Assembly (NCBI RefSeq): GCF_001514065.1
Contig: NZ_KQ948422.1
Span: 1,116,001-1,180,000, forward strand
Direction: 5' to 3'
DNA length: 64,000 nt
Origin: Streptomyces antibioticus
GTDB lineage: Bacteria; Actinomycetota; Actinomycetes; Streptomycetales; Streptomycetaceae
Positions within the stretch are counted from its first letter, which is position 1; every line of letters begins with the position of its first letter. The position numbers and the translations under genes were made by a program. A model generated the notes under the pieces. The model did not search any database and was not told the DNA's origin. It saw only the letters and a program-made list of their open reading frames with translations. Below are positions 1 through 64,000 of this stretch, one piece after another.

Positions 1-135
1 CTGACTCTGGACGGCGTGGCCTATCTGCCGCTGGCCGGGGCGGGCGCCCGCGTGGAACTGGCCGTCGCCCACCGCGCCGACCGCGCCGAACCGCATCTGG
101 CGCGGACGGTGGGCATCATCCGGGCGGCGTTCTGA
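1..135 (+). CDS. LysR-type regulator, C-terminal fragment (cut by window edge)
   Basis: An open frame runs in from the left edge and ends at TGA 133-135. The 44 visible residues include GVAYLPLAG and end in an amphipathic helix with TVGIIRAAF. This resembles the last strand and helix of the LysR effector-binding domain, where a G-V-x-Y-x-P-L segment is common. The DNA-binding half lies outside the window, so neither target nor inducer can be inferred. It converges on the minus-strand gene that ends at 149. Confidence 0.55.
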   Translation: MTLDGVAYLPLAGAGARVELAVAHRADRAEPHLARTVGIIRAAF

Positions 136-148
136 GGCGTCACCGGGG

Positions 149-664
149 TCAGCAGTCGAACGCCGACCAGCAGATGTCGTTCCGCAACCGCTGGTCGTCG
201 AGGACCAGTTCGCGGATCGCCTCCGGGAGCCGGTCACGCTGCCACTGGCACTCGCGTCGTCCGGCCGCCTCACTCTCGGCCTTCGGTACGGCGGCGCGAA
301 CGGCCTTGATCGCGTAGGCGGCCGCGCCGAGTTCGTGCGCGGCGACGTGTGCGACGACCGCGGCCTGGCCGGCGGCGTAGGCGGCGTTCCGGGCCGCTCC
401 CCGCAGGTCGCGAGCGGCACCCATCGCATGGCCGCCCGCCGCCCTGGCCTCCATCATCCTGACCTCGCCGCGTGTCCAGGCGCGGGCGTGCTCGATGGCC
501 TGACGCGGACGCGGGTCCTCGGGCCGAGCCGTCTCGAAGAGGTGGAGGACGTGTTCCGCGCAGACCGCCGCCCAGAGGGCGAGGAGATGGTGGTCGGCGT
601 CGGTGAGGGTGCCGCCGCGGCGGATGGTCACGAAGCGGGGGTCCCTGACCTTCGGGAGGATCAC
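149..664 (-). CDS. Imm-5-like putative immunity protein
   Basis: A predicted soluble, largely alpha-helical protein of about 171 residues. It opens with VRDPRFVTIRRGGTLTDADH and then has alanine-rich helices with LWAAVCAEHVLHLF and NAAYAAGQAAVVAHVAAHELGA. This layout matches actinobacterial proteins annotated as putative immunity protein (Imm-5-like) and sometimes mislabelled SbcC exonuclease. I chose the GTG at 664-662 because a GGAAGGAAG ribosome site lies 7 nt upstream. An upstream ATG at 712 is in frame but lacks such a site. No toxin gene is adjacent, so an immunity role is family inference only. Confidence 0.55.
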   Translation of the reverse strand: MILPKVRDPRFVTIRRGGTLTDADHHLLALWAAVCAEHVLHLFETARPEDPRPRQAIEHARAWTRGEVRMMEARAAGGHAMGAARDLRGAARNAAYAAGQAAVVAHVAAHELGAAAYAIKAVRAAVPKAESEAAGRRECQWQRDRLPEAIRELVLDDQRLRNDICWSAFDC

Positions 665-1011
665 GGTGGGTCTTCCTTCCTGCCGGCTTTCGCCTCGGTG
701 CGGCTTGATCATGTAGCACTCGATCGCTGCCGGACGTCGTTCGGCCTGGTGAGAGGCCTGTGGACGCTGCGGCGGCTCACGAAGAGTGGCGCAATGTCGC
801 TCTTGGACCGATAAACCGTATTCGAATGATTGTCACCGCTTCGAAGGAAGCAGCTGGGTTCTCCGGGCGAGGCGGCTCAACCGGCCGTTACGGTCCTGCG
901 AGTGGATGGATCACCGCCGCCGTCCCGTCCCGTTGCCGCATCCTCCCCCACTCCCGACCGGCGTACAGCTGTGCGCCGATCGCCCGGCCACGCAAGGAGC
1001 AGCCCACCCCG
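665..1011 (+). promoter_or_regulatory. Divergent intergenic region upstream of the 2-MIB operon, with two 8-bp palindromes
   Basis: No convincing gene lies in these 347 bases. Positions 820-827 (ATTCGAAT) and 839-846 (CTTCGAAG) are perfect palindromes sharing the TTCGAA core, with centres 19 bp apart, roughly two helical turns. They lie about 170 bp ahead of the shell-protein ATG and could be paired half-sites for a regulator. No clear -35/-10 pair was assigned. Confidence 0.3.
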
Positions 1012-2427
1012 ATGACCGTGGACAGCAGCCCGGAGACCGAGGCCGCACCAGCCGCGCCGCAGCAGTCCCTGAGCACCGCCGCCGCACGCAATCTCACCAC
1101 GACCACGAAGTCCGCTCCGCAGATGCAGGAGATCACCTCCCGCTGGCTGCTGCGGATGCTCCCCTGGGTCGAGACCAAGGGCGGCGCCTACCGGGTCAAC
1201 CGGCGGTTGCGTCATACCGTCGGCGACGGTCGCATCGAGTTCGTGCAGGAGGGGGCCACGGTCCGGGTGATCCCCCGTGAACTCGGCGAACTGGCCCTGC
1301 TGCGGGGCTTCGAGGACCTGGACGTCCTCACCGCGCTCGCCGACCGCTGCGCACAGCGCGACTTCGCCGCCGGCGAGGTCATCGCCTCGCGCGGCAGCCC
1401 GGCCGACCGCATCCATCTGATCGCCCACGGGCGGATCAGCCAGTCCGGTGAGGGCCAGTACGGCGGGGAGATCGCCATCGCGGTCCTCGCCGACGGCGCC
1501 CACTTCGGTGAGAACGCCCTCCTCGACGCGGACGCCCGGCACGACTGCACGGCCACCGCCGAGACCTCCGGCACCCTCCTGACCCTCTCCCGCGCCGACT
1601 TCGCCGCCGTACGGGACTCCGCTCCCGCTCTCCAGGCCCACCTCGCCGAGTTCGCCTCCAGCACACGGCGACCGCAGAACAAGCACGGTGAGGCCGCGAT
1701 CGCCCTGTCGGCCGGCCACGTCGGCGAGGTCGACGTACCGAACACCTTCGTGGACTACGAGTTGAAGCCCCGGGAGTACGAACTCTCGGTCGCGCAGACC
1801 GTCCTGAGGATCCACACCCGGGTGGCCGACCTCTACAACGGGCCGATGAACCAGACCGAGGAACAACTCCGGCTGACCATCGAGGCGTTGCGCGAGCGCC
1901 AGGAACACGAGCTCATCAACAACCGTGAGTTCGGGCTGCTCCACAACGTCGACTTCAAGCAGCGCATCCAGCCCCACTCCGGTCCGCCGACCCCGGACGA
2001 CATGGACGATCTGCTCTGTCGCCGCCGCGGCACCAAGTTCTTCCTCGCCCACCCCAGGACGATCGCCGCGATCGGCCGCGGCTTCAACGCCTACGGGCTC
2101 TACCCGGACCACGTCGATGTCGGCGGGCAGTCCGTCCCGGCCTGGCGCGGGGTTCCGATCCTGCCGTGCAGCAAGATCCCGATCAGCAAGGAGCAGACCA
2201 GCTCCATCATCGCGCTGCGCACGGGCGAGAAGAACCAAGGGGTCATCGGTCTGTGGCAGACCGGACTGCCGGACGAGGTCGAACCGGGGCTGTCGGCCCG
2301 CTTCATGGGCATCAACGAGCAGGCGGTCATGTCCTATCTCGTCAGCACGTACTACTCCGCCGCGGTGCTCGTGCCCGACGCGCTCGGCGTCATGGAGAAC
2401 GTGCAGATCGCCCGCGGTCGGGACTGA
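1012..2427 (+). CDS. Family 2B encapsulin shell protein with cyclic-nucleotide-binding domain
   Basis: A 471-residue protein that, by family, self-assembles into a nanocompartment around 2-MIB synthase. Residues about 40-90 ([14 protein letters not shown]) and 235-471 are HK97-fold shell segments. Residues about 95-215 form an inserted Crp/Fnr-type cyclic-nucleotide-binding domain with the HFGENALL cassette. R176 is the only arginine near the phosphate-binding position and is followed by H177-D178 instead of the classical Ser/Thr, so ligand binding may be altered. There is no helix-turn-helix, so this is not a Crp transcription factor despite common annotation. The ATG at 1012 follows AAGGAG at 994-999; upstream in-frame codons look non-coding. 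It is the first gene of the 2-MIB operon, 36 nt before the synthase. Confidence 0.88.
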
Positions 2428-2463
2428 CACACCCATCCCTGACACCTACGCAAGGAGTAGTGG

Positions 2464-3936
2464 ATGCCCGAATCCGGGCCCCCTGGACCGTCCATCCCCG
2501 GGCAGCGGTCGCTGCCGTCCGGCGTCGCACCGGAAGCTCCCACGCCGGCTGTGCCCGAGCTTCCGATCACCGCGGCCGCCTTCGGACTTGAGGCCGTACT
2601 CCATCCGACGACCGCTCTCCCGCCTCCGCCGGTCGCCGGCACGCCACCCGCGACGCCTGCGGAGCCCGTCTTTCAGCGGGTCCTGGGCGGGCCGACCGGG
2701 CTGGGCACCAACTCACTGTCGTTGGCGGCCGGTTCAGCCGGTACGGCTTCGTCACCGCCGGTCGCCGTCGCGGAATCGGCCGCTTCTCCCCTGCCGGCGG
2801 CCGTGCCCGAGACCGCTCCCGCGAGCGCTCCGGGTGTCGAGCGGGTCCTGGGCGGGCCCACCGGCCTGGGCACGGCCTCGCTGTCCCTCGCCCGCACCGC
2901 GCATCGGCCGCCGCCAGAAGCCGTCCCGGCGGCCCCGGCCGCCGCGCCACCCACCGAAGGGCAGGCCGTACCCGGCCTCTACCACCACCCGATCCCGGAA
3001 CCCGACCCGCTGCGCGTCGAGGAGGTGAGCCGCCGGATCAAGCGCTGGGCCGAGGACGAGGTGCAGCTCTATCCCGAGGAGTGGGAGGGGCAGTTCGACG
3101 GCTTCTCGGTCGGCCGGTACATGGTCGGCTGCCATCCCGACGCCCCCACGGTCGATCACCTCATGATCGCCACCCGGCTGATGGTCGCGGAGAACGCGGT
3201 CGACGACTGCTACTGCGAGGACCACGGCGGCTCACCCGTCGGCCTCGGCGGCCGCCTTCTGCTGGCCCACACCGCGCTCGACCCGCTCCACACCACCCCG
3301 GAGTACGCGCCGGCCTGGCTGGAGTCGCTCGGCTCGGACCCGCCGCGTCGCGCCTATCGCAGTGCCATGGACTACTTCAACTCCATGGCCTCGCCCTCCC
3401 AGGTCGACCGCTACCGCCACGACATGGCCCGGCTGCACCTGGGTTACCTGGCCGAGGCCGCCTGGGCCGAGACCGATCACGTCCCGGAGGTGTGGGAGTA
3501 CCTGGCCATGCGCCAGTTCAACAACTTCCGCCCCTGCCCCACCATCACCGACACCATCGGAGGCTACGAGCTACCAGCCGACCTGCACGCCCGGCCCGAG
3601 ATGCAGCGCGTCATCGCCCTGGCCGGCAACGCGACCACCATCGTCAACGACCTGTACTCGTACACCAAGGAGCTCGCCAGCCCCGGCCGGCACCTGAACC
3701 TGCCCGTGGTGATCGCCGAACAGGAGAAGCTCTCGGAGCGCGACGCCTATCTCAAGGCGGTCGAGGTCCACAACGACCTCATGCACGCCTTCGAGGCGGC
3801 GGCGGCCGACCTGGCCGCGTCCTGCCCCCTGCCCCCCGTGGTGCGCTTCCTCAAGGGCGTGGCCACCTGGGTCGACGGCAACCACGACTGGCATCGCACC
3901 AACACCTACCGCTACAGCCTGCCCGCCTTCTGGTAA
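2464..3936 (+). CDS. 2-methylisoborneol synthase (terpene cyclase) with disordered cargo-type N-terminus
   Basis: A 490-residue class I terpene cyclase that converts 2-methyl-GPP to the earthy odorant 2-methylisoborneol. Residues about 170-490 are the catalytic domain: metal motif DDCYCED at 247-253, NSE-type triad NDLYSYTKE at 395-403, and an Arg-Tyr pair in TNTYRYSLPAFW at the C-terminus. Residues 1-170 are Pro/Ala-rich and probably disordered. They carry an 11-residue motif, RVLGGPTGLGT, at 72-82 and again at 127-137. Family knowledge assigns this tail to loading into the encapsulin encoded just upstream. AAGGAG precedes the ATG. The frame ends 15 nt before the methyltransferase. Confidence 0.95.
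   Translation: MPESGPPGPSIPGQRSLPSGVAPEAPTPAVPELPITAAAFGLEAVLHPTTALPPPPVAGTPPATPAEPVFQRVLGGPTGLGTNSLSLAAGSAGTASSPPVAVAESAASPLPAAVPETAPASAPGVERVLGGPTGLGTASLSLARTAHRPPPEAVPAAPAAAPPTEGQAVPGLYHHPIPEPDPLRVEEVSRRIKRWAEDEVQLYPEEWEGQFDGFSVGRYMVGCHPDAPTVDHLMIATRLMVAENAVDDCYCEDHGGSPVGLGGRLLLAHTALDPLHTTPEYAPAWLESLGSDPPRRAYRSAMDYFNSMASPSQVDRYRHDMARLHLGYLAEAAWAETDHVPEVWEYLAMRQFNNFRPCPTITDTIGGYELPADLHARPEMQRVIALAGNATTIVNDLYSYTKELASPGRHLNLPVVIAEQEKLSERDAYLKAVEVHNDLMHAFEAAAADLAASCPLPPVVRFLKGVATWVDGNHDWHRTNTYRYSLPAFW
2677..2874 (+). repeat. Duplicated cargo-loading motif inside the 2-MIB synthase N-terminus
   Basis: The codons at 2677-2709 and 2842-2874 encode the identical 11-mer RVLGGPTGLGT, followed by NSLSLA and ASLSLA. 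The two copies differ in DNA (GGGCCGACC versus GGGCCCACC), so protein sequence rather than DNA appears to be conserved. They are separated by a 44-residue Pro/Ala linker. The natural reading is short linear motifs that bind the shell interior. Confidence 0.8.
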
Positions 3937-3951
3937 GGAACGGACACTCAG

Positions 3952-4827
3952 TTGACCACAGAAATCACCCCCACCGTCTCTGCGACGATCCCGGCCCCCG
4001 CGACCCCCTACCAGGGGGACATCGCCCGGTACTGGAACAACGAGGCGAGGCCGGTGAACCTGCGCCTCGGTGACGTGGACGGGCTCTACCACCACCACTA
4101 CGGCATCGGCGCCGTCAACCACGAAGCCCTCGGCGACCCGGAACACAGCGAGTACGAGAAGAAGCTCATCGCCGAACTGCACCGACTGGAGTCCGCCCAG
4201 GCCGAGTTCCTCCTGGACCACCTCGGCCCCGTCACCGCCGACGACACCCTCGTCGACGCGGGCTGCGGGCGCGGCGGCTCCATGGTCATGGCCCACCAGC
4301 GCTTCGGCTGCAAGGTCGAGGGCGTCACCCTGTCCGCCACCCAGGCCGAGTTCGGCAACGGCCGGGCGCGGGACCTGCGGATCCAGGACCGGGTGCGCTC
4401 CCGGGTGTGCAACATGCTCGACACTCCCTTCGAGAAGGGCAGCGTCACCGCGTCGTGGAACAACGAGTCGACCATGTACGTCGACCTGCACGACCTGTTC
4501 GCCGAGCACTCCCGCTTCCTGAAGGTGGGCGGCCGGTACGTGACCATCACCGGCTGCTGGAACCCCCGCTACGGCCAGCCGTCGAAGTGGGTCTCCCAGA
4601 TCAACGCCCACTTCGAGTGCAACATCCACTCACGGCGTGAGTATCTGCGGGCGATGGCCGACAACCGGCTCGTGCCGCAGACCGTGATCGACCTGACCCC
4701 GGACACCCTGCCCTACTGGGAACTGCGGGCGACGTCGTCGCTGGTCACCGGGATCGAGGAAGCGTTCATCGAGTCGTACCGGGACGGCTCCTTCCAGTAC
4801 GTGCTGATCGCGGCCGACCGCGTCTGA
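3952..4827 (+). CDS. Geranyl diphosphate 2-C-methyltransferase
   Basis: A 291-residue SAM-dependent methyltransferase that makes 2-methyl-GPP, the substrate of the adjacent synthase. The SAM-binding loop VDAGCGRGG is at 101-109. The N-terminal [11 protein letters not shown] and the C-terminal [13 protein letters not shown] segment are typical of this family. I chose the TTG start at 3952 because AAGGA overlaps the synthase stop about 11 nt upstream. As the third gene of the cassette it completes the pathway. The hairpin at 4841-4876 follows. Confidence 0.95.
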
Positions 4828-4840
4828 CAGCCGGCGACGG

Positions 4841-4876
4841 CAAGCGTGGCGGCTCCCTGCGGGCCGCCACGCCTTG
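4841..4876 (+). terminator. Hairpin terminator of the 2-MIB operon
   Basis: GCGTGGCGGC (4844-4853) pairs with GCCGCCACGC (4863-4872) across a 9-nt loop. The pairing extends to CAA/TTG at the base with one bulged C. It lies 16 nt after the methyltransferase stop and has no U-tract, which is common in Streptomyces. Confidence 0.7.
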
Positions 4877-4930
4877 CTCATGGTCACCGGGCGCCTCGGC
4901 GGCGGGGCGTTGTCAGTGGCGGAGTGCAAG

Positions 4931-7027
4931 ATGATCCGTATGACGACACCAGCTGCACAGATCGTGGATGCCGCCGCCTACACGCAGGCGGTCGAGGACG
5001 CGGTGAAGGCCTCGGCCGCCTACTACGAGGGCGGGACCTCGCCCCTCGACGACGACACCTACGACCGGCTGGTGCGCGGCATCGCGCAGTGGGAGCACGC
5101 CCACCCCGACCAGGTGCTCCCCGACTCCCCCACGGGCAAGGTCGCCGGCGGCGCGGTGGAGGGGGACGTCCCGCACACGGTGCCGATGCTCAGTCTCGAC
5201 AACGTCTTCTCCGCCGAGGAGTTCACCGCCTGGGCCGCCTCGCTGGCGCGCCGGATCGGCCATGACGTCACCCGTTTCAGCAGCGAGCCGAAGCTCGACG
5301 GGCTGGCGATCGCCGCCCGTTACACCCACGGCCGGCTGAGACAGCTGATCACCCGCGGGGACGGCACGGCCGGGGAGGACGTCAGCCACGCGATCGGCAC
5401 CATCGAGGGCCTGCCCGACACCCTGTCCGAGCCGGTCACCGTGGAGGTCCGCGGCGAGGTCCTGATGACGACGGCCCAGTTCGAGCACGCCAACGAGGTG
5501 CGCACGCAGCACGGCGGGCAGCCGTTCGCCAACCCGCGCAACGCCGCAGCAGGCACCCTGCGCGCCAAGGACCGCGCTTACACCGTGCCGATGACGTTCT
5601 TCGGCTACGGCCTGCTCCCGCTGCCCGGTACCGACACCGCTCTCGCCGACCGGCTCGGCGAAGGCGCGCACAGCGAACTGATGGCGCAGGCCGCCGCGTT
5701 GGGGGTGAACACCACCGCGTCGACCGCCGTGCCGGGCACCACCGCCGACGGCATCGAGGAGGTCCTGGCCCGGGTCGAGGAGATCGCCGCCCTGCGCGCC
5801 GAGCTGCCGTTCGGGATCGACGGCGTCGTCATCAAGGCCGACCTGGCCGCCGACCAGCAGGCCGCCGGTTCCGGCAGCCGTGCTCCGCGGTGGGCGATCG
5901 CCTACAAGCTGCCGGCCGTGGAGAAGATCACGCGACTGCTGGAGGTGGAGTGGAACGTGGGCCGCACCGGCATCATCGCCCCGCGCGCGGTCCTGGAACC
6001 GGTCGAGATCGACGGCTCCACCATCACCTACGCCACCCTGCACAACCCGGCCGACATCACCCGCCGCGACCTGCGCCTGGGCGACCACGTCATGGTCTAC
6101 CGGGCCGGCGATGTCATCCCCCGCGTCGAGGCCCCCGTCGCCCATCTGCGCACCGGCGACGAGCAGCCGATCGCCTTCCCCGAGGTGTGCCCGCGCTGCG
6201 GCTCGGACATCGACACCAGCGAGCAGCGCTGGCGCTGCACCAACGGCCGCAACTGCCACCTGGTCGCTTCCCTGTCCTACGCCGCGGGCCGCGACCAGCT
6301 CGACATCGAGGGCCTGGGCCACACTCGGGTCGTCCAGCTCGTCGACGCCGGTCTGGTCGCCGATCTCGCCGATCTGTTCACCCTCACCCGCGAGCAGCTC
6401 CTGGCCCTGGAGCGGATGGGCGAGACCAGCACCGACAACCTGCTGGCCGCGCTGACCGCGGCCAAGGGCCAGCCGCTGTCCCGGGTGCTGTGCGCGCTCG
6501 GGGTGCGGGGCACCGGCCGGTCGATGTCCCGGCGGATCGCCCGTCACTTCGCGACCATGGACCACATCAGGGCCGCCGACGCCGAGGCGATGCAGCAGGT
6601 GGAGGGCATCGGCACGGAGAAGGCGCCGTCCATCGTCGCCGAACTGGCCGAACTGGCCCCGCTCATCGACAAGCTCGTCGCGGTCGGGGTCAACATGACC
6701 GAACCCGGCGCGACACCGCCACCCGCGGCGGACGCCGACCCTGCCGAAGGACCCGAGGACGCGGCGACCGCGGACCTGCCGCTGGCGGGGATGACCGTCG
6801 TCGTCACCGGCTCGATGACCGGCGCTCTCGAAAAGCTCTCCCGCAACCAGATGAACGAGCTCATCGAACGGGCCGGCGGCCGCTCCTCCTCCAGCGTCTC
6901 CAAGAAGACGACCCTGGTGGTCGCCGGAGAGGGCGCCGGCTCCAAGCGCGCCAAGGCCGAGGACCTCGGCATCCGGTTGGCGGCGCCGGACGAGTTCGCC
7001 GCGCTCGTCGCCGACTTCCTGCCCTGA
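4931..7027 (+). CDS. NAD-dependent DNA ligase, LigA family
   Basis: About 698 residues that seal nicks using NAD+. Visible parts in order: Ia domain with [11 protein letters not shown]; adenylation domain with KLDG, catalytic K121; OB-fold region near [16 protein letters not shown]; a Cys4 zinc finger (C420, C423, C436, C442); helix-hairpin-helix repeats; and a C-terminal BRCT domain from about 620 ([21 protein letters not shown]). All expected domains are present. The context (odorant cassette, regulators) is not that of the usual housekeeping locus, so this may be a second LigA-type copy of the kind some Streptomyces carry. The start at 4931 has GGAG 6 nt upstream; ATG 4940 is also possible. 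Confidence 0.9.
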
Positions 7028-7029
7028 TC

Positions 7030-7061
7030 TGCGCACGGCCCCCTTCGGGGGTCTTGGCGCA
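7030..7061 (+). terminator. Bidirectional hairpin between convergent ligase and TetR genes
   Basis: TGCGC at 7030-7034 pairs with GCGCA at 7057-7061. Inside, CCCCC (7039-7043) pairs with GGGGG (7047-7051) around a short TTC turn. It sits between two convergent genes and can serve both. Confidence 0.65.
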
Positions 7062-7065
7062 GGCG

Positions 7066-7752
7066 CTAGGACCGGCCGAGTCTGGCGGCCACGGCGTCGA
7101 GGACCCAGTCCAGGCCGGTCTCGAAGGATTCCTCGGCGTCCACGTGCGTGCCCTCGTGCACGGCCTTGGACAGCGCCGGGAAGCGTCCCGTGGCCAGCAT
7201 CCTCGTCACATGCGGGCCGTTGGCGCGCTGCCAGTCGCTCTTGGAGAGGCCCGTGGCGCGCTCGGCCCGCAGGTTCGCCACCTCGCGTCGGAGCGCACCA
7301 GTGGTGTAGGCGCTCACCATCTCCGCGGCGCGCATGACGATGTCGACGTCGGCGAGGCCGTCCAGGGCGGCCAGTCGGGCCTCGGTCACGGCGAGGCCGT
7401 TCGGGCCCAGGCTCGGACGGCCGCCGAGCAGGTCGGCCAGCCATTCGTGACGGAGCACCGTCTGCCTGGTGCGGTGGGCGAGGACGCGCAGAGTCTCCCG
7501 CCAGTCACCGGGCCGCGTCTCGGGGAGGATCTCGGCCTGGACCTCGTCCACCATGAGGTCGAACAGCTCCTCCTTGGTGGCGATGTAGCCGTACAGCCGC
7601 ATCGGTCCGGCCTTCAGCCGGGCGGCGACCTTGCGCAGCGACACGTCGTCCAGGCCGCCCTCGTCGGCCAGTGCGACGGCGGCGGCGACGATCCGCTCCC
7701 GGTCGAGCGGCACGGGGCGCGTCGGCGGCTCCGGCCGGTCCCACACAGTCAT
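7066..7752 (-). CDS. TetR/AcrR family transcriptional regulator
   Basis: About 228 residues. The N-terminal helix-turn-helix covers residues about 15-65 (RERIVAAAVALADEGG, VSLRKVAARL, MRLYGYIATKEEL). The helical ligand domain resembles the C-terminal domain of tetracycline-type repressors. It is divergent from an FAD monooxygenase 53 bp away, so it most likely represses that gene and itself. The ATG at 7752 is preferred because the upstream extension (ending YDVA) lies over the operator region. Confidence 0.85.
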   Translation of the reverse strand: MTVWDRPEPPTRPVPLDRERIVAAAVALADEGGLDDVSLRKVAARLKAGPMRLYGYIATKEELFDLMVDEVQAEILPETRPGDWRETLRVLAHRTRQTVLRHEWLADLLGGRPSLGPNGLAVTEARLAALDGLADVDIVMRAAEMVSAYTTGALRREVANLRAERATGLSKSDWQRANGPHVTRMLATGRFPALSKAVHEGTHVDAEESFETGLDWVLDAVAARLGRS

Positions 7753-7763
7753 GGCCACATCGT

Positions 7764-7801
7764 ACTGTTGCGATGCGGCGTATCGGAGCAATACAGTGTA
7801 T
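7764..7801. promoter_or_regulatory. Candidate TetR operator region
   Basis: Within the 53-bp divergent gap, ACTGTTGC (7764-7771) faces GCAATACAGT (7788-7797), an imperfect inverted repeat. ATACAGTGTAT at 7791-7801 is itself palindromic around AGT. The repeat ends 5 bp before the monooxygenase ATG, so a bound repressor would block both promoters. Confidence 0.5.
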
Positions 7802-7805
7802 CGAC

Positions 7806-8933
7806 ATGAGGCATCGCATCGCCGTGGTCGGAGCCGGTCCCGCCGGTCTCACCTTCGCCCGGGTCCTGCACCGTCACGGCCACCCCGTCACCGTCTTCGA
7901 ACGCGACCCCGCCCCCGATGCGCGCCCGCCGGGCGGCACGCTGGACCTGCACGCGGGGTTGGGTCGGCTCGCCCTGGACAAGGCGGGGCTGCTGGCGGAG
8001 TTCCGGACGCTGTCCCGCCCCGAGGGGCAGGCCATGCGCATCCTGGACACGGACGGGACCGTCCTGCGCGACTGGCGCCCCCGCCCGGGCGACGAGGCCA
8101 ACCCCGAGATCGACCGGGGGCAGCTCCGTGACCTGCTGCTCGGCCCGCTCGACGTGGAGTGGGGTCGGGGCGTGACCGAGGTGGTACCGCAGACCCCCGA
8201 GGTCGGCGCACTCGTCCGGTTCGAGGACGGGCGACAGGAGGCGTACGACCTGGTGATCGGCGCGGACGGCGCCTGGTCCCGGGTCCGTCCGGCCGTCTCG
8301 CCGGTGACACCGCACTACACGGGGGTCACCGCGGTGGAGACCTCCCTCGACGACATCGACACCCGCCATCCCGACCTCGCCCGGCTGATCGGTGACGGCT
8401 CCCTGGCCGTGTACGGGGTGAACCGGGGTCTCGTCGCCCAGCGCAACAGCGGTGGCCACGTCAAGGTCTACGGCCAGTTCCGGGTGCCGGCGGACTGGCA
8501 CAAGGACCTGGACCTGGCCGACGCCGAGTCCGTCCGGTCGAGCCTCCTCACCCTGTTCGACGGCTGGGCCGCTCCCGTCCTCGAACTCCTGCGCCGCGGC
8601 AGCACTTTCGCCGCTCGCCCGCTGTACGTCCTGCCCGTCTCCCACACCTGGACCCACGTCCCCGGGGTGACGCTCCTGGGCGACGCCGCCCACCTGATGC
8701 CACCCTTGGGGGCGGGCGCGAATCTCGCGATGCTGGAGGGCGCCGAACTCGCCGAGGCCATCGCCGCCCAGCCACGGCCCGAAGACCTGGACAAGGTCGT
8801 CCGTGCCTTCGAGGAACGGATGTGGGCACGAGCGGGGCGGTGGGCGAAGATGACGACCGCCGGCCTGGAACGGCTCGTGAGCCCCGACCCCGCCCAGGCC
8901 ATCGCCCTCTTCGACGAGGTCCAGCCATCCTGA
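7806..8933 (+). CDS. FAD-dependent monooxygenase (TetX/PHBH-like)
   Basis: A 375-residue flavoprotein hydroxylase of class A architecture. The N-terminal dinucleotide fold has VVGAGPAGL at about 7-15; the DG motif is IGADGAWSRVR; the FAD ribityl motif is LLGDAAHLMPPLGAGANLAM. The GDAAHLMPPLGAGAN stretch resembles TetX-like and aromatic hydroxylases. With its divergent TetR partner this resembles drug- or aromatic-inducible detoxification pairs. The substrate is unknown, and tetracycline inactivation should not be assumed. The ATG at 7806 abuts the operator, so the leader is very short or absent. Confidence 0.85.
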   Translation: MRHRIAVVGAGPAGLTFARVLHRHGHPVTVFERDPAPDARPPGGTLDLHAGLGRLALDKAGLLAEFRTLSRPEGQAMRILDTDGTVLRDWRPRPGDEANPEIDRGQLRDLLLGPLDVEWGRGVTEVVPQTPEVGALVRFEDGRQEAYDLVIGADGAWSRVRPAVSPVTPHYTGVTAVETSLDDIDTRHPDLARLIGDGSLAVYGVNRGLVAQRNSGGHVKVYGQFRVPADWHKDLDLADAESVRSSLLTLFDGWAAPVLELLRRGSTFAARPLYVLPVSHTWTHVPGVTLLGDAAHLMPPLGAGANLAMLEGAELAEAIAAQPRPEDLDKVVRAFEERMWARAGRWAKMTTAGLERLVSPDPAQAIALFDEVQPS

Positions 8934-8965
8934 TGCGTTGAGGACGGCTGTCGAGCCGCGGTCGG

Positions 8966-9334
8966 CTATGCGCGGTCGTGGAGCGTGACGTGATAGCCGT
9001 CGGGGTCGGCGAAGGCGAAGGTCCGGCCGAAGGGGCCGTCGATCGGCGCGGAGACGATGGTGTGGCCGTCGGCGACGAGTGTGTCGTGGATGGCCTGGAC
9101 GTCGGTGGCGTGGAACCAGAGGGCGACACCGATGCCGGGCTGGGCGACGGATGCGAGGTCGGTGCCGGGAATGAGGTCGCGCAGCGCGAACGCGATCGGC
9201 TTGGTCTCGAACACGACGGCGTGCGGAGGGCCGGCCGGCGAGCGCACGAGGCCCAGGTACTGCTCGTAGAACGCCTGCGACACGTCGAGGTCGCGCACTT
9301 GCAGCGAGATGAAGTCGGGGCCGATGGCGGGCAT
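8966..9334 (-). CDS. VOC superfamily (glyoxalase/bleomycin-resistance-like) protein
   Basis: 122 residues with two beta-alpha-beta-beta-beta modules. The first starts FISLQVRDLDVSQAFYEQYLGL. The second ends RTFAFADPDGYHVTLHDRA, a typical VOC terminus with the metal-ligand-type position before Y/H. Members act as metal-dependent lyases, dioxygenases or drug-binding proteins; this one cannot be assigned further. It is divergent from a MarR gene and its start region holds one of two matching palindromes, so it is probably under MarR control. Confidence 0.8.
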   Translation of the reverse strand: MPAIGPDFISLQVRDLDVSQAFYEQYLGLVRSPAGPPHAVVFETKPIAFALRDLIPGTDLASVAQPGIGVALWFHATDVQAIHDTLVADGHTIVSAPIDGPFGRTFAFADPDGYHVTLHDRA

Positions 9335-9354
9335 GGTGACACTCCTTCGTTACG

Positions 9355-9398
9355 TGTCAGTTTTCTGACACGCAGCAAGGTATGTCAGAATACTGACA
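9355..9398. promoter_or_regulatory. Tandem MarR operators TGTCAG-N4-CTGACA
   Basis: Two 16-bp inverted repeats with identical arms lie at 9355-9370 (spacer TTTT) and 9383-9398 (spacer AATA), centres 28 bp apart. The second runs into the A of the MarR ATG, so binding would occlude that start. The first covers the VOC upstream region. Two matching copies in a 63-bp gap strongly suggest the MarR binding sites. Confidence 0.75.
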
Positions 9399-9856
9399 TG
9401 GGTCAAGAAAGGGCCGGCGTCGACCTGGAGACGTCACTGGGCTATCTGCTGAAGGAAGCGTCGAGCGCTCTGCGCGCGGCGATGGAGGAAGTGCTGCGAC
9501 CGCTCGGCATGAGCGTGACGCACTACTCCTGCCTCGAACTCCTGGCGCAACGACCGGGCCTGTCGAACTCCGAGCTCGCGCGGGGCACGTTCGTGACCCG
9601 GCAGACGATGAACGTGCTGCTCCAGGCCCTGGAACGGGACGGCTACGTGACCAGGCCCGCCGAGGCACCCGTCGGCAAGGCGCTTCCCACACGGCTCACA
9701 CCGAGCGGCCGTCGAAGCCTCGAAAAGGCGAGCGCGGCCGTCCGGTCCGTCGAGGCGAGAATGCTGGCCGGGCTGAGCGAGAGCGAGCAGTCGGAGGCGT
9801 TCCGGCTCCTCCAGGGCATGGTCCGTTCCCTGCGCGATGCCCCCGAGGGCGCCTAG
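9398..9856 (+). CDS. MarR family transcriptional regulator
   Basis: 152 residues. The winged helix has the recognition segment SNSELARGTFVTRQTMNVLL and wing RDGYVTRPAEAPVGKALPT, flanked by dimerisation helices. It probably autoregulates and controls the divergent VOC gene through the tandem TGTCAG palindromes. The ATG at 9398 overlaps the proximal palindrome; a leaderless or very short leader transcript is likely. Confidence 0.88.
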   Translation: MGQERAGVDLETSLGYLLKEASSALRAAMEEVLRPLGMSVTHYSCLELLAQRPGLSNSELARGTFVTRQTMNVLLQALERDGYVTRPAEAPVGKALPTRLTPSGRRSLEKASAAVRSVEARMLAGLSESEQSEAFRLLQGMVRSLRDAPEGA

Positions 9857-9901
9857 CGGATCAGGAGCCGAAGCCCCGCACGGTTTCGTACCCTGGCGGA
9901 C

Positions 9902-10801
9902 ATGCGGATGCGTCCCACCCTTCACTGGACCCCTCCCTCCGACCTGCCGCCGGGCACCACGGATCTGCGCCCGGTGGTCGAGGCGGTGCGTGCCGGTGGT
10001 GTCCTCGTGCTGAGCGGGGCGGGTATCTCCACGGAGTCGGGCATCCCCGCCTACCGGGGCGAGGGCGGAAGTCTCAGCCGGCACACCCCGATGACCTACC
10101 AGGACTTCACCTCCAGCCCGCGCGCCCGGCAGCGGTACTGGGCGCGCAGTCATCTCGGGTGGCGTACGTTCGGCCGCGCGCTGCCCAACGCCGGTCACCG
10201 GGCCGTGGCCGCGTTCGGGCGGCACGGGGTGCTCTCGGGTGTGATCACGCAGAACGTCGACGGTCTGCACCAGGCCGCCGGCAGTGAGGGGGTCGTGGAT
10301 CTGCACGGGCGGCTGGACCGGGTCGTGTGTCTGTCGTGCGGAGCGGCCGGTTCGCGCGGCGAACTCGCCGTACGGCTGGAGGCGGCCAACGCCGGATTCG
10401 CGCCGACGGTCGCGGAGATCAACCCCGACGGTGACGCCGATCTCACCGATGACCAGGTCGGTGACTTCCGGGTCGTGCCCTGTGGGGAATGCGGCGGCGT
10501 GCTCAAGCCGGACGTGGTGTTCTTCGGTGAGCCGGTGCCGGTCCAGCGGATCGAGCACTGTCGGCGGCTGGTCGGTGAGGCGTCCTCGCTGCTGGTGCTG
10601 GGTTCCTCGTTGACGGTGATGTCGGGGCTGAGATTCGTCCGTCAGGCGGCTCAGGCCGACAAGCGGGTGTTCATCATCAACCGGGACCCGACACGGGGCG
10701 ATCAGTTCGCCGTCACCCGCGTCGCGCTCCCCCTCGGGACCGCCCTCACGACGATCGCTTCCCAGCTGGACATCGCCGTCGACGGGCAGCCGGCAGCGTA
10801 G
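9902..10801 (+). CDS. NAD-dependent protein deacylase, sirtuin (Sir2) family
   Basis: 299 residues. The NAD-binding motif GAGISTESGIPAYRG is near residues 39-53. TQNVDGLH and the catalytic-His motif DLHGRLDRVVC are intact, and zinc is held by CLSC and CGECG. A long insert between the two Cys pairs and LKPDVVFFGEPVP fit the class II (SIRT4-like) actinobacterial group. It removes acyl groups from lysines with NAD+. TACCCT at 9889-9894 lies 7 nt before the ATG and may be a -10 for a leaderless transcript. The sirtuin at 34862 is of a different class. Confidence 0.92.
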   Translation: MRMRPTLHWTPPSDLPPGTTDLRPVVEAVRAGGVLVLSGAGISTESGIPAYRGEGGSLSRHTPMTYQDFTSSPRARQRYWARSHLGWRTFGRALPNAGHRAVAAFGRHGVLSGVITQNVDGLHQAAGSEGVVDLHGRLDRVVCLSCGAAGSRGELAVRLEAANAGFAPTVAEINPDGDADLTDDQVGDFRVVPCGECGGVLKPDVVFFGEPVPVQRIEHCRRLVGEASSLLVLGSSLTVMSGLRFVRQAAQADKRVFIINRDPTRGDQFAVTRVALPLGTALTTIASQLDIAVDGQPAA

Positions 10802-10816
10802 CGCGACGCGGAGCGC

Positions 10817-10840
10817 GGGGCGCCCTGGTGTGGGCGCCCC
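10817..10840 (+). terminator. Bidirectional hairpin between sirtuin and PQQ dehydrogenase
   Basis: GGGGCGCCC (10817-10825) and GGGCGCCCC (10832-10840) form a perfect 9-bp stem with a 6-nt loop between two convergent genes. Confidence 0.75.
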
Positions 10841-10867
10841 GCCGGTGTGTTGTCCGTCGTCAGTCGG

Positions 10868-12988
10868 TCAGTCCTCCGGGGTCAGGGCGACCTCGGCGCT
10901 GCCCGAGAGGGACGGCAGGCCCGCAGGGGGCGTGTCCGTGTAGGTGGCGTTGAAGACCGCCTTCAGGTTGTCCGAGCCGGAGTGACCGCCGTCCACGAAC
11001 GTCTTGAAGGAGCCGGAGCAGCCGTTGCTGGTGGACAGCGGGTGGCCGTGGGTGTCGTGGCCGAGGATGAAGGAGACGCTGACCTTGGCGCAGTCCACCG
11101 GCTGGTCGTCGGTGACGGTGACCTGCCAGGTGACCGTGTCACCCCAGTGGAACGGGGTGCCGCCGTGCGGGGCCGGGTCGGTGGTGAGCGAGACGACCGG
11201 CGCCTTGTTGCCGACCACGACCGGAACCGAGGCGGAGGCCGAACGGCCGGTGCTGTCGGTGACCTTCAGCGTGGCGTCGTAGACCCCGTTCTTGTCGAAG
11301 GTGTGCTTCGGGTCGGCCGCCCTGGAGTCGACGGTGCCGTCGGCGTCGAAGTCCCAGGCGTAGCGCAGGGCGTCGCCGTCGGCGTCCTTGGTGCCGGCGC
11401 TGGAGAACTGGACCGTCAGCGGGCTGGTGCCGTTGACGACGTCGGCCGCGACCTTGGGCTCCGGGGTGCGGTTGCCGCGGACGAAGTCGATGCGGGAGAG
11501 CTGGGCCTCGGGCAGCTCGGCGAAGTACCCGGTGCCGTACTCCAGGACGTACAGCGCGCCGTCGGGGCCGAACTCGGCGTCGATCGGACCGTCCGTGACG
11601 ATCCCGGGGATCGCGTCCTCGATCTTCAGGACCTCGTTGTTCTTGCCGAGGGTGAGTGCTTTCATCTGGTCGCGGGTCCACTCGTAGAAGAGCGGCTTGC
11701 CGTCGAAGTACTGGGGCCAGCGGTTGGCGGCCTTGTTGTGCTTGTCGTAGCGGTAGGCCGGGCCGCCCATGGGGCCGATGCCGCCGGTGCCTAGTTCGGG
11801 GAACTTCGGGGTGGCGCCGTAGCCGTAGACGATCTCCGCGTTCTCGACCGGGGGCAGTTCGCTGCGGCCGGTGTTGTGGCGCGAGTCGTTGACGGGCTTC
11901 GCGCAGTTGAAGGCGCCGCTGGAGGTCTGGGTGGCGAAGTCGTAGTCCTGGTAGGGCTGGTCCGTTGTCACGCAGAAGGGCCAGCCGTAGTTGGCCGGGC
12001 GGTCGATGACCATCCAGCGGCCCTGACCGGCGGGGCCGCGGCCCGGGTTGGCGGTGTTGGCGTCGGGTGAGTAGTCGGCGACGTAGACCTCACCGGTCTT
12101 GTCGTCCACGCCGAAGCGGAAGGGGTTGCGCAGGCCCATGGCGTAGATCTCGGGCCGGGTCTTCGCGGTGCCCGGCGCGAAGAGGTTGCCGTCGGGTATC
12201 GCGTAGCCGCCACCCCGCTTGACCTTGATGCGAAGGACCTTGCCGCGCAGGTCGTTGGTGTTGCCCGCGGTGCGGCGCGCGTCGTAGGCGGGGTTGCGGT
12301 CGGGGCGGTCGTCGAGCGGGGCGTAACCGTCCGAGGAGAACGGGTTGGAGTCGTCGCCGGTCGACAGGAACAGGTTGCCCTTGTGGTCGAAGTCGATCTT
12401 GCCGCCGACGTGGCAGCAGATGCCGCGGTCGGCGGGCACGTCGAGGATCTTCTGTTCGGTGTTGTAGTCGAGCTTGTTGCCCACCAGCTTGAACCGCGAA
12501 AGCCTTGTGTATCCCTTGTACTTGGCGAAGTCGGCGGCCGTGCCGAACTGCGGGGCGTCGCCTTCGTTGACGCCCGGGGTGGCGGGGTCGTCCATGGGGG
12601 TGTCGAGGCGGGGCGAGTAGTAGAGGTAGACCCAGTGGTTCTTGGCGAAGCCGGGGTCGACGGCGATGCCCTGCACGCCTTCCTCGTCGTGCTGGTAGAG
12701 CCCGGCGGGGCTCTTCTTCATGTCTGCCGCAAGGAAGTTGACGCCGCTCTTGGGGTCGTGGATGCGGACCTCGCCGGTGCGTGCCGTGTGCAGCACCCGC
12801 CGGTCGGGCAGGACGGCCAGGGCCATGGGCTCGCCCGGGCGGTCGTTGAGGGTGACCTTCTGGAAGTCCGACGAGGTCGGCGGGGTGGGGTCCGACGGGT
12901 GGGCCTGGGCTGCGGGCAGGGGCAGCAGCCCAATGGCTCCGGCCAACGCGGCCGCCCCGAAGAGGGTGACGATCCGTCTGTTACGCAC
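10868..12988 (-). CDS. Secreted PQQ-dependent sugar dehydrogenase-like protein with PKD domain
   Basis: 706 residues. A Sec signal peptide ends near AAQAHP. Residues about 40-510 form a beta-propeller of the soluble glucose/sorbosone dehydrogenase type, with GVQGIAVDPGF, GDDSNPFSSDG, GLRNPFRFGVDDKTG and NYGWPFC. A PKD Ig-like domain follows at about 515-595 (DALRYAWDFDADGTVDS, HTFDKNGVYDATLKV), then a C-terminal beta domain. It probably oxidises sugars outside the cell with PQQ. The GTG at 12988 has AAGGAG 6 nt upstream. It lies 38 nt after the isomerase gene, likely in the same transcript. Confidence 0.85.
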   Translation of the reverse strand: MRNRRIVTLFGAAALAGAIGLLPLPAAQAHPSDPTPPTSSDFQKVTLNDRPGEPMALAVLPDRRVLHTARTGEVRIHDPKSGVNFLAADMKKSPAGLYQHDEEGVQGIAVDPGFAKNHWVYLYYSPRLDTPMDDPATPGVNEGDAPQFGTAADFAKYKGYTRLSRFKLVGNKLDYNTEQKILDVPADRGICCHVGGKIDFDHKGNLFLSTGDDSNPFSSDGYAPLDDRPDRNPAYDARRTAGNTNDLRGKVLRIKVKRGGGYAIPDGNLFAPGTAKTRPEIYAMGLRNPFRFGVDDKTGEVYVADYSPDANTANPGRGPAGQGRWMVIDRPANYGWPFCVTTDQPYQDYDFATQTSSGAFNCAKPVNDSRHNTGRSELPPVENAEIVYGYGATPKFPELGTGGIGPMGGPAYRYDKHNKAANRWPQYFDGKPLFYEWTRDQMKALTLGKNNEVLKIEDAIPGIVTDGPIDAEFGPDGALYVLEYGTGYFAELPEAQLSRIDFVRGNRTPEPKVAADVVNGTSPLTVQFSSAGTKDADGDALRYAWDFDADGTVDSRAADPKHTFDKNGVYDATLKVTDSTGRSASASVPVVVGNKAPVVSLTTDPAPHGGTPFHWGDTVTWQVTVTDDQPVDCAKVSVSFILGHDTHGHPLSTSNGCSGSFKTFVDGGHSGSDNLKAVFNATYTDTPPAGLPSLSGSAEVALTPED

Positions 12989-13026
12989 TCAGAACTCCTT
13001 TGATCTGAACAGTGGGTGACAGGACG

Positions 13027-14190
13027 TCAGTTGCAGGCACGCAGGGCCGCGAGGTTGTCGTAGCCGATCTTGGCGAAGTCCAGGGACTGGCCGGGCACGG
13101 TCGTGCTCGGTGCGTTGTCCTGCTCGACCATCGGGTTGTGGTAGTTCTTCGCGCCCACCCGGGTGAAGAACTTCCGGTAGTCGATGTCGCCCGTGCCGAA
13201 GGGCACCATGTCGTAGCCCAGGCCGCTCTGGAGGTTCACGACGCCGTCCTTGGCGTGGAAGAGCGGGAAGCGGTGGGTGTTGCGGGCCACGAGCGCGGCC
13301 GGGTCGAAGACGTTCTCGCGCTGCGAGCCGTCGTGGGCGGTGTACGTGTGGAACTTGTACTGGGCCACGTGTGCCCAGAACACGTCCAGCTCCAGGTACA
13401 CGTTCTTGCGGTCCGTCACCTTCAGGAAGTACTCCAGCTTCCGGATGCCGGAGCTGCGGGTCGGCTTGCCCTGGGCGTCGAGCGGGCCGCCGTCGAGCAG
13501 GAAGTCGTAGGCCGCGTCGTGGTTGTGGGTGTAGAGCTTGATGCCCTCGCCGCGGGCGACGGCGCCCAGGGTGTTCCACTTCTCCGCGGCCACGTCCCAG
13601 TCCGCGCGGTAGCGGGTGTTGGTGGGGTCGGCGCCGGTCCCCATGTGCTCCATGCCGAGGATGTTGGCGATCTCCAGGAAACGCTTGAACGTGTCGAGGT
13701 CGGACGAGGTCAGCGGCCAGGACGGCGGGATGTAGCCGTGGCTGCCCTGCGCCCGCAGGCCGTACTCGTCGAGCCAGGAGCGCAGCAGCCTCGCGCCCGC
13801 CACCGTGCCCAGATCGGCGCCGCCGGGCGCGTTGGCGTGCTGGCCGTAGCCGGCGAACTCCACCTGGCGGTAGCCGAACCGGGACAGCTGCCGGAACACC
13901 TCGCGGAAACCGGAGGGCAGGTCGGAGGCGAGCGGGTCGCGGCCGACGGCGTCACGGACGGTGTAGAGGATGATGCCGCGCTTGTCCGGGGGCACCAGAG
14001 CGGAACGTCCCCGGTCACCGGCGGCGGCTTCGGCTCTGTCCTGTGCGAGCGCGGGCGAGGCGCCGAAGACCGGGGCGGCGATCGCCACGGCGGCGGTGGC
14101 GGTGCAGGTGCTGAGGAAACGGCGGCGGCTGACGCCGAGCGTGCGGCGCAGGGCGTCGCCGGTGACGGCTTCGTCGTTGAACGCGGTCAC
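13027..14190 (-). CDS. Tat-exported sugar phosphate isomerase/epimerase-like TIM barrel
   Basis: 387 residues. A twin-arginine signal (SRRRFLST) is followed by an Ala-rich segment ending PALAQD. The mature part is a xylose-isomerase-like TIM barrel, with GYRQVEFAGYG, LYTHNHDAAYDF, VYLELDVFW and PLFHAKDG supplying probable metal ligands. Export suggests it acts outside the membrane on the same carbohydrates as the downstream secreted dehydrogenase. The GTG start is at 14190. It opens the two-gene unit with the dehydrogenase. Confidence 0.8.
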   Translation of the reverse strand: MTAFNDEAVTGDALRRTLGVSRRRFLSTCTATAAVAIAAPVFGASPALAQDRAEAAAGDRGRSALVPPDKRGIILYTVRDAVGRDPLASDLPSGFREVFRQLSRFGYRQVEFAGYGQHANAPGGADLGTVAGARLLRSWLDEYGLRAQGSHGYIPPSWPLTSSDLDTFKRFLEIANILGMEHMGTGADPTNTRYRADWDVAAEKWNTLGAVARGEGIKLYTHNHDAAYDFLLDGGPLDAQGKPTRSSGIRKLEYFLKVTDRKNVYLELDVFWAHVAQYKFHTYTAHDGSQRENVFDPAALVARNTHRFPLFHAKDGVVNLQSGLGYDMVPFGTGDIDYRKFFTRVGAKNYHNPMVEQDNAPSTTVPGQSLDFAKIGYDNLAALRACN

Positions 14191-14387
14191 AGGGGTCTCA
14201 CTTTCGTTGTCGCGATGCTGCGGGTGCCTGACGGACGCCGGCTCACCAGAGGGACGGCGCGCCGCAGGAGGTGGCCGCTGGGCGGCCGAACACTGCGCGC
14301 GGGGGGTGGAGTTCTGAAACGAGCGGACCTTCGTCGTCGCTCGTGAAGGGACGCGGCCGTGGGCTGTTGCCGCGCGGGGACGACGGA

Positions 14388-15539
14388 TCAGGAAGCGTTC
14401 CGCAGCCGGTCGGCGAACGACAGCAGCGCGGTGAACTGCTCCGTCAGCCCCGACGGACCCGCGTCGGGGTCCTTGAAGTAGAAGCCCAGCTCCGGGAGGG
14501 GGCCGGACAGACCCGCCTCATGGGCGCGGGCGACCAGGCGGGCGAGGTCCAGCACGAGCGGTGCGGCCAGGGCCGAGTCGCAGCCCTGCCAGATGGTCTG
14601 CAGGATCATGCGCGAGCCGAGGAAGCCCTCGAAGGCCACATGGTCCCAGGCGGTCTTCCAGTCGCCGAGCACGGGGACGTCGTCGATGTGCACCTCGCCC
14701 TGCGGGGTGTGCCCGAGGGTGTCGGCCAGGACGCGTTCCTTGCCGGCGTTCTTCGCCGCCGCCGCGCCCGGGTCGGCCAGCGCCGCCCCGTCGCCGCCGC
14801 CGAGGAGGTTGGTACCGGACCAGGCCCTGACGTGCAGGGCGCGTTGGACGAACATCGGGGCGAGCGCGGCCCGCAGCAGCGTCTGGCCGGTCTTGCCGTC
14901 GCGGCCCGCGTGGGGCAGTCCGGCGGCCGCGGCGGCTTCCGTCAAGGCCCGGGTGCGCAGCCCGGTGGACGGCGTGAAGTTGACGTAGGGACAGCCGGCT
15001 CGCACGGCGGCGGCCGCGTAGAGGGAACTGGCGGGCAGCCGTACGGCGTCCGGGGCGGGCAGTGGCTCCGTGGAGGAGACGTTGACCACGACCACGCGCG
15101 CCAGTGCGTGGCGCTGGCGGAACGAGGCGAGGTCGGCGGCGAGGTCGGCGATGAGTTCCTCGTCGTCGCGAGCGTCGTCCGGGAGCGGGCCTCCGAGGCG
15201 TATCTCCTCGTCGGCGGCCCGGAGTTCGGCGCGTACGGCGGGGGCGAGCCCGTGCGGCAGGACGCCGGCCTCGGTGAGCTGTTCGGCCCGTTTGGGCAGC
15301 GGGCAGTGGGCGGTGTCGTGGCCGCCGAAGACGAGCGTGGACAGGGCCGGCAGACCGGTGCCGTCGAACGGCTGTGTCTCGGTGACCATGCCGGTCGGCG
15401 GGTGCAGTTGGGCGGTGACCGCCGCGCATCCGGTGACGGCGGTGGTGGCGACCGATCCGCGGGCTCCGACGAACCAGACGCCGGTGCGCGCGGTGCGCTC
15501 GCCGGTCCGGGGCTGCGATGCGTTCACGTCGTTGTTCAC
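14388..15539 (-). CDS. Inositol-3-phosphate synthase-like protein
   Basis: About 383 residues of the myo-inositol-1-phosphate synthase fold. The N-terminal NAD loop GVWFVGARGSVATT is clear. VNFTPSTG, DGKTGQTLL, WSGTNLLGGGDG and FEGFLGSRMILQTIWQGCDS match the catalytic and tetramer segments. It cyclises glucose-6-phosphate or a related sugar phosphate. I moved the start to GTG 15539, which has GGGAGG 6 nt upstream; the longer ATG at 15557 would put that site inside the gene. It is shorter than eukaryotic enzymes but normal for this actinobacterial branch. Its place in a sugar-uptake block suggests inositol-derived metabolism. Confidence 0.82.
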   Translation of the reverse strand: MNNDVNASQPRTGERTARTGVWFVGARGSVATTAVTGCAAVTAQLHPPTGMVTETQPFDGTGLPALSTLVFGGHDTAHCPLPKRAEQLTEAGVLPHGLAPAVRAELRAADEEIRLGGPLPDDARDDEELIADLAADLASFRQRHALARVVVVNVSSTEPLPAPDAVRLPASSLYAAAAVRAGCPYVNFTPSTGLRTRALTEAAAAAGLPHAGRDGKTGQTLLRAALAPMFVQRALHVRAWSGTNLLGGGDGAALADPGAAAAKNAGKERVLADTLGHTPQGEVHIDDVPVLGDWKTAWDHVAFEGFLGSRMILQTIWQGCDSALAAPLVLDLARLVARAHEAGLSGPLPELGFYFKDPDAGPSGLTEQFTALLSFADRLRNAS

Positions 15540-15552
15540 GAACTGCCTCCCT

Positions 15553-15578
15553 GCCATGTCGCTGTGCCATGTCGCTGT
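15553..15578. repeat. 13-bp perfect tandem duplication
   Basis: GCCATGTCGCTGT occurs at 15553-15565 and 15566-15578, immediately upstream of the inositol-synthase ribosome site. It probably arose by slippage and may alter spacing in the leader. Confidence 0.7.
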
Positions 15579-15789
15579 GCCGAGGTGATGTGGAGGACGG
15601 TGGGTGGGGGCTCGGTGGCCTCCCGCCCACCGCCGGCATAGGGGCGGCTTTGGCCGCGGTCCGGGAGGGCTGCTCCCGGGTGGACGCGGTTACGGCGTGC
15701 GGGTGAGCGGCGAAGGGCCGCGGGTGTTGAGCAAGTCGGTCTCGGGGGGCGGGGGGTCGGCCGTACGACCTGTTGGCGCCGTCAGTGTC

Positions 15790-15881
15790 GAACCACTGTG
15801 TGGTTCCTGTGCACGAAAGGGACCGTAGCCCCGTTCGTCTGTGGCGGGAACCCCTTGTGCACGAAGAAGACGAACTTCTTC
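15790..15881. repeat. Intergenic hairpins and repeated GTGCACGAA
   Basis: The 394-base gap 15540-15933 has no convincing gene. GAACCA-N5-TGGTTC is at 15790-15806 and GAAGAAG-N5-CTTCTTC at 15863-15881. Between and beside them GTGCACGAA occurs twice, near 15810 and 15857. This stretch is less GC-rich than its surroundings. It may be a remnant of an insertion or a structured RNA; no coding pattern is visible. Confidence 0.5.
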
Positions 15882-15894
15882 CAGGACGAGGACA

Positions 15895-15924
15895 AAGCGG
15901 GGTTGGGGGTGAACAACCCCGCTT
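15895..15924 (-). terminator. Terminator downstream of Gfo/Idh/MocA gene
   Basis: AAGCGGGGTTG (15895-15905) pairs with CAACCCCGCTT (15914-15924), 11 bp with an 8-nt loop. It is 10 nt past the stop of the minus-strand dehydrogenase. Confidence 0.8.
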
Positions 15925-15933
15925 CAGCGTCGG

Positions 15934-17208
15934 TCAGTTGCCGCCACCTGCGAAGGCGGCGTCGAAGGAGGTGGTCGGGGGGTGAACGGGCGTGTAGACG
16001 GAGTTCTTCTCGGCGCTCTCCTCCACAGCGGCGAGCACCCGCTGCACCTGGAGACCGTCCGCGAAGGACGGCATCGGGTCGGTGCCGGACGCGATGGCCT
16101 CGACGAGGTCGCGGGCCTGGTGGACGAAGCTGTGCTCGTAGCCGAGACCGTGGCCCGGCGGCCACCAGCCCTCCAGGTAAGGGTGATCCGGCTCGGTGAC
16201 GACGATCCTGCGGAACCCCGCGGTCGCGGCGGGCTCCTGATGGTCGTGGAAGGACAGTTCGTTGAGCCGCTCCAGGTCGAAGGCGAGCGAACCGAGCTCG
16301 CCGTTCACCTCCAGCCGCAGGGCGTTCTTGCGACCCGACGCCATCCGGGTGGCCTCGAACACGGCGAGCGTCCCCGAGGAGAACCGGCCGGTGAAGACGG
16401 CCGCGTCATCCACCGTCACCGGCCCGCGCCGCGAGCCGCCCGAAGCGGTCAGACCGGAGGAGGCACCGTCCAGGCGCGGACGTTCCTTGATGAAGGTCTC
16501 CACCTGGGCGGAGACCCCGACCAGCGGCTCACCCGTCAGATACTGCGCGAGATCGACGATGTGCGCGCCCAGGTCGCCGAGCGCCCCCGAGCCCGCGTGC
16601 TCCCGCTGAAGCCGCCAGGTGAGCGGGAAGTCGGGGTCGACCAGCCAGTCCTGGAGGTAGCTGACCCGCAGGTGCCGCAGCGCTCCGAGCCTGCCGTCGG
16701 CGATGAGGCGGCGGGCGAAGGTGAGGGCGGGCACCCGCCGGTAGTTGAAGCCCACCATCGCCAACTGCCCACGGGCCCGGGCCGCTTCGGCGGCCGCGAC
16801 CATGGCCTCCGCCTCGGCGACCGAGTTGGCCAGCGGCTTCTCGCACAGCACGTGCTTGCCCGCCTCCAGTGCCGCGATGGCGATCTCCGCGTGGCTGTCG
16901 CCCGGTGTGCAGACGTCGACGAGCTGCACGTCGTCGCGGGCGATGAGGGCGCGCCAGTCGGTCTCCGCCGCGGCCCAGCCGTGCCGGTCGGCCGCCGCCC
17001 GTACGGCGTGCGCGTCGCGGCCGGCGATCGCGGCCATGACCGGCCGCAGCGGCAGGTCGAACACGTGCCCAACGGTGCGCCACCCCTGTGAGTGGGCGGC
17101 GCCCATGAACGCGTAGCCGACCATGCCCACGCCGAGCGTGGGCGGTGCGGTCCGGTTGTCCCTCTGTTCCATACGGGGTTCCACGCGGCCTTCCATACGG
17201 GCTTCCAT
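15934..17208 (-). CDS. Gfo/Idh/MocA family oxidoreductase
   Basis: 424 residues. The N-terminal Rossmann fold has GVGMVGYAFMGAAHSQGW. The family motif CEKPLANS is present, with VCTPGDSHAEIAIAALEAGKHV just before it, and the C-terminal domain carries the substrate-binding GALGDLGAHIVDLAQYLTG. It oxidises or reduces a sugar, polyol or inositol with NAD(P). The N-terminus is four near-copies of a 12-bp unit (MEAR, MEGR, VEPR, MEQR), each beginning with a possible start codon. A GAGGAGG 8 nt before the first ATG favours 17208. It is the last gene of the ABC operon, 70 nt after the binding protein. Confidence 0.85.
   Translation of the reverse strand: MEARMEGRVEPRMEQRDNRTAPPTLGVGMVGYAFMGAAHSQGWRTVGHVFDLPLRPVMAAIAGRDAHAVRAAADRHGWAAAETDWRALIARDDVQLVDVCTPGDSHAEIAIAALEAGKHVLCEKPLANSVAEAEAMVAAAEAARARGQLAMVGFNYRRVPALTFARRLIADGRLGALRHLRVSYLQDWLVDPDFPLTWRLQREHAGSGALGDLGAHIVDLAQYLTGEPLVGVSAQVETFIKERPRLDGASSGLTASGGSRRGPVTVDDAAVFTGRFSSGTLAVFEATRMASGRKNALRLEVNGELGSLAFDLERLNELSFHDHQEPAATAGFRRIVVTEPDHPYLEGWWPPGHGLGYEHSFVHQARDLVEAIASGTDPMPSFADGLQVQRVLAAVEESAEKNSVYTPVHPPTTSFDAAFAGGGN
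17161..17208 (-). repeat. Four 12-bp tandem repeats at the dehydrogenase 5' end
   Basis: Read on the minus strand, ATGGAAGCCCGT, ATGGAAGGCCGC, GTGGAACCCCGT and ATGGAACAGAGG follow one another. Every unit starts with ATG or GTG in the same frame, so a gain or loss of units changes only the N-terminal length. Confidence 0.75.
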
Positions 17209-17278
17209 ACGGATGTCCTCCTCGTCGGAGTGTCACTGACTCATCGCTGTGCTCGCGCGGGCTCGCGGCCCGGCTAGG

Positions 17279-18325
17279 TCAGATGAAGCCGGTCGGCAGG
17301 TACTGGTCGACGTTGTCCTTGGTGACCACGGCCGAGTAGAGCGTCAGCGAGGACGGGATCTCGAACTCGGCGAGGCCGCCGACGCCCTTGCTCTGGCCGA
17401 GGGCACGGGCGAGGTCGATGGCGGAGGCGGCCATCGTGGGCGGGTACAGCACGGTCGCCTTGAGGACGCTGTTGCCGGCCTTGATGGCGTCCATCGCGGA
17501 CTTGGCGCCCGCGCCGCCGACCATCAGGAAGTCGTCGCGGCCGGCCTGGTCGATGGCGCGCAGTGCGCCGACGCCCTGGTCGTCGTCGTGGTTCCACAGG
17601 GCGTCGAAGTTCGACTGGGCCTGGAGGAGTTGGGCCATCTTGGCCTGCCCGGACTCCACCGTGAAGTCGGCGGCCTGACGGGCGACCTTCCTGATGTTCG
17701 GGTAGTTCTTCAGGGCGTCGTCGAAGCCCTTGGTGCGCTGCTGGGTCAGTTCGAGGTTGTCGAGGCCGGCGAGTTCGACGACCTTGGCGTTCTTCTTGCC
17801 CTTGAGCTGCTCGCCGATGTAGTGCCCGGCGTTGAGGCCCATGCCGTAGTTGTCGCCGCCGATCCAGCAGCGGTAGGCCTGCGGGGAGGCGAAGACACGG
17901 TCGAGGTTGATGACGGGGATGCCGGCCCGCATGGCCTGGAGACCGACCTGGGTGAGGGCCTTGCCGTCGGCCGGCAGGATCACCAGGACGTCGACCTTCT
18001 TGTTGATCAGCGTCTGGATCTGACCGATCTGGGCGGCGGTGTCGTTGGAGCCCTCGGTGATCTCCAGGGTGACGTCGGAGTACTTCTTCGCCCGGCTCTT
18101 GGCGTTGTCGTTGATGGCGTTGAGCCAGCCGTGGTCGGCCTGCGGGCCGGCGAAGCCGATGGTGACGGCCTTGCCGGGCTTGTCGTCGGCGACCGGGGCG
18201 TTGTCCGCGGCCGGTTCCTGGTCCTTGGTCTCGTTGCTGGTGCAGGCCGTCAGCAGCGCTCCTGCGGACACGGCTGCGGTGCCGAACAGCAGTGCTCTGC
18301 GGCTGGTGGCGGGGGTTCTTGCCAT
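17279..18325 (-). CDS. Sugar ABC transporter substrate-binding lipoprotein (RbsB type)
   Basis: 348 residues. The signal TSRRALLFG...GALLTAC places the lipid-modified cysteine at 28; the paired arginines suggest possible Tat export. The periplasmic-binding fold of the ribose type is clear: VTIGFAGPQADHGWLNAIND, LVILPADGKAL, GIPVINLDRVF, IGGDNYGMGLNAGHYI, ALWNHDDDQGVGALRAI. It captures an unknown sugar or polyol for the permease and ATPase upstream on the same strand. The linked dehydrogenase and inositol-synthase-like genes make inositol or a related cyclitol a reasonable guess, not a demonstrated one. Confidence 0.9.
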   Translation of the reverse strand: MARTPATSRRALLFGTAAVSAGALLTACTSNETKDQEPAADNAPVADDKPGKAVTIGFAGPQADHGWLNAINDNAKSRAKKYSDVTLEITEGSNDTAAQIGQIQTLINKKVDVLVILPADGKALTQVGLQAMRAGIPVINLDRVFASPQAYRCWIGGDNYGMGLNAGHYIGEQLKGKKNAKVVELAGLDNLELTQQRTKGFDDALKNYPNIRKVARQAADFTVESGQAKMAQLLQAQSNFDALWNHDDDQGVGALRAIDQAGRDDFLMVGGAGAKSAMDAIKAGNSVLKATVLYPPTMAASAIDLARALGQSKGVGGLAEFEIPSSLTLYSAVVTKDNVDQYLPTGFI

Positions 18326-18378
18326 GGTGGATCGACCCTTCGACTGGGCGGTGTGCGTCAGGACGGGGTGGCGGGGGG

Positions 18379-18411
18379 CCGGACGGCGGTGTCAGGGGCC
18401 GCCATCCGGCG
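18379..18411 (-). terminator. Intra-operon hairpin between permease and binding-protein genes
   Basis: GCCGGACGGCGG (18379-18390) pairs with CCGCCATCCGGC (18400-18411), one mismatch, 9-nt loop. It may act as a partial terminator or as an mRNA-stabilising hairpin that sets transporter subunit ratios. Confidence 0.5.
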
Positions 18412-18430
18412 GCGTACGGCACGGGCGGCG

Positions 18431-19459
18431 TCAGGTGTCCCCGTGCGGTGAGCGGCGCTGGACCAGGACGGCGGCGACGATGATCGCGCCCTTCGCGATC
18501 TGCTGGACAGCGGTCTCGAGGTTGTTGAGGGCGAAGATGTTGGTGATCGTGGTGAAGATCAGCACGCCGAGCACGGAGCCGGTGATCGTGCCGCGGCCGC
18601 CGCTGAGCAGCGTCCCGCCGATGATCGCCGCGGCGATGGCGTCCAACTCATAGAGGTTGCCGTTGGTGTTCTGGCCCGAACCGGCAAGGACGATCAGCAT
18701 GAAGGCGGCGATGCCGCAGCACAGTCCGGACAGCAGGTAGAGGTAGAGGCGCTGGCGGCGGACGTCGATGCCGGCCAGGCGTGCCGCCTCCGCGTTGCCG
18801 CCGACCGCGACGGTGCGCCGGCCGAAGGTGGTGCGGTTGAGCAGCAGCCAGCCGATGACGGTGACCGCGGCGAAGATCAGGACGAGGGGCGGGATGCCGA
18901 GGACGTAGGAGTCCCGGCCGCCGAGATCGAGCACCGACTGGACGGTCACGACCTGGGTGCTGCCGTCCGTGATCTGCAGGGCCAGGCCCCGGGCGGAGGC
19001 GAGCATGGCCAGCGTCGCGATGAACGGGACCATCCTGCCGTAGGCGATGAGCAGGCCGTTCACCAGTCCGCAGCCCACACCGACGACCACGGCGGTGAAG
19101 AGGATGCCCGCGAAGCCGAAGTCCTGTGTGGCCACGGTCGTCGCCCACACCGAGGCGAGCGCGACCATCGCGCCGACCGACAGGTCGATGCCGCCGCTGG
19201 TGATGACGAACGTCATGCCGACGGTGACAACACCGATCACGGACGCCTGGGTGAGCACGAGTTGCAGATTGCTGGTCGCCAGGAACTCGTCCGGCGCGGT
19301 GATCCCGCCGACCGCGACGAGGACGGCGAGGACTCCGAGCAGGGACAGCGTGCGCACGTCCCACCGCAGTCCGGTCAGGCGTGAACTCCCGTTCTCCTCC
19401 GCGGATTTCGCGGCGGACGTCGGCGCGTCCTTCGGCGCCGCGGTGGCCGGCTGCGTCAT
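18431..19459 (-). CDS. Sugar ABC transporter permease (RbsC/AraH type)
   Basis: 342 residues with about nine hydrophobic helices. GMTFVITSGGIDLSVGAMVAL is the conserved ribose-permease signature. GRRTVAVGGNAEAARLAGI is the ATPase-coupling (EAA-like) loop, and GGTLLSGGRGTITGSVLGVL lies near the C-terminus. The start at 19459 overlaps the ATPase stop as ATGA, indicating translational coupling. The C-terminal tail VQRRSPHGDT is short and charged. Confidence 0.92.
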   Translation of the reverse strand: MTQPATAAPKDAPTSAAKSAEENGSSRLTGLRWDVRTLSLLGVLAVLVAVGGITAPDEFLATSNLQLVLTQASVIGVVTVGMTFVITSGGIDLSVGAMVALASVWATTVATQDFGFAGILFTAVVVGVGCGLVNGLLIAYGRMVPFIATLAMLASARGLALQITDGSTQVVTVQSVLDLGGRDSYVLGIPPLVLIFAAVTVIGWLLLNRTTFGRRTVAVGGNAEAARLAGIDVRRQRLYLYLLSGLCCGIAAFMLIVLAGSGQNTNGNLYELDAIAAAIIGGTLLSGGRGTITGSVLGVLIFTTITNIFALNNLETAVQQIAKGAIIVAAVLVQRRSPHGDT

Positions 19460-20979
19460 GACGTCGGGCTCCCTTCCATCACAAGATCGAGTACGCGGTG
19501 CTCGTCGAGCTCCCGGGCGTCCGCCGTGTGGACGACGCTGCCTTCGCGGAGCACGAGCACCCGGTCGGCGAGGCCCAGCACCTCGGGCACCTCGCTGGAC
19601 ACGAGGAGTACGGCCAGGCCCTCGTCGGCCAGCCGGCGGATCACGGCGTAGAGCTCGGCCCGGGCGCCGATGTCGACGCCCCTGGTCGGCTCGTCGAGGA
19701 GCAGGACCTTGCAACCGCGCAGCAGCCAACGGGCGAGCACGGCCTTCTGCTGGTTGCCGCCGGACAGAGTCCTGATCGCGGTGTCGGGGTTGTCCGGCCG
19801 CAGGGACAGTTCCCGGACCGCCTGGTGGGTCGCGGCCCGTTCGCCGCGCCGGTCGATCCAGCCCGCGCAGGCGAACCGGGACAGGGTGGAGACCGAGACG
19901 TTGCTGCTGACGGACTCCTGCATCAGCAGGGCCTGCGCCTTGCGTTCCTCGGGCGCGAGGCCGATGCCGGCGCGCACGGCGGCGCGTACGCTCCCCGGTC
20001 GCAGAGGGCTGCCGTCGACGAGCACCCGGCCGGCGTCGGGTTTGCGGGCCCCGTAGATGGTCTCCAGGATCTCGGAGCGCCCCGAGCCGACGAGTCCGGC
20101 CAGGCCGACGATCTCCCCGGGCCGCAGCTCCAGGTCGACGGGCGCGAACTCCCTTCGCCGGGCCAGCCCTTCGACCTTCAGCACCGGCTCCCGCTGCGCG
20201 GCGAACCCGGCCGCGGGGCGTTCGGGGAAGACGTACTCCACGTTCCGCCCGGTCATCAGGGCCACGACCTCGTGGGTCGGGGTCGACTCGGCGGGCAGGC
20301 CACCCGCGACCGACCGGCCCTCCTTGAGGACGGTGACCCGGTCGCCGATGCGCCGGATCTCCTCCAGGCGGTGCGAGATGTAGATGACGGCGACGCCTTC
20401 GGCGGTCAGATCGGCCACGATCCGGAAGAGGTTGTCGACCTCTTCGGGGTCGAGCGCGGCCGACGGCTCGTCCATCACGATCAGCCGCACCTCGTGGGAG
20501 AGGGCGCGGGCCATGGAGACGATCTGCTGCTGGGCCGCCGACAACTCGCCGACGAGCCGGGCGGGTTCGATCTCCGCGTGCCCGAGGCGTTGCAGCAGCC
20601 GCGCGGTCGCGGTGCGGGCGGCGGCGCCGCGGACGACGAATCCGGCGGAGGTGGGTTCGTGTCCGAGGAAGACGTTCTCGGCGACGGACAGGCCCTCGAC
20701 CAGGTCGAGTTCCTGGTAGATGGTGGCGATGCCGAGGCGCATGGCGGCGATCGGTGACCCCAGGGTGACGGGCTCGCCCCGCCAGGTGATCTCACCGTCG
20801 TCGGGCTGGTGGGCGCCGGCGAGCACTTTGATCAGCGTGGACTTGCCGGCACCGTTCTGGCCGAGGAGGCAGTGGACTTCACCGGCCTCGACCTCGAGGT
20901 CCACACCGTCCAGGGCGCGGACACCCGGGAAGGACTTGGTGATGCCGGACATGGTGAGCAGGGGTGGTTGTGGTGCCAT
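19456..20979 (-). CDS. Sugar ABC transporter ATPase with two nucleotide-binding domains (RbsA type)
   Basis: 507 residues. Domain 1 has Walker A GQNGAGKST at 40-48, signature ELSAAQQQIVSMARAL and Walker B LIVMDEPSAAL. Domain 2 has a degenerate Walker A (GLVGSGRSE) but an intact LSGGNQQK signature and VLLLDEPTRGVDIGA, the usual RbsA asymmetry. I used the ATG at 20979 with GAGGGG upstream; an earlier in-frame ATG at 21033 has no family homology. It is first in the operon ATPase-permease-binding protein-dehydrogenase. The 265-bp gap upstream to the ROK gene probably holds the promoter and ROK operator. Confidence 0.92.
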   Translation of the reverse strand: MAPQPPLLTMSGITKSFPGVRALDGVDLEVEAGEVHCLLGQNGAGKSTLIKVLAGAHQPDDGEITWRGEPVTLGSPIAAMRLGIATIYQELDLVEGLSVAENVFLGHEPTSAGFVVRGAAARTATARLLQRLGHAEIEPARLVGELSAAQQQIVSMARALSHEVRLIVMDEPSAALDPEEVDNLFRIVADLTAEGVAVIYISHRLEEIRRIGDRVTVLKEGRSVAGGLPAESTPTHEVVALMTGRNVEYVFPERPAAGFAAQREPVLKVEGLARRREFAPVDLELRPGEIVGLAGLVGSGRSEILETIYGARKPDAGRVLVDGSPLRPGSVRAAVRAGIGLAPEERKAQALLMQESVSSNVSVSTLSRFACAGWIDRRGERAATHQAVRELSLRPDNPDTAIRTLSGGNQQKAVLARWLLRGCKVLLLDEPTRGVDIGARAELYAVIRRLADEGLAVLLVSSEVPEVLGLADRVLVLREGSVVHTADARELDEHRVLDLVMEGSPTS

Positions 20980-21244
20980 GAGGAATCCCCTCGGCGGATG
21001 CGGGCCGTGAGTGGGCAGGGCAGGGCTGGGCACGGAGGAGCTGAGCAGGGCGGGGCAGGCGTGCGAGAGAGCGAAGGGGCCGAGCGACTCGACGCGCGAT
21101 GGCCCTGGCTGGTGCCGTGCAGGGTGAGGCGGCTCTCAGGGTGTCTCGGGGTTGCCGAGGGGTCCTGGGGTGTGCGGTGTCACTGGCAGGGTTGTGGTGA
21201 CGCTTGATCGACGTGTTGCCACATGTTTGTTGCTACGGCGCCGG

Positions 21245-22426
21245 TCAGGCCGGCGAGAAGACGTGGTCGCTGATGAGGCGGGCCGCGCCGATGGCTCCGG
21301 CCACCGGCCCCAACTCCCCCAGCACGATCGGCAGGTTGCCCGTGGCCAACGGCAGGGACTGCCGGTACACCTGGGTCCGGACACTGGCCAGCAACGTGTG
21401 ACCCAGTCCGGTCACACCTCCGCCGATGACCACCAGCCCCGGATTGAAGAAACTGACGAGTCCGGCGACGACCTGACCCAGACGCTTGCCGCCCTCCCGG
21501 ATGAGTTCCAGAGCCACCGTGTCCCCCGCCGCGGCGGCGGCCGACACATCCGCGGCGGTCAGGCTTCCCGCTGTCTCCAGCCGGGTGGCGAGATACGCCG
21601 ACCGGCCCTCACGGGCGGCCTGTTCCGCGTCCTCGGCCAGCGCGGCGCCGCTGAAGTGGGCTTCCAGGCAGCCCCGGTTGCCGCAGGCGCAGGGCCGTCC
21701 GTCGGGCACCGCCTGGATGTGCCCGATGTCGCCGGCGCTGCCGGTGACACCCCGGTGGACGCCCCCGCCGACCACGATGCCGCAGCCGATACCGGTACCG
21801 ATCTTCACGCAGAGGAAGTCGCCCACGGAACGGGCGACACCCGCGTGCTGCTCCCCCATCGCCATCAGGTTCACGTCGTTGTCGACCATCACCGGACAGC
21901 CCAGTTCCTGACTGAGCGCCTCCCGCACCGGGAAGCCGTCCCAGCCCGGCATGATCGGCGGCGCGACCGGCACGCCCTCGGGAAAACGGACCGGCCCCGG
22001 CACACCGATACCGGCACCGTCGAAACCCTCCGCCAGCCCCGCCGCCTTCAACTTCGCGGCCATGGACAGGACTTGCTCGAAGACCGCGACCGGACCTTCA
22101 CGGACGTCCATGGGCTGGTTGAGATGGCCCAGGACCTCCAGCTCCGCGTTGGTGACGGCGACGTCGACCGAGGTCGCGCCGATGTCGACGCCGAGGAAGC
22201 GCAGCCCCGGGTTGAGCCGGATGTTGTGCGACCGACGGCCGCCGCGGGACGGGGCCAGCCCGTCCGCGACCACCAGCCCGGTCTCCAGCAGCCGGTCGAC
22301 TTCCACGGCCAGTTTGGACCGCGACAGGTCGACCAGGTCGCCCAGCTGGGCACGGGAGTTGGACCCGTTGTCACGCAGGAGGCGAAGCAGCCGCGCCTGA
22401 TGTGCGTTCTCAGGCCGAGCAGTCAT
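21245..22426 (-). CDS. ROK family transcriptional regulator
   Basis: About 393 residues. The N-terminal winged helix covers residues about 5-65 (RLLRLLRDNGSNSRAQLGDL, SRSKLAVEVDRLLETG). A sugar-kinase-like ROK domain follows: FLGVDIGATSVDVAV, VMVDNDVNLMAMGE and the zinc motif CACGNRGCLEAH. It probably represses the downstream ABC operon and responds to the imported sugar or its phosphate. GGAGGG sits upstream of both a GTG (22435) and the ATG chosen here; the spacing suits GTG better, so a 3-residue longer product is possible. Confidence 0.88.
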   Translation of the reverse strand: MTARPENAHQARLLRLLRDNGSNSRAQLGDLVDLSRSKLAVEVDRLLETGLVVADGLAPSRGGRRSHNIRLNPGLRFLGVDIGATSVDVAVTNAELEVLGHLNQPMDVREGPVAVFEQVLSMAAKLKAAGLAEGFDGAGIGVPGPVRFPEGVPVAPPIMPGWDGFPVREALSQELGCPVMVDNDVNLMAMGEQHAGVARSVGDFLCVKIGTGIGCGIVVGGGVHRGVTGSAGDIGHIQAVPDGRPCACGNRGCLEAHFSGAALAEDAEQAAREGRSAYLATRLETAGSLTAADVSAAAAAGDTVALELIREGGKRLGQVVAGLVSFFNPGLVVIGGGVTGLGHTLLASVRTQVYRQSLPLATGNLPIVLGELGPVAGAIGAARLISDHVFSPA

Positions 22427-22621
22427 CCGTCGCACGGTCCCTCCTCCCCTCACCCACGGCCGGGAACCAGGCGCCGTCTCCACCGACCGCGCCACCAGGC
22501 TGTCGGAGAGGAACGTAACAACCATTTTCCAGACTGGGAAGTACTTGAGCATGAGATGCGGCGATCTTTTTCCACACTCAGGACAAAGTCGGGGTGGTGG
22601 GACGTGGCCAGGGGTACGCGA

Positions 22622-22658
22622 AGGGCCGCCGCCCCCTGTGGAAGGGGACGGCGGCCCT
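22622..22658 (-). terminator. Strong hairpin downstream of DUF1707 gene
   Basis: AGGGCCGCCG (22622-22631) followed by CCCCCT pairs with AGGGGA and CGGCGGCCCT ending at 22658, a stem of about 15 bp. It lies 38 nt beyond the stop of the minus-strand gene. Confidence 0.75.
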
Positions 22659-22695
22659 GATGTCCGGTGTCATCGAATTGGCAGCGCTGAGGGAG

Positions 22696-23367
22696 TCAGT
22701 CCTCCGTCGGCCGGGATGAGGGCCTCCGCAGCAGCCACTGCCCGAACCCCCGACGCGCGGGCCGCACCACCACGCTGCCGTAGGCCTTCTGGCCGACCAG
22801 TTCCACGCGCAGCCTGACCGGTGTACCGTCCGGCGGCGTCCGCGTGGAGCGGTGTTTGAGCGGGCAGTGGATCCGGGTCAGTCCGTCGGCATCGATCTCG
22901 ACGCCCGGCCCCGTGACCAGTGTCAGGGTCTTGCCCGTCATGGCGACGTCGATCTGCAGGGTGCCCTGCGTGATCACGGCCTCGGTGAAGTCGAGCGTGA
23001 CGTCGCACCAGCTCACCGCGAGCTCCAGCCGCCGCGGCAGCACCCAACGCCCTGTCCGCTTGACCGCCCCGCTGAACACGTGGTCGATCCGGACGACGTC
23101 CTTGGGCACCACGCCCCCGGCCGCGGCACCGCCCGCCGGTGTCGACGCCACGGGCAGATCCGCGGTGAGCCCGGCCAGTTCGTCCAGCGTCCGCGCCGAC
23201 AGGGCGGCTTCCAGCCGCTCGTCCAACTCGTCCGCCGTCAGCAGGCCGTCCCCCGCGGCGATCCGCAGTACGTCCACCACGCGGTCCCGGTCGGCATGAG
23301 AGGCACGCAGCCCGGGCGACGAACCGGGGCCGGAGTGTTCTCCGGTGGGCGACATCTCTCCCGACAT
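22696..23367 (-). CDS. DUF1707 domain protein
   Basis: About 223 residues. The DUF1707 segment is at about 20-72: LRASHADRDRVVDVLRIAAG, then LTADELDERLEAALSARTLD and ELAGLTADLP. This N-terminal domain is abundant in actinobacteria and usually precedes variable tails. The tail here is beta-rich (VVRIDHVFSGAVKRTGRWV, LELAVSWCDVTLDF) and resembles a DUF2154-like cell-wall-active repeat. No membrane segment is present. Function is unknown. The ATG at 23367 is chosen by homology; an in-frame upstream start near 23442 cannot be excluded. Confidence 0.75.
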   Translation of the reverse strand: MSGEMSPTGEHSGPGSSPGLRASHADRDRVVDVLRIAAGDGLLTADELDERLEAALSARTLDELAGLTADLPVASTPAGGAAAGGVVPKDVVRIDHVFSGAVKRTGRWVLPRRLELAVSWCDVTLDFTEAVITQGTLQIDVAMTGKTLTLVTGPGVEIDADGLTRIHCPLKHRSTRTPPDGTPVRLRVELVGQKAYGSVVVRPARRGFGQWLLRRPSSRPTED

Positions 23368-23763
23368 GCTTCCGTCCTGCTCCTGTCCGACGTCTCCGCG
23401 CGGCGCGGGCAGCGACGGTGCACGGCATACGGCATCCATCATGCCGGGGCCCGCGCGCCACGACAACGACTCAGGGTAGGGCCAAGGGATCGCTGAAGGG
23501 CGATGAAGGGCGATGCCTTTCTTCAGGAGCCGCGTCACGGCTCGTAGACTCACGCTGTGGCATTCATGAGCACCCCGCACTGCTGCTTCCTGTGATCGGA
23601 AGGCGTTGAGGGCGAGGCCGGACGGCGTCGCCCTCCTCGGTGTGCCTGCCGCGTGAACTACGTTCCCGGTGCTGCCCGTTCCTCCCGGAGGGCAGTGACG
23701 CTGACGCTCTGAGCGCGCGTTCAGGCACGGTCTCTTTCCCTTCGGCCCTGCCAGGAGCGCCTC
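23368..23763 (+). promoter_or_regulatory. Structured leader of the RlmA-like gene with a possible leaderless leader peptide
   Basis: No large gene lies in this 396-base gap. A -10-like TAGACT at 23545-23550 is 6 nt before GTG 23557. That GTG opens a 12-codon ORF to TGA 23595 (MAFMSTPHCCFL). Downstream are GAGGGCGA/TCGCCCTC (23608-23615 with 23628-23635), CTGCCC/GGGCAG (23672-23677 with 23690-23695) and a possible long-range GTGCCTG/CAGGCAC pairing. A short ORF followed by alternative hairpins ahead of a putative macrolide-resistance methyltransferase fits an attenuation leader. Confidence 0.45.
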
Positions 23764-24618
23764 GTGCCCGTGTTGCTTCCCCCTGCCCTCGAACGATCCC
23801 TCGACCTGTTGCGCTGCCCGACCTGCCGCGGGCGCCGACTCCGCCCCGACCGCGGGGCGTTGCGCTGCCCGGTCGGCCACACCTTCGACATCGCCCGCCA
23901 CGGTTACGCGGGCCTGCTGACCGGCACGCGTGCCACCAGCGGCGACGACGCGGCCATGGTCCAGGCCCGGGACCGCTTCCTGGCGACCGGCGCCTACGCA
24001 CCCATCCGCCAGGCCGTGGCCCGCCTGGCGGCCGACGCCGCGCCGGAGCGGGGCACGGTCCTCGATGTCGGATGCGGGACGGGCTACTACCTGGCCGGCG
24101 TACTCGACCATCTGCCCACCGCCCGCGGACTGGGGCTGGACACATCGGTGCGCGCGCTGCGCTCGGCGGCCCGGGCCCACGACCGAGCCGCCGCGGCGGC
24201 CTGGGACGTCTTCCGCCCCTTCCCGCTCGCCGACGGAGTCGCCGACGTCGTCCTGAACGTGTTCGCCCCGCGCAATCCGGCCGAGTTCCACCGCGTACTG
24301 CGCCCGACCGGCCGACTGGTCGTGGTCCGTCCCACCGGTCGGCATCTGGCCGAGCTGCGCCACCGGTTGGCGGGGATGGTCTCGGTCGACCGGTCCAAGG
24401 AACAGCGCCTGCACCGGGCGCTGGCCCCTTGCTTCGAGGCCGTCGACACCGCCCAGGTGGAGTACTCCATCCCCCTGCCCCGGAGGGAAGCCCGGGACCT
24501 GGTGGCGATGACGCCGAGCGCGCGGCACGTGAGCGATACGGATCTCGACGACATCGGCCGCCTGCCCGACCGGCTCACCGTCTCGGTGCTGGCCACCGCC
24601 TACCGACCGCAGCGATGA
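23764..24618 (+). CDS. 23S rRNA guanine-N1 methyltransferase, RlmA/TlrB family
   Basis: 284 residues. An N-terminal zinc ribbon has LRCPTC and LRCPVGHTFD. The SAM-binding motif VLDVGCGTGYYLAGVLD is near residue 100, and NVFAPRNPAEFHRVL is the family catalytic-loop region. RlmA(I) methylates G745; RlmA(II)/TlrB methylates G748 and gives tylosin-type macrolide resistance. Zinc ligands and both substrate loops are intact. The sequence alone does not settle G745 versus G748, though Streptomyces enzymes are usually of the G748 type. The GTG at 23764 has AGGAG about 7 nt upstream. Expression may be controlled by the leader described above. Confidence 0.85.
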   Translation: MPVLLPPALERSLDLLRCPTCRGRRLRPDRGALRCPVGHTFDIARHGYAGLLTGTRATSGDDAAMVQARDRFLATGAYAPIRQAVARLAADAAPERGTVLDVGCGTGYYLAGVLDHLPTARGLGLDTSVRALRSAARAHDRAAAAAWDVFRPFPLADGVADVVLNVFAPRNPAEFHRVLRPTGRLVVVRPTGRHLAELRHRLAGMVSVDRSKEQRLHRALAPCFEAVDTAQVEYSIPLPRREARDLVAMTPSARHVSDTDLDDIGRLPDRLTVSVLATAYRPQR

Positions 24619-24782
24619 CGAGACCCTCGACAGGTGGCCGCGCTCGGCGGCTCGTCAGCCTCACCCAGCCGATCCCGACCCCATGACACCGTTCAGCTAC
24701 GCCCGTACCCCCGGCTAGGCTGACGGCCGCGAAAGACACACCGAGCTCGGTCCGGTCGGACGAGGCGAAAGGCAGGACGCTG

Positions 24783-25169
24783 ATGACCTCCGGTCCCGGA
24801 CTGGGCTACCACCCCGCCATGCTCGCGCTGCGGCTCGTGCTGGAGGTCACCGCGTTGGTGTGCTTCGGATACTGGGCCTGGCGCGTCTCCCCGCAGGGGC
24901 TGCGGTACGTCACGGTGGTGGCCGTGCCGGTCCTGGTCGCCGCGGCCTGGGGGGTCTTCGCGACGCCAGGCGACGAGTCCCGGTCCGGAAACACGGTCGT
25001 GGCGACCCCCGGCCCCCTGCGGCTGCTGCTCGAACTCGCCGTCTTCTTCGGCGGCGCGGCGGCCCTCTATACGGCGGGGGCCCACACCGCCGCCCTGGTG
25101 CTCACGATCGTCCTGGTGACCTACCACGCCGCCTCGCTCGACCGGATCGCGTGGCTGTTCCGGCACTGA
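24783..25169 (+). CDS. YrdB family (DUF2568) small membrane protein
   Basis: 128 residues with about four hydrophobic helices (LALRLVLEVTALVCFGYWAW, YVTVVAVPVLVAAAWGVFATP, LLLELAVFFGGAAALYTAG, AALVLTIVLVTYHAA). The N-terminal LRLVLEVTAL and internal AAWGVFATPGDE fit the YrdB/DUF2568 family, whose role is unknown. A TAGGCT at 24715-24720 could be its -10 element. Confidence 0.8.
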   Translation: MTSGPGLGYHPAMLALRLVLEVTALVCFGYWAWRVSPQGLRYVTVVAVPVLVAAAWGVFATPGDESRSGNTVVATPGPLRLLLELAVFFGGAAALYTAGAHTAALVLTIVLVTYHAASLDRIAWLFRH

Positions 25170-25273
25170 CGCACCACGAACTCCAGCGTGACCACAGCCC
25201 GTTGAGGGCGCTTTCAGGCCGACGGTCCGATGTCACCGCCCCTGTCCCGCGCCCATTCGGCAGGAGCGCAAAA

Positions 25274-25311
25274 GTGCGCCGCCCCGCAGACTGAACTGCG
25301 CGGCGGCGCAC
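25274..25311 (-). terminator. Terminator of cspA
   Basis: GTGCGCCGCC (25274-25283) and GGCGGCGCAC (25302-25311) form a 10-bp perfect stem 41 nt past the cspA stop. AAAA flanks the 5' side, which reads as a U-run on the minus strand. Confidence 0.8.
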
Positions 25312-25351
25312 CCGATCACGCTCGCGATCCCGTTGCCCGACCGGGCCGGGG

Positions 25352-25555
25352 TCAGGCGGGGGTGATGTTCTCCGCCTGCGGGCCCTTCTGGCCCTGGGTG
25401 ATGTCGAAGGTGACCGCCTGGCCCTCCTGCAGCTCACGGAAGCCGGAGGCGTTGATGTTGGAGTAGTGCGCGAAGACGTCCGGACCGCCGCCGTCCTGGG
25501 CGATGAAGCCGAACCCCTTCTCCGAGTTGAACCACTTCACGGTTCCGCTGGCCAT
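25352..25555 (-). CDS. cspA: Cold-shock protein, CspA family
   Basis: 67 residues, full family length. RNP1 is KGFGFIAQ and RNP2-like is [19 protein letters not shown] opens the OB fold. It binds single-stranded RNA/DNA as an RNA chaperone. The ATG at 25555 has GGAAAGG 7 nt upstream. The 242-base region 25556-25797 holds no other gene and probably provides a long 5' leader, common for cold-shock genes. Streptomyces carry several paralogues, so a cold-specific role is not implied. Confidence 0.95.
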
Positions 25556-25797
25556 GTTGATGCCTTTCCGTAGACGTACAGGAACCGCGCCGCGCGGCCC
25601 TGGAGGTGATCGTCCTGGTCCAGCACTGCACAGCAAAACGCCCACGCCAAAGCGCGGGCAGGTACTGCGAACCACGACAGCCGGGACTGACGCTACACGG
25701 CGGAACGGATCATCACCAGAGAGCAACAACTATGAAACCCCGCCAATGGCCTACGCCGGCATCACGGCGGGCTCGTACGGCAGTTGCCGCTCCGGCC

Positions 25798-26421
25798 TCA
25801 GCAGGGCGCGCGGAGCGGGGGCGGAAACCCGGTCCAGCGCAGGTCCTCCGGCAGATGACTCATGTCGTTGAGGACCAGGACACTCGCGGGCCGGTCCGCG
25901 GCGTAACGGATGACGGTGAGCGCGGCGTTGCCCTGATTGAGTCCCATCCAGCGCCAGGCCGGGGCGTCCATCGCGGCGCGCACCAGCCACGCGACCAGAA
26001 ACGCGTGGGTGACGACCAGCTCGTGCCGAGGCGCGTCCCCCTCCTCGACCGGCCCCGTGAAGTCCCTCACCGCTTGGCGGGCCAGCTCCGCACCCCTCGC
26101 CCGCTCCTCGGCCGTCACCCACGCCAAGCGCGCCACCATCGTGTCGGCGAACGCCGCGGGCAGCTCCTCCCGCTCCGGGACGTACGGCACATAGTCGCCG
26201 GCCGCATCGGACTCCCGCAGCGCCACCTCACCCAACTGCTCCCCCACCAGCCGGGCCGTCTGCGCCGCACGGGGCAACGGACCATGGTGCACGGCCGTCA
26301 GCGGTACACCCTCCAGACGCTTGCCCAGCAGCTCGGCCTGCCGTCGCCCGGCCGAGGTCAGCTCGTTCTCGTCGGGTGTGGCCTCACCGTGACGAGCGAG
26401 ATACAGGTATCGATCTTGCAT
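25798..26421 (-). CDS. Histidine phosphatase (phosphoglycerate mutase) family protein
   Basis: 207 residues. The catalytic LARHGEATPDENELTSAGRRQ is near the N-terminus, with the phospho-accepting His in RHG. The second histidine lies in ELVVTHAFLVAWL. HHGPLPRAAQTA supplies the conserved arginine. It is probably a small-molecule phosphatase; the substrate is unknown. It stands alone, ending before the long cspA leader. Confidence 0.85.
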   Translation of the reverse strand: MQDRYLYLARHGEATPDENELTSAGRRQAELLGKRLEGVPLTAVHHGPLPRAAQTARLVGEQLGEVALRESDAAGDYVPYVPEREELPAAFADTMVARLAWVTAEERARGAELARQAVRDFTGPVEEGDAPRHELVVTHAFLVAWLVRAAMDAPAWRWMGLNQGNAALTVIRYAADRPASVLVLNDMSHLPEDLRWTGFPPPLRAPC

Positions 26422-26469
26422 ACCGAGGTGGACGCCGCCCCGTCGGCCCTCGGTTCCCGACTGCTCACG

Positions 26470-26850
26470 TCAGGCGGTTCGTCCCTCCGGCTCATTGGCG
26501 GCTTCGGTCGTCTCCTGGAACGTCGTGATGGCCTCGCCGTTTACCCTCGCCCAGTTCGTCAGGACCTCGATGGGTTCGACGAGGGTCCGGCCGAGGTCGG
26601 TGAGGCGGTACTCGACGTGCCGTGGTGCTTCGGCGTGCCGTTCGACCAGGCCGTATCGCTGGAGTCGGCGCAGTGTCTGGGTGAGGACCTTGCGGGAGAT
26701 GCCGCCGATGACGTCGACGAGCTCGCCGTGTCTGCGGGGCCCGCTGCTGAGTCCGTAGATCACGAGCACGGCCCACTTGTCGGAGATGATCTCGACCGCG
26801 AGGCGCGTGGGGCAGTCGGCGAGGAAGGCGGGGCCGGCCACGTTCTGCAT
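26470..26850 (-). CDS. HxlR family redox/aldehyde-responsive regulator
   Basis: 126 residues with a winged helix: AVEIISDKWAVLVIYGLSSG, RRHGELVDVIGGISRKVLTQ and VEYRLTDLGRTL. An N-terminal cysteine in FLADCPTRLA occupies the redox-sensing position of YodB/HypR-type members. It is divergent from a quinone-oxidoreductase-like gene 87 bp away, a classical pairing in which the regulator represses the reductase until electrophile or quinone stress. Confidence 0.88.
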   Translation of the reverse strand: MQNVAGPAFLADCPTRLAVEIISDKWAVLVIYGLSSGPRRHGELVDVIGGISRKVLTQTLRRLQRYGLVERHAEAPRHVEYRLTDLGRTLVEPIEVLTNWARVNGEAITTFQETTEAANEPEGRTA

Positions 26851-26860
26851 GGGAATCGAA

Positions 26861-26877
26861 GGTACCAGGAGGTAACC
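26861..26877. promoter_or_regulatory. Candidate HxlR operator
   Basis: GGTACC (26861-26866) and GGTAACC (26871-26877) are each palindromic, with centres 10 bp apart, in the HxlR-reductase gap. The geometry suits a dimer contacting one face of the DNA. Confidence 0.45.
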
Positions 26878-26937
26878 GACGGCTTCGTAACGTCTTCCGC
26901 AAGCAACGAAACCAGCACCAGATGCGGAGGATCCACC

Positions 26938-27918
26938 ATGCAACGAGTCGTCGTGTTCGACGAGTTCGGCGGTCCGGAGGTCATGCACGTCGTCGAGGAG
27001 CCGGTCGTCGAGCCCGCCGTCGGCGAGGTGCGGGTCAGGATCGAGGCGTTCGCCGTCAACCCGCTCGACCGGATGATGCGGTCCGGCACCTCGCCCGCGA
27101 CCGTCCCCCTGCCCCACGCCCGTCTCGGCGTCGAAGGAACCGGCGTCGTCGACGCGTTGGGCCCCGGCACCGCCGGACTGAAGATCGGCGATCCCGTCAT
27201 CCTCGCCGCCGTCCCGGACCCGAGCGCCCGGGGCAGTTACGCCGAGTACACCACGCTCCCCGCGAGCCAGGTCCTCCCCCGGCCCGCCGGGCTCGGCGTC
27301 ACGGAGGCGGCGGCTGTGTGGGTCGCGTACTCCACCGCCTACGGCGCCCTCGTCGAGAAGGCGGGCATACGGCCCGGCGACCACGTCCTCATCACCGCCG
27401 CGTCCGGCGGTGTCGGCCGGGCGGCGATGCAGATCGCCCACCAGATCGGCGCCGTCCCCCTCGCCCTCACCCGGCACACCGCACGCAAGGGCGAACTCCT
27501 GGCCGCCGGTGCCGCCGCCGTCATCGCCACCGACGACGAGGACGTCGTCGAAGCCGTCCGCCGCCACACCGACGGGGCCGGCGCCGACATCGTCCTCGAC
27601 GTGGTCATGGGCCCCGGCCAGCAGGAGCTCCTCACGGCGGCCCGCCCCGGCGGAACACTGGTCGCGGCGGGCTTCCTGGACCCGCGGCCCACCCCCTTCC
27701 CGAGCGGGCCGCCGCTCAGGATCTTCAGTTACCGCAGCTTCGAGCACACTCTCGACGCCGCTGTGGTGAAGCGCATGGCCGCCTTCCTGAGCGCCGGTGT
27801 GCGGCTCGGGTCGCTGCGGCCCGCCGTCGACAAGGTGTTCACCTTCGATGACGTCGTAGCCGCGCACCGCCGTCTCGAGTCGGGCTTGCACTCCGGGAAG
27901 ATCGTCGTCACGGTCTAG
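26938..27918 (+). CDS. NADPH:quinone oxidoreductase-like zinc-independent MDR protein
   Basis: 326 residues of the medium-chain reductase fold. VFDEFGGPEVMHVVEEP opens the GroES-like domain, and the cofactor loop is VLITAASGGVGRAAMQIAHQ, the AxxGGVG form typical of NADPH quinone reductases. Catalytic-zinc cysteines are absent, as expected for QOR-type members. It probably detoxifies quinones or enones under control of the divergent HxlR regulator. ATG 26938 follows a GGAGG-type site. Confidence 0.88.
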   Translation: MQRVVVFDEFGGPEVMHVVEEPVVEPAVGEVRVRIEAFAVNPLDRMMRSGTSPATVPLPHARLGVEGTGVVDALGPGTAGLKIGDPVILAAVPDPSARGSYAEYTTLPASQVLPRPAGLGVTEAAAVWVAYSTAYGALVEKAGIRPGDHVLITAASGGVGRAAMQIAHQIGAVPLALTRHTARKGELLAAGAAAVIATDDEDVVEAVRRHTDGAGADIVLDVVMGPGQQELLTAARPGGTLVAAGFLDPRPTPFPSGPPLRIFSYRSFEHTLDAAVVKRMAAFLSAGVRLGSLRPAVDKVFTFDDVVAAHRRLESGLHSGKIVVTV

Positions 27919-27944
27919 CGGACCGGAGACGGAGGGAGCCGTCT

Positions 27945-29852
<1,908 letters not shown>

Positions 29853-29945
29853 CACGCTCCCGGTGGTTCGGAAGTCGGAAGTGTCCCGTCAGGGGAGGTG
29901 CTCAGTCCAGGCATTTATCGCGGACCGGCGAAAACCGGACACCGC

Positions 29946-30830
29946 TCAGTCGACGGGATGGGACGGCTGGTCAGAGGTCTCGGCGTTCTCCGTGGCGGCC
30001 CAGGTGGCCAGGAGGCGTAGGGCGTCGTGTTCGGGTGTGCCGGGTGCGGCGCTCAGTGCGGTGAGGGTCAGGCCGGGCATGGCCGGGAGTTCCCTGGCGT
30101 CGAAGTCGAGGTGGAGGACGCCGACCACGGGGTGTCTGACGGCCTTGCGGCCGCTGTGGTGCAGGCGGACGTCGTGTGTGGCCCAGGCCGTGCGGAACTC
30201 CTCGCTGCGGGCGACGAGTTCACCGACGAGGCGGGTCAGCTCGCGGTCGTGCGGGGCGCGGCCCGCCTCGGCGCGCAGCAGGGCGACCATGTCGTCGACG
30301 GACTGGTCCCACTCGGGAAAGAAGTCCCGCGCACGCGGATCCAGGAACTGGAAGCGGGCGATGTTGACGGTCTTCACGCTGCTGTCGGCGTACATCGGTG
30401 CGTACAGGGCGCGCCCGAGGTGGTTGATGGCGAGGATGTCCGTGCGGCCGTTGCGGATGAAGGCCGGGGAGTCGGTCATGGACTCCAGAACGCGCAGGAC
30501 GCTGTCGGGCAGGGCACCGCGGGCCGGCCTGCGGCGGGCAGGGCGTTCGGCGGCGGCGCGGGCCAGGTCGTGGAGGTGGGCACGTTCGGCGTCGTCGAGC
30601 TGGAGGGCGTTCGCGACGGAGTCGAGGACCTCGTCCGAGGCCCCGGCGAGGCGGCCGCGCTCCAGGCGGACGTAGTAGTCGATGCTGACGCCGGCGAGCA
30701 GGGCGACTTCCTCGCGGCGCAAGCCGGGCACCCGCCGGTTGCCGCCGTACGCGGGCAGGCCGGCCTGCTGAGGGGTGATCTTGGCGCGACGCGAGACCAG
30801 GAACTCGCGGATGTCGCTCTCGGTGCTCAC
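29946..30830 (-). CDS. XRE-family regulator with MmyB-like ligand-binding domain
   Basis: 294 residues. The helix-turn-helix lies at about 30-75 (RVPGLRREEVALLAGVSIDY, YVRLERGRLAG). A PAS-like MmyB domain follows at about 115-280, with PAFIRNGRTDILAINHLGRAL and ARDFFPEWDQSVDDMVALLR. Such regulators in Streptomyces often control a neighbouring oxidoreductase and can bind fatty acids. The plausible target is the downstream SDR at 31265. GTG 30830 has TAGCCT about 8 nt upstream, suggesting a leaderless transcript. Confidence 0.88.
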   Translation of the reverse strand: MSTESDIREFLVSRRAKITPQQAGLPAYGGNRRVPGLRREEVALLAGVSIDYYVRLERGRLAGASDEVLDSVANALQLDDAERAHLHDLARAAAERPARRRPARGALPDSVLRVLESMTDSPAFIRNGRTDILAINHLGRALYAPMYADSSVKTVNIARFQFLDPRARDFFPEWDQSVDDMVALLRAEAGRAPHDRELTRLVGELVARSEEFRTAWATHDVRLHHSGRKAVRHPVVGVLHLDFDARELPAMPGLTLTALSAAPGTPEHDALRLLATWAATENAETSDQPSHPVD

Positions 30831-30870
30831 GCCTTCCAGGCTAGATCGGGTCGCGCACGGGTGAGGGGTC

Positions 30871-30910
30871 CTGTCTGTGCCTGTCAGTGCCTGTCAGTGC
30901 CTGTCACGGC
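30871..30910. repeat. Short 10-bp tandem repeat, four copies
   Basis: CTGTCTGTGC, CTGTCAGTGC, CTGTCAGTGC and CTGTCACGGC run head to tail in the upstream region of the XRE gene. The central two are identical. The 10-bp period matches a helical turn, so it could be a stacked binding site or simple slippage. Confidence 0.7.
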
Positions 30911-30911
30911 G

Positions 30912-31085
30912 GGCCCTTCCACCGACGAGGCACCCGCGGACCGGTTCACCGGGGTCTGGCTCGACCGGCTCTCCGCGGGCCGGGAGCCGTCCCGGATGAA
31001 CGTCAACCTGGTCCGGTTCTCCCCCGGCGGGACCGTCTCCTGCCCGCCGGGCGAGGAGCACCGGCACGGTGCCGTCCCCGCAGCC
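30912..31085 (+). pseudogene. Cupin-domain gene remnant with an internal deletion
   Basis: The frame encodes ADRFTGVWLDRLSAGREPSR then MNVNLVRFSPGGTV, the start of a cupin related to carboxymuconolactone-decarboxylase-associated proteins. It jumps directly to CPPGEEHRHGAVP, which in such proteins lies about 30-40 residues later and follows the metal-binding HTHP strand. That strand is missing, and the sequence after the fragment is non-homologous. No start codon or ribosome site is apparent. This is a decayed piece between the XRE regulator and the SDR. Confidence 0.6.
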
Positions 31086-31193
31086 GCCGGCCGGCCCGCG
31101 CGGTCGGCTCGGCGGCGGACGCCGCACGTTCTTCGTAGCCTGAGCGGACGCGGAGCACGCCCGCTGCGTCGGAACGGAAGGAGCACCACCGCC

Positions 31194-31268
31194 ATGCGAG
31201 CAGCAGTCGCACATCACCCCTGCGAGGCTCACGTCGACCGGCAGGTCACACGGGTGGTGAGGTCGTGA
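31194..31268 (+). CDS. 24-codon ORF overlapping the SDR start (possible leader peptide)
   Basis: ATG 31194 is preceded by a strong GGAAGGAG at 31176-31183 (10 nt). The peptide starts MRAAVAHHPCEAHVDR and ends at TGA 31266-31268, which overlaps the SDR GTG at 31265 as GTGA. The SDR itself lacks an equally good ribosome site, so translational coupling is plausible. Whether the peptide has its own role is unknown. Confidence 0.4.
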   Translation: MRAAVAHHPCEAHVDRQVTRVVRS

Positions 31269-31990
31269 GCCGGATCCTGGTGACCGGGTCCGGCGACGGC
31301 CTCGGACGCGCCGCGGCGGACTCGCTGGTGTCCGCGGGGCACGACGTGGTGGTGCACGCCCGGAATCAGGAGCGCGTGGCGGGCCTCGCCCCGCTGATCG
31401 ACCGCGGGGCGCACGTCGTCGTGGGTGACTTCACCGACCGTGACGCCGTACGACGGATCGCGGCCGAGCTGCTCCACGCCCAGCCGCTCGACGCGGTCAT
31501 CCACAACGCGGGCGTGTGGAGCGGGCCCGCGGTCATGCCGGTCAACATCATCGCGCCGTACCTGCTCACGGCGCTGCTGCCCGGCCCGGGCCGCCTGGTG
31601 TACCTGAGCAGCAACTCGCACTTCGGCGGGCGCCCCTCACTCGACGGGGTCGACTGGTCGGGCAGGAGGGCCGGGTCGTACGCCGACAGCAAGCTGTTCG
31701 TCACCACGCTCGCCGCCGCGGTGGCCCGGCTGCGGCCGGACGTGGTGAGCAACGCCGTCGACCCGGGATGGGTACCGACCAGGATGGGCGGGCCCGGCGC
31801 ACCGGACGACCTGGAACTCGGCCATCGGACCCAGGAGTGGCTGGCCGCCGCCGACGATCCCGAGGCCCTGACCACGGGCGGGTACTGGTACCACCGTGAG
31901 CGCCTGCGCCCGCACGAGGCGGTCCACGACGAGGCCTTCCAGGACCGACTCCTGGAGACACTGGCCGAGGAAACGGGCACCGCGCTGTGA
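31265..31990 (+). CDS. Short-chain dehydrogenase/reductase
   Basis: 241 residues. The cofactor loop is ILVTGSGDGLGRAAADSL, NAG appears in DAVIHNAGVWSG, the catalytic Ser lies in VYLSSNSHFGG and the Tyr-Lys pair in SYADSKLF. It is a complete classical SDR with probable NADP preference (VVVHARN after strand 2). The substrate is unknown. The start overlaps the small upstream ORF. The XRE/MmyB regulator upstream and divergent is the best candidate controller. Confidence 0.88.
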   Translation: MSRILVTGSGDGLGRAAADSLVSAGHDVVVHARNQERVAGLAPLIDRGAHVVVGDFTDRDAVRRIAAELLHAQPLDAVIHNAGVWSGPAVMPVNIIAPYLLTALLPGPGRLVYLSSNSHFGGRPSLDGVDWSGRRAGSYADSKLFVTTLAAAVARLRPDVVSNAVDPGWVPTRMGGPGAPDDLELGHRTQEWLAAADDPEALTTGGYWYHRERLRPHEAVHDEAFQDRLLETLAEETGTAL

Positions 31991-32023
31991 GCGGTCATGT
32001 GGGGACGAGTGACGTGCGGGCGA

Positions 32024-32923
32024 TCAGTCAGGCGCCGTGCGGCCGCGGACCGCGACGCGGAAGGCGATCGGGGTCTGGTCCGTGCGGTGATGGAAGTACT
32101 TGCTGAAGTGGGTCGCGCTGGAGAAGCCGAGGCGCTCGGCGATGCGGGCGGCGCTGTGGTCGCTGTGGGCCAGGAGTCGCTTGGCCTCCAGGACGACGCG
32201 ACGGTCGATGAATTCCTTTGCGCCGAGGCCGGCCGCGGCGAGCGTGGCGCGGGACAGCGTGCGGGACGACCAGCCCAGTGCCGCGGCGTAGTCCTCGACC
32301 CGGCGGGTGTGGGCGAAGTCCTGTTCCACTGCGTCACGGAAGCGCAGGTAGGTGGTGTCGGGCGCGGGTGCCGGGCTTCCGGCGGGCGCGGTGAGGTGGG
32401 CGAGCCTCAGGACGAGGACCGCGAGCAGATGCCGTAGAGCCGCGGTGTGGATCTCCAGGGGCAGGTGTCCGAGGGCGTGGAACTCGGTGGTGAGGTGGTC
32501 TGCGGCCAGCCGTAGGGCCGCTGCGTCGTCGGGCAGGGGGCGGCGCAGGACCGGGGCGTGCGGGTCCTCCAGGCGGGCGCCGGCGGTGGTGGCCGGGTCG
32601 AGGAAGTCCTGCCGGAACAGGATCAGGGTCCCTTCGGCGTGGGTGAGGTCCCCCCACTGCTGGACCTGGCCGGGGCGTACCCAGAGCCAGGAGCCGGGGT
32701 CGAGGGCGTAGCCGGTGAAGTCGACCGTGTGCCGCAGGCTCCCGGCGCCGAGGGTGATCAGGTGGTGGAAGTCCGGTCGCTGGCGGACGGTGAGCCGCTC
32801 GGCGGAGACCCGGTGGCGCAGGTCGGCCAGGGACAGCACTTCGACGCCGGCCGGGGTCCCGGCGGGCGCGGAGAAGGAGACCTCCGGGATGCCGCGCTCG
32901 GCATCGTGTCGCTTTTTGACCAT
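32024..32923 (-). CDS. AraC family transcriptional regulator
   Basis: About 299 residues. The N-terminal cupin-like sensor has GSLRHTVDFTGYALDPGSWL and WVRPGQVQQWG. The C-terminal double helix-turn-helix has VEDYAAALGWSSRTLSRATL and ARIAERLGFSSATHFSKYFH. I chose ATG 32923 because homologous N-termini begin near RHDAERGIPEVSF; in-frame starts at 32959 and 33064 exist. It is divergent from the double SnoaL gene and probably regulates it. Confidence 0.88.
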   Translation of the reverse strand: MVKKRHDAERGIPEVSFSAPAGTPAGVEVLSLADLRHRVSAERLTVRQRPDFHHLITLGAGSLRHTVDFTGYALDPGSWLWVRPGQVQQWGDLTHAEGTLILFRQDFLDPATTAGARLEDPHAPVLRRPLPDDAAALRLAADHLTTEFHALGHLPLEIHTAALRHLLAVLVLRLAHLTAPAGSPAPAPDTTYLRFRDAVEQDFAHTRRVEDYAAALGWSSRTLSRATLAAAGLGAKEFIDRRVVLEAKRLLAHSDHSAARIAERLGFSSATHFSKYFHHRTDQTPIAFRVAVRGRTAPD

Positions 32924-33075
32924 CACCAGTCGCCAGCGTATCCGATCCGTACTGTTCATCCGGCCTAGCTTGGAGATGTCAGCCCGACCACCGTCGATCC
33001 GATGTCGGAAAGCGGTAAGGGAGGGGACTTCCTGGTCTTCCCCTTCAAGACCGGACCTCGCCAAGGAGAACCGTC

Positions 33076-33837
33076 ATGAGCAACGCCACGACCACCGTCC
33101 TGACCGCCGCCGGCGAGCTGTTCGGGCAGAAGGACCCGAGCGCCGTGGACCGCTGGGTCGCCGCCGACTACCGCCAGCACAGCGCCCTGGCCGCTGACGG
33201 TCCCGAGGCCCTGCGGCAGTTGGTCGCCGGCCTGCCGGAAGGCTTCCGCTACGAGGGCGCCCGCGTGATCGCCGACGGCGACCTGGTCGCCCTGCACGGC
33301 GTCTACCACGGCTTCGGCCCCGTCCCGCTGGTCGCCTTCGACGTCTTCCGCGTCGATGCCGACGGCAAGCTCGCCGAGCACTGGGACGCGCTGACCCCGC
33401 TGGTCGGGGACACCGCCTCGGGCCGTTCCCAGACCGACGGTCCCGCCGAGCCGGCCGACCTGGACCGGACCGAGGCCAACCGCGCGCTGGTCCTGGAGTT
33501 CGCCGAGAAGGTCCTCAAGGGCGCCGACTACTCCGTACTGACCGACTACATCTCGACCGAGGTCTACCACCAGCACAACCCCGAAGCGGCCGACGGCCTC
33601 GACGGTTTCGGTGCCGCCGCCGCGAAGTGGGCCGAGCAGGGCAAGAACCTCGTCTACAAGACCGTCCACCGGGTCGTCGCCGAGGGCGACTTCGTCCTGT
33701 TGCAGTCCGAGGGCGAGTTCGGCGTAGCCGTCGCCTACTACGACCTCTTCCGCGTCCAGGATGGCAAGATCGTCGAGCACTGGGACGTCATCGCCCCCGT
33801 TCCCGCCGAACTCCCGCACTCCAACGGTCTGTTCTGA
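33076..33837 (+). CDS. Tandem SnoaL-like (NTF2 fold) protein
   Basis: 253 residues composed of two SnoaL-like domains. Domain 1 is about 5-115 (YRQHSALAADGPEALRQLVA, LVAFDVFRVDADGKLAEHWD). Domain 2 is about 130-245 (YHQHNPEAADGLDGFGAAAA, YYDLFRVQDGKIVEHWDVI). Both keep the Asp/Glu-His-Trp-Asp ending typical of the fold. Members are small-molecule isomerases, hydroxylases or binding proteins. Two copies in one chain would form an internal dimer. AAGGAG precedes the ATG. It lies 89 bp before the macrodomain gene on the same strand. Confidence 0.88.
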   Translation: MSNATTTVLTAAGELFGQKDPSAVDRWVAADYRQHSALAADGPEALRQLVAGLPEGFRYEGARVIADGDLVALHGVYHGFGPVPLVAFDVFRVDADGKLAEHWDALTPLVGDTASGRSQTDGPAEPADLDRTEANRALVLEFAEKVLKGADYSVLTDYISTEVYHQHNPEAADGLDGFGAAAAKWAEQGKNLVYKTVHRVVAEGDFVLLQSEGEFGVAVAYYDLFRVQDGKIVEHWDVIAPVPAELPHSNGLF

Positions 33838-33926
33838 CGGCTGACCGGCGCCGCCGCGGGACCGGTCCCTCTCGCTCCGCCGCAGCGAACCTCGACCCGC
33901 ACCATGCCCGCCACCGGGAGGAACCC

Positions 33927-34865
33927 GTGCCCGTGACCGCACTGCCGCTCGCCGCCTACCGCGCCGCCGTCGCCCTGGACGAGCCGTTCCGGCCCACCGC
34001 CACCCATGACCCCGAGCAGTGGTCCGGCGGCGATGCGGTCCGCGCGCTGCTCGACCTGCTGGGCGACGACCCGGCGGCGACGCGGGCAGGGCTGCGCCCC
34101 GGCGCGGTGGACGGGCTCGCCGAGGCCGACGCCCGGCGGGTGCTGCGTGCCGTGCTGACCGTACGGGAAGCGGCACCCCTTCCCACCGGGGCCGCCGAAG
34201 CGCTGGACATGCTGCTGTCCCGCGAACGCCGGGCACGCCCGACGACCGACGCGGCCTCGCTGCCCACGCTCCGCGACACGCTCCCCCGCACCACGTATCG
34301 GGCCGCCGACCGTACGGCGCTCTGGCAGGGCGACCTCACCACGCTCGGCGCCGACGCCGTCGTGAACGCCGCCAACAGTGCGCTGCTCGGCTGCTTCGCC
34401 CCGATGCACGCGTGCATCGACAACGCCCTTCACGCCGCGGCCGGACCCCGGCTGCGCGCCGACTGCCACACGATCATGTCCTTGCAGGGCCACCCGGAGC
34501 CGACCGGCACCGCCAAGATCACTCGCGGCTACCACCTGCCCGCACGCTATGTCCTGCACACCGTCGGCCCCGTCGTCGACGGCCCGCTGCGCCCCCCGCA
34601 CGAGAGGGCGCTGGCCGCCTCGTACCGCGCCTGCCTCGACCTCGCCGCCGAGGTCGACGGCGTGCGCACCGTCGCGTTCTGCGGCATCAGCACCGGTGTC
34701 TTCGGCTACCCCAGGACGCCCGCCGCCCGCACGGCCCTCGACACGGTGGCCGACTGGCTCGACCGCCACCCCGGGCGGTTCGACCGCGTGGTGTTCAACG
34801 TGTACGGGGACGACGACCACGCCGCGTACACACGCGCCCTCACCGAAAGCACCCCGTCGAGATGA
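33927..34865 (+). CDS. Zinc-type macrodomain ADP-ribosyl hydrolase (Zn-Macro)
   Basis: 312 residues. An N-terminal helical extension (1-120) precedes a macrodomain at about 125-305. The region ADAVVNAANSALLG, then GCFAPMHACIDN at 155-166 and the helix after it, contains the Cys/His cluster that marks zinc-dependent macrodomains. FCGISTGVFGYP is the second ADP-ribose loop. Family members remove ADP-ribose from targets modified by SirTM. The GTG at 33927 has GGGAGG 5 nt upstream. Its stop overlaps the next ATG as ATGA, so it is coupled to the SirTM-type gene. Confidence 0.88.
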   Translation: MPVTALPLAAYRAAVALDEPFRPTATHDPEQWSGGDAVRALLDLLGDDPAATRAGLRPGAVDGLAEADARRVLRAVLTVREAAPLPTGAAEALDMLLSRERRARPTTDAASLPTLRDTLPRTTYRAADRTALWQGDLTTLGADAVVNAANSALLGCFAPMHACIDNALHAAAGPRLRADCHTIMSLQGHPEPTGTAKITRGYHLPARYVLHTVGPVVDGPLRPPHERALAASYRACLDLAAEVDGVRTVAFCGISTGVFGYPRTPAARTALDTVADWLDRHPGRFDRVVFNVYGDDDHAAYTRALTESTPSR

Positions 34866-35770
34866 ACGAGCCCACCGGCTTCGACCTGGAAGCCGCCGCC
34901 GGCACGCTGCGCACCTGGCTCGCCGAGGCCGACCGCGTGCTGATCACCGCCGGGGCCGGTCTCAGCGCCGCCGCCGGACACGACTACGGCGACGAGGACC
35001 GCTTCCGGGAGCTGTTCCCCGCGCTGCACCGCGCCGGCCTGCGCTCCCGCTACCTGGTGGGCGTGCCGCTGCCTCCCGCCCTGCGGTGGGGTTTCTGGGC
35101 CGTCCACATCGACGACATCCGCTTCTCCACCACACCCAACCCGCTCTACCAGCGGCTGCGCGCGCTCGTAGAAGGCACGGACCACTGGGTGATGACGTCC
35201 AACGTGGACGGCTTCTTCGCCCGCAACGGCTTCGCCCCGGACCGCGTCTTCACCCCGCAGGGCGACTACGGCCGCTACCAGTGCGCCACTCCCTGCACTC
35301 CCTCGACCTGGGACAGCCGGCCGCTCGTCGCCCAGCTCCTCGCCGCCCACGACCCCGCGACCGGCGCCGTCACCGACCCCGACGCCCTGCCCCGCTGCCC
35401 GAACTGTGCGGGCGAGGTCGAGATCAACGTCCGTGTCGGCCCGCAGTTCGTCGACGCGCCGTACCTCCCCGCGGGCCGTCGACTCCGGCACTGGCTGGGC
35501 ACGGCTCCCGCCGACACCCGCCTGCTGGTCCTGGAGTTCGGTGCCGGATTCAACACCCCGGGCGTGATCCGACGGCCCGGCGAACAGCTCGTCCGGCACT
35601 TCCCACGGGGCCACCTCGTACGCGTGAACCCCGACCATCCGGACACACCCGCCGACCTCGCCGACCGGGCCCTGCCCGTCCCCGTCGGCGCCGCCCGCCT
35701 GCTCGGCATACTCGCCACGCCGCACCCGGCGCCCGACCCTACGGTGACAGTCCGAGCCGTGCCGGAGTAA
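34862..35770 (+). CDS. SirTM-type sirtuin (probable protein ADP-ribosyltransferase)
   Basis: 302 residues. NAD motif GAGLSAAAG is at 31-39 and TSNVDGFF at 112-119 (N114, D116). The position of the catalytic histidine in ordinary sirtuins is Q133 (FTPQGDYG). Zinc is bound by C141/C145 and C179/C182. The His-to-Gln change is the hallmark of the SirTM class, which ADP-ribosylates proteins rather than deacylating lysines. Co-translation with a zinc macrodomain is also diagnostic. No GcvH-L carrier or LplA2 ligase is present nearby, unlike the bacterial pathogen operons, so the target here is unknown. Confidence 0.88.
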   Translation: MNEPTGFDLEAAAGTLRTWLAEADRVLITAGAGLSAAAGHDYGDEDRFRELFPALHRAGLRSRYLVGVPLPPALRWGFWAVHIDDIRFSTTPNPLYQRLRALVEGTDHWVMTSNVDGFFARNGFAPDRVFTPQGDYGRYQCATPCTPSTWDSRPLVAQLLAAHDPATGAVTDPDALPRCPNCAGEVEINVRVGPQFVDAPYLPAGRRLRHWLGTAPADTRLLVLEFGAGFNTPGVIRRPGEQLVRHFPRGHLVRVNPDHPDTPADLADRALPVPVGAARLLGILATPHPAPDPTVTVRAVPE

Positions 35771-35858
35771 TTCGCTTGATCCGTTCAGGGAACGTCGCTG
35801 CACTGTGCGGGGCGCCGCGCGACGTGGTGCCGTGCACTTCGAGGAGGCGGCGGCAGCA

Positions 35859-37073
35859 ATGGAGATACGTTTCACGACCGACGAGGACCTGGAGGTCTTC
35901 GTCGACACGGTCCATGCCGCGTTCGGGCGCTTCCCCGAGACCCCGGTCGACGGCGGTGGGCTGTGGTGGTCGGCGCTGGAGACGGACCGCTGCCTCCTCG
36001 CCCTGACGGCGGACGGGCGGCCCGTGGGCACCGCCGCCTCGCACGCCTTCGAACTCACCCTGCCCGGTGGGACCTTGGCCTCGGCCCCGGGCGTCACGGC
36101 CGTCGGCGTACTGCCCTCGCACCGGCGCCAGGGCGTGCTCAGCGCGATGATGCGCCATCAGCTCGCCGGGTTCCGGGACCGCGGGGAGTTGCTGGCGGTG
36201 CTGCTGGCCTCCGAGGCCACGATCTACGGCAGGTTCGGCTACGGGCCGGCCACGTATACGGGGCAGCTGACGGTGCCGCGCCGGCGGGCCGAGCTCAGCG
36301 CTCCCCGGGCCGGCCGAGCGGCGGCCGACACCGGCTCGGTCGAGGTGCTGCGGCGTGCCGAGTGCGGTGAGCTCCTGGAAGAGGTCTACGACCGCTACCG
36401 CCGCGCCCAGCCCGGCGCGCTGTCGCGTCCGCACCGCTGGTGGGCCCTGCGCGCCGGACAGCCGCCGATCTCACCGGCGCCGCGCTACATCGCCGTTCAC
36501 CGCGACGCCGACGGAGTACCGGACGGATACGCCAGCTACTCGCTCGGCGAGCACGAGACGCTGAAGGTCGACGAGACCATCACCACGGACAGCGCCGCCT
36601 TCACCGCCCTGGCCCGGTTCCTGCTCGGCCACGACCTGGTCGGCAAGGTGGTGTTCCGGCACGTCCCGCCCCAGCACCCGCTGCGCTGGCAGCTGGCGGA
36701 CTTCCGCGCCGGCGAGGTGGGCGGCGACACGGACTGGCTGTGGGTGCGGCTGCTGGACGTGCCACGTGCGCTGACCGCGCGCGGCTGGTTCACGGACGGG
36801 GAGCTCGTCCTCGACGTCGAGGACCCGTTCCTCGCGGAGCGGGGCCGCTGGCTGCTGACCGTCTCCGAGGGCAAGGCCGACTGTGTTCCGACGGACCGGG
36901 CGCCCGACCTCTCCCTGGACATCCGCGATCTGGGTTCGATCTACCTCGGCGGCACCGCCCCGAGCACGCTCGTCCGTGCGGGACACGTCCGGGCCCACCA
37001 TGCGGACGCGGGCCCGCTCGCCGACGCCCTGTTCCGCGGCGACCGGCTCCCGCACTGCCTGCACTGGTTCTGA
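35859..37073 (+). CDS. Eis-like GNAT N-acetyltransferase
   Basis: 404 residues, the normal Eis length. The layout is two GNAT domains and a sterol-carrier-like tail. The acetyl-CoA region VTAVGVLPSHRRQGVLSAMM is near residue 85, with YGRFGYGPATYTG after it. The tail ends CLHWF with the C-terminal carboxylate used as general base in Eis. Eis enzymes acetylate aminoglycosides and other amines at several positions. ATG 35859 follows GAGGAGG at 11 nt. It is 88 nt downstream of the sirtuin and could be cotranscribed, but a role in ADP-ribosylation is not implied. Confidence 0.9.
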   Translation: MEIRFTTDEDLEVFVDTVHAAFGRFPETPVDGGGLWWSALETDRCLLALTADGRPVGTAASHAFELTLPGGTLASAPGVTAVGVLPSHRRQGVLSAMMRHQLAGFRDRGELLAVLLASEATIYGRFGYGPATYTGQLTVPRRRAELSAPRAGRAAADTGSVEVLRRAECGELLEEVYDRYRRAQPGALSRPHRWWALRAGQPPISPAPRYIAVHRDADGVPDGYASYSLGEHETLKVDETITTDSAAFTALARFLLGHDLVGKVVFRHVPPQHPLRWQLADFRAGEVGGDTDWLWVRLLDVPRALTARGWFTDGELVLDVEDPFLAERGRWLLTVSEGKADCVPTDRAPDLSLDIRDLGSIYLGGTAPSTLVRAGHVRAHHADAGPLADALFRGDRLPHCLHWF

Positions 37074-37086
37074 GCGCATCCGGTGC

Positions 37087-37114
37087 CCGCGTTCAACCGA
37101 ACGGTTGAACGCGG
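37087..37114. repeat. 28-bp perfect inverted repeat
   Basis: CCGCGTTCAACCG (37087-37099) and CGGTTGAACGCGG (37102-37114) are exact complements separated by AA. It may be the eis terminator, but the AACCGAACGGTT core also looks like a TetR-type operator ahead of the binding-protein gene. Confidence 0.75.
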
Positions 37115-37241
37115 CTTCCACCCCTCAGTCCTCTCCTCTCTCCCAACGGGCGACGCGGAACCCGGGCCGCCGACAGCAGACTGACCACGGCCCGCGGCGC
37201 CCGGGCTCCCCACTCCCCCCGATCAGAGAGGTCCCCCTCGC

Positions 37242-38387
37242 ATGTCCACTCTTCCCAGCAGAAGGCGTGTCCTGTCCGTCGGCGCCGGCGCCGCCTTAGG
37301 TGCGGGCGTGTTCGGCGCCTCGGCGGTCCCGGCGGCGGCCACCCCCACGGCGTCACGGCAGCGGAGCGGGCCCGAGGAGACCCGGACGCTGGACGAGTTG
37401 TACCGGGCCGCTCTGGCCGAGGGCGGGAAGCTGGTCGTCTACGCGGGCGGCGACACCCCGACCCAACAGGACGGCACCAAGGCGGCGTTCAAGGCCCGCT
37501 TCCCCGACATCGACCTGACGCTCATCGTCGACTACAGCAAGTACCACGACGTCCGGGTGGACAACCAGTTCGCCACCGACACCCTGGTACCCGACGTCGT
37601 ACAGCTGCAGACGGTGCAGGACTTCGTCCGCTGGAAGGAGCAGGGCCGGCTGCTGCACTACAAGCCGTCCGGTTTCTCGAAGGTGTACGACGCCTTCAAG
37701 GACCCCCAGGGCGCGTGGGTGGCCGGCGGCGTGATCGCCTTCAGCTCCTTCTACGGCACGGCCGCGGTCGGCTCCGACGCACCGCGCAGCCCGCTGGACC
37801 TGGTCGACCCGAAGTGGAAGGGCAGGATCGCCTCGTCGTACCCGCACGACGACGACGCCGTCCTCTACCTCTACAGCCTCTACGCCCGGCAGTACGGCTG
37901 GGAATGGGTGGCCAAGCTCGCCGCCCAGGACGTGCGGTTCGCCCGCGGCAGCAACTCGCCCGGCGACGCGGTCCGCTCCGGGCAGAAGGCGATCGGCATC
38001 GGCGGCTCGGCCTCGGCGCTTCCCGCCCCCACGTCCCCCGTGCAATCCGTGATCACGGACGGGCACCCCTTCATGGGCTGGGGCCAGCGCGTGGCCATCC
38101 TCAAGGAGGCCAAGAACACGACGGCGGCCAAGCTGTTCCTCAACTGGCAGCTGTCCACCGAGACCCAGCAGCGCTCCTTCAACGGCTGGTCGGTGCGCAC
38201 CGACGTCACTCCCCCGGCCGGGCTGAAGCCGATCTGGGAGTACCCGAACGCCCACCTGGACGGCTTCCCCCGCTTCATGGCCGACCGCGCGGCGGTGGAG
38301 CGCTGGAAGCAGACCTTCGCCCTGTACTTCGGCGAGGTCAAGGGCGATCCCACCCCCGGCTGGCTCGGCCTTCACCCCGGGGCCTGA
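37242..38387 (+). CDS. Orphan Tat-exported ABC extracellular solute-binding protein
   Basis: 381 residues. The signal SRRRVLSVGAGAALG is of twin-arginine type; cleavage is near PAAATP and no lipobox Cys is seen. The mature part is of the iron/putrescine-type fold: KLVVYAGGDTPTQQDGTKAA, FPDIDLTLIVDYSKYHD, VVQLQTVQDFVRWKEQG, GQKAIGIGGSASALP. No permease or ATPase is adjacent, so it works with a distant transporter or as a free scavenger. Codon 19 (37296-37298) is TTA, implying bldA-dependent translation and late expression. Confidence 0.85.
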   Translation: MSTLPSRRRVLSVGAGAALGAGVFGASAVPAAATPTASRQRSGPEETRTLDELYRAALAEGGKLVVYAGGDTPTQQDGTKAAFKARFPDIDLTLIVDYSKYHDVRVDNQFATDTLVPDVVQLQTVQDFVRWKEQGRLLHYKPSGFSKVYDAFKDPQGAWVAGGVIAFSSFYGTAAVGSDAPRSPLDLVDPKWKGRIASSYPHDDDAVLYLYSLYARQYGWEWVAKLAAQDVRFARGSNSPGDAVRSGQKAIGIGGSASALPAPTSPVQSVITDGHPFMGWGQRVAILKEAKNTTAAKLFLNWQLSTETQQRSFNGWSVRTDVTPPAGLKPIWEYPNAHLDGFPRFMADRAAVERWKQTFALYFGEVKGDPTPGWLGLHPGA

Positions 38388-38406
38388 CCCTGGGCCCTGA
38401 CGCGAG

Positions 38407-38442
38407 GCGGTGCCGTCCTGCTCCGTGCGCGGACGGCACCGC
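38407..38442 (+). terminator. Terminator of the orphan binding protein
   Basis: GCGGTGCCGTCC (38407-38418) pairs perfectly with GGACGGCACCGC (38431-38442), 12-nt loop, followed by TCTTCACAT. Confidence 0.85.
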
Positions 38443-38520
38443 TCTTCACATCAGCCCTACAGACAACGGATAAACTCGGCCTCCCTGTCCCGGTGGATCA
38501 TTCGTCCAGGGGGTTAGCCG

Positions 38521-39783
38521 TTGTCCGAGCTGGACGCCGCGCCCGCTCGCAGGTCGGGCCGCCTCACTCAAGTCGCCGCGCGGCAGCTGCCGCACCTGGT
38601 GTTCTTCCTTGTCGTCGGGGTCGCGCTGATCCGGCTGATCCGGCTGGACATCATGCTGTGCTGGGAGATCGTGACGATCAGCGGGCTGCTCGCGGTGACG
38701 TACGCGGTCGGCCTGGCGTCGTGGAGGCGGCTGGGCGCGCGGGGCCGTGCGGTCTGGGTCGCCCTGCTCGTCGGGTTGTGGGCGGACCTCGTCTTTCTCT
38801 CCCCGCCGCCGTTCACGGGCTCCTACGTGTGGTGTGCCGTGCCGTTGGCCGTCGTCGCGGTGCGCGCGCTCGGTCCCAGGTCCGTCGTGTTCGCCGTCCT
38901 GGCGATCACTGGCGTCCTGCTCGGCCAACTCACCCGCGCTGCCGGCGGATTCGACCCGGAGCTGGTTCTCGTCCCGGTCGCCGCCGTCTGGGGCACGGTC
39001 GCTCTGTACCGGACGCTGCAACGCACCCTCGCGGAGCGGCAGCGGCTGGTGGAGGAGTTGCGCAGCACACGCGACTCGCTGGCCGAGGAGCGGCACCGCA
39101 CCGGTGTCCTGGAGGAACGCGCGCGCATCGCCCGGGACCTGCACGACACGCTCGTCCAGGAGCTGTCCGGCAGCCTGATGCTGCTGCGGGCGGCCGAGCG
39201 CGACTGGAGCGAGCGACCCGATGTGGCGCACACCCGGGTGCGCGCGGTTGTGGAGGGCCTGGACGTCGGCCTTGTCGAGATCCGGCGGATCATCCGGGAC
39301 CTCACTCCGGCCCCGGTCACCCAGGCCGGGCTCGAGGACTCGCTGCGGCTGCTGTGCGCCCGCGCCCAGTTGGAGGGAGCCGCGGCCGACGTGGAGTTCC
39401 GCACGGTGGGAAGCCGGCGTCCCGAGCTGGACGAGGAGACGGCGACCACCATGTTCCGCGTGGCGCACAGCATGGTCGCGAACGCTCGCGAACACGCCCA
39501 TGCCAGTCGGCTGCTGGTGACGCTCCACCATCATCCGGACCACGTGGAGCTGGACGTGCGGGACGACGGTGTCGGCTTCGCTCCGGCCGACACCGGCACG
39601 CCGTCCCGGTCCGGCCGCGGTCTCGGTCTGCCCTCGGCCCGCGCCCGGCTGCGGGAGCGCGGCGGTGACCTCGCCGTCGAGAGCCGGCCCGGTCGCGGCA
39701 CCCTGGTCCGCGCCACCGTGCCCACCCGCCGCCGCCCGCCCACCACCACGGCCCAGCCGCTCACCTCGGCGGTCCGCCGATGA
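38521..39783 (+). CDS. Two-component sensor histidine kinase (HisKA_3)
   Basis: 420 residues. Four or five hydrophobic helices lie in residues 20-165, with little extracellular sequence. A coiled segment leads to the H-box ARIARDLHDTL with H208, then DVRDDGVGF as the ATP lid. The ligand is probably membrane-embedded or cytoplasmic. The TTG start at 38521 has AGGGGG about 8 nt upstream. Its stop overlaps the regulator ATG as ATGA, so the pair is co-translated. Confidence 0.9.
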   Translation: MSELDAAPARRSGRLTQVAARQLPHLVFFLVVGVALIRLIRLDIMLCWEIVTISGLLAVTYAVGLASWRRLGARGRAVWVALLVGLWADLVFLSPPPFTGSYVWCAVPLAVVAVRALGPRSVVFAVLAITGVLLGQLTRAAGGFDPELVLVPVAAVWGTVALYRTLQRTLAERQRLVEELRSTRDSLAEERHRTGVLEERARIARDLHDTLVQELSGSLMLLRAAERDWSERPDVAHTRVRAVVEGLDVGLVEIRRIIRDLTPAPVTQAGLEDSLRLLCARAQLEGAAADVEFRTVGSRRPELDEETATTMFRVAHSMVANAREHAHASRLLVTLHHHPDHVELDVRDDGVGFAPADTGTPSRSGRGLGLPSARARLRERGGDLAVESRPGRGTLVRATVPTRRRPPTTTAQPLTSAVRR

Positions 39784-40427
39784 CAGCCTCCTCGCTGCGT
39801 CTGCTGATCGCCGACGACCACGCGGTCGTCCGCGCGGGGCTACGGGCCCTGCTGGAGGGCGCCTCGGACCTCGACGTCGTCGCGGAGGCGCACAGCGGTG
39901 AAGAGGCGGTCCGGCTCGCGCTCGAACTGCGCCCGGACGTCGTCCTGATGGACCTTCGCTTCGCCAACGGTGACGGCGGCATCGACGGCGTGGCAGCGGT
40001 ACGGCGACTGACCTCGGCGGCGCCGGGGCTGCCGGTGGTGATGCTCACCAGCTACTCCGGACGCGCCGACGTCGTACGGGCGTTGGAGGCCGGAGCCCGC
40101 GGTTACGTCCTCAAGGCCGGTCCGCCCGACGAACTCTTCTCCGCCGTCCGCAGCGCCGGTGCGGGCGGCATCGGGCTCGCGGCCGAGCTGGTCGGCCATC
40201 TGGTCGGCCAAGTCGTCAACCCCGCCGCGGAACTGACGGGGCGTGAGACGGAGGTCGTCCGGCTGATGGCCGACGGGCTCAGCAACCGCTCCATCGCGCG
40301 GTCCCTGTATCTGAGCGAGGCGACGATCAAGACCCACCTGATCCGGATCTACCGCAAGCTCGGTGTGGACAACAGAGCGGCCGCGGTGACCGAAGCGATG
40401 CGTCGCGGGCTGCTGGAACTCACCTGA
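39780..40427 (+). CDS. NarL/LuxR-type response regulator
   Basis: 215 residues. The receiver has acidic pocket DD (12-13), phospho-acceptor D58 in VVLMDL and K112. The LuxR helix-turn-helix ends LTGRETEVVRLMADGLSNRS and YLSEATIKTHLIRIYRKLGV. It is partner of the kinase it overlaps. Likely targets are not obvious; the nearest downstream gene is convergent. Confidence 0.92.
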   Translation: MTASSLRLLIADDHAVVRAGLRALLEGASDLDVVAEAHSGEEAVRLALELRPDVVLMDLRFANGDGGIDGVAAVRRLTSAAPGLPVVMLTSYSGRADVVRALEAGARGYVLKAGPPDELFSAVRSAGAGGIGLAAELVGHLVGQVVNPAAELTGRETEVVRLMADGLSNRSIARSLYLSEATIKTHLIRIYRKLGVDNRAAAVTEAMRRGLLELT

Positions 40428-40441
40428 GGGACGGGGCGGGG

Positions 40442-40455
40442 CCCGTTCCGACGGG
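40442..40455. terminator. Short hairpin between convergent regulator and F420-reductase-like gene
   Basis: CCCGT-TCCG-ACGGG at 40442-40455, just before the TAG of the minus-strand gene. Confidence 0.5.
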
Positions 40456-40456
40456 A

Positions 40457-41147
40457 CTAACGGGCGCCCTGGATGTGGAAGTTGAAGTCGGCATGGCCGA
40501 GTGTGCCCATCAGACGCAGCCAGATCGGCAGCAGCATCTCGGTCCCGCGGGCGGTCTCGATGCCGCCGAGGTCGATGACGCTGCGCTCGGGCCAGCCGAA
40601 GGAGACCAGCAGCTCGGTGACGTGCTTTCTTGGCGCCGGTGTCCTCGCCGGAGACGAACACGTTGTGCTCCCCGGCGACGCGTGCGGGCTCGACCATGAC
40701 CGAGCAGGTCATGGTGTTGAGGGTCTTGACGACCTTCGCCTCGGGGAAGGCGCGCTGGATCTGCTCGCCGAGGCTGTCGGTGTTGACGGGGGCGAGCGTG
40801 GGCGGCATGCCGGCGGAGAAGTCCAGCGGGTTGGCGACGTCGATGACGACCTTGCCCGTCAGGTTCGCGCTGCCCGCCGCGTCCAGGGCCGTCAAAGCGG
40901 CGGTACCGGCGGTGGTGTTGACGATCGTCTCGCCGAGGGCGGCGGCCTCGGCGAACGGCTTCAGCTGCACGTCGGTGTGGTCGGCCTGCCAGGCGGCGAA
41001 CGGCGGATTGCCCATGCCGTCGGGTTCGGTGCGGGCGAGGGTGGCCTGCGGATCACGGGTTCCGATGACCACCTCATGGCCGAGTGACGCGAGCTTGGCG
41101 GCGATCGTACGGCCGACGATGCCGGTGCCGAGAACGGCGTAGCGCAT
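40457..41147 (-). pseudogene. NADPH-dependent F420-reductase-like gene with one-base frameshift
   Basis: Residues 1-173 are intact: YAVLGTGIVGRTIAAKLASL, VVIGTRDPQATLART and VVKTLNTMTCSVMVEP match the F420-dependent NADP oxidoreductase family. At about 40626-40628 an extra base in CTTTCTT breaks the frame after EDTGAKK. Removing it restores HVTELLVSFGWPERSVIDL, GGIETARGTEMLLPIWLRLM and GTLGHADFNFHIQGAR, ending at TAG 40457. About 55 C-terminal residues are lost in the current frame. This is either a recent mutation or a sequencing error. An ATG at 41147 and a full family length (about 229) are otherwise present. Confidence 0.82.
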
Positions 41148-41215
41148 GAGGTTCGGTCCTTCCCCGATGTGGCGGGACGGCGTTGATGCGTCCAGCTCCC
41201 GGGGATGAACCTAGA

Positions 41216-41285
41216 GCGAGTCGTCCGGTATTCCCAGCCACCGCCTGCGGTGTTGCCGGCCACCGGACGACTCGCCCGCCCGGCG
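41216..41285. repeat. 70-bp stem-loop with 14-bp perfect arms
   Basis: GCGAGTCGTCCGGT (41216-41229) and ACCGGACGACTCGC (41272-41285) are exact complements around a 42-nt loop that has its own CACCG/CGGTG hairpin. It ends 1 nt before the DUF5133 stop and may terminate that minus-strand gene. Confidence 0.8.
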
Positions 41286-41286
41286 G

Positions 41287-41532
41287 TCAGGCCGCCAGTG
41301 TCTTGTCCTCGTGCGCGACGCTCTTGGCGTGGGCCTTGTACCGCCGCAGCAGCTCGTCCGCCGCGGCCAGGGCCTCGTCGGGGGTGCGGGCGCCGGTCAG
41401 TACGCAGAGGGTGTACGTGGCGTCCTCCAGCGCGCGGCCGCACCGCCTGCCGCCCGACGCGTCGTACTCGATGCGGGCCTCGGCGAACCTCGCCAACGCG
41501 GTACGCAGCTCTCTCTCAGCAGGAAGAATCAT
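41287..41532 (-). CDS. DUF5133 domain protein
   Basis: 81 residues, mostly helical: MILPAERELRTALARFAEAR, then ALEDATYTLCVLTG and ALAAADELLRRYKAHAK. It matches the small Streptomyces DUF5133 family of unknown function. ATG 41532 has GAGGGG about 9 nt upstream. The 230-bp region to the divergent TPR gene holds no other gene. Confidence 0.75.
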   Translation of the reverse strand: MILPAERELRTALARFAEARIEYDASGGRRCGRALEDATYTLCVLTGARTPDEALAAADELLRRYKAHAKSVAHEDKTLAA

Positions 41533-41762
41533 CGCGAGTCCCCTCGTCACCAGTGGCCCTCTGACACCGCCGCTCGACACCCCGTGCCGCCCGGCAGACA
41601 CCAAGTGCCCCGCTGTGCGGGATCTACGCCCTCACGGCACAGGTAACGCTCAGGTCACGAAGCCGGCAGGTCCCGCGCGCCGGACTCGCCCACTACCGGC
41701 GCATGATCGAGACGGCCGTACGCCGACCGGACCCGGCCTTCGGCCGTGGATATCCTCTGACG

Positions 41763-42743
41763 ATGTCGAACAGGTCGGTGGCGGCGGGTGTCACGCTCGC
41801 CGGTGTGATGGCGCACTGCGGCGGGAGTCCGGTCGGTGCCGTGCGGTTCCTGGTGGGTGCGATCGCCTCGGCGCCGGACGCCCCGGAGCCGTACGCGGCC
41901 CTCGCCGAGCTGTGGCGGGACCGGCGCTCGGAATTCGAAGAGGAGCTCCGGCGCAACGCCTCCCTGAGCGCCGTGGTGGCGCAGGCGTACTTCTTCTTCC
42001 TCGACGGGGAGATGGACGACGCGGTGATGGCGCTCGGCTCGGCCACCGGCGCGCGGCCCGACGTGGCGTGGGGTGCCGCCCCGTGGTTCGGTGATGCCCG
42101 GCTGCTCGGCGCGGTGCGTGCCGAGGCGCTGGCGGAGGCGTGTCTGCGGACGCTGGACTACGGCCACGATCTGGACTCCGATGCCATGCGTGAGCGGTTC
42201 AGCCCCTGGTTCCGAGCCGTCGACGTCGTCTCCGCGCGCAGTCCCGTACCCGAGTCACTGGCCTCCATGGCACGGCTGCCGCGGGCCTGCGGCCGTTACG
42301 ACCTGGCCTTCGCCCTGTGCGACCGCGCCCGCGAACCCGCCCTGTGGACCGAGGTCGCGCGAGCCGCCACCTGGCGGGTGATGGGCCGGCCGGACCAGGC
42401 CGCGACCGCCTTCGAACGGGCGCTGGCCCTGGAACCCGACAACTGGTCGGTCCATCTGGACCTCGCCGACGTACGTGCCGAGCAAGGCGACTTCGCCGGG
42501 GCCGCCGCCCAGGCCGAGCAGGGTCTGGTCCACGCGCCCGGCGAGGTCTCCCTGCGCGCCGCTGCCGCCGCCTACCGCACCCGCCTGTCCGGCTCGGCCG
42601 ATGATCTCCGTGCACTGATCACCATGGCTCCGCAGGTTCCGAACCCCGGCTACCGCGACTTCCTGATCGACCACGCGTGCGCGGCGGAGGGACTCTCCCG
42701 CGAGCTGGTGGCGGAGGCCCGGCGCGCCACACGCCAGGTCTAA
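41763..42743 (+). CDS. TPR-like repeat protein
   Basis: About 326 residues made of helix pairs. The clearest tetratricopeptide unit is near residues 205-240 (WRVMGRPDQAATAFERALAL, EPDNWSVHLDLADVRAEQGD), followed by FAGAAAQAEQGLVHAPGEV. It is probably a scaffold or binding protein; no enzyme motif is seen. ATG 41763 is preferred, with another in-frame ATG at 41703. Function is unknown. Confidence 0.7.
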   Translation: MSNRSVAAGVTLAGVMAHCGGSPVGAVRFLVGAIASAPDAPEPYAALAELWRDRRSEFEEELRRNASLSAVVAQAYFFFLDGEMDDAVMALGSATGARPDVAWGAAPWFGDARLLGAVRAEALAEACLRTLDYGHDLDSDAMRERFSPWFRAVDVVSARSPVPESLASMARLPRACGRYDLAFALCDRAREPALWTEVARAATWRVMGRPDQAATAFERALALEPDNWSVHLDLADVRAEQGDFAGAAAQAEQGLVHAPGEVSLRAAAAAYRTRLSGSADDLRALITMAPQVPNPGYRDFLIDHACAAEGLSRELVAEARRATRQV

Positions 42744-42776
42744 ACACGGAGGTGGACGAAGGCCCCGACCGGCGTC

Positions 42777-43478
42777 CTACGCCGGGACCATGACGGTGAG
42801 CCACTGCGCGTCGCGGGGGCGGTAGCCGTGACGTTCCATCAGGCCCGACACGATCGCCGGGACATGGCCGGCGCCGTACACGACGGCCACCCGGATCGGC
42901 TCGTCGCCGCGCTCGGCGTAGATCTCGCCGAGCGCGGCGAGCAGTCGTTCGTCGCGCCGGTCGCTCATGGCGTGTTCGACGGGATCGTCGGCCAGCCATT
43001 CCGCCCGCAGCGTGGTCGGCAGGTCGTCGACCGCCATGTCCTCGTCGAGGAAGGCGCGCGGACCGCGCAGCGCGAACACCAGGCCCATCACGGGAGCCCC
43101 GATCAGCAGGAGCAGATACATCCGTCGCGGCAGGGTCTTCAGGTCCGCGATCGCCTCCGCCGCGGTCACGTCCGGGTTGATCACCGGTACGGAGTCCGGG
43201 ATGAGCACCTCGTCGCGCTGCTCCTCCAGGCCGTTGCGCTTGCGTCGCGGGGCGAACCGGTAGGCGAGGGTGAGGGCACTCACTCCGGCCGACTTCCCCT
43301 TGATGCCCTCCACCACGATGAGGTCGCACTCCTTGAGCCGGCTGCGCACCTGGGAGTAGAAGGTCGGCGAGGCGACGTGCAGCATCGGGAAGATCACGAA
43401 CTCGAGCGGCTTGTCCCGCCGCCGCATGGTGATCACCGCGGATCTGATGGCATACCCGGTCACTTCGATGATCTGCAT
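42777..43478 (-). CDS. Membrane-anchored TraB/Tiki-like protein (tentative)
   Basis: 233 residues. EFVIFPMLHVASPTFYSQVR then CDLIVVEGIKGK resembles the start of the TraB/Tiki/ChaN fold, where a His-containing strand is followed by a VVEG strand. One hydrophobic helix occurs at about 117-140 (MYLLLLIGAPVMGLVFALRG). RVAVVYGAGHVPAIVSGLME near the end matches the family's late GAGH motif. This is a weak family call; a conserved hypothetical is the safe alternative. Confidence 0.45.
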   Translation of the reverse strand: MQIIEVTGYAIRSAVITMRRRDKPLEFVIFPMLHVASPTFYSQVRSRLKECDLIVVEGIKGKSAGVSALTLAYRFAPRRKRNGLEEQRDEVLIPDSVPVINPDVTAAEAIADLKTLPRRMYLLLLIGAPVMGLVFALRGPRAFLDEDMAVDDLPTTLRAEWLADDPVEHAMSDRRDERLLAALGEIYAERGDEPIRVAVVYGAGHVPAIVSGLMERHGYRPRDAQWLTVMVPA

Positions 43479-43561
43479 CGTCGCCCCCCGTGCCCCTCGG
43501 CCGTCCCCCTGACGCCCGTATCAGGACACGAGCCCGCCGCGGGGCGCGGTTCCCCCGCGAG

Positions 43562-43990
43562 TCAGGGCTCGGCGCCCTCCGTCGACGGAGCGGCGGCCTC
43601 CAGGAACTCGCGGGCGGTGGCCCGGAGCCTGATCCAGCGGTGCCCCGAACGTGGCGTCAAGCAACAGGACAGCAACCGCAGTTGGACCACCCGCGTCCGC
43701 ACCGGGTCCGGCAGGGACAACGGCAGGGCGGCGAACAGCGGCAGGTCGTCCTGTTGCCGCAGCGCGACTGCCGCGGCGGCGCACCAAGTTCCGGACGAGC
43801 AGGCCGCGTTGCGTGAGGCGAGCAGTGCCGCGAGCACGACGCCTTCGGTCTGCGCGAGGAACGCGTCCCCGTCAACCGCCCAGGCCTCCAGACGCCGACC
43901 GATCCGACGGGCCAGGACCGGGTCGGCCTGCGGAAGCAGCATCACCTCACCCGCGCGTCGGACCGCCGTGGTGATCGGATCAACCGTCAT
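43562..43990 (-). CDS. Hypothetical protein
   Basis: 142 residues, helical and rich in Leu/Ala. It has four cysteines (ACSSGTWC, RLLSCCL) and no signal peptide or clear transmembrane segment. I do not recognise the family. A GGGAGG site upstream of ATG 43990 and high codon bias support it as a gene. It follows the TraB-like gene on the same strand across an 83-nt gap. Confidence 0.55.
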   Translation of the reverse strand: MTVDPITTAVRRAGEVMLLPQADPVLARRIGRRLEAWAVDGDAFLAQTEGVVLAALLASRNAACSSGTWCAAAAVALRQQDDLPLFAALPLSLPDPVRTRVVQLRLLSCCLTPRSGHRWIRLRATAREFLEAAAPSTEGAEP

Positions 43991-44294
43991 CGCAGGCCTC
44001 CCCCAGGGGGCGGTTCGCGCCGGGCACCGTCCATTCTGCGCCCGAACAGCGCACCGTGGCCATGGGCCACCTGACTCGGACCGATGGCGGCGACGCCATA
44101 TTACTGAACCGTAACCTACCTACCGCTACCCGCGGTAACCCGTGCGGCGCTACCGTCCTGACACTTCATCTAAGAGTGGCATCGGAGCAGCGGTGGGACG
44201 ACCGCCTCCGTATGCCCGCGTCCCGCCCGACCGGTCCGTCAGGTCACCGAGCCGCACCTGAAGCTCGGCCTCCCCCTTTCTCCGGAGGTCCCGC
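43991..44294 (+). promoter_or_regulatory. Upstream region of the secreted lipase with GTAACC/TACC repeats
   Basis: No gene is seen in these 304 bases. An unusually AT-rich stretch near 44098-44140 contains CCGTAACC, CTACC, CTACC and GGTAACC. TACC-CGC-GGTA at 44127-44137 is palindromic. Repeated TACC/GGTA words at about 10-bp spacing suggest a regulator site for the lipase promoter. Confidence 0.4.
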
Positions 44295-45617
44295 ATGCCC
44301 GCTCCCCTACGTCTCGCCGCCGCGGCCGTCACGGCCGCCGCCTGCCTCGGCGCCTCGACCGTCCCGGCCCTGGCCGCCGACGGCGGCACCGTGGTCTCCC
44401 GCGGCGTCACCATCCCCGCGTTCTACACCCCGCCCGCGACGCTGCCCGGCGCCAACGGCGCCCTCGTCCGCAGAGAGCCGCTGCCGCTCGCACTGAGCCT
44501 GCCCGGCATCGACGGCCCGCTCCCCGGCACAGCCACCCGCCTGATGTACAAGTCGACCGACTCCAGCGGCCGGCCCGTCGCCGTGACGGGCGCGTACATC
44601 GAGCCGTCCGCCGCCTGGCACGGCACCGGCCCCCGGCCGCTGGTCGCCCTGGCTCCGGGGACGATGGGCCAGGGCGACCAGTGCGCCGCCTCCCTCGGTC
44701 TCGAACACCCCCTCCAGCTCAACGGGCAGACCATTTCCGTCGGTTACGAGGATCTGGCCGTCTACCGCCTGCTCGCCAAGGGCATCGCCGTCGTGGTGAC
44801 GGACTACGCCGGCCTCGGCGCGACGGACCGGCTGCACACGTACGTCAACCGGGTGGACGAGGCCCACGCCGTGCTCGACGCCGTCCGCGCCGCCCGTTCA
44901 CTGCCCGGCACCTCGCTCACCAGCGCCTCACGCGTGGCCCTGTTCGGCTACAGCCAGGGCGGCGGCGCCACCGCCGCGGCCGCCGAACTCCGGTCCGCCT
45001 ACGCCCCCGACGTCCTGATCGCCGGCACCTACGCGGGGGCGCCGCCCGCCGACCTGACCGAGGTCACCAAGGCCATCGACGGCAGCGATCTCGCCGGCGC
45101 ACTGGGCTGGTCCGTCAACGGGTTCCTCCAGTCCGACCCCGCTCTGCGGCCGATCGCCGACGCCCACCTCAACGCGGCCGGCCGCGCGGCGCTCGACGAC
45201 CTGTCCACCATGTGCGTGGGGGACGCGCTGTTCGCGTACAACTCGGCGCGGAGCACCGCCTGGACGACCGACGGCAAGTCCATCAGCGACGTCATCGCGG
45301 CCGAACCCGCCCTCCAGGCCTTCCTCGACGACCAGCGCATCGGCACCATGCGCCCGAGCGGACCGGTCCGGCTGGCGACCGGCACGAGCGATGACCTGGT
45401 GCCGCACGCGCAGGCGCGCGGGCTCGCCGTGGACTGGTGCCGGCTCGGCGGCAACGTCACCTACAAACCGGTGATCCTGCCCGACGCGGGGCGCGGGCTG
45501 ATCAACCACTTCGCTCCCCTGCTCACCGACCAGGGCGACGCCATCTCCTGGCTGACGGATCGTCTGAACGGCAAGCCGGCCACGTCCGCCTGCGGCCTGC
45601 TGCCGTTCCAACCCTGA
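44295..45617 (+). CDS. Secreted LIP-family lipase/esterase
   Basis: 440 residues. A Sec signal ends PALAADG (about 28). The alpha/beta hydrolase nucleophile is S220 in FGYSQGGG; the acid is probably Asp in GTSDDLVP and the His is in GLINHFAPLL. KSTDSSGRPVAVTGAYIEP and LAPGTMGQGDQCA fit secretory lipases (PF03583-type) of actinobacteria. It hydrolyses extracellular acylglycerols or esters. A GGAGG site precedes the ATG. Confidence 0.88.
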   Translation: MPAPLRLAAAAVTAAACLGASTVPALAADGGTVVSRGVTIPAFYTPPATLPGANGALVRREPLPLALSLPGIDGPLPGTATRLMYKSTDSSGRPVAVTGAYIEPSAAWHGTGPRPLVALAPGTMGQGDQCAASLGLEHPLQLNGQTISVGYEDLAVYRLLAKGIAVVVTDYAGLGATDRLHTYVNRVDEAHAVLDAVRAARSLPGTSLTSASRVALFGYSQGGGATAAAAELRSAYAPDVLIAGTYAGAPPADLTEVTKAIDGSDLAGALGWSVNGFLQSDPALRPIADAHLNAAGRAALDDLSTMCVGDALFAYNSARSTAWTTDGKSISDVIAAEPALQAFLDDQRIGTMRPSGPVRLATGTSDDLVPHAQARGLAVDWCRLGGNVTYKPVILPDAGRGLINHFAPLLTDQGDAISWLTDRLNGKPATSACGLLPFQP

Positions 45618-45655
45618 CGGCAGACCTCGTCGCCTTCCCTGAGCGCCGGACGGCG

Positions 45656-46585
45656 CTACCCGGCCGCCCGTCCCGTCACCGCGCTGTGCACGACGTACGC
45701 GGCCGCCACATCCAGGACCGCGTGCCCGGTGGACTTGTACACGGTGAGCTCGTCCGGTGTGCGTCGGCCGGGGGCCGAACCGTCGAGGACCGCGCCCAGG
45801 AGGGTGACGGTCCGGTCCGGCGGGAGGCCCTGCAGTTCGTGGGCGCCGGAGGGCGGTGGCGTGGCGGCCGCTCCGGGCCACTCGGCGTAGAGCGTCCCGT
45901 CCTGGACGGTGGCGGCGTCCAGCTCGTGGCCTTGGGAGCCACCGACCGAGCTCACATGGGTGCCCGGGGCCAGCCATGCACGGCGTAGGACCGGGGTGGT
46001 GGCCCCGGTGCAGCAGTAGACCGTGGCCGCCTGCCGTACGGCCTTCTCGATGGCATCGGCCGCGCGGCCCGCGGGATGCAGCGCGGCCGTGGCGCGAGCC
46101 GCCTCGTAGTCGCGGCCCACCACGGTGACGGGCTCGTCGGGCCGGAGCACGGCCAGCAGGCCGACCTGCGCGCGAGCCTGCACACCGGTGCCCACGACGA
46201 CGACGGGACCGGGGCGGGCCAGGGCCAGGGCGCTGTGGGTGGCGGACGCGGCGGTGCGCCAGGCGGTGATGGGCTCGGCGTCCAACACGGCCAGCGGGCG
46301 GCCGTCCTCCGGGTCGAAGAGGGCGACGATGCCACGGTGGGTGCTGCGCCCGGGGTGGCGGGGGTCGGCGAACACCGTCACCAGTTTCGCGGCGAGGCCC
46401 TGCCCGGGGACGTATCCCGGCATCGCGCCCAGCAGCCCGTGCGGGGTGAAGGCCGCCGACCGCGGCGGCGCCGACGCCCGGTCCTGCGCCACGGCGACGA
46501 GCGCGTCGGCGACGGCAGCCATGAGCCGACGCGGGTCGAGAGCGGCCAGCGTGGCGGCTTCGTCCAGCACGAGCAACTCGGTCAT
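45656..46585 (-). CDS. Ornithine cyclodeaminase/mu-crystallin family protein
   Basis: 309 residues. The NAD-binding loop VVVVGTGVQARAQVGLLAVL is central, with GLLGAMPGYVPGQGLAAKLV in the substrate lid and GTHVSSVGGSQGHELDA. Family members include ornithine cyclodeaminase, alanine dehydrogenase and imine reductases; the substrate here is unknown. The start at 46585 has GGGGAGG about 8 nt upstream and overlaps the stop of the repeat ORF as ATGA. It lies at the end of an IclR-first minus-strand unit. Confidence 0.88.
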   Translation of the reverse strand: MTELLVLDEAATLAALDPRRLMAAVADALVAVAQDRASAPPRSAAFTPHGLLGAMPGYVPGQGLAAKLVTVFADPRHPGRSTHRGIVALFDPEDGRPLAVLDAEPITAWRTAASATHSALALARPGPVVVVGTGVQARAQVGLLAVLRPDEPVTVVGRDYEAARATAALHPAGRAADAIEKAVRQAATVYCCTGATTPVLRRAWLAPGTHVSSVGGSQGHELDAATVQDGTLYAEWPGAAATPPPSGAHELQGLPPDRTVTLLGAVLDGSAPGRRTPDELTVYKSTGHAVLDVAAAYVVHSAVTGRAAG

Positions 46586-46812
46586 ACGCCGACCTCCCCG
46601 CCGACGCAGAACAGCAGAGCCGCAGGCATCGCCGCCGCGTCGACCACGAGCGCTCCGGTCATTCGCCCACCACCCCACCAGCTCAGCACACCAAAGACGC
46701 GGACATCCCGACCGCCGACACCGAGCGACCCGCTCATACGTCCACCACCCCACCAGCTCAGCACACCAAAGACGCGGACATCCCGACCGCCGACACCGAG
46801 CGACCCGGTCAT
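46582..46812 (-). CDS. 76-codon ORF made of two identical 25-residue repeats
   Basis: The ORF starts at ATG 46812, overlapping the IclR stop (ATGA), and ends at TGA 46582, overlapping the cyclodeaminase start (ATGA). Two near-exact copies of MTGSLGVGGRDVRVF then GVLSWWGGGR occupy residues 1-50 (one T/S difference). Residues 51-76 (MTGALVVDAAAMPAALLFCV, GGEVGV) resemble the cyclodeaminase start (MTELLVLDEAATLAAL) fused to the IclR end (LLCRAGGEVG). Each repeat includes a ribosome-site-like GGGGTGGTGG before its ATG. This looks like tandem duplication of a gene junction that stays in frame. Translation is plausible, function unknown. Confidence 0.5.
   Translation of the reverse strand: MTGSLGVGGRDVRVFGVLSWWGGGRMSGSLGVGGRDVRVFGVLSWWGGGRMTGALVVDAAAMPAALLFCVGGEVGV
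46663..46812 (-). repeat. 75-bp tandem repeat, two copies
   Basis: Copies at 46738-46812 and 46663-46737 differ at only a few bases near the start codon. The unit is exactly 25 codons, so copy-number change would keep the frame and the overlaps with both neighbours. Confidence 0.9.
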
Positions 46813-47669
46813 TCGCCCACCTCCCCGCCCGCCCGGCACAACAGACCGGTCAGCGTATCGACCGCCGAGGTGAGGGCCTCGCCCAGCGTCGGCAAGTGTT
46901 CCTCGTCGATCTCGGCGGCGGGGCCGACCAATGTGATCGCGCAGACGGGCGCTCCGGGGACGGGTACGACCGCTCGGCTGACCGACGCCACGAACTGGTC
47001 GTTGCGCCCGTGTTCGACGGCGTGTCCGGTCGCCTCGGCCCGGGCGATGTCGGCGAGGAGGCCGGCGTCGCCGTCCAGGGGGTGCCCCTGGGCGCGGGCC
47101 GCGTCGAGGTAGGGGCCGCGTGCCTCGGGCGTGAGCGCGGCGACCAGGGCGAGCGGCCCGGCGAAGCGGTGGGCGGGCAGCCGGTCGCCGAGCAGGGTGC
47201 TGATCATGGCGAGGCGGTCCGGCCGGACGACGTCCACGACGCGTGAGCCGTCGCTCTCCAGGACCTGGAGGTTGGCCATCAGGCCGGTCTGCGCGGAGAG
47301 CTTCTCCAGCACCGGACGGGCCATGGAGGTCAGGGAGTTGTGGGCGGCCCGGGCGGAGAGGAGGAGTACGGCCGTGCCGGGCAGGTAGCGGTCGTCGGCG
47401 CGCAGGACCCAGCCGCGCCGGATCAGGTCCACGAGGATGCGGTAGGCGGTGGCCCGGTGCAGGCCGACCTCGTCGGCGAGCTCGGTGAGCCGGGGCGGCC
47501 GGGGCGCCCGGCCGACGGCCTCGATCAGATCCAGCGCTTTGTCCACGGCCGTACGCGGCGCTTGGGCCGCTTGCGGCACTGGTGGCCCTGCCGGCCCTTG
47601 TGGCGCTCGTGGCATCGAAACCCTTCCGACAGCTGCGTGCGGAGCCTCCCGGTAGGGCATGTCGCTCAC
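46809..47669 (-). CDS. IclR family transcriptional regulator
   Basis: 286 residues. The winged helix is at about 40-100 (KALDLIEAVGRAPRPPRLTE, VGLHRATAYRILVDLIRRGW). The GAF-like effector domain follows, with SRVVDVVRPDRLAMISTLLG and RNDQFVASVSRAVVPVPGAP. A 40-residue Pro/Ala-rich N-terminal extension is unusual, and an internal start at 47615 is possible. It is divergent from the amidohydrolase operon and probably controls it through the repeat at 47694-47735. Confidence 0.88.
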   Translation of the reverse strand: MSDMPYREAPHAAVGRVSMPRAPQGPAGPPVPQAAQAPRTAVDKALDLIEAVGRAPRPPRLTELADEVGLHRATAYRILVDLIRRGWVLRADDRYLPGTAVLLLSARAAHNSLTSMARPVLEKLSAQTGLMANLQVLESDGSRVVDVVRPDRLAMISTLLGDRLPAHRFAGPLALVAALTPEARGPYLDAARAQGHPLDGDAGLLADIARAEATGHAVEHGRNDQFVASVSRAVVPVPGAPVCAITLVGPAAEIDEEHLPTLGEALTSAVDTLTGLLCRAGGEVGE

Positions 47670-47693
47670 CGGGGTCCGGGGGTAGGGTACCGG

Positions 47694-47735
47694 TTGTTGC
47701 GTTGAACGAGAGCATTGTTACTCACAGCGCAACAA
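47694..47735. promoter_or_regulatory. Candidate IclR operator
   Basis: TTGTTGCG (47694-47701) and CGCAACAA (47728-47735) are exact complements with a 26-bp spacer in the divergent IclR-amidohydrolase gap. Confidence 0.55.
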
Positions 47736-47761
47736 GCAATTGGTCGCCTACCGAGGAAGTG

Positions 47762-49090
47762 GTGAGCTTGACGAGCGACAGAGCCGGAGCGGCGACGCCG
47801 TTCGCGCCGCCCGAGTCGGGTGTGGTCGTCGTCTACCGGGGCGCCACCCTGTTCGACGGGACCGGCAGCCCGCCCCGGCCGGGCACGTCGATCGTCGTCG
47901 ACGGCTCCGTGATCCGGGCCGTCGTGGACGACACCGACGCCGCGGCGTTCGTCGAGGGGGCCGAAGTCGTCGACCTGACAGGGCAGTTCGTCACTCCCGG
48001 GCTCGTCGACGCGCACCAGCACCTCGCCACGCCGCCCGACCGTCCGGCGGCCGAGGCCGTCCTGCGTCGTCTGGTGCACAGCGGGGTCACCGCCGTGCGG
48101 GACATGGCCGACGACCTGCGGCAGATCGGCGACCTCGCCCGCGCCGCACGGGTCGGGGAGCTCCCCGCGCCCGACATCCACTACGCGGCGCTCATGGCGG
48201 GCCCCGGCTTCTTCGACGACCCCCGCACGCACCAGGTCACCCAGGGCGCGGTGGCGGGCGAGGTCCCCTGGATGCAGGCGGTCACCGACGCGAGCGACCT
48301 GCCGCTGGCCGTCGCCCTGGCCCGCGGCACCTCCGCGGCGGCGATCAAGGTGTACGCCGATCTCGACGCCTCCCTCGTCGCCGCCATCACCGCCGAGGCG
48401 CACCGGCAGGGCATCCCGGTGTGGGCGCACGCCGCCGTGTTCCCCGCGTCGCCGGGCGGTGTCGTCGCGGCCGGTGTGGACAGCGTCTCGCATGTCACCC
48501 TGGTCGCCCACGAGGCGGCGACCGGGCCGCTGACGTCGTACAAGGACAAGCCGCCCGTCGACCACGCGAGCCTGGTCACCGGCGAGGACGAGCGGCTGGA
48601 GAAGCTCTTCGCCCGGATGCGTGAGCAGGGCGTCGTGCTGGACGCGACCGCCGGGCTGTACGCCTCCCACGAGTTCGTGACCGACGACCCGGAAGCTGCC
48701 GAACGCGCCGCCCGCAACACGGAGTTGGCGATCGCCCTGACGAAGCAGGCGCACCGCGCGGGAGTCGAGCTGGCCACCGGGACCGACTACGAGACGCCGC
48801 CCGAGGACCCGTTCCCCGCCCTGTACGAGGAACTCGCCTTTCTGGTACGGCGATGCGGCATCCCGGCGGCGGACGTGCTGCGCTCGGCGACCCTCGTGGG
48901 CGCCCGCAGCGCCGGCGCCGGACACCTCACCGGCAGTGTGGAACCGGGCAAGCTGGCCGACCTCGCGGTCTTCGCGCGCGACCCGCTGGCCGACATCGAC
49001 CACCTGCGCACCATCACCCTGACCGTGAAGCGGGGCCACCGCTTCCCGCGCGCCGCCCACACCACCGACCGACCCGGGGAGAACCGTTGA
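47762..49090 (+). CDS. Metal-dependent amidohydrolase (imidazolonepropionase/prolidase-like)
   Basis: About 442 residues. VTPGLVDAHQHLATPP carries the metal-binding HxH-type strand of the amidohydrolase superfamily. AAIKVYADLD holds the bridging lysine, VWAHAAVF and VDSVSHVTL the later histidines, and ELATGTDYETPP the catalytic Asp. It resembles Xaa-Pro/N-acyl hydrolases. The start is ambiguous: GTG 47762 after GAGGAA, or TTG 47768. Its stop overlaps the M19 start (TTGA), so they are coupled. Confidence 0.85.
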   Translation: MSLTSDRAGAATPFAPPESGVVVVYRGATLFDGTGSPPRPGTSIVVDGSVIRAVVDDTDAAAFVEGAEVVDLTGQFVTPGLVDAHQHLATPPDRPAAEAVLRRLVHSGVTAVRDMADDLRQIGDLARAARVGELPAPDIHYAALMAGPGFFDDPRTHQVTQGAVAGEVPWMQAVTDASDLPLAVALARGTSAAAIKVYADLDASLVAAITAEAHRQGIPVWAHAAVFPASPGGVVAAGVDSVSHVTLVAHEAATGPLTSYKDKPPVDHASLVTGEDERLEKLFARMREQGVVLDATAGLYASHEFVTDDPEAAERAARNTELAIALTKQAHRAGVELATGTDYETPPEDPFPALYEELAFLVRRCGIPAADVLRSATLVGARSAGAGHLTGSVEPGKLADLAVFARDPLADIDHLRTITLTVKRGHRFPRAAHTTDRPGENR

Positions 49091-50190
49091 CCGGCACGCC
49101 GATGATCGTCAACGCGCTCGGCCAGCTCGACAATCCCAACGCCCCGCAGTCGCTGGCCGCCGCGGGCGACCTCAACGCGAGCGGCGAACAACTCACCGTC
49201 GACGCCCGCACGTTGGCCGAGGCACGCGCCTCCGGACTGACGGCCGTCAACATCACCCTCGGCTATGTGATGGGCGACCTGCCGCCGTACGAGCACACCC
49301 TGCACGAGATCGACGTGTGGGACGACGTCATCGCCCGGCACCCCGACGACTTGCTGAAGGTCACCAGCGTCGCCGACATCCACACCGCGCACCGCGACGG
49401 GCGGATCGGTGTCGTCTACGGCTTCCAGAACGCGGAGGCCGTCGGGGACGACGCCGGCCGGGTCGCCGAGTTCGCCGAACGCGGCGTCCGCGTGGTGCAG
49501 TTGACGTACAACCAGGCCAACCGGCTGGGCGGCGGATCGATGGCGCCGGCCGACACCCCGCTGACCGCACTCGGACGCGAGGTGGTCGACGCGCTCAACG
49601 AGCAGCACCTGATGGTCGATCTCTCGCACAGCGGCGAGCGGACGTGCCTCGACGCCGCCAAGCACTCCTCCGTGCCGGTGTCGATCAACCACACCGGATG
49701 CCGGGCGCTGACCGATCTGCCGCGCAACAAGACGGACGAGGAACTGCGTCTGGTGGCCTCCCGGGGCGGTTTCGTCGGCATCTACTTCATGCCGTTCCTC
49801 AACCCCACCGGCCACGCGAGCGCGGCCGACGTGGTCGAGCACCTCGTGCACGCCGTGAACGTGTGCGGAGAGGACCACGTCGGCATCGGCACCGACGGAC
49901 CGGTCACCGCCATCGACGACCTCGACGCCTACCGAGCGCGGCTCGCGAAGCATGTGGCACGCCGCCAGGAGGCCGGCGTCTCGGCGGCCGGCGAGCGCGC
50001 GGACACCTTCCCGTTCGTGGTCGACCTGCGCGGCGTCGAGCAGTTCCGTGAGTTGACAAGCCTGTTGGAGCAGCGTGGCTGGTCCACCACACGTATCGAG
50101 AAGGTCATGGGACGCAACTTCGTCGCCTACGCGGAACGGGTGTGGCGAACCCCCGACACAGACCGGCCTGCCCTGGGAGGCGCGCAGTGA
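49087..50190 (+). CDS. Membrane-dipeptidase-like protein (peptidase family M19)
   Basis: 367 residues. GVVYGFQNAEAVGDDAGRVA, RVVQLTYNQANRLGGG, LMVDLSHSGERTCLDAAKHS and SINHTGCRALTDLPRNKTDE are classical renal-dipeptidase motifs with metal-binding His and Asp. VGIGTDGPVTA is near the end. Such enzymes cleave dipeptides, often with D- or dehydro-residues. The TTG start at 49087 has GGGGAG 5 nt upstream. It overlaps the amidohydrolase stop; its own stop overlaps the next gene (GTGA). Confidence 0.88.
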   Translation: MTGTPMIVNALGQLDNPNAPQSLAAAGDLNASGEQLTVDARTLAEARASGLTAVNITLGYVMGDLPPYEHTLHEIDVWDDVIARHPDDLLKVTSVADIHTAHRDGRIGVVYGFQNAEAVGDDAGRVAEFAERGVRVVQLTYNQANRLGGGSMAPADTPLTALGREVVDALNEQHLMVDLSHSGERTCLDAAKHSSVPVSINHTGCRALTDLPRNKTDEELRLVASRGGFVGIYFMPFLNPTGHASAADVVEHLVHAVNVCGEDHVGIGTDGPVTAIDDLDAYRARLAKHVARRQEAGVSAAGERADTFPFVVDLRGVEQFRELTSLLEQRGWSTTRIEKVMGRNFVAYAERVWRTPDTDRPALGGAQ

Positions 50191-50690
50191 GTGAGCACAG
50201 CAATGGGTCCGCACCGCGCAGGATCTTCATCGACAAGCAGAGCCCGCAGGCCTTCCAGGCTCTGGTGAAGACCTCGGAGGCGGTGAGCGCGACGGCCGCC
50301 GAGGCGGGGCTCGACCGGACGGCCGTCGAGCTGATCAACCTGCGCGTGTCCCAGCTGAACGGCTGCGCCTACTGCCTCGATCTGCACACCCGGAGGGCCC
50401 TGCGCGCGGGTGAGTCGGCGCAGCGACTGGGCGTCCTGGCGGCCTGGCGGGACGCCGACGTGTTCACCCCTGTGGAGCGCGCGGCACTGGAGCTCGCGGA
50501 GGCGACGACCCACGCGAGCGACTCCGCCGCCCAGGAGGCCGCCTACGGTGTCGCCCGTCGCATCCTCACCGAGGACCAGATCTCGGCCGTGATCTGGGTG
50601 GCCGTCACCATCGGCGCGTTCAACCGTGTCTCCATCATGAGCAAGCACCCGGTGACGGCGCCGCGCCAGGCCACCGCCACCGTCAATTGA
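50187..50690 (+). CDS. AhpD-like/carboxymuconolactone decarboxylase family protein
   Basis: 167 residues. The redox motif is [16 protein letters not shown] (CxxC plus His), with the six-helix fold ending in [17 protein letters not shown]. Members act as peroxidases or alkylhydroperoxidase partners. GGGAGG precedes the GTG at 50187. It is the last gene of the amidohydrolase-M19 unit and overlaps the convergent GH1 gene by 8 bp. Confidence 0.88.
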
Positions 50691-52122
50691 GTGATGCGTC
50701 AACTGCTCCGCTGTGCTGCCTCACCACTTCCCGGTACCACAGCGCACTGTCCTTGAGCGTGCGGCGCTGGGTCTCGTAGTCGATGTGGACGATGCCGAAG
50801 CGCTTGGAGTAGCCGTAGCCCCACTCGAAGTTGTCCATGAGCGACCACACGAAGTACCCCCGCAGGTCCACGCCGGCCGCGAGGGCCCGCTGGGCTGCGG
50901 CGAGGTGGCGGTGGATGTAGTCCACCCGCTCCGGGTCGTGGACGGCATGGCTGCCGTCGGGACCGACGGTGACCTGGTCCTCGAAGGCCGCCCCGTTCTC
51001 CGTGATGACGAGCGGCTGGCCGGGGAACTGGGCGTGCAGGTCCAGGAGGAGTTCCTCCAGGCCGTCGGGGTCGATGTTCCAGCCCATGGCGGTGTGCGGG
51101 CCGTCCGTCGCATGGAACTCGACCTGCGGTGAGCCGGGCCAGGGCGAGCCGCCCACGTCCTTGTGGCCGTCGTTGTTCTGGCGGGGTGCCCCGCCGTCCC
51201 AGAGGCCGACCGTGGTGGTGGCGTAGTAGTTGACGCCGAGCAGGTCCAAGGGCTGGTGGATCCGGGCCAGATCGCCGTCCTCGACGAACGCCCAGTCGGT
51301 GATCCCCGCGGTGTCCTCGATGAGGTCCTGCGGGTAGCGGCCGCGCAGCAGCGGCTCGGTGAAGGCCCGGTTGGCGAGGGCGTCGATCCGTCGTACGGCC
51401 TCCTCCGCACCCTCTCCCTTGCCGCGCAGCACATGGAAGTTGAGGGTGATCGAGTACTGCGGGTCGTTGGTGGTGACCGCCCTGAGCTGCTCGACCGCGA
51501 GTCCGTGGGCGAGGTTGAGGTGGTGCACCGCGGTCAGTGCCGCGGCGCCGTCGGTGCGGCCGGGGGCGTGCGCGCCGGAGCCGTAGCCGAGGTAGGCGGA
51601 GCACCAGGGTTCGTTGAGGGTCGTCCAGATCGCGACCCGGTCGCCGAGGGCTTCGCCGACGATACGGGCGTAGTCGGCGAAGGCGAAGGCGGTGGCGCGG
51701 TTCGTCCAGCCGCCCTCGTCCTCCAGCGCCTGCGGCAGATCCCAGTGGTAGAGCGTCGCGACCGGGGTGATGTCCCGGGCGAGCAGGCCGTCGACCAGCC
51801 GGCTGTAGAAGTCCAGGCCCTTGGGGTTGGCCGGGCCGCGGCCCGTGGGCTGTATGCGCGGCCAGGCGAGGGAGAAGCGGTAGGCGCGCAGACCCAGCGA
51901 CGCCATGAGGTCGAGGTCGGCTTCGAGGCGGTGGTAGTGGTCGGCGGCGACGTCCCCGGTGTCGCCGTTCCAGGTCCTGCCCGGGGTGTGGGAGAAGGTG
52001 TCCCAGATCGAGGGACCGCGCCCGTCCTCGTCGGCGGCGCCCTCGATCTGGTAGGCGGCGGTCGCGGAGCCGAGGAGGAAGTGCACGGGGAAGGACAGGG
52101 GCGGCTGCTGAGCTGTCGTCAT
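50683..52122 (-). CDS. Family 1 glycoside hydrolase (beta-glucosidase)
   Basis: 479 residues, full GH1 length. Acid/base E171 in TTLNEPW and nucleophile E375 in ITENGAAF are intact; [15 protein letters not shown] and [22 protein letters not shown] are family signatures. There is no signal peptide, so it cleaves imported beta-glucosides in the cytoplasm. The adjacent LacI regulator and operator at 52163 imply induction by its substrate. No transporter is nearby. Confidence 0.95.
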
Positions 52123-52162
52123 GCGGATTCTCTCTGCTGGTGTCGGCCGGGAACCAACGCGA

Positions 52163-52176
52163 TGTTAACGTTAACA
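52163..52176. promoter_or_regulatory. LacI-family operator, perfect 14-bp palindrome
   Basis: TGTTAACGTTAACA lies 41 bp upstream of the GH1 start, in the 127-bp GH1-LacI gap. The central CG and AT arms are typical of LacI-family sites, and AT richness stands out locally. Confidence 0.85.
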
Positions 52177-52249
52177 AGCTGCCCAGGTCTTCCCCCTCGA
52201 CGAACCTTGCCTGCCGTCCCGCACCGTGACGCCGGTGGGAGGACGGGTT

Positions 52250-53266
52250 TCAGGAGGCCGTGCGGGGTGCGGCGGTGCTGTGCCGTACGACGAGGCCGGG
52301 GGCGATCTTGTGGCGTTCCGCGGGCTCCCCGCCCAGCATCCGCACCAGCACCTCGATGGCACTGCGTCCGAGGTGGGCGAAGTCCTGCCGGACCGTGGTC
52401 AGGGCCGGGACCAGGTATCCGGCGCCCTTCATGTCGTCGAAGCCGACGACCGACACGTCCTGCGGTACCCGCACGCCCCGCTCGGCGAACGCGGCCAGGG
52501 CTCCCATCGCCATCTGGTCGTTCCCGGCGAAGACCGCGGTGGGCAGGGCGGCGTCGGCGGCGCAGAGTTCCTGGGCGAGACGGAATCCGCTCTCCGCGCT
52601 GAAGTCGCCCTCCAGCAGGGCCCCTTCGGCTCCCGCGGCGGCGAGTTCCGCCTGCCAGCCCTCGACGCGAGCCCGGGCGTCGAAGGTGCGCAGCGCACCC
52701 GTGAGGTGGGCGATGTCGCGGTGCCCGAGGTCGAGGAGGTGGCGGACGGCGAGACGGGCGCCGAGCTCCTGGTCGACCTCGACGAAACTCAGATCGGGGC
52801 TGGGGACGTTGCCGGACATCACCACCGCGACCGGCACCCCGATGGCGAGGCGGGTGAGTGCCTCCACGGCGACGGGACGGTCGGCGACGACCGCGATCGC
52901 CTCGACCGACTGGTCGGTGAGCCGCCGCAGCGTCTCCACGAGGTCACCGGTGGTGCTCTCGCCCTGCCGGCTGGCCAGGCTCACCCAGTAGCCGGCCTCC
53001 TTGGCGGCCGTCTCCACGCCGAGGAGGATGCGCGGCAGCTCGAACAGGTCCGAGCCCACGATCACGACACCGATCGTCGAGGAACGGCGGCTCTTGAGGG
53101 CTCTGGCGACACTGTTGCGGCGGTATCCCAGCTTCTCGATCGCCGCCTCGACCCGGGTCCGGGTCTCCGGGCGGACCGACGGGTGGCCGTTGATGACACG
53201 GGAGACGGTGATGTGCGAGACGCCGGCCTCCCGGGCCACGTCCACCATGCCTGGCGGCCGGTCCAT
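52250..53266 (-). CDS. LacI family transcriptional regulator
   Basis: 338 residues. DNA-binding helix MVDVAREAGVSHITVSRVIN and hinge helix NSVARALKSRRSSTIG lead to a periplasmic-binding-like sensor (FVEVDQELGARLAVRHLLDL, FAGNDQMAMGALAAFAERGV). VSVVGFDDM is characteristic. It probably represses the GH1 gene downstream on the same strand through the TGTTAACGTTAACA site and responds to a beta-glucoside or its product. Confidence 0.93.
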   Translation of the reverse strand: MDRPPGMVDVAREAGVSHITVSRVINGHPSVRPETRTRVEAAIEKLGYRRNSVARALKSRRSSTIGVVIVGSDLFELPRILLGVETAAKEAGYWVSLASRQGESTTGDLVETLRRLTDQSVEAIAVVADRPVAVEALTRLAIGVPVAVVMSGNVPSPDLSFVEVDQELGARLAVRHLLDLGHRDIAHLTGALRTFDARARVEGWQAELAAAGAEGALLEGDFSAESGFRLAQELCAADAALPTAVFAGNDQMAMGALAAFAERGVRVPQDVSVVGFDDMKGAGYLVPALTTVRQDFAHLGRSAIEVLVRMLGGEPAERHKIAPGLVVRHSTAAPRTAS

Positions 53267-53366
53267 GTCACTCGTCCTCTGCCCTCAACCTCAGCAGGCG
53301 GCCTCGCGCCCTGCGCCGATACTGTCACAGGCGCCGGACCTGCTCCCTTCGACGTCATGCCGAGCC

Positions 53367-54300
53367 TCAGGCCGGCAGTACCGCCAGCCAATCGGTGAGG
53401 ATCCGGTTCACCTCGGAGGGGCGTTCCTGCTGGATCCAGTGGCCGCAGCCGTCGAGGATGTGGGACGAGACCAGTCCGGGAAGCGCGACCGGATAGGCGT
53501 CGATCGCATCGGCGAGCCAGGTCGTGGACGCGTCCAGGCTGCCGCCGACGAACAGGGACGGCTGGATGACCGGGGCACCGTCGAAGGCGGCGAGATCCTC
53601 CCAGTCGCGGTCCATGTTCCGGTAACGGTTGAGCGCGCCGGTCAGGCCCGTGCGCTCGAACTCCCCCGCGTAGAAGTCGAGTTCGTGCTCCCCGAGCCAC
53701 CCGGGCAGCGGGCCGCGCGGGAACCGGTCGCGCAGCGTCCCGCCCTTGCTGACGAAGTACGGTGCGGGAGCGCCGGGTGGGGCCATGGTGTCGGCGGACA
53801 GTGCCGCGTAGAAGCCCGCGAGCCAACCCCGCACATCGGGTTCGATCTCGGCCTCGGCACGGCCCGGCTCCTGGAAGTAGGAGACGTAGAACTCCTCTCC
53901 CCCGCCGAACTCCCCTTCACCGCCGCGCTCTTCCGCTCCGCCCATCCGGGCGAAGAGGTCGCTGGGGCGGGGTCCGCCGCGCGGGGCGTACGGCACGCTC
54001 AGCAGTCCCACCGCCCGGAAGACGTCCGGCCTGAGCAGGGCGGAGTTCGCGGCGATGGCCGCGCCCCAGTCATGGCCGACGACCACCGCCGACTCCTCGC
54101 CCAGGGCGTGCACCACCGCGACGCTGTCCTCCACCAGGTCGAGCATCCGGTACGCGTCCACGGCGGTGGGCTTGGCCGAGCGCCCGTAGCCCCGGACGTC
54201 GACGGCGACCGCCCGGTACCCCGCCGCCGCGAGCCCGGGCAGCTGATGGCGCCAGGAGTACCAGGATTCCGGAAAGCCGTGAACGAGCAGCACCAGGCAA
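53367..54300 (-). pseudogene. 5'-truncated epoxide hydrolase (alpha/beta hydrolase)
   Basis: From LVLLVHGFPESWYSWRHQLP onward this is a complete EphB-type epoxide hydrolase with nucleophile VVGHDWGAAI, acid region FVGGSLDAST and GCGHWIQQER. The normal 25 or so residues before VLLVHGF (first beta strands) are missing. The preceding codons (RAYERLIC) are unrelated and reach back to the HPPD stop at 54319. The first usable start is GTG 54293, which would delete two strands. It looks like a deletion or recombination junction close behind hpd. Residual function is doubtful. Confidence 0.65.
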
Positions 54301-54318
54301 ATCAGGCGCTCGTAGGCC

Positions 54319-55527
<1,209 letters not shown>

Positions 55528-55699
55528 TCATCCCTTTCGGTGTGCGCGTCACCACGTGGCGGTAGAACACACCGGGACCCCTCGCCTGCACAAGAGTCGC
55601 CTCTCAGGCTGTTCAAGCTGCTCAGTTTGCCTCGTCCTGCACGGCTTTCTCTGGGCAATATGACCAGTCGGGAGGGAATGTTCGAGTGGTCGGACGCCG

Positions 55700-56371
55700 T
55701 CAGGCCGTGCCCAGCGACGACAGCCGCGCGGCCGCCGCCTTCACGGCTGCGGCGACCGATTCGACATCGAACTCGTGCATGGCCACCACTCCGACCGAGG
55801 CGCCCGCCGCGCCCGGCGCCGCGAAGCCCGCGGCGATCCCGGTGGCGCCCTGCTGAAGCTGGCCCGAGGTGACGCTGTAGCCCAGCTCCCTGGCCCGCAC
55901 GATCTCCTCCGGCTCGTCCGGCAGCGGTGGCTGCGACGCGAGGATGGCGACGCCGTTCGCCCCGCGCTCCAACGGATGCCGGACACCGATGCGGTAGCCC
56001 ACCTGGACCGGGCCGTGCTGAACCGTCGGCTGCGCACCCGCCACCGGGACACACTCGCGCGCGCCGTGCGCCAGCGTCAGGAAGGCGGAGGCACCGGTGG
56101 CGTCGGCGAGTTCCTGGAGCACCGGCTGGGCCACCAGCACCAGCTGCTGCTGGAACCGCCCCGCCAGCGTGGCGGCGCCGGCCCCGAGCCGCACCCGCTT
56201 GCCCTGCCGTGAGACCAGCAGGTGCTCCTCCAGCGTCTGCACGATCCGGTACGCGACGGCCCGGTCGATCTCCAGCTGCGCCGCCAGGTCCGCCACCGTC
56301 AGCCCCTCGGCCGTCAGAGAGATCAGGTCGAGCGCCCGAAGCCCGCGGTCCAGACCTTGCAGGGTGGCCAT
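55700..56371 (-). CDS. IclR family regulator of homogentisate catabolism
   Basis: About 223 residues. The winged helix is LRALDLISLTAEGLTVADLA, IDRAVAYRIVQTLEEHLLVS. A compact effector domain follows (YRIGVRHPLERGANGVAILA). It is divergent from hmgA, with an overlapping palindrome in the gap, and is followed by hpd on the same strand. It is therefore the probable regulator of both branches, responding to homogentisate or a tyrosine catabolite. The ATG at 56371 has GGAGG 5 nt upstream; an in-frame GTG at 56377 is too close to it. Confidence 0.85.
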   Translation of the reverse strand: MATLQGLDRGLRALDLISLTAEGLTVADLAAQLEIDRAVAYRIVQTLEEHLLVSRQGKRVRLGAGAATLAGRFQQQLVLVAQPVLQELADATGASAFLTLAHGARECVPVAGAQPTVQHGPVQVGYRIGVRHPLERGANGVAILASQPPLPDEPEEIVRARELGYSVTSGQLQQGATGIAAGFAAPGAAGASVGVVAMHEFDVESVAAAVKAAAARLSSLGTA

Positions 56372-56509
56372 CAACACCTCCGAGAGAACGACGGAGCCCC
56401 TTGGGCCGCCACGTTAAGCCACGTCAAACGCGCGGGCGGCGTCCAGGGTGACGGGCCGGACCTTGACTGACCTGTCGCCCCGAACCTACCGTCGACGTGT
56501 CGCTACCAT

Positions 56510-56535
56510 CGCACAAAAACGTGCGCTGAGCGCAC
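56510..56535. promoter_or_regulatory. IclR operator: overlapping palindromes before hmgA
   Basis: GTGCGC-TGA-GCGCAC (56521-56535) is a perfect palindrome, and CGCAC-N6-GTGCG (56510-56525) shares its left arm. They lie 11-36 bp ahead of the hmgA GTG, well placed for repression. The 15-bp form resembles known IclR-type aromatic-catabolism sites. Confidence 0.75.
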
Positions 56536-56545
56536 ACGGAGACTC

Positions 56546-57727
56546 GTGCCGTACTACCACCAGGCGGGGGCGGTTCCGCCGAAACGCCACACCCAGCACC
56601 GGGACCCGGACGGCAACCTCTACTACGAGGAGCTGATGGGCGAGGAGGGCTTCTCCTCGGACTCCTCGCTGCTCTACCACCGGCACATTCCGTCGGCGGT
56701 GCGGGAGTACCGGGTGTGGGAGCTCGGCGACCAGAGCCTGGTCCCGAATCACCCGCTCGTCCCCCGCCATCTCTCCACGCACAAGCTCTTCGCGGACGGC
56801 GGGTCCGGCGTCGACGCGGTGACCGGCCGCAGGCTGCTGCTGGGCAACGAGGACGTACGACTGGCGTACGTCGTGGCCGACACGGTAAGCCCGTACTACC
56901 GCAACGCGATCGGCGACGAGTGTCTGTACGTCGAGGACGGCCACGCGCGCGTGGAGACGGTCTTCGGGGATCTGGAGGTCGGCGACGGCGACTATGTGAT
57001 CGTCCCACGGGCGACCACGTACCGGATCGTCCCGGCCGGCACCGTGCGCGTCTACGCGATCGAGGCCAACTCGCACATCGGCCCCCCGCGCCGCTATCTG
57101 TCCCGGCACGGCCAGCTCCTGGAGCACGCGCCGTACTGCGAGCGGGACTTCCGCCTCCCGGTCGGGCCGCGGCTCGCCGAGGGCGAGAACGTCGAGGTGT
57201 ACATCAAGCACCGCGGCGCGGGCGGGGTCGTGGGCACCGTCCACACACTGCCGCACCACCCCTTCGACGTCGTCGGCTGGGACGGCTGCCTGTACCCGTA
57301 CGTGTTCAGCATCCGTGACTTCGAGCCGATCACCGGCCGGGTCCACCAGCCGCCGCCGGCCCACCAGGTCTTCGAAGGCCACAACTTCGTGATCTGCAAC
57401 TTCGTGCCGCGCAAGGTGGACTACCACCCGCTGGCCGTGCCGGTGCCGTACTACCACTCCAACGTCGACTCCGACGAGGTCATGTTCTACTGCGGCGGCG
57501 ACTACGAGGCGCGCAAGGGGTCCGGGATCGGACAGGGCTCGATCTCCCTGCACCCGGGCGGCCATCCGCACGGCCCGCAGCCGGGGGCGATGGAGCGGTC
57601 GATCGGGGCGGAGTTCTTCGACGAACTCGCCGTCATGGTCGACACCTTCCGTCCCCTCCAGCTCGGCGAGGCCGCCCGCGCGACCGACGACGGGACCTAC
57701 GCCTACTCCTGGGAGCAGAACCGATGA
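56546..57727 (+). CDS. hmgA: Homogentisate 1,2-dioxygenase
   Basis: 393 residues. Fe(II) ligands are carried by the cupin-like C-terminal half (VPYYHSNVDSDEVMFYC, SISLHPGGHPHGPQPGAME). The N-terminal YYEELMGEEGFSSDSSLLYH and GTVHTLPHHPFDVVGWDGC are family signatures. It cleaves homogentisate to maleylacetoacetate. The start is GTG 56546, GGAG 8 nt upstream. The stop overlaps the next gene as ATGA. Confidence 0.95.
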   Translation: MPYYHQAGAVPPKRHTQHRDPDGNLYYEELMGEEGFSSDSSLLYHRHIPSAVREYRVWELGDQSLVPNHPLVPRHLSTHKLFADGGSGVDAVTGRRLLLGNEDVRLAYVVADTVSPYYRNAIGDECLYVEDGHARVETVFGDLEVGDGDYVIVPRATTYRIVPAGTVRVYAIEANSHIGPPRRYLSRHGQLLEHAPYCERDFRLPVGPRLAEGENVEVYIKHRGAGGVVGTVHTLPHHPFDVVGWDGCLYPYVFSIRDFEPITGRVHQPPPAHQVFEGHNFVICNFVPRKVDYHPLAVPVPYYHSNVDSDEVMFYCGGDYEARKGSGIGQGSISLHPGGHPHGPQPGAMERSIGAEFFDELAVMVDTFRPLQLGEAARATDDGTYAYSWEQNR

Positions 57728-58590
57728 CTCCGCAGATCCCGCCGGTGCTCGTCGGCCTGTTCGACGACGCAGCGGTCTTTCCGCCCGGCAGCCTGCCGAT
57801 CGAGGAGGCCGTGCCGGCGCACGTGGCGCACCGTCGAGGCGCTCACGCGGAGCTGGTCGGCGCGTTCGTGCTCGCCGCCAAGGACATCGGCCGGCTCGCC
57901 GAGCTGACCGCCGACCTGCCGGAGGGCTCCTTCGGCCTCTCGGTGACCGTCGCGCTGCCGGGTGTGGCCGAGGCGGTCGCCGCGGCGCGGCGGATTCCGG
58001 CCGTGCGGCTGGTCGGTCTTGAGGTCGCCGTACCGGACGGCGTCGCCGCCGACACGGTCGTACCCGCCCTGGCCGAAGCCATCGACGACGACCCCGACCT
58101 CACCGTGTACGTCGAAGTCCCGCGCGACCACCGCCGTGAGGCACTGCTCGCCGCGCTGGCCGGGACGCCGTGCCTGGCCAAGTTCCGTACCGGCGGCGTC
58201 CGCGCCGAACTCCACCCAGACGAGCACGAACTCGCGGCGGCCGTCCTGGCCGCGACCCGGACCGGGGTGGCGTTCAAGGCGACCGCCGGGCTGCACCACG
58301 CGCTGCGGAACACCGATCCGGAGACCGGCTTCGAGCAGCACGGCTTCCTCAACCTGCTCCTCGCCACCGACGCGGCCCTGAAGGGTGCCGGGGAGGCGGA
58401 GCTGGTCGCGCTGCTGGCCGACCGCGACGGGGACCGGGTCGCCGCGCGGGTGCGCGCTCTGTCGCCCCAAGTCCGTGATGTCTTCCGCTCGTTCGGCACA
58501 TGCTCCGTCGCCGAACCCGCCACCGAGTCGGCCGGCCTCGGTCTCCTGCCCGCCAAGACCGTCGCCGACCTGACCGAGGTGTCCGCATGA
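57724..58590 (+). CDS. Conserved unknown protein of the homogentisate operon
   Basis: 288 residues between hmgA and fahA, with ATGA overlaps on both sides, so strictly co-translated. It appears alpha/beta (repeated strand-helix such as RLVGLEVAVPD and DDPDLTVYVEVPRDHR). Conserved-looking segments are GLFDDAAVFPPGSLPIEEAV, CLAKFRTGGVRAELHPDEHE and GVAFKATAGLHHALRN, with a Lys that could be catalytic. I know no named domain. Because the operon lacks a maleylacetoacetate isomerase, this protein is a candidate for that step or a related repair activity; this is inference only. Confidence 0.7.
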   Translation: MTPQIPPVLVGLFDDAAVFPPGSLPIEEAVPAHVAHRRGAHAELVGAFVLAAKDIGRLAELTADLPEGSFGLSVTVALPGVAEAVAAARRIPAVRLVGLEVAVPDGVAADTVVPALAEAIDDDPDLTVYVEVPRDHRREALLAALAGTPCLAKFRTGGVRAELHPDEHELAAAVLAATRTGVAFKATAGLHHALRNTDPETGFEQHGFLNLLLATDAALKGAGEAELVALLADRDGDRVAARVRALSPQVRDVFRSFGTCSVAEPATESAGLGLLPAKTVADLTEVSA

Positions 58591-59783
58591 CCAGCACCAC
58601 CCAGCCGACCGTCCCGGCCGACTCCCTCTTCGGCCTGACCAACCTGCCCTACGGCGTCTACTCGACGCCCGGCCAGGAGCCGCGCGTGGCGACCCGCTAC
58701 GGCGACCATGTCATCGACCTGGCCGTGCTGCTGGACGACGACGTCTTCGCCCGGCCCAGCCTCAACGCCTTCATGGCGCAGGGCCACGCCCGCTGGGTCG
58801 AGGTCCGCGCCGAGATCACCGAGCGCCTCCGGGGAGAGATCCCCACCGAGGCCGTCCACGACCTGGGCGCGGTGACCCTGCACCTGCCCTTCGAGGTCGC
58901 CGACTACGTCGACTTCTACGCCTCCGAGCACCACGCCTCGAACCTGGGCAGGCTGTTCCGACCGGACAACCCGGACCCGCTGATGCCGAACTGGAAGCAT
59001 CTGCCGGTGGGTTACCACGGCCGTGCGGCCTCCGTCGTCGTCTCGGGCACGGACGTCATCCGCCCCTCCGGGCAGCGCAAGGGCCCCCAGGACCCGGCAC
59101 CGGTCTTCGGTCCCTCGACCCGCCTCGACATCGAGGCCGAGCTCGGTTTCGTCCTCGGGACCGGCAGTGCCATGGGCGAGTCCATCGGCGCCGAGGACGC
59201 GGAACGGCACATCTTCGGGGTGGTGCTCTTCAACGACTGGTCCGCGCGCGACATCCAGGCCTGGGAGTACGTCCCGCTCGGCCCCAACCTGGGCAAGTCG
59301 TTCGCCTCGACCATCTCCCCGTGGGTGGTGCCGCTGCTCGCGCTGGACGCGGCCCGCGTCCCGACTCCGGTGCAGGAACCCGCCGTACTGCCGTATCTGC
59401 GGATGGAACAGCCGTGGGGTCTCGACGTGGACCTCGCCGTGGAGTGGAACGGCCAGGTCGTCTCCCGGCCGCCGTACGCCGCCATGTACTGGTCCCCCGC
59501 CCAGATGCTGGCCCACCAGACCGTCAACGGCGCCCCCTCGCGCACCGGTGACCTGTTCGCGTCCGGCACCATCTCGGGGCCGGAGAAGGAGCAGCGCGGT
59601 GCGTTCATCGAGCTGACCTGGGGCGGCAAGGAGCCGATCACGGTCAACGGCCGGCAGCGCACGTTCCTGGAGGACGGGGACGAGATCGTCCTCACCGCCA
59701 CGGCTCCGGGTGCAGACGGCACCCGCATCGGCTTCGGCGAGGCCCGCGGCCGGATCGTCAGCGGCAAGCGTCGGGAGGCGTGA
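58587..59783 (+). CDS. fahA: Fumarylacetoacetase
   Basis: 398 residues. The catalytic core includes FYASEHHASNLGRLFRPDN, HLPVGYHGRAASVVVSGTDV, IEAELGFVLGTG, FNDWSARDIQAWEYVPLGP and LFASGTISGPEKEQRGAFIE. It hydrolyses fumarylacetoacetate to fumarate and acetoacetate, the last step of tyrosine degradation. It is co-translated with the unknown protein (ATGA overlap at 58587). Confidence 0.95.
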   Translation: MTSTTQPTVPADSLFGLTNLPYGVYSTPGQEPRVATRYGDHVIDLAVLLDDDVFARPSLNAFMAQGHARWVEVRAEITERLRGEIPTEAVHDLGAVTLHLPFEVADYVDFYASEHHASNLGRLFRPDNPDPLMPNWKHLPVGYHGRAASVVVSGTDVIRPSGQRKGPQDPAPVFGPSTRLDIEAELGFVLGTGSAMGESIGAEDAERHIFGVVLFNDWSARDIQAWEYVPLGPNLGKSFASTISPWVVPLLALDAARVPTPVQEPAVLPYLRMEQPWGLDVDLAVEWNGQVVSRPPYAAMYWSPAQMLAHQTVNGAPSRTGDLFASGTISGPEKEQRGAFIELTWGGKEPITVNGRQRTFLEDGDEIVLTATAPGADGTRIGFGEARGRIVSGKRREA

Positions 59784-60137
59784 CGAGCAGGATCCTCAGC
59801 GGCCGAACCCGGCCGGTCATGCATTGATGATGCATCAACAGTGTGATCCGGCCGTCCCCGCGGCCGGGGCGCCGCATCAGGACGCGTCCTCGTCCAGTTT
59901 CGCGATCACCCGTGCGGAAGGCTCGTCCAGGGTGCGCACCTCGGACGGAGTGACATGGTCGAGGAACAGGGGCCCGCACGGCCTCCGCATGGAGCGGTGC
60001 CGCCGCCCCTCCGGCACGTCCGTCAGATGGACCAGTACCGCGAAGTCGGCGGCGGACAGGCTCGACTCCGCCTGCAGCCTGGGTGATGCCGCGCACACAC
60101 CGTCTGAGCTGCACCGCTGCCGTGTTAGCGTCCGGCC
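59784..60137. promoter_or_regulatory. Intergenic region with MarR-type site beside a decayed MarR gene
   Basis: This 354-bp stretch holds the MarR remnant (59877-60088) and TGATGCATCA at 59828-59837, a perfect 10-bp palindrome within TTGATG...CATCAA. Such TTGATGCATCAA-like words are frequent MarR operators. No other gene is seen. Confidence 0.5.
59877..60088 (-). pseudogene. MarR-family gene remnant with internal deletion
   Basis: The frame encodes RLQAESSLSAADFAVLVHLT and DVPEGR, the first helices of a MarR regulator. It then jumps to RHRSMRRP and LFLDHVTPSEVRTLDEPSAR followed by VIAKLDEDAS, the C-terminal dimerisation helix. The recognition helix and wing between them, about 60 residues, are gone. 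No start codon or N-terminal helix is visible. It sits divergent to the P450, which it may once have regulated. Confidence 0.65.
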
Positions 60138-61418
60138 GTGATCCCTGCGGCGCTGGATGCAACCGACCCTCGTGACCCACTCGGTCTGCTCGACCTGTTC
60201 GGCGCCCCGTTCGTCCAGGACCCGTACCCCTGGCTGGACCGCCTGCGATCCGAGTCCCCCGTGCACCACGACCCCGGCACCGGGTTGTGGCTGGTCAGCC
60301 GCTACGCGGACGTGCGCCATGTGCTGATGCACCCGGACACCTTCCTGCCGGACAACGCGCAGAACGCCGTCACCCCTCTGCCCGTCCCCGTGCTGCGCAT
60401 TCTCGTCCGGGCCGGCTTCACGCTGCCGCCCGCGCTGGCCAACAACGGCTCCCCGAGCCATCCCGGACTGCGCCGACTGGTCACCCGGTTCTTCAACGCG
60501 GGGCGCGTCGCGGCCGCTGTGCCGGTGATCGAGCGCATCGCCGACGAACTGCTCCAGCCGGTGCTCTCCGGGCTCGACTCGACCGGCGACGGCGACCTGG
60601 CCTCGTTCGCCCAGACCCTCCCCTGCCGCGTGCTGATGGAACTCCTCGGCGTCCGCGGCATCGACCCGGACACGCTCATCCGCTGGAGCGACGCCTCGCT
60701 GGAGCTGTTCTGGGGCAGGCCCGCGCTCGAACGGCAACGGGAACTGGCCGTACTCGTCGCGGACTTCCACCGGTGGCTCACCGAGACCGTGCGCGGCGGT
60801 TCGGCGCCCGCGGACTCGTTCATCGGCGCTCTCGCCCGCCATCGGCTGCCCGACGGCAGCCTGCTGGACGTGGAGACCGCGGTCGGCATGTGTTTCTTCG
60901 TCTTCATCGCCGGCCAGTCCACCACCGGGCAGCTCATCGCCACCGTGCTGAGCCGGGCGCTGGCCGAGCCCGGCATGTGGCCCCGGGTGGCCGGGGAGGC
61001 GGGTCTGGCCGAGGCCTGGGTGGAAGAGGTGCTGAGGCGGGAGCCGCCGGTGACCACCTGGCGCAGGGTCACCGCGCGGGCCACGGAGGTTTCCGGGGTA
61101 CATCTGCCGGCGGGCGCCGAACTGCTGCTGATGCTGATGGGCAGCGGATCCGACCCGGAGGTCTTCCCGGCCCCGGAACGGATGTGCCCGCACCGGGAGA
61201 ACATCCGCCACCATCTGGCCTTCGGCGTCGGCCGCCACCGGTGCCCGGGGGCGTCCCTGGCGCGCACGGAGGCCGCCGTGGCGCTGCGTACGGCGGCCCG
61301 CCACCTGCCCCGCGTACGGCAGGCGGCGGGATCGTCGGAGACTCCCCTGCTGGGGCTGCTGTCCTTCCGCGCCCCGCTGCGGGTGGCCGTGGAGCAGAAC
61401 ACCACGACAGACGTGTGA
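60138..61418 (+). CDS. Cytochrome P450
   Basis: 426 residues, complete. I-helix oxygen motif AGQST at 258-262, ExxR at 297-300 (EEVLR), heme loop FGVGRHRCPGASLARTE with Cys 369. It is a bacterial class I P450 needing external ferredoxin and reductase, neither of which is nearby. The substrate is unknown. The GTG at 60138 lacks a clear ribosome site, so leaderless translation is possible. Its former MarR regulator appears decayed. Confidence 0.92.
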   Translation: MIPAALDATDPRDPLGLLDLFGAPFVQDPYPWLDRLRSESPVHHDPGTGLWLVSRYADVRHVLMHPDTFLPDNAQNAVTPLPVPVLRILVRAGFTLPPALANNGSPSHPGLRRLVTRFFNAGRVAAAVPVIERIADELLQPVLSGLDSTGDGDLASFAQTLPCRVLMELLGVRGIDPDTLIRWSDASLELFWGRPALERQRELAVLVADFHRWLTETVRGGSAPADSFIGALARHRLPDGSLLDVETAVGMCFFVFIAGQSTTGQLIATVLSRALAEPGMWPRVAGEAGLAEAWVEEVLRREPPVTTWRRVTARATEVSGVHLPAGAELLLMLMGSGSDPEVFPAPERMCPHRENIRHHLAFGVGRHRCPGASLARTEAAVALRTAARHLPRVRQAAGSSETPLLGLLSFRAPLRVAVEQNTTTDV

Positions 61419-61439
61419 ACCGGCCCCTCTACGTCCGCT

Positions 61440-62471
61440 TCAGAGCCCGTCCGCGAGCCGGCGCCGGTCCTCCTCGTCCCACGTCCTGGTGTCGCGCGGC
61501 TCGGTGTACGGCTCCGCGTCCGGTGGGAGGCCGCCGGCGACGGCCCGCTGCCGTGCGGTCTCCGCGTCGAACTCCAGGCCCAGCAGGACGGCCAGGTTGC
61601 TGATCCACAGCCAGACCAGGAACACGATGACGCCGGCCATGGTGCCGTACGTCTTGTTGTACGAGGCGAAACCGGCGACGTACAGCGCGAAGCCGGCGGA
61701 CGCCACCAGCCAGATCAGCAGGGCCAGGACGCTGCCCGGCGTGATCCAGCGGAACCCCTTCACCCGGGCGTTGGGCGTCGCCCAGTACAGAATCGCGATC
61801 ATGATCGTGACCAGCAGGACGAGGACGGGCCACTTGGCGATCGCCCACACCGTCAGCGCCGTGTCGCCCAGTCCGAGTGCGGTCCCGGCCTGGCGGGCCA
61901 GGCCGCCGGTGAAGACCACCATCAGCGCGCTGGCCACCGCCAGCACCATCAGGACGACGGTCACGCCGAGCCGCAGCGGCAGGACCTTCCACACCGGGCG
62001 CCCCTCGGGCATGTCGTAGACGGCGTTGGCGGCGCGGATGAAGGCGGCCACGTAGCCGGATGCCGACCACACCGCCAGCACGAGGCCGACGATCGCCATG
62101 ACCGAGCCGGTGCCGGCCCGGTCCTGCAACTGCTGAACGGCCTGGGTGATGATGTCGCGGGCCGAGCCCGGGGTGAGCTGCCTGAGGTTGTCCAGCACAC
62201 TGTCGGTCGCCGACTTCCCCGCCACACCCAGCAGGGAGACGAGCACCAGCAGGGCCGGGAACAGCGACAGCACCCCGTAGTACGTCAAAGCCGCCGCGCG
62301 GTCGGCGAGTTCGTCGTCCCGGAACTCGCGCAGACTGCCTTTCAGCACCGCGCCCCACGCCTTGGCGGGCAGTTTCGCCGGGGTGTCCGGTGCCCGCTCC
62401 TCCACGTCGGGGGGCGGCCCGACCCGCTCCCCGTCCTCGCGCCCGCTCTTCCTCAGCCTGTTCATGGCCAC
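61440..62471 (-). CDS. YihY/BrkB family inner-membrane protein
   Basis: About 343 residues with six hydrophobic helices. LADRAAALTYYGVLSLFPAL is the family signature, and YWATPNARVKGFRWITPGSV and SYNKTYGTMAGVIVFLVWLW follow. The C-terminal 45 residues are charged and cytoplasmic. The family is often misannotated ribonuclease BN; the true role is unknown. Start GTG 62471 or ATG 62465; ribosome-site support is weak for both. Confidence 0.9.
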   Translation of the reverse strand: MAMNRLRKSGREDGERVGPPPDVEERAPDTPAKLPAKAWGAVLKGSLREFRDDELADRAAALTYYGVLSLFPALLVLVSLLGVAGKSATDSVLDNLRQLTPGSARDIITQAVQQLQDRAGTGSVMAIVGLVLAVWSASGYVAAFIRAANAVYDMPEGRPVWKVLPLRLGVTVVLMVLAVASALMVVFTGGLARQAGTALGLGDTALTVWAIAKWPVLVLLVTIMIAILYWATPNARVKGFRWITPGSVLALLIWLVASAGFALYVAGFASYNKTYGTMAGVIVFLVWLWISNLAVLLGLEFDAETARQRAVAGGLPPDAEPYTEPRDTRTWDEEDRRRLADGL

Positions 62472-62522
62472 CGGGTAACCACCGAGCCCGGCATCACACC
62501 GCGCCCGTCAGGTGGGTGTGGT

Positions 62523-63176
62523 TCACAGGAGGCCCAGGTCACGGGCGTGCAGTGCGGCCTGGGTGCGGTCGCGCAGGGCGAGGCGGGTGAGGATGCGGGA
62601 GATGTGGTTCTTGACGGTGCCCTCGCTGAGATACAGCTGGGCGGCGATCTCCCGGTTGGTCCGGCCGCGCGCCACGAGCCGCAGGATGTCGATCTCCCGT
62701 GGGCTGAGACCGGCGGCGACAGGGGCCGGCCCGGGCGCGGGGGCGGGCAGGGCCGCGGCGAGCCTTCCGGCCACCGAGGCGTCGAGCTGGGTGACTCCCG
62801 CGTGCGCGAGCCGGATCGCGTGCGCGAGTTCCTCGGCCGGCAGGTCCTTGAGCAGATAGCCGCCGGCGCCTGCCCGCAGGGCCTGGACGACGTACTCCTC
62901 GTCGTCGAACGTCGTCAGCATCACGACCCGGCACTTCGGTGCCCGGTCGCGCAGCACGGCGACGGCCGCCACGCCGTCGAGCTCGGGCATCCGTACGTCC
63001 ATCAGCACGACGTCAGGCCGCAGCTCGACCGCCTTCGCCACGGCCTCCCGGCCGTTCACCGCCGTGCCCACGACCGTGATGCCCGGCCGGATCGAGAGCA
63101 GGGCCGCGATGCCGTCCCGGATCAGCTGCTGATCGTCCACCACCAGCACGCGGACCGTCACCGGCTCCTGGCTCAC
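62523..63176 (-). CDS. NarL/LuxR-type response regulator
   Basis: 217 residues. Receiver with DD near 14-15, phospho-acceptor D60 (VVLMDVRMPE) and GGYLLKDLP lysine; C-terminal helix-turn-helix LSPREIDILRLVARGRTNRE, YLSEGTVKNHISRIL. Its GTG start overlaps the kinase stop as GTGA, so it is co-translated with the kinase at 63173. Confidence 0.93.
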   Translation of the reverse strand: MSQEPVTVRVLVVDDQQLIRDGIAALLSIRPGITVVGTAVNGREAVAKAVELRPDVVLMDVRMPELDGVAAVAVLRDRAPKCRVVMLTTFDDEEYVVQALRAGAGGYLLKDLPAEELAHAIRLAHAGVTQLDASVAGRLAAALPAPAPGPAPVAAGLSPREIDILRLVARGRTNREIAAQLYLSEGTVKNHISRILTRLALRDRTQAALHARDLGLL

Positions 63177-64000
63177 CGCTCGTCCCCGCCCCGTGGCACG
63201 AGCACCGTGAGCCGTGTGCCGTGGCCCGGCGCGCTGTCGATATCCACGCTGCCCGCCACCAGGTGCACCCGTTCCCGCATGCCGGTCAGGCCGAAGCCGG
63301 TCGTGGTCTCGGCCGGTACGAAGCCACGGCCGTCGTCGGCCACCGTCAGCCGGGCGCCGTCGTCGGCGAGCCGCAGGTCCACCGACACCCGGGAGGCGCG
63401 CGCGTGGCGCAGTGCGTTGGTCAGCCCCTCCTGCGCGGCCCGGTGCAGCGCGGTCAGCGCCGCCGTGCCGTAGCCGTCCTCCTCACCCGTCACCGCCACG
63501 CTGACGCGCGGCCCCCCGCCGCCCTCCCGCGCCCATCCCGCGAGCGCGGCCGACAGCGCCGGGCGGGGCGCCTCCTCGCGCAGCGCGCGCACCGACTGCC
63601 GTACGTCGCCCAGCGCCAGCTTCACCGACTGCCGGGCCTCCGTCATGGCCCGCCCGGCCGCGTGCGGGTCCAGCGCGGCGAACTCCGAGGCGATCTCCAA
63701 CTGCACGGAGATCGCGGTGAGATGGTGGCCGAGACTGTCGTGGATGTCGCGGGCCAGCCGGTTGCGTTCGGTCGCGGCGGACAGCTCCGCGACGCGTGCC
63801 GCGTACTCCTGCACCTCGCGCCGGGCCCGTTGTTCGCCGACGGCGACGGCGGCCATCGAGATCGCCAGCACCAGGCCGACAGCAAGCATCAGCAGGTCGG
63901 ACACGTACTCCGTGTCGCGGTACCAGTCACGGGTCGTCAGGAGGCGGCCGGTGAGCGGTCCGGCCAGGCACAGCGCGCCGAGGGCCAGCGCCGCCGTGCG
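63173..64000 (-). CDS. Two-component sensor histidine kinase, 5' end beyond the window
   Basis: The frame stays open to the right edge. Visible parts: the end of a membrane domain (LALGALCLAGPLTG, then LLMLAVGLVLAISMAAVAV), a coiled segment, the H-box RNRLARDIHDSLGHHLTAIS and the HATPase with LTVADDGRGF and GFGLTGMRERV. It is of the HisKA_3 class that pairs with NarL regulators. The GTG at 63904 falls inside the membrane region, so the true start lies outside the window. It is the second such two-component pair here; the other is at 38521-40427. Confidence 0.9.
   Translation of the reverse strand, partial: RTAALALGALCLAGPLTGRLLTTRDWYRDTEYVSDLLMLAVGLVLAISMAAVAVGEQRARREVQEYAARVAELSAATERNRLARDIHDSLGHHLTAISVQLEIASEFAALDPHAAGRAMTEARQSVKLALGDVRQSVRALREEAPRPALSAALAGWAREGGGGPRVSVAVTGEEDGYGTAALTALHRAAQEGLTNALRHARASRVSVDLRLADDGARLTVADDGRGFVPAETTTGFGLTGMRERVHLVAGSVDIDSAPGHGTRLTVLVPRGGDER

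Follow-up and report, generated by a model that had tools for sequence, protein, structure and literature searches.

The extended SirTM operon of Staphylococcus aureus and Streptococcus pyogenes comprises, in the passages of PMC4518038 that describe it, the genes for GcvH-L, LplA2, a zinc macrodomain (Zn-Macro), a class M sirtuin (SirTM), OYE, and LLM; the same passages report a role of class M sirtuins in oxidative stress. Parts of PMC4518038 and PMC11490716 also describe pairs of the two enzymes without GcvH-L, under the names "independent" or "minimal" operons. The examples given in the latter, from Methanobrevibacter oralis, Enterococcus faecalis, and Treponema pedis, have no GcvH-L or LplA2 and the same catalytic residues as the pair analyzed here. 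In the fungal protein Mfs1 (structure 8rsn) the sirtuin and the macrodomain are fused, and the relevant passage of PMC11490716 names its substrate as an open question. Streptomyces has another macrodomain protein, SCO6735 of Streptomyces coelicolor, which belongs to the ALC1/TARG1 branch; the passages of PMC5087735 on this protein do not mention zinc and, as far as they tell, it is not linked to a sirtuin.

The Streptomyces locus has in common with the extended operon, as outlined in those passages of PMC4518038, a writer-eraser pair whose cluster also encodes a small partner protein as well as redox enzymes. It differs in having neither lipoyl carrier nor ligase, but instead a double-SnoaL protein and an AraC regulator. 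Compared with the minimal pairs presented in PMC11490716, it sits in an AraC-SnoaL cluster of actinomycetes, and compared with Mfs1, it consists of two separate, overlapping genes. The absence of GcvH-L and LplA2 beside the pair places it with the minimal and not with the extended, lipoyl-type operons, but the SnoaL and AraC genes conserved along with it take it beyond a minimal one.

Identity of the enzyme pair and the lipoyl question

The window, by which we mean the whole stretch of 64,000 nucleotides of Streptomyces antibioticus that was analyzed, encodes a Zn-Macro of 312 aa (33927..34865, + strand), predicted to be an ADP-ribosyl hydrolase (eraser), and a SirTM of 302 aa (34862..35770, + strand), predicted to be a mono-ADP-ribosyltransferase (writer). 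A 4-base overlap (ATGA) joins the end of the first ORF to the start of the second. The sequence-only reading had recognized the pair from a zinc cluster in the macrodomain and from Gln133 in place of the catalytic histidine of the sirtuin, and alignment bears out both points. The zinc loop (34389-34424) holds the eight-residue motif Cys-x4-His-x-Cys, formed by C156, H161, and C163, and the Dx3H motif is also present (D165, H169). In the sirtuin, Asn114, Gln133 (codon 35258-35260), and Arg191 align with the catalytic Asn118, Gln137, and Arg192 of SpySirTM. Its Gln133-Gly134 thus stands where other sirtuins have the catalytic HG motif, and the conserved equivalents of Asn118 and Arg192 are those expected of class M; Arg192 is unmatched in two other actinomycete sirtuins (L018 and L020). 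Linkage to a zinc macrodomain, a further mark of the class, is seen in the overlap and in the distribution of the two genes, which occur in the identical 20 of 392 Streptomyces-genus genomes. The nearest solved structure by sequence is that of Mfs1 (8rsn, 5.7e-45).

Judged by sequence, catalytic residues included, both proteins belong to their assigned classes, and the sirtuin fold also supports this. Their activities would be those of their known relatives, and the two are very probably a real writer and eraser. One could instead suppose that the sirtuin works as a conventional deacylase, and the macrodomain as a conventional hydrolase of ADP-ribose or O-acetyl-ADP-ribose. The sirtuin does match NCBIfam deacylase models, at 28.4 and 19.4 bits, but these scores are weak relative to the cut-offs (243 and 320), and we hold this explanation to be most improbable.

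We searched the genome (10.1 Mb, tool-estimated completeness 99.98%) with profiles for lipoyl genes. The earlier statement that GcvH-L and LplA2 are absent holds for the window and for the whole genome. PF01597 found a single GcvH, of the canonical type, which adjoins an ORF beginning like GcvT and one beginning like GlyA (read by eye). PF21948 found one protein, LipB, followed by an ORF resembling LipA, and PF03099 found BirA. The part of the sequence-only reading that treated a lipoyl-free pair as special fared less well. The carrier genes are indeed missing, but their absence is to be expected here because lipoyl-free pairs are a known subtype, described in the passages of PMC4518038 and PMC11490716 cited above.

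As in Firmicutes, the target could still be a lipoylated protein, in this case a housekeeping one (canonical GcvH or an E2 subunit). The class was characterized on lipoyl-GcvH-L, according to the relevant passages of PMC4518038, and the genome does have a canonical GcvH and LipB. However, GcvH copy number does not track the pair. In a set of 40 genomes, two copies occur in 5 of the 20 with the pair and in 4 of the 20 without, and therefore no extra GcvH accompanies it. No lipoate gene was seen beside the pair in the actinobacterial loci inspected, where part of the neighbours are annotated. Furthermore, the Zn-Macros tested in the work reported in PMC11490716, from a minimal pair and from fusions, failed to demodify SpyGcvH-L in the experiments its passages describe. 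We consider a lipoylated target improbable.

Distribution of the pair and its double-SnoaL companion

A sample of 396 actinobacterial genomes gave 20 sirtuin matches at E<=1e-10, the window's own genome included, and this count contains weak ones: two have the ordinary histidine and are not SirTM (L113, L117), and four more reach only about 1e-11. In a sirtuin tree, the sequences of Streptomyces, Nocardia, Actinospica, Micrococcales bacterium 31B, and Pseudopropionibacterium fall outside a strongly supported set (22 rows, support 99) made of Firmicute, Treponema, and other actinobacterial sequences together with SpySirTM. This was a quick tree that came with long-branch warnings; duplicate or broken copies (L110, L073, L092) were omitted, and the frameshifted L017 sirtuin entered by its first part only. 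Broken sirtuins occur in Streptomyces himastatinicus (frameshifted, L017 and L110) and as decayed second copies in two other genomes (G275, L073; G104, L092), and one locus has three sirtuin-like pieces in a row (L109). On a Roseburia plasmid (L122), a SirTM/Zn-Macro pair adjoins an operon for an ACGX-repeat peptide and a radical SAM maturase with a nitroreductase.

The exact coincidence of the two genes in 20 genomes, which persists even where they are unlinked (G248), would also be expected of a toxin-antitoxin-like system, with SirTM as a harmful ADP-ribosyltransferase or NAD consumer and Zn-Macro as its antidote. The translational overlap points in the same direction, the 4 bases being retained in 18 of 24 other loci where the gene caller placed the genes side by side; spacings in the remaining six are 25, -29 (three loci), 7, and -20 bases, and a locus with a different gene order (L102) was omitted from the count. 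Yet sirtuins resembling SirTM have no detectable Zn-Macro within the fetched 9-13 kb in six loci of other actinobacteria (L098, L099, L101, L107, L109, L114), and in one Streptomyces genome (G295, L077) the Zn-Macro gene is broken beside an intact sirtuin. The surrounding genes, described below, are those of stress enzymes, and PADLOC gave no match at E<=0.01 for the Zn-Macro, the sirtuin, the SnoaL protein, or the AraC protein. We regard a toxin and its antidote as quite unlikely. The PADLOC result also led us to set aside anti-phage defence, and carriage as phage cargo was dismissed with the sirtuin matching 1 of 50,697 phage records, at 27.5% identity.

Directly upstream of the Zn-Macro gene lies the gene of a double SnoaL/NTF2-fold protein of 253 aa (33076..33837, + strand). 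Pfam SnoaL_2 (79.7 bits) and SnoaL (69.7 bits) match it in two stretches, so that each half carries a family match, and the structure model (pLDDT 94.0) shows two NTF2-fold domains. A single domain matches 3g0k. The top Foldseek hits, the epoxide hydrolases Lsd19 and MonBI/MonBII, were not retained as a guide to function: whole-chain TM is 0.36-0.42 at about 15 A rmsd, and the two domains are therefore differently arranged.

The sequence-only reading had named this protein as a candidate partner, and as an association this is well supported: the double SnoaL is a constant companion of the pair. At an identity of at least 69%, a cut that we chose ourselves, it is found in 20/20 genomes with the pair and in 7/372 without (Fisher p 4.8e-28, kinship ignored); one match in two pieces (G011) was counted as present. 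At E<=1e-20 the protein matches 66 of 392 genomes, and the additional matches have at most 50% identity, bar one 68-residue piece in G191. The association persists where linkage is lost, since four genomes retain both sirtuin and SnoaL on separate contigs (G248, G295, G275, and G789, the genome of L014). The sirtuin of G248 is on one contig with the Zn-Macro and SnoaL on another; G295 has the sirtuin and the broken Zn-Macro gene on one contig and SnoaL on another; G275 has the intact sirtuin and Zn-Macro together and SnoaL copies on two other contigs, one of them beside a broken sirtuin. To account for kinship, we used an rpoB-region tree made from 15 pair-bearing genomes and 15 that lack the pair; along its supported branches the trait switches at least 5 times. 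Across 5 independent pairs of genomes, SnoaL follows the sirtuin in an average of 4.9 and in none runs opposite to it (p 0.0625, the lowest value attainable with 5 pairs).

A companion need not be a target. SnoaL may be a fellow passenger, sharing the AraC regulon of the pair and moving along with it, the target lying elsewhere in the cell, and we think this quite possible, if somewhat short of an even chance. Seven genomes have the SnoaL gene without the pair, most often beside an AraC gene (L083-L090). In a second collection, 16 of 19 sirtuin-bearing genomes have the SnoaL gene, and those of Actinospica, Micrococcales bacterium 31B, and Pseudopropionibacterium have the sirtuin without it. 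Hence, neither strictly needs the other across actinomycetes, and common regulation by itself would hold the genes together. What speaks against a mere passenger is the presence of SnoaL in all 20 pair-bearing Streptomyces genomes, even on separate contigs.

The AraC regulator and an operator-like element

Divergent from the operon is the gene of an AraC-family regulator of 300 aa (32024..32926, - strand; Pfam HTH_18 70.2 bits, cut-off 33.6, and HTH_AraC), and an AraC gene stands beside the SnoaL gene in most relatives. An operator-like sequence, TGTCGCTTTTTGACCAT, occurs as an exact match at 32907..32923 (+ strand), where it overlaps the first codons of the AraC gene; conservation of the element beside AraC genes may be partly coding. 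The hexamer TAGCTT (32966..32971, + strand), in a CCTAGCTTGG block conserved in the divergent regions of relatives, is a putative -10-like element of the SnoaL promoter. A conserved leader block beginning GATGTCGGAAAGCGGTAAG follows at 33001..33026 (+ strand); in relatives the next gene is DsbA-like, and it is absent here. A sigma-70 scan of the whole operon returned no promoters and 1 terminator-like site against 0.6 expected.

Within one mismatch, the element is present at 24 of 30 gene heads that have an AraC neighbour and at 7 of 10 SnoaL or sirtuin heads that have none, and absent from the other 6 and 3, respectively; the pattern itself derives largely from the same loci that were then counted. 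The second fraction was 7/12 before we dropped a SnoaL gene inside an operon (L002) and a small SnoaL gene behind the sirtuin (L110). These AraC-less sites are upstream of the sirtuin in L077, L079, and L014 and upstream of SnoaL in L075, L078, L080, and L082. In SnoaL genes of this kind the element lies 126-127 bases upstream wherever it was found (5 genes). No separate site was present at a further 13 Zn-Macro and 3 NmrA heads lacking an AraC neighbour, and these were read as operon-internal. Among 220 background genes only one has the element, and it heads a run of alcohol dehydrogenase, Zn-Macro, and aldehyde dehydrogenase genes (G275).

We then scanned genomes for TGTCNNNTTYTGRCCAT, with up to one mismatch, and compared the counts with those of the reversed pattern. 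The 20 pair-bearing genomes had 70 sites against 17, the 7 with SnoaL only had 18 against 2, and the 13 with neither had 10 against 14. Exact sites number 29 in the 27 SnoaL-positive genomes, and none was found in the 13 with neither. As many as 24 of the 29 are at AraC/SnoaL/sirtuin clusters; three of the others are near AraC paralogues, one precedes the alcohol dehydrogenase run, and one precedes an unrelated-looking gene. A cluster site occurs in 19 of the 20 pair genomes, the G325 cluster having none. The window's own genome shows no enrichment (2 sites within one mismatch, compared with 3 of the reversed pattern). We consider it probable that the pair belongs to an AraC regulon.

The other operator-like site in the window's genome, which the relatives G110, G376, G189, and G226 share, stands before genes without a link to the system, and we did not count it as part of a regulon. 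Across several Streptomyces, a TGTCGGnTTyTGTCCAT-like sequence recurs at a single conserved position (L125, G000:C3:33697-33713, and L129-L132), before genes lacking any visible connection with the system.

Neighbouring genes and a possible switch

The locus takes two main forms in relatives. Form A has a divergent AraC gene, often a DsbA-like gene (12 loci), the double SnoaL, often a MoaF-like gene of 107 aa, Zn-Macro, SirTM, and often a single SnoaL of 126 aa. Form B has SirTM, an NmrA-family NAD(P)-binding protein, the double SnoaL, and Zn-Macro (for example L071 and L082), with a MoaF-like gene added in L075. A LigB/4,5-DOPA-type dioxygenase gene stands between SnoaL and Zn-Macro in L007 and L011. 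The window has a short form (AraC, SnoaL, Zn-Macro, SirTM), and no redox genes are found in it between regulator and sirtuin. Directly downstream of the sirtuin is an Eis-like GNAT acetyltransferase with an SCP2 domain (35859-37073, + strand; NCBIfam NF002367 327.8 bits, cut-off 259), which we rejected as an operon member on finding no homologue clustered there in the stretches of relatives. It is followed by an extracellular solute-binding protein (37308-38387, + strand), weakly like 2-aminoethylphosphonate-binding proteins and below the NCBIfam cut-offs.

In relatives, the neighbours of the pair thus include NmrA/SDR, DsbA-like, and LigB/4,5-DOPA dioxygenase genes. In form B and in G275 it lies amid genes for NmrA, an aldehyde dehydrogenase (Pfam 492.8 bits), and a zinc alcohol dehydrogenase; the WrbA-like and the alcohol and benzaldehyde dehydrogenase matches are below NCBIfam cut-offs. 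Operator-like sites with one mismatch precede a DsbA-like gene in L133 and L134 and, beside an AraC paralogue, the gene of the WrbA-like quinone reductase. Outside Streptomyces, in loci that were chosen examples and not a blind draw, Pfam-confirmed HxlR regulators are near the sirtuin in 6/6 tested loci (L021, L097-L100, L105) and NmrA-type proteins in 2/2 (L100, L106). The annotated neighbours in Enterococcus, Treponema, and Vibrio plasmids, likewise chosen examples, include SDR, NAD(P)H-binding, PNPOx-family, NAD(P)H oxidoreductase, and quinol-monooxygenase-like proteins. Such genes fit the handling of aldehydes, quinones, or oxidants, consistent with the oxidative-stress role that the passages of PMC4518038 give to the class. 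From these neighbours, an electrophile is about as good a guess at the signal as all others together.

On balance, we favour, with some reserve, a SirTM/Zn-Macro writer-eraser pair built into an AraC-controlled stress operon and acting on a non-lipoyl acceptor, for which the double SnoaL is the strongest candidate. The divergent AraC regulator would sense stress and turn the operon on, the inducer most likely being an electrophile from metabolism, for example an aldehyde or a quinone. SirTM, using NAD+, would then mono-ADP-ribosylate a protein other than a dedicated lipoyl carrier. This acceptor would most likely be the double-SnoaL protein, in the role that GcvH-L fills in Firmicute operons, or alternatively an enzyme acting in the same pathway, and Zn-Macro would take the mark off again. 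The SnoaL copy of the window has no cysteine, and the acceptor residue would therefore be Asp or Glu. That SnoaL is itself the direct target is a tentative proposal, the leading candidate but one we would not bet on.

The enzymes and their lipoyl-free pairing are known; what looks new is the company of SnoaL, AraC, and stress-enzyme genes. The terms "Actinobacteri" and "Streptomyces" have no occurrence in the main texts of PMC11490716 and PMC4518038. A full-text literature search, whose scope leaves out preprints, subscription papers, and supplementary tables, returned no paper with "SnoaL" and "macrodomain" nor with "macrodomain", "NmrA", and "sirtuin", and searches for "SirTM" with "macrodomain" and wider returned none with Streptomyces in the title. 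Actinomycete members may nevertheless have been noticed before.

A companion present in 20/20 genomes, together with a common operator-like element, provides a specific substrate candidate for lipoyl-free SirTM/Zn-Macro pairs, and the neighbouring genes hint at what the switch may respond to. More speculatively, and in our view doubtfully, the locus could be a second kind of extended SirTM operon, in which SirTM would reversibly ADP-ribosylate the double SnoaL as an AraC-controlled aldehyde/quinone switch; pairs in general would then be plug-in regulators of small electrophile-handling proteins, with lipoylation as one special case.
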